Shown piece by piece: positions 1-37,171 of a stretch of DNA of 37,171 nucleotides. The stretch is from positions 1 to 37,171 of the forward strand of contig DASUYB010000128.1 in assembly GCA_036377595.1 (NCBI GenBank), read 5' to 3'. Made by a program: the position numbers and the translations under genes. The notes under the pieces were generated by a model, which was not told the DNA's origin, did no database searches, and was given only the letters and a program-made list of their open reading frames with translations. How positions within the stretch are numbered: the stretch's first letter is position 1; each line of letters begins with the position of its first letter. This stretch comes from Longimicrobium sp. GTDB lineage: Bacteria; Gemmatimonadota; Gemmatimonadetes; Longimicrobiales; Longimicrobiaceae.

Positions 1-1
1 C

Positions 2-439
2 TTCAAGCGCGCGGTGGACCGGCTCACCGATCGCGCCCTGGAGCCGCGCGACCGCGACGATGCGTCCACCTGGGCCGTGGTGCTCGACGGGCTGCTCGAG
101 GAGCTGGCCGCCGAATACCCGGCCTGCGCGCGCAACGGGCCCGACGCCGACCCGCGCGCCTGCCTGCGCGCCCGCGCCCTGGCGCGCGCCGCCCGCGACG
201 CCGGCGAGCGGATGGTGGCCGCCCGCCGCTCCGACGCGCGCACCATGCTCCGCGACGACCTGGACCGGCTGGTGATCGCCGTGGAGCACCGGTCGCTGCC
301 GCCGGGCGAGGTGGAGCCGCTGATCCGCGCGCCGCAGCGCATCGCCCGGCGCTACCGGCCGTCGGGGCTGGGCCGCGTCGGCGCGTACGTGGTCGGCCAG
401 CTCCTGCGCAGGCGTCCGCGCGGGCCGAGGATACCGTAG
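2..439 (+). CDS. Hypothetical protein, C-terminal part (gene enters from the left edge)
   Basis: The reading frame is open from base 2 and ends with TAG at 437-439, so the window holds only the C-terminal part of a gene. A GTG at 14 could serve as a start, but the frame continues to the edge without a stop and there is no ribosome site before it. The visible 146 residues are rich in Arg, Ala, Asp and Leu and look helical. They include an acidic-basic helix (about 60-90) and a strongly basic tail with LLRRRPRGPR near the end, which could contact nucleic acid or membrane. I see no catalytic motif, signal peptide or membrane segment and do not recognise the family. Codon bias (G or C at third positions) supports real coding. 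Confidence 0.5.
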   Translation, partial: FKRAVDRLTDRALEPRDRDDASTWAVVLDGLLEELAAEYPACARNGPDADPRACLRARALARAARDAGERMVAARRSDARTMLRDDLDRLVIAVEHRSLPPGEVEPLIRAPQRIARRYRPSGLGRVGAYVVGQLLRRRPRGPRIP

Positions 440-446
440 AAAAGAT

Positions 447-556
447 AGTCCTGAGTCCTAAGTCCTGAGTCCCAAGTGCTGAGTGCTGAGTGCTGAGGGG
501 CACAGCAGGAAGCCTGGGATCTTTCACTTAGGACTTAGGACTCAGGACTTAGGACT
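447..556. repeat. Heptanucleotide-repeat hairpin (AGTCCTR units)
   Basis: Four to five tandem 7-nt units of the type AGTCCTA/AGTCCTG (447-478) are followed by three units of AGTGCTG (475-496). About 50 nt further on comes an inverted set of the same units (CACTTAGG... at 525-556). The arms at 447-478 and 525-556 pair over about 32 nt with only a few A/G differences, giving a long hairpin. Related 7-nt arrays (AGTGCTG, CACTGGG, CACTCAG) recur at about 2686-2709, 11414-11440 and 24610-24634. The array sits between the first gene and the next plus-strand operon. Function is unknown. Confidence 0.8.
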
Positions 557-584
557 TTCTCCGAAGATCAGGATCGACGTCTCG

Positions 585-911
585 ATGGATATCAAGACGG
601 GCGAGCGGCGCCTGGTGAGCATCCGGCGCTTCGTCCCCCAGCACCGCCGCGGCGAGTACGCGCAGGCGTGGGCCGAGCTGCACGCGGCCGCGACCTCGAA
701 GGGCGCGCACGCGTGGCACTTCGTGAGCGGCGACACTCCCGGCGTGTTCCTGGAGTTCCTGGAGTTCGGGCCGGAGAGCGACGTCCGCAGCGACCCCACC
801 GTGCTCGAGGCCATCCGCAACCTGCACACGGAGTTCGGGATGCCCTACCCCACGCCCAACACGCTGGAGGAGTGGGTGGAGATCGCCGCGCCGCGGCGCG
901 AGGTGCCATGA
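585..911 (+). CDS. Small hypothetical protein upstream of pyrE
   Basis: A 108-residue soluble protein whose stop overlaps the pyrE start (ATGA at 908-911), so the two are almost certainly co-translated. I chose the ATG at 585: the open frame extends up to 483, but that stretch is made of heptanucleotide repeats and codes repeat junk. The sequence has a beta-rich N-terminus (RRLVSIRRFVP), an amphipathic helix (about 18-35), an HAWHFVSG segment, a VFLEFLEFG strand and a C-terminal helix. This order resembles the ferredoxin-like fold of small Dabb/ABM-type proteins, but that is inference from pattern only. No catalytic residues, signal peptide or membrane segment are evident. Its link with pyrimidine synthesis rests only on the overlap. 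Confidence 0.75.
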   Translation: MDIKTGERRLVSIRRFVPQHRRGEYAQAWAELHAAATSKGAHAWHFVSGDTPGVFLEFLEFGPESDVRSDPTVLEAIRNLHTEFGMPYPTPNTLEEWVEIAAPRREVP

Positions 912-1480
912 GCGGCGACCGCGACCGCCTCCTGGCGCTGCTGGTGGAGCGCTCCTTCCGCGTCGGCGATTTCGTGCTGTCGTCCGGGGCGCGCAGCCGC
1001 TACTACGTGGACGCGCGCACCACCACCACCCACGCCGAGGGCCAGGCCGTCGTCGGGAGATTGGGACTCGCCGCCATCCGCGAGGCCGGGCTGCGCCCCG
1101 CGTCCGTCGGCGGGATGACCTTGGGCGCGGACCCCGTCGCCTACGCCATCGCCCACGCGTCGTGGCTGGCGGGCGATCCGGTGAACGCCTTCACCGTGCG
1201 CAAGGAGCCCAAGACGCACGGCACCGGCAAGCGCGTCGAGGGCTGCTTCGCCGCGGGCGACGAGGTGGTGATGATCGAGGACACGGTCACCACCGGCGCC
1301 AGCACGCTGAAGGCCATCCAGGCGGTGGAGGCCGAGGGCGGCACCGTGCTGGCCGTGCTCGCGCTGATCGACCGCGAGGAAGGCGGCCGCGACGCCATCG
1401 AGCAGGCCGGCTACCGCGTCCTCACCCTCGTCCGCGTCAGCGAGCTGATGCAGAGGATGGAGAACGGCGGAGGAGGGTGA
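908..1480 (+). CDS. pyrE: Orotate phosphoribosyltransferase
   Basis: The product transfers the phosphoribosyl group of PRPP to orotate, giving OMP in de novo pyrimidine synthesis in the cytoplasm. The 190-residue length is normal for bacterial PyrE. Visible features are the N-terminal DFVLSSGARSRYYVDAR segment (about 21-37), the flexible catalytic loop RKEPKTHGTGKRVEG (98-112) with the catalytic lysines, and the PRPP-binding signature VVMIEDTVTTGAS (120-132). The ATG at 908 overlaps the stop of the preceding small gene. Four GGGGAT repeats begin two bases after the TGA, and a terminator-like hairpin lies about 105 bp downstream. No other pyr gene is nearby. Family assignment is firm. Confidence 0.96.
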   Translation: MSGDRDRLLALLVERSFRVGDFVLSSGARSRYYVDARTTTTHAEGQAVVGRLGLAAIREAGLRPASVGGMTLGADPVAYAIAHASWLAGDPVNAFTVRKEPKTHGTGKRVEGCFAAGDEVVMIEDTVTTGASTLKAIQAVEAEGGTVLAVLALIDREEGGRDAIEQAGYRVLTLVRVSELMQRMENGGGG

Positions 1481-1481
1481 A

Positions 1482-1505
1482 GGGGATGGGGATGGGGATG
1501 GGGAT
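1482..1505 (+). repeat. Four tandem GGGGAT units
   Basis: Four perfect copies of the hexamer GGGGAT directly follow the pyrE stop. Four G4 tracts with 2-nt spacers could form a G-quadruplex in the mRNA 3' end or in DNA. This is a structural possibility seen from the sequence only; copy number could also vary by slippage. Confidence 0.8.
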
Positions 1506-1544
1506 GGCGGGTTGGGCGCGAAAATGCGAGTGAACTCGCGGCTA

Positions 1545-2040
1545 CAACCACACACAGTCCGCCTTCGCGGACTTCGATGCCAACGAACCCCTCGCGGCGC
1601 CATGCCTCGAGGGGTTCTTCGTCCCGCGACCATACCGCGCCGACGTCATCCTGAGGCCGGCCAGACCGCACTCTCGTCCGCACGAATGGCTGCAGGCCGA
1701 AGGATCTATAGCCAGTCACGGCATAGACTTGCGGGTCCACACGAGTGCTTGAGGCGGACTCCTTCGCGCACGAAGCGAGAACACTCCGCGCGTGTCCTCG
1801 ACTAGCGTGCCGACGCGGTTATAGATCCTTCGGCCTGCGACCTTCTGTGCAGACGCTGATTACGGTCTGACCGGCCTCAGGATGACGTCGGGCGGGGTTC
1901 GCGTGAAGGGCAGCGGTCGCGCGTACTCGGCGCTTCACGCTCTCCCGGCTCGCGTGGGTCGGGATAGATGATCGCTGCGAGCGCCGGCACATCGGCCGAG
2001 CCGAGGCCGGTAGTCCGCGAAGGCGGACTTCGTGTGGTTG
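1545..2040. repeat. Nested inverted-repeat region between converging genes
   Basis: This gap between pyrE (plus) and the GNAT gene (minus) holds no convincing gene. It is made of two nested inverted repeats. The outer pair is CAACCACAC..AGTCCGCC.. at 1545-1573 and its reverse complement at 2012-2040; each arm itself contains the hairpin AGTCCGCCTTCGCGGACT. The inner pair is CGACGTCATCCTGAGGCC...GCCGAAGGATCTATA at 1641-1710 and its reverse complement at 1820-1890. The inner module recurs at 16285-16478 and 24528-24598. The central 110 bp shows nothing recognisable. Whether this is a decayed mobile element or a structured 3' region is unknown. Confidence 0.75.
1585..1617 (+). terminator. Terminator-like hairpin after pyrE
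   Basis: GAACCCCTCG (1585-1594) pairs perfectly with CGAGGGGTTC (1608-1617) around a 13-nt loop and is followed by TTCGTCC. The U tract is poor, as with most hairpins in this GC-rich window, so factor-assisted termination or RNA end protection is also possible. It is the first strong hairpin downstream of pyrE. Confidence 0.5.
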
Positions 2041-2059
2041 TTGCCGCGGTGCCGCGGTT

Positions 2060-2566
2060 TCAACCGCCCCTCTCGACCTCACCCGTGCCCACGTACCGCA
2101 TCTCGTTCGTCTGCTCGAAGCCGAGGCGTTCGTAGAGGCGGCGGCCCTCGGGCGAGGCGTGGAGGACGAGGCTGGCGACGGCGTTCCCGCGCGCCCACAT
2201 CATCAGCTCGCGCATCAGCAGCTCGGCGATGCCGCGGCGGCGCCACGCGCGCTCGGTGAACACGTTCACGATCAGCCCCTGCCGCCCGCCGATGATCTCC
2301 CGACGCGCCAGCGGCCGCGGCATCAGCGGGCGCAGCTGCAGCCCCGCGCCCGCCACGATCTCCTTCGCACCGACGGGCGACGCCACCCACGCCACGTACT
2401 CGCCCGCGGGGATCGCCGCCTCGATCCATGCTCGGGTCGTATCCTCCAACTCAGTGTAGAGCGCGTCCGGCAGGTCGCCCATGTCGCGGAACATCTCCGC
2501 GCGGTGGTACGCCAGCACGTCGGCGTCGTCCACCGTGGCACGGCGGAGGGTGATGTCGCTGCTCAT
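2060..2566 (-). CDS. GNAT family N-acetyltransferase
   Basis: A 168-residue Gcn5-related acetyltransferase that would transfer acetyl from acetyl-CoA to an amine substrate. The N-terminus ITLRRATVDDADVL is the typical first strand and helix. The acetyl-CoA pyrophosphate loop is RRRGIAELL (109-117, the R/QxxGxG/A motif), preceded by the strand LIVNVFTE. Motif B is ASPEGRRLYERLGF (137-150), which is strongly conserved in the family. The ATG at 2566 was chosen because it directly precedes the GNAT domain; the upstream in-frame extension overlaps a hairpin and has no conserved content. The gene is last on its strand and runs toward pyrE. Substrate cannot be predicted. Confidence 0.88.
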   Translation of the reverse strand: MSSDITLRRATVDDADVLAYHRAEMFRDMGDLPDALYTELEDTTRAWIEAAIPAGEYVAWVASPVGAKEIVAGAGLQLRPLMPRPLARREIIGGRQGLIVNVFTERAWRRRGIAELLMRELMMWARGNAVASLVLHASPEGRRLYERLGFEQTNEMRYVGTGEVERGG

Positions 2567-2639
2567 CTCGGCGGTGCTGGATCGCTGCGGGACGACGGGG
2601 AGCCGGCAACCTGCACGCGCGACCCCTCCGGCAGCAAGC

Positions 2640-2671
2640 AGCCCCTCGCGGAGCTTGCGCCGCGAGGGGCT
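2640..2671 (-). terminator. Hairpin terminator after the lipid operon
   Basis: AGCCCCTCGCGG (2640-2651) pairs with CCGCGAGGGGCT (2660-2671), a perfect 12 bp stem with an 8-nt loop. It lies about 40 bp after the desaturase stop on the minus strand and about 75 bp before the GNAT start, so it probably separates the two transcription units. A short array of CACTCAG-type heptamers lies next to it (about 2686-2709). Confidence 0.55.
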
Positions 2672-2707
2672 GTCGTTCGAGCACTCGGCCACTCAGCCAC
2701 TCAGCAC

Positions 2708-3814
2708 TCACGCACCCGCCCCGGCCGGCTCCGCCTCCAGCTGCATCCGCACCCGCTCACGGAGCGCCTCCAGTGCCGGCTCCACCGGCTTGGGGTGCTT
2801 GAACACGCGGAACGTCTTCCAGATCCCCTCCCACCACCCCAAGGTGCGGTAGGGGTAGCCGTTCTCCTGGCACCACCGCCGCAGCAGCGGGCTGATGCGC
2901 GGGTAGTACGGGTGGCTGATGCCGGGAAAGAGGTGGTGCTCGAGCTGGTACTGCGCGCCGCAGCACAGCAGGGTTCCCAGCCAGCCGGTGCGGTAGTTCA
3001 CCGTGGTCACCGTCTGCAGCAGCACGTAGTCCGAGTGCCGCCGGTACTCGCCGCGCGTGCCGTGCCCCTCGGTGGGAAGGAACTTCGCCTCGACCGGAAA
3101 GTGCGCGGGGGCGGCGGTCGCGAACACCGCGTATCCCGTGAACGCGCTCCGCAGCAGGTAGAACACGGCCACCTGCCCCGCGGGGAACCAGAGGAGCGGC
3201 AGGCCGATCCAGAAGAGGGAGTGCGAGGTCACGGCGGCCAGGTCGATCCAGTGCAGCCGTGTGCGCCGGCGCGGGTCGCGCAGCACGGGCACCAGGAAGG
3301 CCCACGACGCGCGGATCATGTTCAGCGTGGTGAGCGCCACTGCCAGCGGCACCACCACCCACTGGTGGCGATAGTACCAGCGCCGAACCGGCCCGCCGGA
3401 CTGGAACTCCTCGGGGGTCAGCGCGAACCAGGGGAGGAGGTCCACGTCGTCGTCCAGCCCCACCACGTTGGGCGTGGCGTGGTGCACCGCCACGTGCTTG
3501 TTCCACCAGTAGTGCGCCGACGCGCCGAACCACACGCCGTAGCCGAACAGCGTCAGCGCCTTGTTCACCCACAGCCGCCGGCTGGTGGCGTTGTGCGACG
3601 AGCTGTGGGTGTGCGTGGTCATCCCCAGGTTTCCCAGCGTCATGGCCACCAGCGCCGCGGCCTTCGCGGGAATTCCGGGAACGACGAGGAAGGCCACCGC
3701 GCCGCCGGCGCCCAGCGCCACGAACAGCGCCAGCTCGGCCAGCAGCCGGGCGGTGGGCCGGCGGTGGAAGCCGCGCGCGGCCAGCTCGCGGTTCAGGGCC
3801 GTCAACGCGTGCAC
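2708..3814 (-). CDS. Fatty acid desaturase, QxxHH (front-end type)
   Basis: A 368-residue membrane di-iron desaturase that would introduce a double bond into acyl chains. All three histidine boxes are present: HTHSSSH (68-74), HVAVHH (107-112, with H101 upstream) and QLEHHLFP (290-297). The third box starts with Gln, as in front-end desaturases. Hydrophobic stretches at about 25-65, 155-175 and 195-230 fit the usual four membrane spans. The start is GTG at 3814, 12 bp after the stop of the methyltransferase gene, so the two form an operon with the desaturase second. The exact position of the double bond cannot be read from sequence. It is not a sterol or acyl-ACP desaturase by box pattern. 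Confidence 0.92.
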   Translation of the reverse strand: MHALTALNRELAARGFHRRPTARLLAELALFVALGAGGAVAFLVVPGIPAKAAALVAMTLGNLGMTTHTHSSSHNATSRRLWVNKALTLFGYGVWFGASAHYWWNKHVAVHHATPNVVGLDDDVDLLPWFALTPEEFQSGGPVRRWYYRHQWVVVPLAVALTTLNMIRASWAFLVPVLRDPRRRTRLHWIDLAAVTSHSLFWIGLPLLWFPAGQVAVFYLLRSAFTGYAVFATAAPAHFPVEAKFLPTEGHGTRGEYRRHSDYVLLQTVTTVNYRTGWLGTLLCCGAQYQLEHHLFPGISHPYYPRISPLLRRWCQENGYPYRTLGWWEGIWKTFRVFKHPKPVEPALEALRERVRMQLEAEPAGAGA

Positions 3815-3826
3815 GGCGCCCCGCCG

Positions 3827-5083
3827 CTAGACGCGGTGCAGCGGCATGGGCGCCGCGTAGTCGCGCGCGAACAGCACCTGGTACAGCGCGGCGTCCGAGG
3901 CCCAGGCCGCCGCCACCGCGCAGCTCAGGTAGTACTCCCACATCCGCTGGAAGCGGGCGTCGTACCGCTTCTGGTCGAGCGTGTGCTTGTTGGCGCGGAA
4001 GCGGTTCAGCCAGTGGCGCGCGGTGTAGCCGTAGTGGCGGATGAAGTTCTCCACGTCGCGGATGGCCAGGCCGTGCTGCTCGCACCCGTGGGCCAGCTCC
4101 GAGAGCTTGGGCTGGCCGGTGCCGGGGAGCGCGTACTTCTGGATGAAGGGGTCGTGCACGTTGGTGTGCGTGTTGGCGCCCACCACGTGCAGTAGCCCGG
4201 TGCCGTGCGGCGGCAGCACCGCCGCGATGCGCTCGAAGAAGCGGCCGTACTCCTTCCGCGGCAGGTGCTCCATCATCCCGATGCTCACCACCCGGTCGAA
4301 GCGCCCGTCCACGGTGCGGTGGTCGCGCAGCTCCAGCGTCACGCGGTCGGCCAGCCCCGCGTCGGCGATGCGCCGGGTGCCGTGCGCCTGGTGGCGCCGG
4401 CTGGTGGTGATCCCCACGCCGGTGGCGCCGTAGTGCTTCGCCGCGTGCATCAGCATCCCCCCGAAGCCGCAGCCGATGTCCAGCACCCGGTCGCCCGGCC
4501 GCACCCCCAGCTTCTGGCAGATGCGGTCGAGCTTCTGGATCTGCAGCTGCTCGATGGTGTCGTCGGGCGAGTGGGCGTACCCGCACGAGTACATCATCGC
4601 CACCGGGTCCAGGAAGCTTTCGAACAGGTCGTCGCCCAGGTCGTAGTGGAACTGCGCGTGGCCCCAGTGCGGGCGGCGGAAGAGGTTGGCCAGCTGGATG
4701 CGCCCCACCTTCACCGCCGTGGCCAGGTCGCCCTTCACCCGGCGGTCCAGCCGGTTGCGCAGCAGGATGGTCAGGAAGTCGGAGATGTCGCCTTCCTCCA
4801 TCTCCCAGTCGCGGTCCATGTACGACTCGCCCAGCCCCAGGTTGCCGCCGGCCAGCACGCGGCGGAAGAAGCGCTCGTCGTGCACGCGCACCGCGGCGCC
4901 CGGCTCGCCCTCGCCGCGGCCCACCACCCGCTCGCGGCCGTTCACCGCGAAGCGGATGCGCGCATCCTCCACGTGCCGGTCCAGCAGGTCCAGGAACACG
5001 CGCTCGGCGGCGCTCGCGGGGCCGGGGTCGCGGCGCGGGGCGGGCGCGGTGGCGGGTGCGGGCTCGGAGGTGACGGTGGGCAT
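3827..5083 (-). CDS. cfa: Cyclopropane-fatty-acyl-phospholipid synthase family methyltransferase
   Basis: A 418-residue SAM-dependent enzyme of the CFA synthase/mycolic acid cyclopropane synthase family, which adds a methylene or methyl group across double bonds of membrane phospholipids. The SAM site is VLDIGCGFGG (200-209). HYDLGDDLF (146-154) and MMYSCGYA are family signatures. Residues matching the bicarbonate/active site of E. coli Cfa can be placed: Cys in YSCGY (C167), Glu and His in GMMEHLP (E272, H273), His in LLHVVG (H299) and Tyr in RHYGYT (Y351). AGGAG lies 7 nt before the ATG. The first 25 residues are Ala/Pro-rich and probably disordered. It leads the operon with the desaturase, which may make its substrate. 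Cyclopropane versus methyl product is undecided. Confidence 0.93.
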   Translation of the reverse strand: MPTVTSEPAPATAPAPRRDPGPASAAERVFLDLLDRHVEDARIRFAVNGRERVVGRGEGEPGAAVRVHDERFFRRVLAGGNLGLGESYMDRDWEMEEGDISDFLTILLRNRLDRRVKGDLATAVKVGRIQLANLFRRPHWGHAQFHYDLGDDLFESFLDPVAMMYSCGYAHSPDDTIEQLQIQKLDRICQKLGVRPGDRVLDIGCGFGGMLMHAAKHYGATGVGITTSRRHQAHGTRRIADAGLADRVTLELRDHRTVDGRFDRVVSIGMMEHLPRKEYGRFFERIAAVLPPHGTGLLHVVGANTHTNVHDPFIQKYALPGTGQPKLSELAHGCEQHGLAIRDVENFIRHYGYTARHWLNRFRANKHTLDQKRYDARFQRMWEYYLSCAVAAAWASDAALYQVLFARDYAAPMPLHRV

Positions 5084-5284
5084 CGGCGTCTCCTGGGGAT
5101 GCGCGGGGAGAGGGGGTGCCGGTTACGGGGTCGGGCGGTGGCGTCGGGGTGGGGATGAACGGCGTTCCACGTCGAGCGAATGCCCGGCGGCGGGATTCCG
5201 CCCGCACGACTTCGGACGTTTTCTATTACTAGCCTTGAACAGCTGTTTGGGAATGGAGATGATGGGCGGGGGCTCCGCGGCGGG
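5084..5284 (-). other. Intergenic region upstream of cfa (possible promoter)
   Basis: This 200 bp gap lies between the HAD stop and the cfa start. Its right half is unusually AT-rich for the window (5216-5250). It contains the perfect palindrome AACAGCTGTT (5239-5248) and, on the minus strand, TTCAAGGCTAGTAATAG, which could hold a promoter. The match to any consensus is weak, so no exact boxes are claimed. The palindrome could be a regulator site. Confidence 0.3.
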
Positions 5285-5980
5285 TCAGCCGCGGACGATG
5301 GCGTTCCACACCGCGTCCACGTCGCCCAGGTCGGCGAAGACGTGGTCGGCGCCCGCGGCGGCCAGCTCGTCGGCGGGATGGTGTCCGGTCGCGGTGGCGA
5401 TGGTGCGCACGCCGAGATGGGCGCCGCACGCCACGTCCAGCGGGGTGTCGCCGACGATCACGATCTCCTTGCCGCTGAAGCAGATCCCCGTGGCCGCGCG
5501 GGCGCGCTCCACGGCGATGGCGGGAAGCTCGGGACGGTGCCCGTGGTCGCTGCCGAACGCGCCCACGCGGAAGCGCCGGAATCCCAATCCCGCCGCGTCG
5601 ACCTTGATGCGCGCGCCCTCGCGGATGTTGCCGGTGAGCACCCCCAGCACCATCTCCGGCCCGCCCTCCTCCACCCGCTCCATCAGCTCGGGGATGCCGG
5701 GGTGCGCGGCCACGTGGATCTCGCGGATCTCGCGGTGCAGGTTCTCGACGTAGCGGAACCAGAGCGCGGGAAGACCGGCGTCGATCTCCGCGTCGTCCAC
5801 GTCGGCCGAGCGCAGCAGGTCGCGCACGATCTCGGGGTCGGTGCGCCCGGCGAACGAGTAGCCGGGGAGATGGCCGGTCGTGCCGAACACCTCCATCAGC
5901 GCGCGGTGGATGGCCCGCTTCCCCGCGCCGTCGGCGGAAAGCAGGGTGCCGTCGATGTCGAACAGGACCAGCCGCCGCAT
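5285..5980 (-). CDS. HAD family hydrolase, phosphoglycolate phosphatase-like
   Basis: A 231-residue HAD-superfamily phosphatase. Motif I is VLFDIDGTLL (about 5-14), with the nucleophile D8 and acid D10. A helical cap follows (about 15-90). Motif II is VLTGN near 120, a conserved Lys/Arg lies in the middle, and motif IV is IVIVGDTPLDVACG near 177-190. This order and the cap type match phosphoglycolate phosphatase and pyrophosphatase-like members. The ATG at 5980 places the start just before motif I; the extended upstream frame has no conserved content. It is a single gene transcribed away from the membrane-protein gene to its right. The substrate cannot be told from sequence. Confidence 0.9.
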   Translation of the reverse strand: MRRLVLFDIDGTLLSADGAGKRAIHRALMEVFGTTGHLPGYSFAGRTDPEIVRDLLRSADVDDAEIDAGLPALWFRYVENLHREIREIHVAAHPGIPELMERVEEGGPEMVLGVLTGNIREGARIKVDAAGLGFRRFRVGAFGSDHGHRPELPAIAVERARAATGICFSGKEIVIVGDTPLDVACGAHLGVRTIATATGHHPADELAAAGADHVFADLGDVDAVWNAIVRG

Positions 5981-6264
5981 ACGCCTCCCGCAGGGTGGAT
6001 CGCCCGCGCCCGCACCGGCGCGCGCATCCATCGTATCGCGCCCGCGCCCGCCTGTCACGCGCCGCCCCGAACCCGCCCGAAATCGCCGGGCCCCTCCCCG
6101 GCATCACCCCCGGCGCCTTCCCGGCAACTTCCATCAAGCGAAAAGCGGTGCGTGCTCGCTACGGTGGACCTGGACCGCGCGCGCATCGTCCCGCTTCCAG
6201 GCGGCGCGGTCATCCCCACCGACCCGGGATCGCGCGGACGGTGGGTGACGGGAGCGGGGCGGAG

Positions 6265-6843
6265 ATGGAGATGGACGCGCTGTCAGACGCGATCGCGCGC
6301 TGGATCGCACCGCTGGCCACCGCGCCCGCGGTGGGGATCCTCACCGGCGTGCTCGTGGTGCTCGCCGCCGCCTTCTTCGTAATGGGGAGCCGGCGATTGC
6401 GGCACACCCCCGAGCGCACGCTCGACCGCCGCCAGGAGGGCTACACGGCCGAGCTGGCGCTGGGCGCGCTCGAGCGGATGGGGCCACTGGGACGGCGGCT
6501 CTACCTGGTGCAGGAGGTCACCCTCGACCTGCTCTTTCCCGCGGCGTACGCGCTCTGGCTGGCGGCGCTGACCGGGATGGCGCTCGGCTACCTGCACCCG
6601 CGCGGGTGGTGGCCCTGGCTGGCCTGCGCCGTTCCCGTCCTGGCCGCGGTGTTCGACTACCTGGAGAACGCGCTCGTCGTGACGCTTCTCCTCGGCGTGG
6701 GCCGCGGCAGCCGGCCCGCCGGCGCGGCGCGCGCGGCCGCGTTCGCCACCCGGGCCAAGTGGCGGCTGTGCTATGCCTCGCTCGCCATCTCAGCGGCGCT
6801 CTGGGGCGGCGTCCTGGTCGACTGGATGCGCGACATCCGCTGA
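6265..6843 (+). CDS. Hypothetical integral membrane protein, about four spans
   Basis: A 192-residue protein with hydrophobic segments near 20-40 (VGILTGVLVVLAAAFFVMG), 85-105, 112-135 and 165-185, so four membrane helices are likely. Between the first two lies a charged cytoplasmic-type loop (RRLRHTPERTLDRRQEGY). A distinctive FDYLENALVV motif sits in the third span region; such D-x-x-E-N motifs in a membrane helix suggest a functional polar site. ATG at 6265 (or 6271) follows a purine-rich stretch, ggagcggggcggag; the open frame upstream is not plausible coding. I do not recognise the family. It is followed after 76 bp by the kinase gene on the same strand. Confidence 0.75.
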   Translation: MEMDALSDAIARWIAPLATAPAVGILTGVLVVLAAAFFVMGSRRLRHTPERTLDRRQEGYTAELALGALERMGPLGRRLYLVQEVTLDLLFPAAYALWLAALTGMALGYLHPRGWWPWLACAVPVLAAVFDYLENALVVTLLLGVGRGSRPAGAARAAAFATRAKWRLCYASLAISAALWGGVLVDWMRDIR

Positions 6844-6919
6844 CGCCGACCCGCCCGCCCGATCCTTGCGACGCCCCCGGGGAGATCGCCGAGGTGACCG
6901 ACGACGGGGCGGGGAGGAG

Positions 6920-7414
6920 ATGGCGAAGCGCGGCGAGACGGGGCGGCCCGAGGCGGTGATCTTCACCGGCGTGCAGGCGTCGGGGAAGAGCACCTTCTAC
7001 CGCGAGCGGTTCTTCGAGACGCACGTCCGCATCAACATGGACATGCTGAAGACGCGCCGCCGCGAGACCCTGCTGCTGGAGGCCTGCCTGCGCGCGCAGC
7101 AGCCGTTCGTGGTCGACAACACCAACGTGCTGGCGGCCGAGCGCGCGCGGTACATCGCCGCGGCGCGCGCGGCCGGCTTCACCGTCACCGGCTACTTCTT
7201 CCGCGTCACTACGCGCGAGGCCATCGCCCGCAACCGCGCGCGCACGGGGAAGGCGGTCGTGCCCGTCCCCGGCATCCTGGGCACCTACAAGCGCCTGGAG
7301 GAGCCGCGCTGGGACGAGGGCTACGACGCGCTGTACGCCGTCACCCTCACCCCCGCCAACCTCTGGATCGTCGAGGAGATGCCGCGCGAACCGTCCGAGC
7401 CCGCCTCGAGCTGA
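6920..7414 (+). CDS. P-loop kinase-like ATPase (AAA domain, polynucleotide kinase/zeta-like)
   Basis: A 164-residue small nucleotide kinase fold. The Walker A motif is GVQASGKST (17-25). It is followed by RINMDML, where the Asp occupies the place of the catalytic or substrate-binding acid in the T4 polynucleotide kinase/zeta-toxin group. VVDNTN (about 66-71) and the lid-like RNRARTGKAVVP (about 110-121) also match that group. The ATG at 6920 is preceded at good spacing by GGGGAGGAG. The gene is in the same direction as the membrane-protein gene before it. No antitoxin-like partner is adjacent, so a toxin role is unlikely. The phosphorylated substrate is unknown. Confidence 0.85.
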   Translation: MAKRGETGRPEAVIFTGVQASGKSTFYRERFFETHVRINMDMLKTRRRETLLLEACLRAQQPFVVDNTNVLAAERARYIAAARAAGFTVTGYFFRVTTREAIARNRARTGKAVVPVPGILGTYKRLEEPRWDEGYDALYAVTLTPANLWIVEEMPREPSEPASS

Positions 7415-7458
7415 TCCCGTTCTGGCCGGACGAACGTACATCCCGGGAACTGCCTTGT

Positions 7459-7528
7459 CTCACGCGGAGACGCGGAGACGCGGAGCACTGATCGAGGCTG
7501 TTTCCGCGTCTCCGCGTCTCCGCGTGAG
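7459..7528. repeat. Three-unit hairpin repeat, copy A
   Basis: The left arm (7459-7485) starts CTCACGCGGAG and holds three units of CGCGGAGA with 8-nt period. The right arm (7502-7528) is its reverse complement with one difference, ending CTCCGCGTGAG. The stem is about 26 bp with a 16-nt loop. It lies between converging genes (kinase, plus; DUF433, minus). See copies B, C and D at 18961, 26129 and 28025. Confidence 0.85.
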
Positions 7529-7582
7529 TCCAGGGGTGCCCGGGAGCGGCACGGTCATTTGCGGATGGGCATGGCGGCGGCA

Positions 7583-7626
7583 GAAGCAAGCGCCCCCGCC
7601 GGCTCAGTCGGCGGGGGCGCTGCTTC
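7583..7626. terminator. Bidirectional terminator-like hairpin
   Basis: GCGCCCCCGCC (7590-7600) pairs with GGCGGGGGCGC (7610-7620), and the stem extends outward through GAAGCA/TGCTTC with one bulged A. It lies midway between the converging kinase and DUF433 genes and could end both transcripts. The U tract is only partial (TGCTTCAT). Confidence 0.6.
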
Positions 7627-7688
7627 ATATCGAGCACGGGCAGACTCGATTTCTTTGTGAATCCAATCGCACCTCCCATTCGATCAGC

Positions 7689-7904
7689 TCAACGGATGGG
7701 ATCTCCCGCCCGCTTCGTCGCGTCTTTCAGGTACTGCACCACCTGCTCGCGCGTGACGCCGGGGAAGTCGTCGAGGAAGGTCTCCAGCGTATCCCCCGAT
7801 TCGATGTAGTCGAGCAGCGTGCGCACGGGTACGCGCGTTCCGACGAACACCGGGGTGCCGCTCATGATCTCCGGGTCGCTGTGCACGACGGGCGTTTCAG
7901 GCAT
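7689..7904 (-). CDS. DUF433 domain protein (orphan antitoxin-like)
   Basis: A 71-residue protein matching the DUF433 pattern: VVHSDPEIMSGTPVFVGTRVPV at the N-terminus (given here as adjoining parts: SDPEIMSGTPVF, then GTRVPV) and a winged-helix-like C-terminal half with DTLETFLDDFPGVTREQV. DUF433 proteins often act as antitoxin or DNA-binding partners of PIN-like (DUF5615) toxins. The ATG at 7904 fits the family's usual short N-terminus; a TTG at 7973 would add 23 residues. No PIN gene follows on this strand: the next 230 bp are hairpins. The partner is therefore missing or elsewhere. The gene ends close to the kinase gene, in converging orientation. Confidence 0.75.
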   Translation of the reverse strand: MPETPVVHSDPEIMSGTPVFVGTRVPVRTLLDYIESGDTLETFLDDFPGVTREQVVQYLKDATKRAGDPIR

Positions 7905-7984
7905 GGCCGCCAGCCGGTCGGGGTGGATGCGATCCTTCGACCCGAAGCTAATCTCGGCGAGCACGAGCGCCAATCAAATTCGCG

Positions 7985-9784
7985 CTACTGCACTACCCGC
8001 CGCACCTCGCCCAGGCCTACGGCGGCGCCGCCGCGGCGGGGGTCGCTGGCGCCGGTCAGGTAGCCGCTGGGAAGGAGGATGATGGTCTGCACGTCGCCCT
8101 GGAAGCCGTCGCGCTCCTGCACGGCGTGGCCCATCGCCCGCAACCGCGCCACCGTGCTGTCCTCCAGCCCGCGCTTCTCGTAGCGCAGCGTGTCCGGCAG
8201 GTGCTGGTGGTGCAGGCGCGGCGCCAGCTCGGCCGTGCCCACGTCCATGTCGAAGTCCACGATGTTGCTCACCATCTGCGCGATGGAGGTGATGATCGTG
8301 GACCCGCCCGGCGTGCCCGTCACCGCGCGCAGGCGGCCGCGGCCGTCCAGCACGATCGTGGGTGCCATCGCCGAGAGCATGCGCTTGCCGGGGGCGATGG
8401 CGTTCGCGCTCCCCTGCACCAGCCCGAACTGGTTGGGCACGCCGGGCTTGGAGGTGAAGTCGTCCATCTCGTTGTTCAGGATGATCCCCGTCCCCGCCAC
8501 CACCACGCCGCTGCCGTACAGCGAGTTCAGCGTGGTGGTCACCGCCACCGCGTTCCCCAGCTGGTCGACGATGGAGTAGTGCGTGGTGTTGGTGCCCTCC
8601 GCCGGCGCGGGGCCCAACCCGGGCGCCACCTGCGTGGACGGCGTCGCCCGGTCGAGGCTGATCGTGCCGCGGCGCTGGGCGATGTACGCGCTCGACAGCA
8701 TCCGCGCGACCGGCTGGGGGACGAAGTCGGGATCGGCCAGGTAGGTGTTGCGGTCGGCGTAGGCACGGCGCGCGGCCTCGGTGAAGAGGTGCACGTAGCG
8801 CGGGCTCAGGAAGCCCGCCGCGCGCAGGTCGTACCCCTCCAGGATCTTCAGCATCTCCGCCATCGTGGCCCCGCCGGACGAGGGCGGGGGCATGGAGATG
8901 ACGGTGTTGCCGCGGTAGGTGAAGCGGATGGGATCGCGCCAGATCGCCCTGTATCGGGCCAGGTCGTCGCGGGTGATGAGGCCGCCGCCGCGCCGCATCT
9001 CTTCCTCGATCAGCTCGGCGGTGCGCCCGCGGTAGAAGCCGTCGGCGCCCTGCGCCTGGATGCGGCGGAAGGTCTCGGCCAGGTCGCGCTGCACCAGCCG
9101 GTCGCCGACCACGGGAAGGCGGCCGCCGGGGAGAAAGATCTTCTGCGTCTCGGGGAAGCGGTTGACGGCGCCCTGGTTGCGGCGCAGCGACCCGGCCAGC
9201 CGCTCGTGGATGACGATCCCCTCGGCCAGGTTGATGGCGGGCTGCACCAGCTCGGCCCACGGCAGCTTGCCGAAGCGGCGGTGCGCCTCCCACATCCCCG
9301 CCACGGAGCCGGGGACGCCGGAGGCGAGGTGCCCCACCAGCGAGAGCGAGTCGCGGATGTTGCCCCGCGCGTCGAGGTACATGTCGCGCGTGGCCCGCAT
9401 CGGTGCCGCCTCGCGGAAGTCGAGCGCGGCGACCGTGCCGTCCGCCATGCGCACCACCATGAATCCCCCGCCGCCGATGTTGCCGGCCTCGGGGTTCACC
9501 ACGGCCAGCGCGAAGTGCACGGCCACGGCGGCGTCGACCGCGTTGCCGTTGCGGCGCAGGATCTCGGCGCCCACCTCGCTGGCCACGCGGTCGGTGCTCA
9601 CCACCATCCCCCGCGCCGCGATGGTGGGGGCGATGGAGCCGCGCTGCATCTCCCACTGCCGCGGGAAGGTGACGTCGGCGGGGTCGGCGGCCGGCGACGC
9701 GGCCGTGCGCGTTCCCGCCGGGACGGCGGAGCTGGCGGCCAGGACGAGCGGGAGGAGCGGAAGGAGCGCGCGGCGAAGCAGCAT
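7985..9784 (-). CDS. ggt: Gamma-glutamyltransferase (glutathione hydrolase)
   Basis: A 599-residue exported enzyme that cleaves the gamma-glutamyl bond of glutathione and transfers or hydrolyses the gamma-glutamyl group. An N-terminal signal peptide is visible (LLRRALLPLLPLVLAASSAVPAG). The proenzyme cuts itself before the nucleophile Thr in TNTTHYS, at about residue 400, giving large and small subunits. Other family marks are NGNAVDAAVA, NPEAGNIGGGGF, GVPGSVAGMWEAH, LNNEMDDF and the PGKRMLSAMAPT segment of the small subunit. The ATG at 9784 was chosen since it begins the signal peptide. A terminator on the upstream side separates it from wrbA. Together with the 5-oxoprolinase at 31 kb it suggests use of gamma-glutamyl compounds. 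Confidence 0.95.
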   Translation of the reverse strand: MLLRRALLPLLPLVLAASSAVPAGTRTAASPAADPADVTFPRQWEMQRGSIAPTIAARGMVVSTDRVASEVGAEILRRNGNAVDAAVAVHFALAVVNPEAGNIGGGGFMVVRMADGTVAALDFREAAPMRATRDMYLDARGNIRDSLSLVGHLASGVPGSVAGMWEAHRRFGKLPWAELVQPAINLAEGIVIHERLAGSLRRNQGAVNRFPETQKIFLPGGRLPVVGDRLVQRDLAETFRRIQAQGADGFYRGRTAELIEEEMRRGGGLITRDDLARYRAIWRDPIRFTYRGNTVISMPPPSSGGATMAEMLKILEGYDLRAAGFLSPRYVHLFTEAARRAYADRNTYLADPDFVPQPVARMLSSAYIAQRRGTISLDRATPSTQVAPGLGPAPAEGTNTTHYSIVDQLGNAVAVTTTLNSLYGSGVVVAGTGIILNNEMDDFTSKPGVPNQFGLVQGSANAIAPGKRMLSAMAPTIVLDGRGRLRAVTGTPGGSTIITSIAQMVSNIVDFDMDVGTAELAPRLHHQHLPDTLRYEKRGLEDSTVARLRAMGHAVQERDGFQGDVQTIILLPSGYLTGASDPRRGGAAVGLGEVRRVVQ

Positions 9785-9903
9785 CGGCGTGTCGGTCGGC
9801 ACGAGGAGCGCGGGCGATCGGTGGCGTGTGGTTGGATATTGCCGAAGCCGCGCGAGGAGGGCAACGGGGGGAGGGCCGTGCATTCAATCACCGCACGCGA
9901 AAA

Positions 9904-9929
9904 CCCTTCGCGGCTGCGCCGCGAAGGGG
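9904..9929 (-). terminator. Intrinsic terminator downstream of wrbA
   Basis: On the minus strand GCCGCGAAGGG-type arms (9904-9914 and 9918-9929) form an 11 bp stem with a tight GCA loop, followed by TTTTCGCG. It reads as a rho-independent terminator for transcription arriving from wrbA, placed about 120 bp before the ggt start. Confidence 0.6.
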
Positions 9930-9996
9930 CCCTCTCCCCCCGGCCCCCTCCCCCAAAACCGACTGGGGGAGGGGGAGACCTCAGCGCGGGGAGAGG
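9930..9996 (-). repeat. Multi-hairpin intergenic element, variant copy
   Basis: The core stem CCCCCTCCCCCA...TGGGGGAGGGGG with the loop AAACCGAC (plus-strand reading) lies at 9944-9975, flanked by CCCTCTCC and GGAGAGGG. The flanks differ from the four full copies (the GGCGC stem is replaced by ACCTCAGCGCGGGG). It lies between wrbA and ggt, both minus, and on their strand reads the loop as GTCGGTTT. Further GC-rich remnants fill 10019-10088. Confidence 0.75.
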
Positions 9997-10157
9997 GTTC
10001 GGCACCTTCATGTTGAATCCTGCCCGCCACGGGCGGGCCCCACCCCCGGCCTCTCTCCACGAGGGGGGCGGGATGGGGGCCAGGGATGAGGGAGGGGAGA
10101 ACTGCGTGCACGATCAAGGCGGCTTGCTGTCCCCTGTCCTCTATCCGCTCCCTGCTC

Positions 10158-10841
10158 TTACTCTCCCTCGTGGTAGTCGGGGGCGTAGGGCTGCTGGCCG
10201 TGCGGGTCCTGGGCGCGGAGGTGGCGCAGGAGCGCGGACGCTTTCGCCATGCGGCTGCCCAGGTTGCGCGCGGTGGTCAGCTCGCTCTCCACCGGCTGGC
10301 GCGAGCCGTCGCCGCCGGCCAGCGTGCCGGGGCCATACGGGCTGCCGCCGACGCCGTCCGTCACCATGATCTGCGGGTTCTGGCCGTACGGGGTGCCCAC
10401 GAAGATCATCCCCAGGTGCAGCAGCGGGATCAGGCTGGTGATGATCGTCGTCTCCTGCCCGCCGTGGATCGTGGCCGTGCTGGTGAAGATGCCGGTGGCC
10501 TTGTCCTCGAGCTCGCCCTTCTGCCACATCCCCCCGAGCTGGTCGAGGAACTGCTTGACCTGCGCGGGCATGTTGCCGAAGCGCGTGGGGATCCCCCAGA
10601 TGATCCCGTCGGCCCAGCGCAGGTCGTCCTGGGTGGCCTCGGGGATCTCCGCCATGGCCTCCTGCGCCTTCACGTACCACTCCTGCGTGCTCATCGCGCG
10701 GCGCGCCTCCTCCAGCTCGGGGATGCGCCGCAGCCGCACCTCCACCTCGGGCACGTTCCGCACGCCCTCGACCACCGCCTGCGCCATGCGGTGGATGTGG
10801 CCGTAGCTGCTGTAGAACGCCACCAGCACCTTCGTCGCCAT
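10158..10841 (-). CDS. wrbA: NAD(P)H:quinone oxidoreductase, WrbA type
   Basis: A 227-residue flavodoxin-fold FMN enzyme that reduces quinones by two electrons, usually in defence against oxidative stress. The FMN phosphate loop is FYSSYGHIHRMA (about 9-20). IIWGIPTRFGNMPAQ (about 80-95) and TSTATIHGGQETT (about 118-130) are the other FMN-contact signatures of WrbA, and GTPYG lies near 148. The ATG at 10841 starts just before the first strand; the 17-residue upstream extension is not conserved. It is about 25 residues longer than E. coli WrbA, with a tail ending DYHEGE. The thioesterase gene lies upstream on the same strand after 116 bp. Confidence 0.94.
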   Translation of the reverse strand: MATKVLVAFYSSYGHIHRMAQAVVEGVRNVPEVEVRLRRIPELEEARRAMSTQEWYVKAQEAMAEIPEATQDDLRWADGIIWGIPTRFGNMPAQVKQFLDQLGGMWQKGELEDKATGIFTSTATIHGGQETTIITSLIPLLHLGMIFVGTPYGQNPQIMVTDGVGGSPYGPGTLAGGDGSRQPVESELTTARNLGSRMAKASALLRHLRAQDPHGQQPYAPDYHEGE

Positions 10842-10957
10842 CCCGTCACCCTCCGTCCCCCCATCGGTCCCCGCGGTCGCTGCGACCCTCATCGCAACGA
10901 AATCTCACCGGTGGGGAGATGGCAGGCGGCGGACCCGTCCGGTATCAGCGCGGCGCC

Positions 10958-11413
10958 TCAGCGGCCGGGATGCGTGACGGTGGATTCGAGGCGGTGGATG
11001 GCGTCGCGGACGGCGGGCGGGAGCGGGACCTTGCGGCCGTTCGCGTAGTCGTAGGAGACGAGGATCCCGCCGCCTTCGGCCGCCACCTCGCCCTGCGCGC
11101 GGCTGACGATGCGGTATTCCTGCGTGAAGCGATCCTCGGCTACATCGACGGTGCGCGCGCCGACCAGCACGAAATCCGGCCACTCGAGCGGGCGGCGGAA
11201 GCGCGCCTGGGTGGAGTGGAGGATGGGCCCCACGCCGCCGTTCTCCGCCTCCTGCCGGAACCCGATGCGCTCCAGGTACTCGATGCGCGCGCTCTCGAAG
11301 TAGCGGAAGAACACGATGTTGTTGACGTGCCGGAACCAGTCCATGTCGCCCCAGAACACCGGGAGCTCGACCACGACGGGGTAGGCGGAGAGGAGGGATG
11401 CGGGGTTAGGCAT
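10958..11413 (-). CDS. Acyl-CoA thioesterase, 4HBT hotdog family
   Basis: A 151-residue single-hotdog thioesterase of the YbgC/4-hydroxybenzoyl-CoA type that would hydrolyse acyl-CoA. The catalytic signature is WGDMDWFRHVNNIVF (21-35), with the active-site Asp at about D25 followed by HVNN, then the long central helix RYFESARIEYLERIGF. The strand RRPLEWPDFVLVGAR and the FTQEYRIVS segment complete the fold. The ATG at 11413 directly precedes the domain. It stands alone between a repeat element and wrbA. Chain-length preference cannot be predicted. Confidence 0.9.
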   Translation of the reverse strand: MPNPASLLSAYPVVVELPVFWGDMDWFRHVNNIVFFRYFESARIEYLERIGFRQEAENGGVGPILHSTQARFRRPLEWPDFVLVGARTVDVAEDRFTQEYRIVSRAQGEVAAEGGGILVSYDYANGRKVPLPPAVRDAIHRLESTVTHPGR

Positions 11414-11485
11414 CGTGCGGGAGTGCTGAGTGCTGAGTGCGATTCGCTCGCTGCTCCGTCATGGGCGCGGGTGCGGCGCCGCGTG

Positions 11486-11563
11486 GCCCTCTCCCTGGCG
11501 CTTCGCGCCTGTCCCTCCCCCAAAACCGACTGGGGGAGGGACGGGGGCTCGCTTCGCTCGCGG
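11486..11563 (-). repeat. Multi-hairpin intergenic element, copy 1
   Basis: Read on the minus strand, the element has a short GAGCGAAGCGAGC hairpin, then an 11 bp stem TCCCTCCCCCA / TGGGGGAGGGA around the loop GTCGGTTT (11512-11541), then GGCGC-GAA-GCGCC, then AGGGAGAGGG. It lies between two minus-strand genes (HI0933-like, thioesterase). A heptamer array (AGTGCTG) adjoins it at 11414-11440. Confidence 0.85.
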
Positions 11564-11589
11564 GCACTTAGCGCGGACGGAATGCCAAC

Positions 11590-12825
11590 TTACAACGCCC
11601 CCGCCGCCCCCAGCCCCGCCGCCCGTCCCGTGGCCCAGGCCCAGCAGAAGTTGTAGCCGCCGATGGGGCCGAAGCAGTCCAGGATCTCGCCGCAAAGGTA
11701 GAGGCCGGGGACGACGCGGCTCTCCAGCGTGCGCGGGTCCACCTCGCCCAGCGGCACGCCGCCGCCGGTGACCTCGGCCTTCTTGTACCCCTCGTCGCCC
11801 GTCCAGGGCAGGCGGTAGCGGGTGAGGCGCTCCACCAGCCGCGCCCGCTCGTCGCGGCGCAGCTGCGAGAGGGTGCGGGCCTCCTCGATCTCCGACTCCG
11901 CCAGCAGCGTGTCCGCCAGGCGCGTGGGGAGATGGCGGCGCAGCAGGCCCAGCACCGTGCCCGTCGAGCGCTCCAGCAGCAGGCGCTCCCACGCGGCGGC
12001 GTCGAGCTCCGTCCATCGCGCGAAGACGGGCTGCTCGGCCGGCCTGCGCGCGCGCACCGCCGCGTGCGAGATGTTGAGGACCGACGGGCCGCTGTAGCCG
12101 CGGTGGGTGAAGAGGAAGCCGCCCGCGGCCGCCAGCGACCCGCGCTCCAGCGGCGCCTCCAGGTGCGCGGTCAGCGACACGCCGGCGAGATGCGCGTGCA
12201 CCGCCGGCTCGGTGGTGAGGGGCGTCAGCGCGGCGTACGTCTCGTGCAGCGTGTGCCCGAGCTGGCGGACGATGCGCAGCCCCGTGCCGTCGCTCCCCGT
12301 CTGCGGCACGGAGAGGCCGCCGGTGGCGATGACGACCTTCGCCGCGCCGGCCGTCTCGCCGCCGGCGAGGTGGATGCGCCAGGGGACGTTGCCCGACGGC
12401 GGGTCGATCCCCACCACGTGCGCGTCGAAGCGGAGGCGCGCGCCGCGGCGGCGGGCCATCTCCAGCAGCCCGTCGCGGACGTCGCGCGCCTTGTTGCTGG
12501 CGGGGAAGAGCTTGCCGCTCTCGTGCTCCAGCGCCAGCCGGATCCCCATCTCCTCCTCGAAGAAGCGGCGCTGATCGGCCAGCGGCCAGGAGAGGAGGAT
12601 CTTCCGCAGCGAGTTGCGCGACGATCCGGTGAAGTACTGCGCCGGGTCCATCTCCGACGGCAGCACGTTGCACCGCCCGCCGCCGGAGATCAGGATCTTC
12701 CGCCCGCCGTCCCTGGTGCGCTCCAGCAGCAGCACGGGCGCGCCCGCGCCGGCGGCGAAGATGGCCGCCATGGCCCCGGCCGCGCCCGCGCCGATCACCG
12801 CGATGGGGAGGGACGGCGTCGTCAC
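11590..12825 (-). CDS. HI0933-like flavoprotein (NAD(P)/FAD-dependent oxidoreductase)
   Basis: A 411-residue FAD protein of the HI0933/YhiN family, whose members include BaiN-type reductases. The dinucleotide site is IAVIGAGAAGAMAAIFAA (about 7-24). The family hallmark GGRKILISGGGRCNV follows (about 38-52). ATGGLSVPQTGSDGTG and the C-terminal GLYLCGEILDCFGPIGGYN with the second FAD contact are also present. The start is GTG at 12825, forming a GTGA overlap with the stop of the CPBP gene, so it is the last gene of a four-gene operon (14408 to 11590). The physiological substrate of this family is mostly unknown. Confidence 0.92.
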   Translation of the reverse strand: MTTPSLPIAVIGAGAAGAMAAIFAAGAGAPVLLLERTRDGGRKILISGGGRCNVLPSEMDPAQYFTGSSRNSLRKILLSWPLADQRRFFEEEMGIRLALEHESGKLFPASNKARDVRDGLLEMARRRGARLRFDAHVVGIDPPSGNVPWRIHLAGGETAGAAKVVIATGGLSVPQTGSDGTGLRIVRQLGHTLHETYAALTPLTTEPAVHAHLAGVSLTAHLEAPLERGSLAAAGGFLFTHRGYSGPSVLNISHAAVRARRPAEQPVFARWTELDAAAWERLLLERSTGTVLGLLRRHLPTRLADTLLAESEIEEARTLSQLRRDERARLVERLTRYRLPWTGDEGYKKAEVTGGGVPLGEVDPRTLESRVVPGLYLCGEILDCFGPIGGYNFCWAWATGRAAGLGAAGAL

Positions 12826-13538
12826 GATCCGGGCGCGGCGGGGTCCGGCCGCGGCGGCGGCAGCAGGAGCAGCGCGCGCAGGTCGATGAGCGCGTGCAGC
12901 GCGATCGGCACCCAGAGCGTGCCGGTGGCCAGGAACAGCGCGGTCATCACCAGCGCCAGCAGGGCGGTGCCCAGCATCCCCGCGATTCCCTGGTAGCCGT
13001 GGTCCAGCCCGAACACCGCCGCGGCGAGGACCCCCCCCGCGATCAGCCCCAGGTGGAGCGGTCCCTCGGCCAGCCAGCGGATCAGCCAGCCACGGAAGAT
13101 GATCTCCTCGCACACGCCCACGGCCAGCGACAGCGCCGCGAACCAGAGCCGCTCCGCGCGGGTGCGGGGGAGCACGAAGGCGATGGACTCCATCTGCTTC
13201 CGCGCCCGCTCGCGCGCCGCGGGGTTGGCGCGCGCCAACAGCACCGGAAGCACGGCGCCACCGAGCAGCCCCGCGAGGAGGGGGATGGCGACCGCGGGGC
13301 TCGGGCCGATTCCCATCCGCGCCGCCTCCGCGGGTGGCGTGAACAGGAGGCGCGCCGGAACGGTGGCCAGGAGGAGCGCGGCCGCCACGGCCTGCCACGC
13401 GATGGTCACCTGGTACGCGCGGATGCGCACGAGCGGGTCGGTGCTCGTCTTCAGCCGCCGCGTCTCGTGGCGGTCCCAGATGGGAAAGACCACCACCAGG
13501 AAGACGAGGAGCGCCGCGTGGACGATGGTTGCCGTCAT
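12822..13538 (-). CDS. CPBP family intramembrane metalloprotease (CAAX protease-like)
   Basis: A 238-residue polytopic membrane protein. The three motifs of the CPBP/Abi family are present: EEIIFRGW (E-E-x-x-x-R, about 142-149), FGLDHGYQG (F-x-x-x-H, near 174-182) and HALID (H-x-x-x-D/N, near 220-224). At least six hydrophobic segments are visible, starting with IVHAALLVFLVVVFPIW. Family members act as prenyl-protein proteases or in bacteriocin immunity and signalling; here the role is unknown. The ATG at 13538 overlaps the rsmD stop (ATGA), and its own stop overlaps the next gene's GTG. Confidence 0.9.
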   Translation of the reverse strand: MTATIVHAALLVFLVVVFPIWDRHETRRLKTSTDPLVRIRAYQVTIAWQAVAAALLLATVPARLLFTPPAEAARMGIGPSPAVAIPLLAGLLGGAVLPVLLARANPAARERARKQMESIAFVLPRTRAERLWFAALSLAVGVCEEIIFRGWLIRWLAEGPLHLGLIAGGVLAAAVFGLDHGYQGIAGMLGTALLALVMTALFLATGTLWVPIALHALIDLRALLLLPPPRPDPAAPGS

Positions 13539-14053
13539 GGCGCGCGGAAGATCGTCACCGCCGTGTCCTCGAAGTCGTGGCGCTCGCCGGGGAGCGGGAG
13601 GTCGTGGTCGTGCGCGTGCTCGACGGTCAGCACGCGCGCGAACGGCGCCTTCATCCACGTCTCGACCAGCCGGTCGAGCTGCCCGGAGCGGTACGGCGGG
13701 TCGGCGAACGCCACGTCGTACGCGTCCGCCCGCAGCGCCGCGGCGAAGGGGAGCGCGTCCTTCTTGAAGATGCGGGTCTTCTCGCGCAGGCGGAGGGCGG
13801 CGACGTTGGCCTTGAGCGCGTGGAGGCTGGCGGGGCGCGTCTCCACGAAGTCGGCGAACCTGGCGCCGCGCGACATCGCCTCCAGCCCCAGCGCGCCGGT
13901 GCCGGCGAAGAGGTCGAGCACGCGCGCGCCGGGGAGGAGCGGCTCCAGCAGCGTGAGCCATTCGTCGCGCACGTGCTCGGCGGTGGGACGCACGCGCCGG
14001 TCCGCGGGCGAGGTCAGGTCGCGGCCGGCCCACTTCCCGCGCACGATCCTCAC
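13535..14053 (-). CDS. rsmD: 16S rRNA (guanine(966)-N(2))-methyltransferase
   Basis: A 172-residue SAM-dependent RNA methyltransferase that modifies G966 of 16S rRNA in the assembled small subunit. The N-terminus MRIVRGKWAGRDL with RPTAEHVRDEWL is typical of RsmD. The SAM site is VLDLFAGTGALGLEAMSRGA (about 45-64), and the catalytic motif is ADPPYRSG (about 116-123; DPPY). The start is GTG at 14053, one base after the stop of the ArsC-like gene. The usual neighbour coaD is absent, and instead it sits in an operon with a protease and a flavoprotein. Confidence 0.94.
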   Translation of the reverse strand: MRIVRGKWAGRDLTSPADRRVRPTAEHVRDEWLTLLEPLLPGARVLDLFAGTGALGLEAMSRGARFADFVETRPASLHALKANVAALRLREKTRIFKKDALPFAAALRADAYDVAFADPPYRSGQLDRLVETWMKAPFARVLTVEHAHDHDLPLPGERHDFEDTAVTIFRAP

Positions 14054-14054
14054 G

Positions 14055-14408
14055 TCACCCCGCCTGCTTCACGTGCTCGCGCCACTGCGCCTCGTCCCAG
14101 CCGACGGCGATCACGTTGCCGCTGCGCACGAGCGGGGTAACCAGCAGCATCGGATCGTCCTCCAGCAGCGCGGGGATGCGGCTCTCGGGGACGTGCGCCA
14201 CGTGCAGCCCGCGCTCGCGGAAGCGCTTGCCGTTGCGGTCCAGCAGCGCCTCCCAGCCGAACTTCTGCCCGAAGCGCTTCAGCTCGCCGGCCGAGGCGGG
14301 GCGCTCCTTCAGGTCGACGAAGTGCGTCCTGATCCGGCGCTCCTTGAAGAACCGGAGGGCCTTCTTCGTCTCGTTGCAGCTCCTGGTGCCGAACACCTGC
14401 ACTTCCAT
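14055..14408 (-). CDS. ArsC/Spx family thioredoxin-fold protein
   Basis: A 117-residue protein of the arsenate reductase-related (ArsC/Spx/YffB) family. FGTRSCNETKKALRFF (6-21) carries the single conserved N-terminal Cys (C11) and Lys at +4. LKERPASAGELKRF and LLVTPLVRSGNVIAVGWDEAQW match the family's later part, with the cis-Pro in TPLV. Only one Cys is obvious in the motif, so it is not a CxxC Spx and need not reduce arsenate. It is the first gene of the four-gene operon ending at 11590. No ars genes are near. Function may be redox sensing or thiol chemistry. Confidence 0.88.
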   Translation of the reverse strand: MEVQVFGTRSCNETKKALRFFKERRIRTHFVDLKERPASAGELKRFGQKFGWEALLDRNGKRFRERGLHVAHVPESRIPALLEDDPMLLVTPLVRSGNVIAVGWDEAQWREHVKQAG

Positions 14409-14493
14409 CGGCGGAACCCGTCGAAAGAGATCGGATCAGGTTGAGATCATCGGCGGTTCGTGACCGCGGCCCTTGGTGCGCGCCTCGCTATCC

Positions 14494-14902
14494 CGCCCTC
14501 TCCCTGACGCTTCGCGTCTGTCCCTCCCCCAAAACCGACTGGGGGAGGGACGGGCTCGCTTCGCTCGTACGCGCGGACGCAGGATCATCGCCGCCGCGCG
14601 GATTTCCGCAACGCGGCAGGATGCGGACGCAACTACCTCTTCCGGTACGGGAGAGGTGGCGAGCCTAGGCGAGCCGGAGAGGGCGCGGTGCCGCGTCGCG
14701 CCCTCTCCCTGACGCTTCGCGTCTGTCCCTCCCCCAAAACCGACTGGGGGAGGGACGGGCTCGCTGCACTCGTACGCGCGGATGCAGGATCATCGCCGCC
14801 GCGCGGATTTCCGCACGCGGCAGGATGCTGATGCAACTACCTCTCCCGGTACGGGAGAGGTGGCGAGCCTAGGCGAGCCGGAGAGGGCGCGATGCCGCGT
14901 CG
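14494..14902. repeat. 205 bp tandem duplication containing the multi-hairpin element
   Basis: Two direct copies (14494-14698 and 14699-14902), about 95% identical by eye, lie head to tail. Each contains the multi-hairpin element (14496-14568 and 14701-14773), then a stretch with GCAGGATCATCGCCGCCGCG, then ACTACCTCT...CCGGTACGGGAGAGGTGG and GCGAGCCTAGGCGAGCC. The spacing between matching bases is 205. Differences are scattered substitutions and a single-base deletion. There is no gene in the 518 bp gap between the ArsC-like start and the DUF4105 stop; this duplication fills most of it. Confidence 0.88.
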
Positions 14903-14926
14903 CTCACAGCAGTCGGCAACTCGCAC

Positions 14927-16222
14927 TCACGCGGTGACTGGCTCGCGAGCAGTCCGCTCCGCCTTCGTGGATGCGATCACGCGCGGCTCGCCCGCGAGGC
15001 GCCACGCGGCCCATGCGACGGCCAGGTTCACCGGCAGCGCCAGGGCGATGATCTCGCCGTTCACCTGGTGGAACCAGGGGAGCACCTTCAGCAGCAGCCC
15101 CAGCACCGACATCGCCGCGACGACGAGGGAGAGGCGCACGGCCCACTTCCCCGCCCAGCGCGCGCCGTACGCCAGCGCGGGCACGAACAGCACCAGCGGC
15201 AGCGCGAACGGCGACAGCTGGAAGAGATTGAGGTTCCGGTACGCGATCGCGTGGTCCGTCGCCAGCCACAGCCCCAGCAGGATCACCCCGCCGAACCCGG
15301 CGAACAGCAGCCAGAGCGCGCTCGCCGCCGCGAATCCCCATCGTCCCGCGCGGCTCCTGGCCGCGGCCACGGCGAGCGCCGCGATCGCGCCCCCGATCGC
15401 CACGCCGGCGAGGAGGTAGCCGATGAGCCAGTGCGGCGGTCCCGTCGGCTCCGGCGGTCGGGTGGCGGTGAAGAGCGTCTGCTGGCGCGTGACCAGCGGC
15501 ACCATCTGCCCGCCGGGGCCGCGGATGCGCAGCGCCTGCACCTCGTCGCGCAGCTTCATGGGGAGGAACATCTCCTCCCATTTGCTCGACGGCTGGTCGG
15601 CCGCGGGGCCCAAGCCGGCGTTGATGCCGGTGTAGATGGGGATGTCGCCCGCGGCGTCGCCCACCAGCCGGCGCGTGTGCCAGCGGTACGTCGAGCCGGA
15701 CGGCGCGCTCGCGGTCGCCGCCTTCAGCTGGCCGCCGAGCACGCGGTCCAGCACGTCGCGCACGCGGGTGGAGCAGTTGTCGCGGTAGTAGTCGTAGCGG
15801 TAGAAGCGGTTCTCCGGGCGCTCGTTCCACTCCAGGAAGTTCTTCACCCACGTCGCCTGCCCGGGGGAGAGGTTGAGCTCCTGCGCCCACACACTGCGGT
15901 CCAGCTCCTGGTAGCGGGAGATGGTGAGATAGGCGTCGAAGCCCTGCATCCAGTAGTTCATCCGCCCGCGGACGAAGTTCAGGATGAAGTTCTCCTGCCG
16001 GAAGTCGAACATCCCGTAGTTGTACGCCTTGTCCGTTCCGTTGCGCGGGTCGTGCACCCAGATGGCGTTGTGGCCGAACTTCTCCCACACCTCGTCGCCC
16101 GGCCCCATCGTGAGCAGGATGATGCGCAGCGTGCTGTCGGCCTGCGACGGCGCGGCGAACGGCTGCGCCCGCACCGGCGCCGCGAACGCCAGGAGCACGG
16201 CGAGGATGACGGAGATTCTCAT
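14927..16222 (-). CDS. DUF4105 (Lnb N-terminal-like) membrane protein
   Basis: A 431-residue protein with a signal peptide (MRISVILAVLLAFAAPVRAQ), an exported DUF4105 domain (about 30-200) and a C-terminal membrane part with about five helices (from about 268). Family hallmarks are GDEVWEKFGHNAIWV with H51, KAYNYGMFDF, and RDNCSTRVRD with C150; the His/Cys pair resembles papain-like or NlpC/P60-like active sites. The domain is named for its place in Bifidobacterium lacto-N-biosidase, and its biochemical role is not settled. The ATG at 16222 was chosen for the signal peptide. A second DUF4105 gene lies at 23662. Confidence 0.88.
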   Translation of the reverse strand: MRISVILAVLLAFAAPVRAQPFAAPSQADSTLRIILLTMGPGDEVWEKFGHNAIWVHDPRNGTDKAYNYGMFDFRQENFILNFVRGRMNYWMQGFDAYLTISRYQELDRSVWAQELNLSPGQATWVKNFLEWNERPENRFYRYDYYRDNCSTRVRDVLDRVLGGQLKAATASAPSGSTYRWHTRRLVGDAAGDIPIYTGINAGLGPAADQPSSKWEEMFLPMKLRDEVQALRIRGPGGQMVPLVTRQQTLFTATRPPEPTGPPHWLIGYLLAGVAIGGAIAALAVAAARSRAGRWGFAAASALWLLFAGFGGVILLGLWLATDHAIAYRNLNLFQLSPFALPLVLFVPALAYGARWAGKWAVRLSLVVAAMSVLGLLLKVLPWFHQVNGEIIALALPVNLAVAWAAWRLAGEPRVIASTKAERTAREPVTA

Positions 16223-16239
16223 CACACCGCACCCCCGTC

Positions 16240-16478
16240 GACGTCATCCTGAGACGTTGCTACCAGACCCGCGGACACCCACCCGATGTCATCCTGAGGG
16301 CGCGGTGCACCGCGACCCGCGTTCGCCCGAAACCCTGCGCGCCCGAAGGATCTTGCTGGGCCGGCTGGATGTCTGCCGTAATGGGCAGATCTGTCCGTGG
16401 GGTGAGTAGATCCTTCGGTCGGCGCCAAACGCGCGTGCGGACGCAAGCTCGGCGCGGCGCCTCCCTCAGGATGACACC
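16240..16478. repeat. Paired GTCATCCTGAG / GAAGGATCT modules
   Basis: The gap between the divergent DUF4105 and dienoyl-CoA reductase genes holds GATGTCATCCTGAGG (16285), CCCGAAGGATCTTGC (16342), then inverted TAGATCCTTCGG (16407) and CCTCAGGATGAC (16464). The two halves face each other as an imperfect inverted repeat. A third GTCATCCTGAG lies at 16242. The same modules occur at 1641-1710, 1820-1890 and 24528-24598, and a GTCATTCCGAA/GAGGAATCT variant at 21288-21350. No gene is evident in this gap. Confidence 0.7.
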
Positions 16479-16694
16479 GGGGGGTGTCGCAAACGCTCAA
16501 GACGCCGGTCACGGTACGGGGCGGCGGGAAGCGCACGAAACTCTCCTTGGGAACATCTCGCAATCTCCAACCAGTTCAGGGGCGGGTGAAGCTAACGATG
16601 CGCGGGCGCGGGGCGCCACCGCCGGACTTTCGCGCCCCATCCCGCCCACGTAGTCTCAACCGGGGAAACGAGACACAACGAGACAACCAGGGAG

Positions 16695-17543
16695 ATGCCG
16701 GTGTTCCGCGACGACCTGCTGGCGGGGAAGACGGTGCTGGTGACGGGGGGCGGCTCCGGGCTCGGCCTGTCGATGGCGAAGAAGTTCGGCGCGCTGGGCG
16801 CCAACGTGGCGATCACCGGCCGCAACGCCGAGCGGCTGCAGGGTGCCGCGGGGGAGATCGGCCCCGCCGAGCGCGTGCAGACGGTGGCCTGCGACGTCCG
16901 CGACTTCGCCAGCGTGGAGGCCATGGCGATGCAGGTGGCGGAGCGCTTCGGCGGCGTCGACGTCCTCGTGAACAACGCCGCGGGGAACTTCCTCGCCGCG
17001 ACGGAGGACCTGTCGCCCAACGGCTTCAACGCGGTGGTGGGGACGGTGCTGAACGGGACCTTCCACGCCACCCTCGCCGTCGGCCGGGGGATGATCGAGC
17101 GCGGGAAGGGCGGCGTGGTGCTGAACATCGTCACCACCTACGCGTGGACGGGGTCGGCGTTCGTGGTCCCCTCCGCCTGCGCCAAGGCCGGCGTGCTGGC
17201 GATGACGCGCTCGCTCGCGGTCGAGTGGGCGGCGTACGGGATCCGCTTCAACGCCATCGCCCCCGGCCCGTTTCCCACGCAGGGCGCCTGGAACGCGCTG
17301 ATGCCCACCCCCGAGCTCGAGGCCGAGGCGAAGGCGCGCATCCCGATGGGCCGTTTCGGCGAGCACGAGGAGCTGGCCAATCTGGCCGCGTTCCTGGTGA
17401 GCGACGCCGCCCCGTACGTCAATGGCGAGGTGGTGACGATCGACGGTGGCGAGTGGATCGCCAGCGGTGGCGAGTTCAACGGCCTCATCCGCATGCCGCG
17501 CGACGCGGTCAAGGGCGCGCTCCGGGCGATGCGGGGGAAGTAG
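16695..17543 (+). CDS. 2,4-dienoyl-CoA reductase (SDR, DECR type)
   Basis: A 282-residue NADPH-dependent SDR that reduces 2,4-dienoyl-CoA during beta-oxidation of polyunsaturated fatty acids. The cofactor loop is TGGGSGLG (17-24), and NNAAGNF (93-99) is the DECR form of the NNAG motif. The usual YxxxK is replaced by SxxxK (S160, K164), with a Tyr at Y149. From family knowledge, human DECR1 uses Y199, S210 and K214 with the same spacing, and the segment VVPSACAKAG is nearly the same. This is strong evidence for function rather than a broken active site. The ATG at 16695 touches its GGGAG; the GTG at 16701 has better spacing and may be the true start. Confidence 0.93.
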   Translation: MPVFRDDLLAGKTVLVTGGGSGLGLSMAKKFGALGANVAITGRNAERLQGAAGEIGPAERVQTVACDVRDFASVEAMAMQVAERFGGVDVLVNNAAGNFLAATEDLSPNGFNAVVGTVLNGTFHATLAVGRGMIERGKGGVVLNIVTTYAWTGSAFVVPSACAKAGVLAMTRSLAVEWAAYGIRFNAIAPGPFPTQGAWNALMPTPELEAEAKARIPMGRFGEHEELANLAAFLVSDAAPYVNGEVVTIDGGEWIASGGEFNGLIRMPRDAVKGALRAMRGK

Positions 17544-17560
17544 GGCGATGGCGTCGCGCC

Positions 17561-17636
17561 GCGAGCGAAGCGAGCCCAGGTCCCTCCCCCAGTCGGTTTT
17601 GGGGGAGGGACAGGCGCGCAGCGCCAGGGAGAGGGC
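17561..17636 (+). repeat. Multi-hairpin intergenic element, copy 4
   Basis: The plus strand reads GAGCGAAGCGAGC, then TCCCTCCCCCA-GTCGGTTT-TGGGGGAGGGA (17581-17610), then GGCGC-GCA-GCGCC, then AGGGAGAGGG. It is inverted relative to the copies at 11486, 14496 and 14701, matching the plus direction of its neighbours (dienoyl-CoA reductase, cinA). It occupies most of the 132 bp between them. Confidence 0.85.
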
Positions 17637-17675
17637 CTCCGCGCCGCGGCCTCGCCGGGATCGGGTGATCGTCCC

Positions 17676-18932
17676 ATGAAAGCCGCATTCCTCGCCATCG
17701 GCGACGAGATCGTCGGGGGGCTGACGACGGACACCAACTCCGGCTTCGTCGCGGGCGAGCTGCGCGCGGTGGGGGTGGAGCCGGTCGGCGGCTTCTCGGT
17801 GACCGACGACGAGGACGACATCGCGCGGACGCTGGAGCGCGCGCTGGAGGACGCCGACCTCGTGGTCTGCACCGGCGGGCTGGGGCCCACGGCGGACGAC
17901 CTCACCACCGCGGTCGTCGCGCGCGTCGCCGGGCGCGAGCTGGTGCTGGACGAGGCGTCGCTCGCGCTGATCGAGCAGCGCTTCCGCGCGCGCGGCTTCG
18001 AGATGCCGCCGAACAACCGCAAGCAGGCGCTCTTCCCCGCCGGCGCCACCATCATCCCCAACCCCAACGGCACCGCGCCCGGCTTCCTCGTCGCCATCCA
18101 GCGCGGCGGGCGCGAGCGGTGGGTGGCGTGCTTCCCCGGCGTCCCGCGCGAGACCCGGGCGATGGTGCGCGAGTCGCTCGTCCCCTGGGCCGAGGCGCGC
18201 CAGCCGGACCGCCGCTTCGCGTCGCGCACCTACAGCACCTTCGGGCTCACGGAGAGCAAGCTCGACGAGCTGCTGGCGGGCGTGGTCTCGGCGGACGAGG
18301 CGCGGCTGGCGTTCCGGGCGGCGTTCCCGCGCATCCAGGCGCGCCTGACCGTCACCGGCGCGCCGGGCGACGACCTGGGGGACCGGCTGGACGCGCTGGA
18401 GGCCCGCGTCCGCGAGCGCCTGGGCCACCACCTGTTCGCCGTCGGCGACGAGGGGATGGAGGAGACCGTCGGCCGCCTCCTGCGCGAACGCGGGCTCACG
18501 CTCGCCGTAGCCGAGTCGTGCACCGGAGGCAGGATCGGCGACTGGGTGACGAACGTGGCAGGGAGCTCCGCCTACTTCCTCCTCGGCGTGGCGACGTACT
18601 CCAACGAGGCCAAGGAGAGGGTGATCGGCGTGCGCGCCGACACGCTGGCCGCGCACGGCGCCGTCAGCACGCAGACGGCCGAGGAGATGGCGATGGGGGT
18701 GCGGCGGCTGGCGGGCGCGGACCTCGGGCTGTCGACCACGGGGATCGCCGGGCCGGGCGGCGGCACGGCGGAGAAGCCGGTGGGCACCGTCTGCGTGGGG
18801 CTGGCGTGGGAGGGCGGCGTGTGGTCGCGCCGCTACGACCTGGGCGACCGCGGCCGCGACTGGATCAAGGGCACCACCGCCCAAGTCGCCCTCGACCGCG
18901 TCCGCCGCTGGCTTCTGGGCGCGATGGACTGA
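17676..18932 (+). CDS. cinA: CinA family protein: nicotinamide-nucleotide amidohydrolase with MoCF domain
   Basis: A 418-residue two-domain protein. The N-terminal MoaB/MogA-like COG1058 domain (about 1-170) starts AAFLAIGDEIVGG and contains VVCTGGLGPTADDLT, and in family members hydrolyses ADP-ribose-type compounds. The C-terminal PncC domain (about 260-418), with LAVAESCTGGRIGDWVT and STTGIAGPGGGTAEKPVGTV, deamidates NMN for pyridine nucleotide recycling. Length and order match full CinA. The ATG at 17676 lies 40 bp after a multi-hairpin element; GGGATCGGGTGATC is the only purine-rich stretch upstream. A hairpin repeat follows the stop. Confidence 0.95.
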   Translation: MKAAFLAIGDEIVGGLTTDTNSGFVAGELRAVGVEPVGGFSVTDDEDDIARTLERALEDADLVVCTGGLGPTADDLTTAVVARVAGRELVLDEASLALIEQRFRARGFEMPPNNRKQALFPAGATIIPNPNGTAPGFLVAIQRGGRERWVACFPGVPRETRAMVRESLVPWAEARQPDRRFASRTYSTFGLTESKLDELLAGVVSADEARLAFRAAFPRIQARLTVTGAPGDDLGDRLDALEARVRERLGHHLFAVGDEGMEETVGRLLRERGLTLAVAESCTGGRIGDWVTNVAGSSAYFLLGVATYSNEAKERVIGVRADTLAAHGAVSTQTAEEMAMGVRRLAGADLGLSTTGIAGPGGGTAEKPVGTVCVGLAWEGGVWSRRYDLGDRGRDWIKGTTAQVALDRVRRWLLGAMD

Positions 18933-18960
18933 TCCCGATCATATCACAAAAAAGAAATAG

Positions 18961-19029
18961 CTCACGCAGAGCAGCAGAGGCAGCAGAGAACTGATCGCTT
19001 TTCTCTGCTGCCTCTGCTGCTCTGCGTGA
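18961..19029. repeat. Three-unit hairpin repeat, copy B (likely bidirectional terminator)
   Basis: The left arm at 18962-18990 pairs perfectly over 29 bp with 19001-19029 around a 10-nt loop. The arm has three 9-nt units (ACGCAGAGC, AGCAGAGGC, AGCAGAGAA). It is preceded by an A-rich stretch (CACAAAAAAGAAATAG) and followed by ATCAATCTTTTC, so it has U tracts in both directions. It lies between converging cinA and the ABC-F gene. Confidence 0.88.
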
Positions 19030-19052
19030 CATCAATCTTTTCTGGATTTTCA

Positions 19053-20996
19053 TTACTTCGCCGCGGCCGCTGCCGCCGTGGCGATTTCCTCCAGCTCGGC
19101 CCAGCGGGCGTAGAGGGCGTCCACGCGCTCGCTCGCCTCGCGGAACTCCGCGCTGACACGGGCCACCTCCTCGGGCGGCCTGGTGTAGAGCGCGGGATCG
19201 GCGAGCGCGGCCTCCAGCTCCTCCTTGCGCTGCTCGGCCTCGAGGATCGCCGTCTCCATCCCCTCCAGCTCGCGCTGCTCCTTCCAGCTCAGCTTGCGCG
19301 GCTTCCCCTCCGCCGCGGCCGGCTTCGGCGCGGCGGCGGGCGCCTTCTTAGGCGCCTGCGCGGCGGCCGCGGCGATCTCCGCCTCGCGCTGGTCCTTCAG
19401 GCGGCGGTACAGGTCGTAGCCGCCGGCGTGCCGCCGCAGCTCGCCGCCGCCCTCGAACACGATCAGGCCGGTCGCGATCTTGTCGAGGAAGTAGCGGTCG
19501 TGCGTCACCAGCAGCACGCACCCGCTCCACGTCGCCAGCACCGACTCCAGCACCTGCAGGGTCACGAGGTCGAGATCGTTGGTCGGCTCGTCGAGGATCA
19601 GCAGGTTGGCGTCGGTCAGGAACAGCTTCGCCAGGAGAAGACGGTTCCTCTCCCCGCCGCTGAGCGACGACACCTTCTGCCGCTGCTGCGCGGGGGGGAA
19701 GAGGAAGGTCTCCAGGTAGCTGCGCAGGTGCGTCCGCTCGCCGCCCACCGTCACCCAGTCCTGCTCCGCGGCGGCCTCGTACACGCTCTTCTCGGGGTCG
19801 AGGTCGCTGCGCCGCTGGTCGAAGTAGGCGATGCGCGTGTTCTTCCCCAGCTCCACCTCGCCGTGGTCGGGCGGCTCCAGGCCGGTGATCACGCGCAGGA
19901 GCGTGGTCTTCCCCGCGCCGTTGGGGCCGATGATGCCGATGCGCTCGCCCGCCTGCAGGATGGTGCTGAAGTCGCGGATCAGCGTGCGGCCGCCGTATCC
20001 CTTGGTGACGTGGTGGAGATCGACCACGGTGCGCCCCAGCCGCGGCGCCTCGCCGACCGTGATCTCCACCGCGGTGCGGCGGGGGAGGCGCTTCTCGCGC
20101 TGCTCGGCCTGCAGCGCGCCGACCCGGTCCAGCCGCGCCTTGCTCTTCCCCGTGCGCGCGGGCGGCGAGCGGCGCGCCCACTCCAGCTCCTGCTGGATCA
20201 GCTTCTTCCGCTTGTCCTCCTCCACGGCCAGGCGCTCCATCCGCTCGGCCTTGGCCTCGAGGTACTCGGTGTAGCCGCCGGGATAGGGCGTCAGCTCGCC
20301 GACCGACACCTCGATCATCCGCTCGACCACGCGGTCCAGGAAGTAGCGGTCGTGGGTGATGAGCATCACCGCGCCGGGGTACTCCTGCAGGTGCTCCTCC
20401 AGCCAGAGCACGGTGTCGGCGTCCAGGTGGTTGGTTGGCTCGTCGAGCAGGAGGAGCTCGGGCTGCTGCAGGAGGACGCGGGCGAGGGCCACGCGCTTCT
20501 GCTCGCCGCCACTGAGGCCGGCCACGGGGCGCTCCCAGCCGTCCACGCCGAGCTTGGTCAGGATCGCCTCCATCCTGTGCTCGTAGTCCCACCCGCCCAG
20601 CGCGTCGATGCGGGCGGCGGACTGCTCCTGCCGCGCCAGCAGCCGCTCGGCGTCGCCCTCGCCGCGCGCGAGCTGCTCGGAGACGGCGTGATAGTCGCCG
20701 ATGGCGTCCATCAGCTCGGGGCGGCCCGACGCGGCGGCGGTCAGGATGGTGGCGCCGGGCTCGAACTCCGGCTCCTGGGAGAGGTAGCCGACGCGGATGC
20801 CGCGCTGGAAGGCGAGCGTCCCCGAGTCCGCCGCCTCCACGCCCGCCACGATGCGGAAGAGCGTCGACTTCCCGGAGCCGTTCACGCCGATGAAGCCGAC
20901 CTTCTCCCCCTCGTCCACGGCGAACGAGACGCCGTCGAAGATGGTGCGCGGGCCGAAGGACTTATGCAGCTCCTGCACGTTCAGGACGTTCGCCAT
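19053..20996 (-). CDS. ABC-F family ATPase, Uup type
   Basis: A 647-residue soluble tandem ATPase without membrane domain. The first ABC domain has Walker A GVNGSGKST (about 37-45), signature LSGGEQKRVALA and Walker B LLLLDEPTNHLD. The linker contains the ABC-F arm (KAERMERLAVEEDKRKK). The second domain has GPNGAGKTT, LSGGERNRLLLA and LLILDEPTNDLD. An Ala/Pro/Lys linker and a C-terminal coiled coil (about 570-647, ELEGMETAILEAEQRKEELE) are typical of Uup, which acts on ribosomes and branched DNA. The ATG at 20996 precedes NVLNVQELHKSFG. A minus-strand TACATT at 21034-21029 could be a -10 box, without a clear -35. A role in drug resistance is not implied. Confidence 0.94.
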   Translation of the reverse strand: MANVLNVQELHKSFGPRTIFDGVSFAVDEGEKVGFIGVNGSGKSTLFRIVAGVEAADSGTLAFQRGIRVGYLSQEPEFEPGATILTAAASGRPELMDAIGDYHAVSEQLARGEGDAERLLARQEQSAARIDALGGWDYEHRMEAILTKLGVDGWERPVAGLSGGEQKRVALARVLLQQPELLLLDEPTNHLDADTVLWLEEHLQEYPGAVMLITHDRYFLDRVVERMIEVSVGELTPYPGGYTEYLEAKAERMERLAVEEDKRKKLIQQELEWARRSPPARTGKSKARLDRVGALQAEQREKRLPRRTAVEITVGEAPRLGRTVVDLHHVTKGYGGRTLIRDFSTILQAGERIGIIGPNGAGKTTLLRVITGLEPPDHGEVELGKNTRIAYFDQRRSDLDPEKSVYEAAAEQDWVTVGGERTHLRSYLETFLFPPAQQRQKVSSLSGGERNRLLLAKLFLTDANLLILDEPTNDLDLVTLQVLESVLATWSGCVLLVTHDRYFLDKIATGLIVFEGGGELRRHAGGYDLYRRLKDQREAEIAAAAAQAPKKAPAAAPKPAAAEGKPRKLSWKEQRELEGMETAILEAEQRKEELEAALADPALYTRPPEEVARVSAEFREASERVDALYARWAELEEIATAAAAAAK

Positions 20997-21647
20997 CGTG
21001 TCTCGCCGGGGGTGATGAAGAGCGGGCGAATGTACACCCGAGCGGGGGCGGGGTGCGAGTGGGGCGGCGCCGTAGACCCTCATCCCCCCAGCCCCCTTCT
21101 CCCGACAGCAGGAGAAGGGGGAGACCTCAGCGCGGGGTCGGCTGCGTCGCGAGGAGCGGACGCTCGCGCGGCCGGGGGTGGCCCCTCCCCCGGCCCCTCC
21201 CCCGCTTCGCAGGGGCGGGGAGACCTCAGCGCGGGGGGATACTGAATTTCCGGATCAACTGTGCATTGGCGCGGAAGGAATAGGCATGTCATTCCGAAGG
21301 CGCTGCGCCGACCTGTCCTCCATGCCGTAGCCGTGGCGCCTGAGGAATCTGTGGCCGGCTCCCGAGCCACAGTCCGCCTGTCGCTCGGACGCAGGCCACA
21401 CAATCAATTGCGGCAGCCGGTATTCGGCTTCGGTGCACTGCGGATGCCCGCCTTCCCGCCCGTGATCGTTGGCGGGGATCGCACGCGTCAGAACCGGCGG
21501 CTCGCCCGCGTTTCGCGGATGTGGGGACTTCTTCGGGGGGTTGTGGGGATGATTACCTTCGGGGGTGGGCGCGGTGCGTGGTTCTTGCACCGCCGGATTC
21601 GCGGAGCCGGAACCCATCTCCGGCCGCCCCCTGCCGGCGTGAGGCCG
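20997..21647. repeat. Repeat-filled divergent intergenic region
   Basis: These 650 bp between divergent genes hold no convincing gene. At 21079-21240 are two GC-rich hairpins, CCCCCTTCTCC/GGAGAAGGGGG and CCCCTCCCCCGCTTCG-type, each followed by the same GGGAGACCTCAGCGCGGGG tail, which also occurs at 9973-9992. At 21288-21350 a GTCATTCCGAA...GAGGAATCT pair resembles the modules at 1641 and 16285. The stretch 21360-21640 contains GGCCGGCTCCCGAGCC and nothing else I recognise. Confidence 0.6.
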
Positions 21648-21941
21648 ATGCTGACCTGGATCTTCTTTTTCTTCGTGGCGTTCGGCGCCAAGGTGCTGCT
21701 GGCGTTCGCCATGATCTACCTGATCTTTCCGGCGGACCGCGTCTGCAGCGACTGCGACGGCGAGACGCTGCCGCTGCGCATGGGTGTCGTCGGCCGCACC
21801 CTCTCGTGGTTCTCCCGCGGCGCGGTGCAGCGCCGCTGGTGCCCGCGCTGCGGCTGGGAAGGCCTCACCCGCACCGGCCGCCTGAACCGCCCCGGCACCT
21901 GGACCTCCGAGGTCGAGCAGCAGCCCACGCCCCGCGGCTGA
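21648..21941 (+). CDS. Small membrane protein with zinc ribbon
   Basis: A 97-residue protein. One N-terminal membrane helix (LTWIFFFFVAFGAKVLLAFAMIYLIF, quoted as two parts: LTWIFFFFVAFGAK and VLLAFAMIYLIF) is followed by a cytoplasmic-type domain with two Cys pairs: CSDC (about 35-38) and CPRCGW (about 67-72). Together they make a likely zinc ribbon. A basic linker with RRW lies between them. I chose the ATG at 21648 because the frame upstream to 21261 is repeat sequence with atypical composition. The family is not recognised. It precedes the TPM operon by 145 bp, and that operon's first protein also carries Cys pairs, so the two may be functionally linked. Confidence 0.7.
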   Translation: MLTWIFFFFVAFGAKVLLAFAMIYLIFPADRVCSDCDGETLPLRMGVVGRTLSWFSRGAVQRRWCPRCGWEGLTRTGRLNRPGTWTSEVEQQPTPRG

Positions 21942-21949
21942 CGCGCTGC

Positions 21950-21978
21950 TAGACGCAAGCCGCGCACGAAGTTACATT
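21950..21978 (+). promoter_or_regulatory. Candidate sigma-70 promoter of the TPM operon
   Basis: TAGACG (21950-21955) and TACATT (21973-21978) are separated by 17 bp, a fair match to TTGACA/TATAAT. Transcription would begin near 21985, leaving a leader of about 100 nt before the ATG at 22087. It is the only AT-rich patch in this gap. Confidence 0.4.
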
Positions 21979-22086
21979 CTCCCCCGCGCCACCAGGCGGC
22001 GCGAAACACCCGCGCCGCATCCCCCGTAGTCTCCGCCCGCCCGCAGGTTTCGCAGCCGGACACCCGCTTCCAACGGCAGGACCACA

Positions 22087-23244
22087 ATGAACGCTCGTGC
22101 CCTTGGGCTGCTCGCGTCTTTCGTCCTCGCCGCCTCGCCCGCGGCGGCGCAGAACGGCTATCCCGAGTGGAACGGCCGCCCCGTGCAGGATTTGGCGGAG
22201 ATCATCGGCCCGCGCATGGAGGACAGCCTGCGCACGCTGCTGGCGCCCGTACGCGACCAGGGCGTGGACGTGCGCGTGGTCACCATCCCCTCGATGAGCC
22301 GCTACGGCGTGGAAGCGACCGCGATCGAGGACTTCGCGCGCGGGCTGTTCAGGGCCTGGCGCATGGGCGACCGCCCGCAGCAGGACGGGGTGCTCCTGCT
22401 GGTGTCCACCGGCGACCGCAAGGTGCGCATCAAGCTGGGCGACGGTGCGCTGGACCACGCGGCCGCCGCGCAGCAGGTGATCGACGACTCCATCCTTCCC
22501 CACTTCCGCGAGGGCCGCATGGTGCGCGGGATCCTGCGCGGCGCCGCGGGGATCGCGCAGTGGTACACGCCCGAGGGACAGGCCGCGTTCGCCGCGCCGC
22601 CCCCCGCGGCCGCGCCGGAGCCCGTCTACACCCAGCAGCAGCCGGAGTACACACCCCCGCCGCGGGAGAGCTCGCCGGGCGGCAAGGGGTTCATCCTGGG
22701 CCTCCTCGGCATCGGCGGGGTGGGGATCGGCGCGGCGGCGCTGGGCGCGTACGCGCGGAACCGCCCGCGCAAGTGCGCCCACTGCGGCACGCAGATGGTG
22801 CGGCTGGACGAGGCGTCGGACGACGTGTATCTCGACGGCGGGCAGAAGGCCGAGGAGTTCATGCAGTCGGTGGACTACGACGTGTGGAAGTGCGGCGGTT
22901 GCGGCGCCCACACGCTCCTCCGCTACGGCCGCCTGTTCTCGGGGAAGAGCGCCTGCCCGTCGTGCAGCTACGTGACGGTGGTCACCACCAAGCACGTGCT
23001 GCAGTATCCCACGTACGACATGGAAGGGCGCGAGGAGGTGCTCCGCGACTGCCGCCACTGCGGCTTCCACGACCGCAACGTCGTCTGGCTTCCGCGCCGC
23101 CAGCGGCCGAGCGACGACGACTCGTCGTCCTCGTCGTCCTCGTCGTCCTGGAGCAGCTCGTCGTCGTCTTCCTCCTTCTCGTCTTCCTCCTTGTCCTCTT
23201 CGTCCGGCGGCTCGTCGAGCGACGGGGCGACCGGGAGCTGGTGA
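22087..23244 (+). CDS. TPM domain protein with zinc-ribbon pairs and Ser-rich tail
   Basis: A 385-residue envelope protein. It has a signal peptide (to AAAQ, about 22), then a TPM domain (about 33-160, with QDGVLLLVSTGDRKVRI and LDHAAAAQQVIDD), a Pro-rich linker, one membrane helix (about 203-223), four Cys pairs (CAHCG, CGGCG, CPSC, CRHCG at about 234-330) forming one or two zinc ribbons, and a Ser-only-like tail ending GATGSW. TPM proteins (YgcG-like, TLP18.3) often end in Gly/Ser stretches closed by G-x-S-G-x-W, and this tail is a serine version. Family roles include photosystem repair phosphatase and bacterial membrane stress, so function here is open. Its stop overlaps the next gene's GTG. 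Confidence 0.85.
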   Translation: MNARALGLLASFVLAASPAAAQNGYPEWNGRPVQDLAEIIGPRMEDSLRTLLAPVRDQGVDVRVVTIPSMSRYGVEATAIEDFARGLFRAWRMGDRPQQDGVLLLVSTGDRKVRIKLGDGALDHAAAAQQVIDDSILPHFREGRMVRGILRGAAGIAQWYTPEGQAAFAAPPPAAAPEPVYTQQQPEYTPPPRESSPGGKGFILGLLGIGGVGIGAAALGAYARNRPRKCAHCGTQMVRLDEASDDVYLDGGQKAEEFMQSVDYDVWKCGGCGAHTLLRYGRLFSGKSACPSCSYVTVVTTKHVLQYPTYDMEGREEVLRDCRHCGFHDRNVVWLPRRQRPSDDDSSSSSSSSSWSSSSSSSSFSSSSLSSSSGGSSSDGATGSW

Positions 23245-23657
23245 TCCCCATCCATCGGGAGGCCATCGTGCGTGACCACCTGAAGGTCCTGGGCTGGCTG
23301 TACGTGGTGACCGGCGCGTTCACCCTGCTGCTGGCCATCGTGTTCGGCGTCTTCTTCGGCTTCGGCGCGTTCTTCGCCGCGCGCGGCGAGGACGCGGCCG
23401 TGCTGGGCGGCATCGGCGTGGTGCTCCTGCTCTTCATCTCCCTGATGTCGCTGCCGGCCATCATTCTCGGCTGGGGGCTGCTGACCTGGAAGCCGTGGTC
23501 GCGCGTGCTGGGGATCGTGCTGAGCGTGCTGCACCTGGCCAGCTTTCCGGTGGGGACGATGATCGGCGGGTACGGGCTGTGGGTGCTGCTGAACGACGAG
23601 TCGAAGCGGCTGCTGGAGGCGGGCGATCCGCGGCTGCGCGTCCGCGCGGGGTGGTAG
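23241..23657 (+). CDS. Hypothetical membrane protein, four spans
   Basis: A 138-residue protein starting at GTG 23241, whose GTGA overlaps the TPM stop; GGGAG lies 5 nt before it. Hydrophobic segments occur near 16-45 (two helices: [19 protein letters not shown] and FFGFGAFFA), 52-78 ([20 protein letters not shown]) and 90-112. It begins with a short amphipathic part, [11 protein letters not shown], and ends with [11 protein letters not shown]. The [10 protein letters not shown]...GW.LL..KPWSR pattern recurs in small uncharacterised membrane proteins. The overlap with the TPM gene and the 4 bp gap to the DUF4105 gene make it the middle gene of a three-gene operon. Confidence 0.85.
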
Positions 23658-23661
23658 GAAG

Positions 23662-24480
23662 ATGAGGAAGCGCGCCGTGGTGGCCACGCTGGCGCTCCCC
23701 TTCGCCCTCTGGTGGGGCACGCGCCGGCCGTCGAACGACCGCGACTGGCAGCCCGACAACGCGCGCACCCCCCGCGCCGAGTTCGTGGGCGACAGCGTGC
23801 GCATCCACAACGTGCGCAACGCCGACTACGTCACGACGAGCCGGTACACGGTGCGCTGGGAGGACCGCGCGTACGACCTGCGCCAGGTGAAGCGCGCCTG
23901 GTTCCTGGTGGAGCCGTTCAGCCGCGACTGGCGCGGCCCGGCGCACACGCTGGCCAGCTTCGAGTTCGACGACGGGCGGTTCCTGGCCGTCTCCGCCGAG
24001 ATCAGGAAGGAGAAGGGGGAGACGTTCAGTCCGCTGCTGGGGCTGCTGCAGCAGTTCGAGATGATCTACGTCGTCGCCGACGAGCGCGACGTGGTGCGGC
24101 TGCGCACGAACTTCCGCCGCGATCCCGTCTACCTCTATCCCATCAAGACGGACCGTGCGAAGGTGCGGGCGATGCTGGTGAGCATGCTCCGGCGCGCCAA
24201 CCGGCTGGCCGACCATCCCGAGTTCTACAACACCGTCACCAACACCTGCACCACCAGCATCGTGCAGCACGTGAACGGCGTGTCGCCGCACCGGGTGCCG
24301 TTCAGCTTCAAGGTGCTGTTCCCCGGCTACAGCGACCGCCTGGCGTACGACTTGGGGCTGATCGACACCGACCTCCCCTTCGAGCAGGCCCGCGAGCGCT
24401 TCCACGTGAACGCCCGCGCCCTGGCCGCCGGCGACAGTCCCGACTTCTCGCGCCTCATCCGCGCCGCGCCGGGGGAGTAG
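23662..24480 (+). CDS. DUF4105 domain protein (short form)
   Basis: A 272-residue protein with an N-terminal membrane anchor or signal ([17 protein letters not shown]) and a DUF4105 domain. Family marks are [12 protein letters not shown] (H95 region), [25 protein letters not shown], and [18 protein letters not shown] with C196. It lacks the C-terminal membrane part of the paralog at 14927. The ATG follows TAGGAAG and lies 4 bp after the previous stop, so it closes the TPM operon. The conserved His/Cys suggest a hydrolase, perhaps acting on envelope lipids or peptides, but this is inference. Confidence 0.87.
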
Positions 24481-24527
24481 CCGCCCGGCCCGGTGCCCGT
24501 CCGGATGCTCTCGCTCGATACGCGGCG

Positions 24528-24634
24528 ATAGATCCTTCGGCCTGCGACCATCGGTGCGGACGCTGATTGCTGTCTGGCCGGCCTCAGGATGACGTCGGTG
24601 CCGGACGCCCACTGGGCACTGGGCACTGGGCACT
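24528..24634. repeat. GATCCTTCGG / CTCAGGATGAC module and CACTGGG heptamers
   Basis: ATAGATCCTTCGGCCTGCGACC (start 24528) to CCTCAGGATGACGTCGG (end 24598) is nearly the same as the module at 1820-1890. It is followed by three CACTGGG heptamers (24610-24632). It fills the gap between the converging DUF4105 and SDR genes, together with the terminator at 24645. Confidence 0.75.
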
Positions 24635-24644
24635 ACAAAATCGT

Positions 24645-24679
24645 ACGGGGGGTGCGAGAACCGTCCTCGCACCCCCCGT
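24645..24679 (-). terminator. Intrinsic terminator after the SDR gene
   Basis: ACGGGGGGTGCGAG (24645-24658) pairs perfectly with CTCGCACCCCCCGT (24666-24679), a 14 bp stem. On the minus strand it is followed by ACGATTTTGTAG, so it has a U tract in that direction. It lies about 140 bp after the SDR stop. Confidence 0.7.
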
Positions 24680-24821
24680 CCGTCCACTTGCGGCTCCGCC
24701 GCCCCACCCAGACGGCGTCTCCGCACTCATAAGGTTTTGCATGCTGCGTGCCAAACGGCACGGGTGACGCGCGGGCCGGGCGCTCCGGCGGGAGCAGTGG
24801 ACCCGGTTTCCGTTGCGGCTG

Positions 24822-26024
24822 CTACGGCACGAAGCGGTCGCCGACGGCGGCCTCGTCGAGTACGTACGTTTCGCGCGTGACTTCGATGGTCGCGTCGTCC
24901 GTCGCGTAGCGGGGCACCCCGCGCACCTGCACGTCCACGTCCGGGTCATCGTCCCCGCTGCCGCCCGTGAAGCGGTCGCGCAGGCGGTCGAGCGCGGCCA
25001 TGCCGCGGTTCACCAGCACCTCGCCGCCGCCGGTGGCCAGCGCGTAGCCCACGCCCGCGGCCAGCAGCGCCAGCCCCGTGCGCACCGGGTGCAGCGACGC
25101 GGCGGTGTACGCGCTGTGCTTCAGCACCGGCCCCGGCTGGTCGCCGCGCGTCATCCCGCTGGTGCGCGACGGAGGCTCCCAGAGCGTGTCCTCCTGCGGC
25201 AGCCGGCCCGGCTTCTTCCGCTTCTGCTGGCCGAACATCGACTGGTTCATCACGTCGCCCAGCCGGGGCGCGCGCATCCCCATCATCGCCATCATCCGCC
25301 CGCCGCCGCCCACCGTCACCGAGCGGCGCGGGTGCTCGGCGCAGTGCACGATGGCGCGCGCGACGACCTCGGGCGCGTACACCGGCTGCGGGTGCTGCGG
25401 CTCCGTCTCCAGGTAGTTCGCGGCGTGGTCGGGGAAGGGCGTGTCGATGGCCGCCGGCTTCACCAGCGTGACGGAGATGGGCGCGCCGTCGTGCATCAGC
25501 TCCTGCCGCAGCGCGTCGGTGAAGCCCTTCACCGCGTGCTTGCTCGCGCTGTAGTGGCCCTGCAGCGGGACGACGGTGTCGCCCACGATGCTGCCGACGT
25601 TGATCAGCGCGCCGCCGTTCGCCCGGAGATAGGGGAGCGCGGACAGCGAGCCGTTCACCACGCCCCAGTAGTTGGTGTCGAACATCCGCCGCGCGTCGTC
25701 CAGCGGCACCTCGTCGATGCGGCCGTAGATGGAGACGCCCGCGTTGTTCACCCAGGTGTCGATGCGTCCGAAGGCGCGGATGGCCACCTCGGCCAGCTCC
25801 AGCATCGCGTCGGGATCGGCCACGTCGCAGGCCTTCCACTCCACCCGCGCGCCACCGCGCGTGAGCTCCGCGGCGATCCGCGCCAGCGCCTCGTCGTTGC
25901 GCGAGCACAGCACCAGCGCCGCGCCGCGCTCGGCCGCCAGCCGCGCCGTCGCCAGCCCGATCCCGCTGTCGGCGCCGGTGATGACCATCACCTGTTCGCC
26001 GACGGGCTTCAGCGTAACACCCAT
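24822..26024 (-). CDS. SDR family oxidoreductase with C-terminal extension
   Basis: A 400-residue protein. The N-terminal 250 residues are a classical short-chain dehydrogenase: TGADSGIG (16-23), NNAG (93-96), S145 and Y158-S-A-S-K162 as catalytic residues, and KPAAIDTPF. A roughly 130-residue extension follows, with GGGGRMMAMMG, a Lys-rich stretch (QQKRKKPGR), a membrane-like helix (TGLALLAAGVGYALATGG, about 322-340) and an acidic tail. Similar extended SDRs are common, and substrate is unknown. The ATG at 26024 has GGGAGG nine bases upstream; an ATG at 26039 is possible. It diverges from the M15 gene. Confidence 0.9.
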   Translation of the reverse strand: MGVTLKPVGEQVMVITGADSGIGLATARLAAERGAALVLCSRNDEALARIAAELTRGGARVEWKACDVADPDAMLELAEVAIRAFGRIDTWVNNAGVSIYGRIDEVPLDDARRMFDTNYWGVVNGSLSALPYLRANGGALINVGSIVGDTVVPLQGHYSASKHAVKGFTDALRQELMHDGAPISVTLVKPAAIDTPFPDHAANYLETEPQHPQPVYAPEVVARAIVHCAEHPRRSVTVGGGGRMMAMMGMRAPRLGDVMNQSMFGQQKRKKPGRLPQEDTLWEPPSRTSGMTRGDQPGPVLKHSAYTAASLHPVRTGLALLAAGVGYALATGGGEVLVNRGMAALDRLRDRFTGGSGDDDPDVDVQVRGVPRYATDDATIEVTRETYVLDEAAVGDRFVP

Positions 26025-26128
26025 CTTCTTCCCTCCCATGCAGTTGGCATCCGCCGTCCAGGGGCCGGAACGCGGCTGCAATCTACGGGCCGGGGAGCCG
26101 TCCTTCCCAATCCCTGAAACAGAAGGGG

Positions 26129-26198
26129 CTCACGCAGAGTCAGCAGGGTCAGCAGTTGCAACTGCAGTTTACTGCTGACCCTGCTGACTCTGCGTGAG
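26129..26198. repeat. Three-unit hairpin repeat, copy C
   Basis: The left arm at 26129-26156 pairs perfectly over 28 bp with 26171-26198. Units are GCAGAGTCA, GCAGGGTCA, GCAGTTGCA. Ends are CTCACGCAGAG and CTCTGCGTGAG as in the other copies. Unlike them it lies between divergent genes (SDR minus, M15 plus), upstream of a good promoter match. Confidence 0.88.
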
Positions 26199-26209
26199 AT
26201 CAAGACTCT

Positions 26210-26238
26210 TTGGATCACACAGAGACACGGGATACAAT
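26210..26238 (+). promoter_or_regulatory. Candidate sigma-70 promoter of the M15 peptidase gene
   Basis: TTGGAT (26210-26215) and TACAAT (26233-26238) with a 17 bp spacer form one of the best sigma-70 matches noticed in the window. Transcription would start near 26245, about 85 nt before the ATG at 26329. The hairpin repeat ends 11 bp upstream of the -35 box. Confidence 0.55.
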
Positions 26239-26328
26239 CGCACGGAGACAAGCGCGTCCCACGTGGCGACGAAGCTTCCGGACGAAGGGCGCGGCCGGCG
26301 GCACGGTGATTGAAGCAGCGGCGCCGCC

Positions 26329-27489
26329 ATGGAATACGCCGAAGACCACTTCCTCTTCCCGCTGGTGACCGAGAACCGGTCGCGCTGGGAGAAGGCGGGG
26401 CTGAGCCCGAGGCAGGAGCGCAGCTTCAACCGCGTCTCCACCCTCCTGGTGGCGATGTTCGTGACCGGGTGGCTGTACAGCATCTTCATCGCCCCGCGCG
26501 CGGACCTGCTGGGGCGGCCGCCGGTGGCGCGCATCTCCGGCGCCATCACCCGCACGCCGCTGGCCGCCGACGCGCCGCCCGAGGCCGCGTTCGTCACCGA
26601 CCGCGTGGTGCAGGCCTTCTCGGCCGACTTCCAGCGCGAGGTGGCCGGCGCCAGCGGCGCGGTGCGCGTGAAGGTGCTGAAGCCAGGGGAGACGGCGGTC
26701 GACGCGTCAGATATCCCCGAGGGCGCGGAGGTACAGCTCCAGCCCCGCGGGGGGACGGCGGGGGGCGCCGTGGCCGCGGACCAGCCGGGGCAGGCGCCGG
26801 GGATCTGGAACGTGGTGCTGAAGATGGCCAACGCCATCCGCCCCGCGGCCGACGTGGCCGTCATCACCCTGGTCCCCCTCTCCGCCAAGCAGAACGGGCG
26901 GATCGGCGGCTACCGGATCGGCAGCTGGCCCTTCGAGCGGGGCGGCGCGCCCAAGCCCATCTACGAGCCGCCGCCGGGGCTGGTGAAGGTGACGCGCGAG
27001 AACCTGAACCTGTGGGTGAGCGAGCACGTCCAGCTGGGCGACTTCGTCACCAAGGGGCAGAACGACGTGTGGCCCAAGTACGTGGCCATGCAGCCGCGCG
27101 AGCTGGACAAGGTGGAGCTGACGCTGCAGGAGCTGGAGCGCGAGGGGCACCCGGTGAAGAACATCTTCGTGGTCAGCGCCTTCCGCACCCCCAGCTACAA
27201 CGAGAGCGGGGGCGACCCCAGCGGCCGCGCCGCGCTCAGCCGCCACATGTACGGCGACGCCATGGACATCGCCATCGACAACGACGAGGATGGGTTCATG
27301 GACGACCTGAACGGCGACGGCCGGGTGAACGTGGAGGACGCGCGGGTGCTGGGGCGCGCGGCCGAGCGGGTGGAGCAGGCGCACCCCGAGCTGGTGGGGG
27401 GGATCGGGATCTACACGCCCACCGGCGCGCACCACGGGTTCGTGCACATCGACACGCGAGGGTACCGCGCCCGCTGGGGCGCGTGGTAG
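26329..27489 (+). CDS. Membrane-anchored M15-like peptidase with embedded calcium loops
   Basis: A 386-residue protein. A cytoplasmic N-terminus is followed by one membrane helix (about 38-55, VSTLLVAMFVTGWLYSIFI) and an exported part. The C-terminal domain resembles peptidase M15/D-Ala-D-Ala carboxypeptidases: SAFRTPSYN, then SRHMYGDAMDIA with H306 and D313, and HHGFVHID with H373, together a zinc-binding H-D-H set. Between D313 and H373 sit two adjoining EF-hand/dockerin-like loops, DNDEDGFMDDLN and DLNGDGRVNVED (317-337). Such an insertion suggests calcium binding next to the active site. The likely role is peptidoglycan peptide trimming. A terminal RARWGAW is typical of the group. Start is the only ATG available. 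Confidence 0.85.
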   Translation: MEYAEDHFLFPLVTENRSRWEKAGLSPRQERSFNRVSTLLVAMFVTGWLYSIFIAPRADLLGRPPVARISGAITRTPLAADAPPEAAFVTDRVVQAFSADFQREVAGASGAVRVKVLKPGETAVDASDIPEGAEVQLQPRGGTAGGAVAADQPGQAPGIWNVVLKMANAIRPAADVAVITLVPLSAKQNGRIGGYRIGSWPFERGGAPKPIYEPPPGLVKVTRENLNLWVSEHVQLGDFVTKGQNDVWPKYVAMQPRELDKVELTLQELEREGHPVKNIFVVSAFRTPSYNESGGDPSGRAALSRHMYGDAMDIAIDNDEDGFMDDLNGDGRVNVEDARVLGRAAERVEQAHPELVGGIGIYTPTGAHHGFVHIDTRGYRARWGAW

Positions 27490-27532
27490 GGGGGAGCCGC
27501 GGGTTCGCTTTTCGGAAACGGGGGAGGAGACG

Positions 27533-28015
27533 ATGGCGGAGGCGAGGGGTGGGCGCGCGGCGCTGGAGCGGCGGATGGACGAGCCCGACGAGGAGCACCT
27601 GCCGCCGGAGATGGACGTCCGCGACGAGGACCTGGAGCCGCACGAGGGGCTCCGCTACATCGCGCGGCTGTTCAAGATCCTGGCGATCCTGCTGATCCTG
27701 CTGCTGATCGGCGAGATCATCCTGGGGCTGGTCAACCGCGGCAACGAGGCCATCCCCACGCTGCTGGTGGAGGCCACGCGCATCATCGTGTTCGCCGGGC
27801 TGCTGTGGGCCGCGGGCGACATGGCGCTGATGCTGATCGAGAGCAACCACGATCTCCGTGCGACGCGCATCCTGGTCGGCCGGCTGAACGGCAAGGTGGC
27901 GCGGCTCGAGGCGAAGTATCTCCCCCGCGAGCCCGGGTCGCCGGCGACGCGGCCGCGCACCGGCGGCCTGGACTCGCCCGACGAGCGGCCGCCGTCGCAC
28001 CGGGAGAACATCTAA
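27533..28015 (+). CDS. Hypothetical membrane protein, two spans
   Basis: A 160-residue protein with a charged, acidic N-terminus (EPDEEHLPPEMDVRDEDLEPHEG), quoted here in parts: EPDEEHLPPEMD and VRDEDLEPHEG. It has a first helix (about 43-66, ARLFKILAILLILLLIGEI), a second helix (about 80-105), and a basic C-terminus with RLNGKVARLEAKYLP. GGGGAGGAG precedes the ATG at 27533. It follows the M15 gene by 43 bp on the same strand and is probably co-transcribed. The family is not recognised. Confidence 0.78.
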   Translation: MAEARGGRAALERRMDEPDEEHLPPEMDVRDEDLEPHEGLRYIARLFKILAILLILLLIGEIILGLVNRGNEAIPTLLVEATRIIVFAGLLWAAGDMALMLIESNHDLRATRILVGRLNGKVARLEAKYLPREPGSPATRPRTGGLDSPDERPPSHRENI

Positions 28016-28024
28016 AAGATTTGC

Positions 28025-28103
28025 CTCACGCAGAGGTCGCAGAGGGCGCAGAGAACTCAGTGCAGCGATGAGTTCTCCGCGTCCTCTGCGCCCTCTGCGT
28101 GAG
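28025..28103. repeat. Three-unit hairpin repeat, copy D
   Basis: The left arm at 28025-28059 and right arm at 28069-28103 pair over 35 positions with three mismatches. Units are GCAGAGGTC, GCAGAGGGC, GCAGAGAAC. It is followed by ACCTTCTTTTTCTG on the plus strand and preceded by CTAAAAGATTTG, so it could end transcription from both sides. It lies between the converging 27533 gene and the beta-lactamase-fold gene. Confidence 0.88.
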
Positions 28104-28117
28104 ACCTTCTTTTTCTG

Positions 28118-29074
28118 TTATCTCAGCGGCGGATCGGGAACGCGCACGGACGGGTTGTAGTGGTGGAAGACGGCCAGCCCGATACGCGCGATCAGCAGGT
28201 TGGCGGGGTTGTCGGGCGCATACGAGGTGTCGCGGTTCTCGCGCGTCATCGCGCAGACGACGACCGGCGCCTCGGGGCCGTAGATGATGCCGCAGTCGTT
28301 GCGCGACTGGTCCACCTCGCCCGTCTTGTGCGCGACGGACACGGTGTCGGGGAGCCAGCGCGCCAGCTTGGTGGCGTCCTGGTTGTTGCGCAGGATGTCG
28401 AGCGCCGCCGAGTCCAGCGCCGGCGACACCGCGCGCCCGCGGTACAGCAGCTCGAACAGCCGCGCCGTCTCGTTCGGCGTGGTCACCCCCAGCCCGTACT
28501 TCACCGACGAGTCCACCGCGATCGAGGTCGAGCGCAGGAAGGTCTTCGAGTGGATGCGCGTGTGGCGCAGGCCCAGCGAGTCCATCTTGTCCCACACCGT
28601 CTTCACGTTGAGCTTGTCGAGCAGCAGGTTGGTGGCGGTGTTGTCGGAGATGGTGATCATCAGCCACGCCAGGTCGCCCAGCGTGGGCTCCAGCCCGCTC
28701 TGCATGTACTGCAGCACCCCCGACCCACCCACCCGGTCGCGCGCGATCATGGTCGTGTGCTCGTCCAGCCGCACCCGGCCGCGGCGCACCTCGTCCATCA
28801 GCGTCACCAGCACGGCCGTCTTGATCAGCGACGCCGTGGGGAAGGTCTCGTCGCCGCGGATGGAGAGCGACTCGCCCGTGCGCAGGTTCAGCACGCTGAC
28901 GCCGGCCACGCCCGCGTAGCCGCGCATCAGCCCCTCCAGCGTGCGCCGGAGCTGCGCGGTGTCCTGCGGGGCGCCGCCCGCGCGCGGGGTTGCGGCGCGC
29001 GCTGGCACGCTCGCGCACGCGAGCGTCAGCACGATCGGCAGCGCGGCGGCGATCAGGCGCGTCGGTCGGATCAT
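28118..29074 (-). CDS. Class A beta-lactamase-fold serine hydrolase lacking a recognisable Glu166
   Basis: A 318-residue exported protein with signal peptide (IAAALPIVLTLACASVPARA). The penicillin-binding motifs are present: S82-L-I-K85, S143-D-N145 and K250-T-G252. The segment TTPNETARLF matches the class A stretch that follows the omega loop. However, the E-x-x-x-N omega-loop motif expected between SDN and TTP is absent (the region reads LRSTSIAVDSSVKYGLG). Glu166 is needed for deacylation in class A enzymes, so this protein may bind penicillins or cleave another substrate rather than give resistance. The ATG at 29074 begins the signal peptide. It diverges from the double-DUF4440 gene. Confidence 0.87.
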   Translation of the reverse strand: MIRPTRLIAAALPIVLTLACASVPARAATPRAGGAPQDTAQLRRTLEGLMRGYAGVAGVSVLNLRTGESLSIRGDETFPTASLIKTAVLVTLMDEVRRGRVRLDEHTTMIARDRVGGSGVLQYMQSGLEPTLGDLAWLMITISDNTATNLLLDKLNVKTVWDKMDSLGLRHTRIHSKTFLRSTSIAVDSSVKYGLGVTTPNETARLFELLYRGRAVSPALDSAALDILRNNQDATKLARWLPDTVSVAHKTGEVDQSRNDCGIIYGPEAPVVVCAMTRENRDTSYAPDNPANLLIARIGLAVFHHYNPSVRVPDPPLR

Positions 29075-29280
29075 GGGAATCGGGGGATGGATGGAGATGG
29101 ATGGGTGATGCGCGGCAGTATGGCGCCGGGACGCGGCGATGTCCACGCTCTCCATCTCCATGCGGTCCCAGAACGTGATCCGGAGTGGCGATCCCTCACC
29201 AGTCAGGCGATGTTCATCGGCGGATCTTCCGCGACCCCTCGGATCGTCTCCCGCGCATGCTCCCTCTGCCGCTCCCGCGG

Positions 29281-30213
29281 ATGCGAATCGCCGCCCTGTT
29301 GCTGATCCTGGCCGGTTCGATCTCCATCCCCTCGTACCTCCTCGCGCAGCGGGAGATGTACGGGATGGGGGGAACGACCGCCGAGGACCAGCGGCGGCAG
29401 CTGCAGGCCGCGGCGCGGCAGCAGGTCTCATCGCTGCTGGCGGACTACGAGAGCGCGTACGGGAGCCGCGACGTCCGCGCGCTGGCGCAGCTGTACGCGC
29501 GCGAGGCCGTGCTCTGGCCCGGCGACGGCGGCGAGTGGCGCGGCCGCGACTCGCTGGCGGCGTACTTCGCCCGCGTGCTCCCCACCGTCGCGCCGATGCG
29601 GAGCCGCATCGTGGAGTTCCGGCTGGGGAGCGAGCTGGCCTGGGCGACGCTGGAGACGGTGCGCCCCACGCCCATCGGCGCCGATTCGGTGCAGGAGACG
29701 TTCGGCACCGACGTGATGCTGCTGGAGCGCGACCCGCTGGGCGACTGGGCCATCGTCTGGCACCTCCTCCGCCCCGAGCGCGTCGCCCGGCGCGAGGTGC
29801 CCAGGGAGGCGCCCCGCCCGCCGCCGGAGGCGGCCGCGGGACGCACGCGCGTGAACGACGGCGCCTCGCCCGACGAGGCGCGGCGCGGGTTCCAGGCGCT
29901 GATGCAGGGGTGGAAGGCCGCGCGGGAGCTGGCCGCCTTCGAGGCGCTGTACGCCGAGGACGCGCTGCTCGTTACCGCCACGGGCGTGCCGGTGCGCGGC
30001 CGCGCGGCCATCGCGCTGTGGTCCGCGGGCGCGCAGCTGGATGCGCTGGAGACGACCGTCGAGACCGTGCGCGCGAGCGGGAACCTGGCCTACCTCTCCG
30101 GCACCTTCACCACCACCGGCGGCGAGCGCACCGGGAAGGGCACCTTCATCGCCGTGCTGATCCGCGACCAGGGCCGCTGGCGCATCCAGTCGCAGGTCTT
30201 CCTGCCGCAGTAG
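29281..30213 (+). CDS. Exported protein with two SnoaL/DUF4440-like domains
   Basis: A 310-residue protein with a signal peptide (MRIAALLLILAGSISIPSYLLAQ). Two cone-shaped NTF2-like domains follow. The first runs about 40-180 (LLADYESAYGSRDVRALAQLYAREAVLWPG... and DWAIVWHLLRP), the second about 210-310 (LMQGWKAARELAAFEALYAEDALLV... and RWRIQSQVFLPQ). Both show the DUF4440 pattern: an N-terminal helix, A-L-Y-A-x-D/E-A, R-G-R-x-x/I-A and a W-x-I-x-x strand. An ATG at 29257 would add eight residues; neither start has a clear ribosome site. Duplicate domains suggest binding or enzymatic use of a small lipophilic ligand, unknown. Confidence 0.83.
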   Translation: MRIAALLLILAGSISIPSYLLAQREMYGMGGTTAEDQRRQLQAAARQQVSSLLADYESAYGSRDVRALAQLYAREAVLWPGDGGEWRGRDSLAAYFARVLPTVAPMRSRIVEFRLGSELAWATLETVRPTPIGADSVQETFGTDVMLLERDPLGDWAIVWHLLRPERVARREVPREAPRPPPEAAAGRTRVNDGASPDEARRGFQALMQGWKAARELAAFEALYAEDALLVTATGVPVRGRAAIALWSAGAQLDALETTVETVRASGNLAYLSGTFTTTGGERTGKGTFIAVLIRDQGRWRIQSQVFLPQ

Positions 30214-30250
30214 CGACCCGCTGCCACGGGGAGTGTTTTCGAGCAAAACG

Positions 30251-30279
30251 CGGGGCGTGCCGATCATCGGCACGCCCCG
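30251..30279. terminator. Bidirectional terminator between converging genes
   Basis: A perfect 14 bp stem CGGGGCGTGCCGAT / ATCGGCACGCCCCG with a 1-nt centre lies between the DUF4440 stop and the PIN stop. A small GTTTT-CGAGC-AAAAC hairpin adjoins it at 30235-30249, and GTTTCGC follows. Confidence 0.65.
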
Positions 30280-30298
30280 GTTTCGCATCAGGGCCAGC

Positions 30299-30742
30299 TC
30301 ACTCCGCCTCGGTTTGTGAGTGGGGAGGATCGTAGAAGCGGTCGAAACCGCGAATCTCCAACCCGCGTCGCAGCTTGCGATCTCCTGTCCAGAGCAATCC
30401 GTCGGCCGCGAGCGTCAGAGCAACAACGATGGCGTCGGCAGGATCGATCTCCACGCACAGATCCATCGCTCGAGCAACGTACTCGTCGGGGATGAGGTCC
30501 TCTTTGTAGATCTCGATACGGCGAAGAATGTCGTGCAGGAGCTTCCCGAAATGGTCGTCGCCAACGGTCGAGTGCCGGCGGATGCGATCCTGGTGCCGGA
30601 ACAGCTCGACGAGAATGGTTTCGCAGATCAGCAGCCGCCGCCCCGAAGTCAGCAGAGAGTGCAGGATCCGGGATTCGAGTCGAAGAAGGGCGGAGAAGAT
30701 GATGTTGGTATCGACGACGACCGGCGCGTCACCCGCCGGCAC
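30299..30742 (-). CDS. PIN domain protein (putative toxin RNase)
   Basis: A 147-residue PIN-domain nuclease. The acidic residues can be placed: D11 in VVVDTNIIFSALL, E46 in ETILVELFRH, D103 in IDPADAIVVALTL and D121 in GLLWTGDRKL. This is the pattern of the PIN-family toxin component group, which cleaves RNA with Mg2+. The start is GTG at 30742, inside the last codons of the upstream gene (14 bp overlap), so translation is coupled as in many toxin-antitoxin operons. The pair has its own promoter and a terminator after it, and is AT-richer than its neighbours, which hints at transfer. Confidence 0.87.
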   Translation of the reverse strand: MPAGDAPVVVDTNIIFSALLRLESRILHSLLTSGRRLLICETILVELFRHQDRIRRHSTVGDDHFGKLLHDILRRIEIYKEDLIPDEYVARAMDLCVEIDPADAIVVALTLAADGLLWTGDRKLRRGLEIRGFDRFYDPPHSQTEAE

Positions 30743-30965
30743 GATGCACCCGCTCGAAGCGGTCGCGCACCCGTTCCCAGGCGGCGCGTTTCACCTCGTC
30801 CGCGAGCATCTGAGCGTCCTCTTCGGTGAGCCCGCTCCGCCTTCGGATCGACTGCAACGTCAGGTAATCGAGGAACTCGCAGAGCTCACTACGGTCCAGT
30901 CCCTTGTCGATGTAGACGACCCAATCGTCCTCGCGCTCCTCCAGCTTGTATGCAGGCTCGCCCAT
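30729..30965 (-). CDS. Putative antitoxin of the PIN toxin
   Basis: A 78-residue acidic protein (KLEEREDDWVVYIDKG, then helical CEFLDYLTLQSIRRRSGLTEEDAQMLADEVKRAAW, given in part: LTEEDAQMLADEVKRAAW). It precedes the PIN gene and overlaps it by 14 bp, the usual antitoxin place. No AbrB, RHH, Phd or HTH signature is evident, so the antitoxin type is not recognised; the C-terminal helices could wrap the toxin. GGGAGGAAGAG lies directly before the ATG at 30965, a strong ribosome site. The antitoxin role is inferred from context only. Confidence 0.75.
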   Translation of the reverse strand: MGEPAYKLEEREDDWVVYIDKGLDRSELCEFLDYLTLQSIRRRSGLTEEDAQMLADEVKRAAWERVRDRFERVHRAGG

Positions 30966-30991
30966 CTCTTCCTCCCTGTGATGTTCGTCTA

Positions 30992-31020
30992 ATTATCGCA
31001 GGGATTCGAGTGATGCACAA
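30992..31020 (-). promoter_or_regulatory. Candidate promoter of the PIN toxin-antitoxin operon
   Basis: On the minus strand TTGTGC (31020-31015) and GATAAT (30997-30992) are spaced by 17 bp. The start point would be near 30985, leaving about 20 nt of leader with the GGGAGGAAG ribosome site. No clear palindromic operator is visible. Confidence 0.55.
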
Positions 31021-31026
31021 GCCCGT

Positions 31027-34000
31027 CTACTCCGCCGCCCCCCAGCCGCCGCCGCCGGGGGTCTCCAGCACCAGCCGGTCGCCGGGGGCCACCTCGCAGC
31101 CGTCGACGGGGCCGAGCTCGACGATCTCGCCGCTCGCGCGGACGACGTGCTGGCGGCCGGGGGCGCCGGATTGGCCGCCGTCCACGCCGTAGGGGCCCTC
31201 GGCGCGGTGCTGGGCCAGGATCGACAGCGAGGCGGGCTCCAGGAACACCGTCTCGCGCACCGCGCCGTCTCCGCCGCGGAAGCGGCCGGCGCCGCCGGAG
31301 CCCGCGCGCACGCCGAAGCGCTCCACGCGCACGGGGTAGCGGTGCTCCACCACCTCGGGATCGGTGATGCGCGTGTTGGTCATGTGCGTGTGCACCGGCC
31401 CCGCGCCGTCCCACCCCGGCCCCGCGCCCGCGCCGCCGCACACCGTCTCGTAGTAGCCGAAGTGGTCCGTCCCCCAGAGCACGTTGTTCATCGTCCCCTG
31501 GCTGCAGGCGACGAGGTTCAGCGCCTTGAGCAGCGTGTCGACCAGCCGCTGGCTGACCTCGGTGTTGCCGCCGACCACCGCCGGCGCGCGCGTGGCGTCG
31601 TCCGGCCAGTCGGGGTTCAGCATCCCCCGCGGGATGCGGACGTCCACCGCGCGCAGCAGCCCCTCGTTCAGCGGCAGCGCCTCGCGCACCAGCAGGCGGA
31701 GGACGTAGAGGACGACGCTGCGCACGATCGCCGGCGTGGCGTTCAGGTTCCCGGGGTGCACGTCCGCCGTCCCGCCGAAGTCGATGATCGCGCGGTCGCC
31801 CTGGATCTCCACGCGCGCGCAGAGATTGGCGCCGTCGTCCAGCCGCTCCTCGGCCTGGTAGACGCCGTCGCCGAGCGACCGCAGCGCCTCGCGCACGCCG
31901 TCTTCGGCGCGGCGCTTGAGCGCGTCCATGTAGCCGGCGACCGCCGCGCTCCCGTGCTCGCGCGCGAGGCCGGCCAGCAGCTCCGCGCCGCGGTGGTTGG
32001 CGGCCACGGCGGCGGCCAGGTCCGCCAGGTTCTCCTCCACCGCGCGGGTGGGATGCGGCGCCTCCACGAGCATCCGCCGCATCTCGTCCCACCTTGCCTC
32101 GCCATCGCGGACGAGGAGCATCGGGGGGATGACGACGCCCTCCTCGGCCAGCGTCCGCGCGTCGGGCGGCATCGATCCCGGGCGCGTGCCGCCGATCTCC
32201 GCGTGATGCGCGCGGCTGGCGACGTAGCCCACCAGCCGGCCGTCGTCGTCGTGGACGGGGTTGATGACGGTGACGTCGGGAAGGTGCGATCCCCCGAACG
32301 CGGGGTGGTTCGTCACCACCACGTCGCCCGGGCGCATGGGGAGCGCGGCGGCGACGGAGCGGACGCAGAGCCCCAGCGCGCCGAGATGGACGGGGATGTG
32401 CGGCGCGTTCACCACCAGCTCGCCCTCCGCGTCCAGCAGTGCGCAGGAGTAGTCCAGCCGCTCCTTGACGTTGGTGGAGAGCGCGGTGCGGCGCAGCATC
32501 TCGCCCATCTCGCCCACCAGCGCGCGGAAGCGGTTGACGAACAGCTCCAGCCGCACCGCCTCGGGGGTGGCCGCCTGCCCGTCCTCCGCCGGGTCGGGCG
32601 AGGCGGCGGCCGGCGACGCCGTGATCACCAGCGCGCCCGCGGCGTCCATCTCCGCGTCCCATCCCTCCGCGACGACGGTGGCCGCGTGTCGCTCGGTGAC
32701 TACGGCGGGGCCGGTGAAGGTGGCGCCGGGCGTGAGCTGCGCGCGGTCGTACGACGGCACCTTGCGCCATCCCCCGCGCAGCCACATCCGCCGCGTGCCG
32801 TTCCCCGGCGCGGGAAAGCGCTCCGGCCGCTCTTCGGCCGACGGCTCGTCCACCGGGGTCGACGCGACGGCGCGAATCGACTCCACCTCCACCGCGCGCG
32901 ACACCGGGCGGTGGCCGTAGATGGCCGTGTAGCGCTCCTCGAACGCCGCGAGGAGATCCATCCCCGGCTTCCACTCCAGGGCGAGCGACGACTCCTGCCC
33001 CGCGTAGCGCAGGTTGGCGATGCGGCGGCGGACGGTGATGGTCGACCGCTCCACCCCCTCGCGCGCGACGGCCTCGAGCGCCTCGTTGGAGAGCTCGGTG
33101 AAGAAGTGCGCCACGTCGCCCTCGATCTCCGCGAGCGGGCGCAGCACCTGGCGCTCGGCGAAGCGCTCCAGCGGCGCGCGCCCGATCCCCAGCGCGCTCA
33201 GCAGCCCGGCGTCGGCGGGGACGACCACGGTGGTGATCCCCAGCCGCGCGGCGACGCCGCACGCGTGCTGTCCCCCCGCTCCGCCGAAGGCGACCAGCGC
33301 GTACTCCGCGGGGTCGTAACCACGGCGCAGCGAGATGGTGCGGATGGCGTCGGCCATGCGCTCGTCGGCGATGTCGATCACCCCCGCGAGCAGCGCTTCG
33401 CGTGGCGTCTCCTGACCGGTGCGCGCCCGGACCTCGGCCAGCAGCGCGTCGGCCGCGTCGGCCGCCGGGGCGGTGTCGACGGGGATGGCGAAGCGGCCGC
33501 CGGCGATCCGCCCCAGCAGCAGGTTGCAGTCGGTGATGGTGAGCGGGCCGCCCGCGCCGTAGCACGCCGGCCCCGGCGCCGCGCCCGCGCTCTCCGGCCC
33601 CACGCGCAGCCCCTCCGCGTCGAACGCGCAGATCGAGCCGCCGCCCGCCGCCACCGTCTCGATGGCCAGCGCGGGCGAGAAGATGCGGCCGCCGCCCACC
33701 TCGTGCTCCCAGACGTACTCGAAGTCGCCGTCGAACCGGGCGACGTCGGTGCTGGTGCCGCCCATGTCGAAGGCGATCACTCGGCGGAACCCCGAGCGCC
33801 GCCCCGCCCACGCCGCGCCGGCCACGCCGCCCGCCGGGCCGGAGAGGAGCGAGTCCTTGGCGCGGAAGTCCTCCGGCCGCACCAGCCCGCCGGCGCTCGT
33901 CGTTACGTGCAGCTGCCCGCCGTGCAGCGTGCCGCCCACCCGCTCCAGGTAGTCGCGGATCACGGGGGAGAGGTAGGCGTCCACCACCGCCGTCTCGGCG

Positions 34001-34833
34001 CGGGGAAGGAGCTTGATCAGCGGCGCCAGCTCGGACGAGAGCGAGACGTGGCGGAATCCGGCCGCGCGCAGCACGCCGGCCAGCGCACGCTCGTGCGCGG
34101 GGTTGCGGTAGGCGTGCATCAGCGCCACCGCCGCGGCCTCGATCCCCCGCCCGGCCAGCTCCGCCGCGGCCGCGGCGAGCGCCTCCGCGTCCAGCGCGTG
34201 CAGGACGGAGCCGTCCGCCGCCAGCCGCTCGTCGACCTCCATCACCTCCTCGTACAGTGGCTCGCGCGTCTCCACCCGCAGCGCGAAGAGGTCGGGGCGC
34301 TGCTGCGTGCCGATGCGCAGCAGGTCGCCGAAGCCGCGGGTGATGAAGAGCGCCACCCGCGCGCCGCGCCGCTCCAGCAGCGCGTTGGTCCCCCGCGTGG
34401 TCGCCAGCCGCATGGCCAGCGGGGGGAGGCGCCCGCCGAACGGCGTCCCCGTCACCAGCTTGGCGGCCAGCACCGGCGCCTCGTCGGGCGAGACGAACTC
34501 CACCGTGGTCCCCGCCGGGGGAAGCTCGTTCAGCGGGCGGTCGAGGTAGACGGTGCCCGTCTTCAGGTCGTAGGTGGTGACGCGCGCCGGCGCGTGGCGG
34601 AGGCCCAGCAGCCGCACCTCGAAGCCGTCCACCGTTCCCTGCGGCGCGCTCCAGTCCTCGGAGACGCGGAAGGCATCGGGCGCCAGCGCCTTCTCCACGC
34701 TGGCGCGAAGGGCGCTGCTGCTGAGCACCTTGGCGCGGCGCAATACGCCGCGTGGGTCGCGCGCCAGGCAGTCGGTGAAGGTGCCGCCGGTGTCGATCCA
34801 GATCTGCCAGGGAGCCGGTGCGTTGGGATCCAC
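31027..34833 (-). CDS. 5-oxoprolinase-type hydantoinase A/B fusion
   Basis: A 1268-residue ATP-dependent hydrolase of the 5-oxoprolinase (OPLAH) group, with HyuA and HyuB parts fused. The HyuA N-terminal domain has the ATP-site [10 protein letters not shown] (about 13-22). HyuA continues with [39 protein letters not shown] and [13 protein letters not shown]. HyuB begins near 740 with [21 protein letters not shown] and contains [22 protein letters not shown] and [13 protein letters not shown]. (Longer motifs are shown in part only.) The fused order and length match 5-oxoprolinase, which opens 5-oxoproline to glutamate. N-methylhydantoinase or acetophenone carboxylase activity is less likely because those are separate subunits. 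Start is GTG at 34833 with GAGAGG upstream. Confidence 0.9.
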
Positions 34834-34863
34834 GCTCTTCGCCTCTCGCGGTGGGGAATTGGG

Positions 34864-35085
34864 TCAGGTGAAGCGGCGGACGAGCCAGAGCACCAGGCCG
34901 AGCACCACCGACACCAGCAGCATGGAGGTGATCGGGGCGAACACACGCACGTTCCCCGACTCGATGCGCACGTCGCCGGGGAGCCGGCCGAACCAGCCGA
35001 GCCCGCCCGCCAGCACCAGCAGGCCGGCGAGCACGGCGGCGGCGCCCAGCGCGACGATGAGGATCCCCAGCGTGCGGTTGTCCAT
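34864..35085 (-). CDS. DUF2905 family small membrane protein
   Basis: A 73-residue protein with two membrane helices (LGILIVALGAAAVLAGLLVLAGG, shown as LGILIVALGAAAVLAG then LLVLAGG; and TSMLLVSVVLGLVLWLVRRF). Between them is the family signature GWFGRLPGDVRIESGNVRVF, typical of DUF2905. The ATG at 35085 matches the usual 65-75 residue length. It lies 30 bp upstream of the 5-oxoprolinase start on the same strand and is probably co-transcribed. Function of DUF2905 is unknown. Confidence 0.88.
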   Translation of the reverse strand: MDNRTLGILIVALGAAAVLAGLLVLAGGLGWFGRLPGDVRIESGNVRVFAPITSMLLVSVVLGLVLWLVRRFT

Positions 35086-35163
35086 GCGGTTGCGTCTGTT
35101 GTCGGGTGTATCTCCTATCGTAACGCCGCGATGCATCCCTCCGCCAGCGCGGGTGACGCAAAA

Positions 35164-35199
35164 CGGCCCCGGCGCGCACAACGTGGCGCGCCGGGGCCG
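35164..35199 (-). terminator. Intrinsic terminator after the small lipoprotein gene
   Basis: CGGCCCCGGCGCGC (35164-35177) pairs with GCGCGCCGGGGCCG (35186-35199), a 14 bp stem. On the minus strand it is followed by TTTTGCGTC. It separates the lipoprotein gene from DUF2905. Confidence 0.7.
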
Positions 35200-35226
35200 C
35201 TCGTGGCGGGCCGACTGTGGGCCTGG

Positions 35227-35466
35227 TTAGTTGTCTTCGGCGGGCGTCGTCCGCGCCGTCCCGGTGTCGATGGTCTGCGTGTCCACGGTGACGCCCGAGT
35301 CCTGCAGCGCCTTCGCGGTCGCCCGCGCGGAATCCTCCTGCGCCGCCTGCGGGTCGCCGCTCTGCCCCTCCGCGGTGCCGCCGTCGCCCCCGTTGCCGCC
35401 GAAGCGGCCGCATCCCGCCACCGCGGCGGCGAGCACCGCCGCGGCCGCCAACCTCCTCATCCGCAT
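35227..35466 (-). CDS. Small lipoprotein, hypothetical
   Basis: A 79-residue protein with a basic start (MRMRRL), a hydrophobic core and the lipobox VAGC (about 16-19), so it is probably lipidated. The mature part is low in complexity, rich in Gly, Asp, Thr and Gln, without Cys pairs or a known domain. The ATG could be at 35466 or 35460. It lies 37 bp after the next lipoprotein gene on the same strand. Confidence 0.72.
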   Translation of the reverse strand: MRMRRLAAAAVLAAAVAGCGRFGGNGGDGGTAEGQSGDPQAAQEDSARATAKALQDSGVTVDTQTIDTGTARTTPAEDN

Positions 35467-35503
35467 CCCTGCTCCCGTTCTCGTCGTCGTGTGCTGTCGC
35501 GCG

Positions 35504-35815
35504 TCAGCGCGGGTTCGTGCGGCGCGCGGTGTCGCGGCCGGGCGAGGGGAGGTCGACCTCGGGCGCGTCGATCTTCGGCGCCTCGATCTTCGGCGCCTCG
35601 ATCTTCGGTGCCTTGATGTCGGGCATCTGGATCCCGGAGTCGCCCTTCACCTCCACGTCGGGCATGCGGCCGGGCTTCACGTCCACCTCGGGCGTGCCGC
35701 CGTCCTTGTTGCGCACGTCCACGTCGGGGAGCTTCCCCTTGTCCTCGACCTGGACCTTGCACCCCGCCACCGCCAGCGCGGCCAGCAACGCCGCGAGCGT
35801 CGTCGTCCTGCGCAT
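35504..35815 (-). CDS. Lipoprotein with PDVEV and KIEAP repeats
   Basis: A 103-residue lipoprotein: MRRTTTLAALLAALAVAGC has a clear lipobox (VAGC, C19). The mature part alternates PDVDV/PEVDV/PDVEV units, then has tandem five-residue repeats PKIEA-PKIEA-PKIDA-PEVDL. The DNA underneath repeats as 15 bp units (ATCTTCGGCGCCTCG type at 35571-35612), so repeat number may vary. The regular alternation suggests an extended or beta-solenoid-like surface rod; this is inference. The ATG at 35815 begins the signal. It lies between the transpeptidase gene and the other lipoprotein. Confidence 0.75.
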   Translation of the reverse strand: MRRTTTLAALLAALAVAGCKVQVEDKGKLPDVDVRNKDGGTPEVDVKPGRMPDVEVKGDSGIQMPDIKAPKIEAPKIEAPKIDAPEVDLPSPGRDTARRTNPR

Positions 35816-35881
35816 CGGATCACCCCCTCGCCGTCGGTCCGGCCGGGGGCACTCGCAACGCCCATGCCCCGGGAGAAAGGA

Positions 35882-35912
35882 CGCGGGCCGAGGGATCGTC
35901 CCCCGGCCCGCG
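35882..35912 (-). terminator. Intrinsic terminator after the L,D-transpeptidase gene
   Basis: CGCGGGCCG (35882-35890) pairs with CGGCCCGCG (35904-35912), extended inward by GGG/CCC. On the minus strand it is followed by TCCTTTCTCC. It lies 26 bp after the transpeptidase stop. Confidence 0.65.
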
Positions 35913-35937
35913 CGGCCGTCCGTCTCCGCGGCCGGCG

Positions 35938-36783
35938 TCAGTATATGTACACCGGCGTGCCGACCTCCACCGCGGCATACAGCTCCTCGAGCGGCTCGTC
36001 TCGCACGCGGATGCACCCGTGCGTGGCGGGGAAGCCGATGGCCAGCGGGTCGTTGGTGCCGTGGATCATGATCCCGCCGCCGGTGTCGAGCTTGAAGTGG
36101 CCCAGCACCTCGGGGACCTTGCGGTTCTCGGTGCCGAACGGCGGGATGTACAGGATCCCGTTGAAGAACAGCGACGAGTCGCGCGGGATGGCGGTGAACT
36201 CGCCGCCCTCCACGATGCCGATCCAGTTGCCGCGGCGCACCACCCGGCGCCCGTCGTCCAGCGTCAGCCCCTCGGCGGGGAACTGCCGGACGCGCTCGGC
36301 CAGCGAGTAGTAGTGCCAGTCGGGCGGGTTCCAGAGCGGCTCCTCCTCCTTCACCAGCACGCGCCGCAGCCCGGTGGGGGTGTTGAAGTCGTAGACGCGG
36401 CCGCGCGCGGTGGTCACGCTTCCCATCCCCACGCCCACCTCGGTGTTGATCAGCGTGTCCTGGCCGTCGATCAGCCAGAGGCGCCGGTCGTACACGGAGA
36501 TGACGATCTTGCGGCCGGGAAGGGCGTCGGCGGCGCGGCGCTGGCGGAGCCACCGCGCGCTGTCGGCGGCGTCCTTCGGCTTGCGCGGGGCGGGATCCGG
36601 GTTGGGGATGCCCAGCTTGCGCAGCCGGTCCACGATCAACTCCTCGCGCGTGACCAGGCCGCTGGGGCGGTCGCCGGCCGAGGTGCCGCCGGTGTCGGGC
36701 GCCATGGCCAGCTGCTGCGCGCGCAGCGGCGCGGCCGCGCCCAGCGCGAGCAGGGCGGCCGTCGCCCAGCGAAAGTGTCGCAT
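35938..36783 (-). CDS. L,D-transpeptidase (YkuD domain), exported
   Basis: A 281-residue enzyme that would form 3-3 cross-links in peptidoglycan or attach proteins to it. It has a signal peptide (MRHFRWATAALLALGAAAPLRAQ), a linker with a Lys/Arg-rich helix, and a YkuD domain (about 85-281) starting KIVISVYDRRLWLIDGQDTL. The catalytic signature is IHGTNDPLAIGF then ATHGCIRV, with the nucleophile Cys at about C257 and His at -2 and in HGT. The last residues reach the window's standard YkuD end (GTPVYIY). I took the ATG at 36783; an ATG at 36792 would add three residues. No penicillin-binding protein gene is nearby. Confidence 0.93.
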   Translation of the reverse strand: MRHFRWATAALLALGAAAPLRAQQLAMAPDTGGTSAGDRPSGLVTREELIVDRLRKLGIPNPDPAPRKPKDAADSARWLRQRRAADALPGRKIVISVYDRRLWLIDGQDTLINTEVGVGMGSVTTARGRVYDFNTPTGLRRVLVKEEEPLWNPPDWHYYSLAERVRQFPAEGLTLDDGRRVVRRGNWIGIVEGGEFTAIPRDSSLFFNGILYIPPFGTENRKVPEVLGHFKLDTGGGIMIHGTNDPLAIGFPATHGCIRVRDEPLEELYAAVEVGTPVYIY

Positions 36784-36792
36784 CGGATGCAT

Positions 36793-37101
36793 CGGTCGGT
36801 TACTGCGGTTGCTGCGAGTGTCTCCGGTCCCTCCGGAGGGGGGCGGCGATTCACCTGCGAGAATCGTGCACCCGCCGAAATCTGTGCAGCTTCATGCGTT
36901 CACGGAAGATGCACGTTGCGGGAGCACCGTGTTACGCGGCAATTCCGGCAGAAGTTTCCGGGTGAGGGGGATGGGGATTCGATGGAGAGGGGCAGCCAAC
37001 TCCGGGTGGGGAAGGGCGATTAAAATCGCGGCGTAACCGTTCAGGGGCCATGCGCGAAAGTTGTGGACTTCGTTCATGTTGGCCACTACATATTGTGGCT
37101 C
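36793..37101. other. Intergenic region at the right end
   Basis: These 309 bp between the divergent transpeptidase and right-edge genes hold a short palindrome, CCCTCCGGAGGG (near 36831), and GGGGGATGGGGATT (36967-36980), and become AT-richer after 37018 (TTAAAATCG, CTACATATTG). A plus-strand promoter may lie at 37061-37092 (TTGTGG ... TACATA), but the spacing of 20 bp is too long for certainty. If real, the mRNA would begin close to the ATG at 37102. A minus-strand frame at 36892-37119 lacks coding features. Confidence 0.4.
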
Positions 37102-37171
37102 ATGAGCATAGTCGAGCAACTCGAGGCCAGCGGCGAGGTACTCTCGCCATCGTTGCGTGCTGCCGTGGAGC
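37102..37171 (+). CDS. Start of a gene cut by the right edge
   Basis: An ATG at 37102 opens a frame that runs to the edge: MSIVEQLEASGEVLSPSLRA and on. The visible 23 residues are helical and acidic. No ribosome site precedes the ATG, and a TACATA hexamer lies only 9 bp upstream, so the mRNA could be leaderless. The product cannot be named from this fragment; helical N-termini of this kind occur in some transposases, among many other proteins. Base composition just upstream is less GC-rich than elsewhere in the window. Confidence 0.45.
   Translation, partial: MSIVEQLEASGEVLSPSLRAAVE

Follow-up and report, generated by a model that had tools for sequence, protein, structure and literature searches.

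The window analysed here, a stretch of 37,171 nucleotides taken from a 7.2-Mb draft genome of Longimicrobium sp. in 208 contigs, contains four class A copies and one class B variant of a repeat of about 80 nt, all present at the places where an earlier note on this DNA had reported them. All five lie between same-direction genes with their sense strand on the gene strand, as had also been claimed. The class A copy at 17555..17636 on the plus strand (covariance model hit of 104.5 bits, placed by the class A alignment) consists of a left tag, three hairpins and a tail, all on the plus strand: hairpin H1 at 17561..17575, GCGAGC-GAA-GCGAGC, with tandem G-A mismatches and a GNA loop; hairpin H2 at 17580..17611, with a 12-bp stem GTCCCTCCCCCA/TGGGGGAGGGAC and the loop GTCGGTTT; hairpin H3 at 17613..17625, GGCGC-GCA-GCGCC; and the invariant right terminal tail AGGGAGAGGGC at 17626..17636, beyond which conservation ends sharply. 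The core originally noticed, a stem TCCCTCCCCCA/TGGGGGAGGGA with the loop GTCGGTTT, is exact, and class A adds one closing G-C pair to it. On the sense strand, the general form of class A is the left tag, H1 as GCGAGC-GNA-GCGAGC, 4 nt, H2 as GTCCCTCCCCCA-GTCGGTTT-TGGGGGAGGGAC, 1 nt, H3 as GGCGC-GNA-GCGCC and then AGGGAGAGGGC, and the order and strand of the three hairpins are constant across class A copies. The column consensus of the tag over 37 aligned copies is GTAGCC, which is found exactly in 12, and a second subfamily mostly carries CGTC; CGTC is also found in most copies of the related genome G014, while classes B and C and the versions of the relatives G012 and G017 have no clear tag.

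The remaining window copies are all on the minus strand. One class A copy lies at 11486..11567 (108.2 bits), and two others, both with the H3 stem GACGC/GCGTC, lie at 14495..14574 (89.7 bits) and 14700..14779 (84.8 bits, with a slightly decayed H1), being the first and second copies of a single tandem duplication (about 205 nt), which the earlier note had rightly recognised. The duplication (14491-14903) comprises the element and a second conserved hairpin block, and a block similar to the latter occurs without the element in a spacer of the relative G011 (L191). The class B variant at 9929..9995 (41.7 bits) reads TGAGGTCTCC-H2-GGCCGGGGGGAGAGGGCC and has neither H1 nor H3. At 21111-21137 and 21210-21236 lies a class B-like frame (GGGGAGACCTCAGCGCGGGG) from which the usual core is missing; elsewhere in the genome, class B frames carry hairpins such as CCCCTCCCCTGCGCAGCGGGGGAGGGG, so that hairpins look exchangeable.

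Other repeats share the window. Another family, ATAGATCCTTCGGCCTGC...CAGGATGACGTC, is present in direct and inverted copies at 1640-1891 and 24520-24601, and also at a further locus (L278). Arrays of short AGTGCTG/AGTACG-like repeats lie beside genes at 454-556 and in spacers within L191, L193 and L202, and occupy orthologous spacers in several species. Long hairpins, nearly perfect and with CTCACGCAGAG-like arms, are found at 7453-7534, 18947-19044 and 28025-28103, with similar sequence in orthologous spacers of G012, G013 and G016.

A search of the whole genome for the 30-nt core, allowing up to 3 mismatches, gave 57 matches in forward and 54 in reverse orientation, and the reversed control pattern gave 0; with 111 matches against none, the window copies are not due to chance. 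A 28-nt core has 121 matches in this genome and is present in 8 of 21 genomes of the family Longimicrobiaceae, this one included, the other counts being 174 in G017, 103 in G012, 88 in G001, 41 in G011, 39 in G013, 17 in G014 and 14 in G010. The scan of related genomes that the earlier note had proposed was carried out with a covariance model trained on 37 class A copies: among 80 genomes of the order, at least 12 gave matches, every one of them in Longimicrobiaceae, and none was found in the 59 genomes outside this family, with no more than 57 candidates being scored per genome, so that the counts per genome from this model are lower bounds. A virus collection contained no match to the element. 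Of about 121 copies in the own genome 104 were analysed, and 98 of these are located in spacers, 5 inside predicted ORFs and 1 at a contig edge; some whole elements form inverted pairs 190-490 nt apart. Core copies within predicted long ORFs are seen on two contigs of G011, C65 and C152 (L278, L289, L290, L291 and L296), spaced by several kb, with conserved flanks and with most copies of a contig on the same strand, which looks like an element duplicated together with repeated genes.

Since copies were collected with the core pattern, variation of H2 is under-sampled, and H1, H3 and the tail lie outside the pattern. Where the H3 of a class A copy is 13 nt long, its stem is GGCGC/GCGCC in 45, GCCGC/GCGGC in 8, GACGC/GCGTC in 4 and GGTGC/GCGCC in 1, and these counts indicate that pairing is kept through double changes genome-wide. 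The paired change first noted in the window (GGCGC/GCGCC at 11486 and 17561, GACGC/GCGTC at 14496 and 14701) is thus one instance of it. Over 26 distinct rows the varying pair is GC in 19, CG in 5 and AU in 2, and its covariation score was reached by 0 of 500 shuffles. The loops of H3 are GAA (49), GCA (7), GGA and GTA (1 each), and those of H1 are GAA (46), GCA (18), GGA (2) and AAA (1), meaning that all 58 H3 loops and 66 of 67 H1 loops (124/125 overall in the own genome) fit GNA with a free middle base. The tandem G-A mismatch of H1 (C-GA-G opposite C-GA-G) is replaced in other copies by C-G/G-C pairs (GCGCGC..GCGCGC), and the same switch from G-A to C-G is found in the H3 of G017, which is unrelated in sequence, with 39 copies CG/CG, 13 GA/GA and 0 mixed. 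Whole hairpins are exchanged as well: H3 is swapped for a longer or different hairpin without sequence resemblance in 9 copies, and 4 further copies carry a different H2 while retaining H1, H3 and the tail.

Such a structure could be read as a cis-acting RNA, a site of processing, stabilisation or protein binding on which selection acts in sense orientation, and both the paired changes in H3 and an RNA fold z of -4.2 are what this explanation would lead one to expect. The sense DNA strand gives a z of -4.1 and the antisense DNA strand, folding equally well, -4.4, and with values this similar folding energy alone cannot pick the strand or the molecule. No Rfam 15 family is hit in the window at the gathering threshold, which also speaks against a cis-acting RNA. 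Genes were called with a simple purpose-written codon-usage caller rather than a standard one, and the p-values below take each copy as an independent insertion.

In same-direction spacers of the own genome, 57 copies are sense and 21 antisense (p = 6e-5), a bias that is strong in class A (41:11) and not significant in class B (16:9). This bias is tied to the flanking genes (logit coefficient 0.81, 95% interval 0.26-1.5) and shows no tie in the own genome to the strand of genes farther away or to local third-position skew, a comparison of low power; an origin of the bias in the replication strand is, with the same low power, unsupported by either. Both the sense bias and its dependence on the nearest genes rather than on the wider neighbourhood favour an RNA function, as does the ratio in G011 (12:2). 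The relatives taken together do not bear this out: sense and antisense copies number 8:8 in G014 and 9:6 in G001, where the bias is absent, and 8:20 in G017 and 3:15 in G012, where it is reversed, with a between-genome heterogeneity of p = 2e-6. The claim that the orientation always gives the same RNA therefore survives only as a bias in the own genome, which is random or reversed in relatives. That copies in a single genome are codirectional, even at a p of about 1e-5, is by itself no evidence for RNA function.

The strand carrying the motifs is informative in this respect. In 34/37 copies of G012, the GNA loops and tandem G-A pairs lie on the strand antisense to the gene whose stop codon the copy adjoins, and the GA-type copies of G017 are likewise 5 antisense and 1 sense, so that the transcripts of these genes carry the complement, which is without these motifs. 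Among class A copies of the own genome, those in antisense are as intact as those in sense (H1 in 11/11 against 39/41, H3 in 9/9 against 36/36), which counts against selection as a sense RNA, and the sites are not conserved at orthologous places. d(GNA) triloops closed by C-G are stable and correspond in DNA to the GNRA tetraloops of RNA (PMC5815330), although GNA loops are not exclusive to DNA, and the H3 loops of G017 and most of those of G014 are non-GNA. Strand-specific recognition of mismatched hairpins has been described for the E. coli TnpA-REP and IS200/IS605 transposases (PMC8266576). Weighed together, these observations make a cis-acting structured RNA an unlikely explanation. What stands of the original proposal is a structured, strand-specific element with paired changes and a bias in its own genome; its fixed orientation does not stand.

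Positions relative to gene ends bear on a second alternative, in which the repeat is a 3'-end element, i.e. a site of transcription termination or pausing that lacks a U tract, acts independently of orientation, is spread by mobility and is kept near stop codons. The right end faces a stop codon in 34/37 copies of G012, at 28-54 nt from the core in 33 of these, 19 of the 37 copies of this species lie in convergent spacers, and in all species the stop-facing side is closer than the start-facing side; each of these facts suits such an element. Those of the own genome do not: the distances from stops are broad, and the 98 spacer copies (78 same-direction, 9 convergent and 11 divergent) are not far off the background shares of total spacer length (65%, 14% and 20%, respectively). 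Neither strand has a U tract, and no terminator-like site was found at the copies; an intrinsic terminator, with a GC stem followed by a T run, was rejected on this basis. A role as a 3'-end element is accordingly judged improbable. A third alternative, in which the repeat is a conserved site in DNA that is bound by a chromosome-organising protein or acts as a G-quadruplex switch, derives from four G runs around H3, provided jointly by the tail and the right H2 arm. This four-run pattern is present in 242/247 copies from five species, and the G runs of the tail lie outside the search pattern. The same G runs are, however, needed by the hairpin and the right end, opening of the duplex is an assumption, and positions vary between species, leaving this explanation with very little probability.

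The way in which copies are embedded in the genome points instead to a mobile DNA repeat. At the right edge the match probability falls from 1.00 at the last tail base to 0.46 one base farther on, the left edge is blurred over about 35-40 nt, flanks farther out are at background, and the copies sit in unrelated flanking sequence. Both the loop (AGTCGGTTTT here, AGTCTTTTTT in G017, AGGCAGTTTT in G012 and G001) and the version of H3 are homogenised, with one per species. For three window spacers, no orthologous copy was found in up to 9 relatives with aligned flanking genes: in the 11486 spacer G012 and G016 have unaligned gaps of 21 and 15 nt, respectively, against about 205 nt in the window, other relatives have other repeats at the same spacer positions, and in the 14408 spacer G017 holds a copy of its own version, elsewhere in the spacer. 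The copy-free orthologous spacers are not alignable to the base, as spacers of different species are too diverged for exact junctions. Joining flanks to find an exact empty site or target duplication yielded only diverged spacers or other repeats, and at a locus with three elements (L052) the flanking genes align with G011 and G014 while the spacers do not. The species-specific homogenised versions, the unrelated surroundings and the orthologous spacers free of copies are all consistent with a mobile DNA repeat, so that the contrast once drawn between structured RNA and DNA-level junk was the wrong one. Against this reading, the bias with the nearest genes in the own genome is real and unexplained by wider gene strand or skew, and purely random insertion would not predict it.

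Candidate mobilisers are present in the genome and carry other repeats. Two PF01797 genes for IS200/RAYT-like Y1 transposases (L092:1175-2059 and L091:3832-4472) were identified, one scoring 67.3 and the other 54.4 bits with the IS200 model (cut-off 55), and one of them reaches 20.5 bits with the RAYT model, whose cut-off is 80 bits. They are enclosed by terminal inverted repeats of 43 nt (95%) and 62 nt (87%). The 43-nt pair has the form AGTCCGCGAAGGCGGACT...GTTGTAGCCGCGA and belongs to a different family from the element, and one pair of terminal repeats of the two Y1 genes is given as AGTCCGCGAAGGCGGACT...GTTGTAGCC. No copy of the element lies near either own Y1 locus, and across the family genomes Y1 genes do not track its presence. 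An element-linked Y1 transposase was rejected for lack of proximity and for the differing terminal repeats. The 43-nt repeat type also occurs gene-less in spacers of relatives, and an inverted pair resembling the Y1 transposon ends (AGTCCGCGAAGGCGGACT) at 1537-1573 and 2012-2048 in the window, with 438 nt between, is possibly a decayed or gene-less copy of a Y1 element. The sequence GTAGCCGCGA beside a hairpin is common to a Y1 terminal repeat and the element, and is regarded as a lead only.

When compared with known repeat systems, the element resembles REPs of the GTAG/CGTC super-families (Di Nocera et al. 2013, PMC3733652), whose hairpin has an unpaired GTAG or CGTC tag at one foot, in being high-copy, intergenic and palindromic, with species-specific versions and varying loops, in lying mostly between same-direction or convergent genes and often near 3' ends, and, more loosely, in the GTAGCC consensus or CGTC ahead of the first hairpin of class A. 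It differs from these single palindromes of 20-40 bp in its length of about 80 nt, its three different hairpins and fixed G-rich tail, its loosely kept tag and the lack of a linked RAYT. As in BIMEs or REPINs, hairpin modules are combined and parts are exchanged between copies; unlike the alternating head-to-head or tail-to-tail REPs that define BIMEs, H1, H2 and H3 follow one another in the same order on one strand. Nor is it part of a REPtron, in which a RAYT is flanked by the same repeat, given that the RAYT match is below cut-off, has other repeats around it and lacks the element nearby. The ends of IS200/IS605 elements and of TIR-associated Y1 transposons offer a further parallel, with tagged subterminal imperfect hairpins that are recognised there as single-stranded DNA with a contribution of the mismatched stems (PMC8266576); the element differs in being gene-less, and the two Y1 genes of its own genome bear other terminal repeats. 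Because it works like REPs and yet has no REPtron link, it is classed as a variant beside the named REP families rather than as a member. No earlier description was found in the open papers searched for repeats of Longimicrobium or Gemmatimonadota.

The element is therefore probably a REP/BIME-like mobile DNA repeat of Longimicrobiaceae, built of modules and non-autonomous, that would be recognised as folded single-stranded DNA, where both the mode of recognition and the class of enzyme are inferred. The motif strand would become exposed as single-stranded DNA during replication, repair or conjugation, and its row of DNA minihairpins would be recognised by a trans-acting transposase or nuclease, probably of the HUH/IS200 kind. 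The orientation bias of each species would then arise from where insertions near gene ends are tolerated or targeted, and the difference in polarity between species may reflect either insertion targeting or selection at gene ends. An effect of the element on mRNA 3' ends is possible and, if any, would be secondary.

The comparative set, with 247 copies from five genomes and a further 22 matches from another, allows the strand-specific hairpin code, the swapping of hairpins and the opposite insertion polarity to be read directly. More tentatively, the element may represent a new kind of composite mobile repeat, in which the selected unit is three one-strand DNA minihairpins with cassette swapping, a code of sheared tandem G-A and GNA triloops addresses a trans-acting enzyme, and insertion polarity at gene ends is opposite between species. 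For a phylum in which the open papers searched gave no earlier description, the comparative set makes testable what moves REP-like repeats that have no linked transposase.
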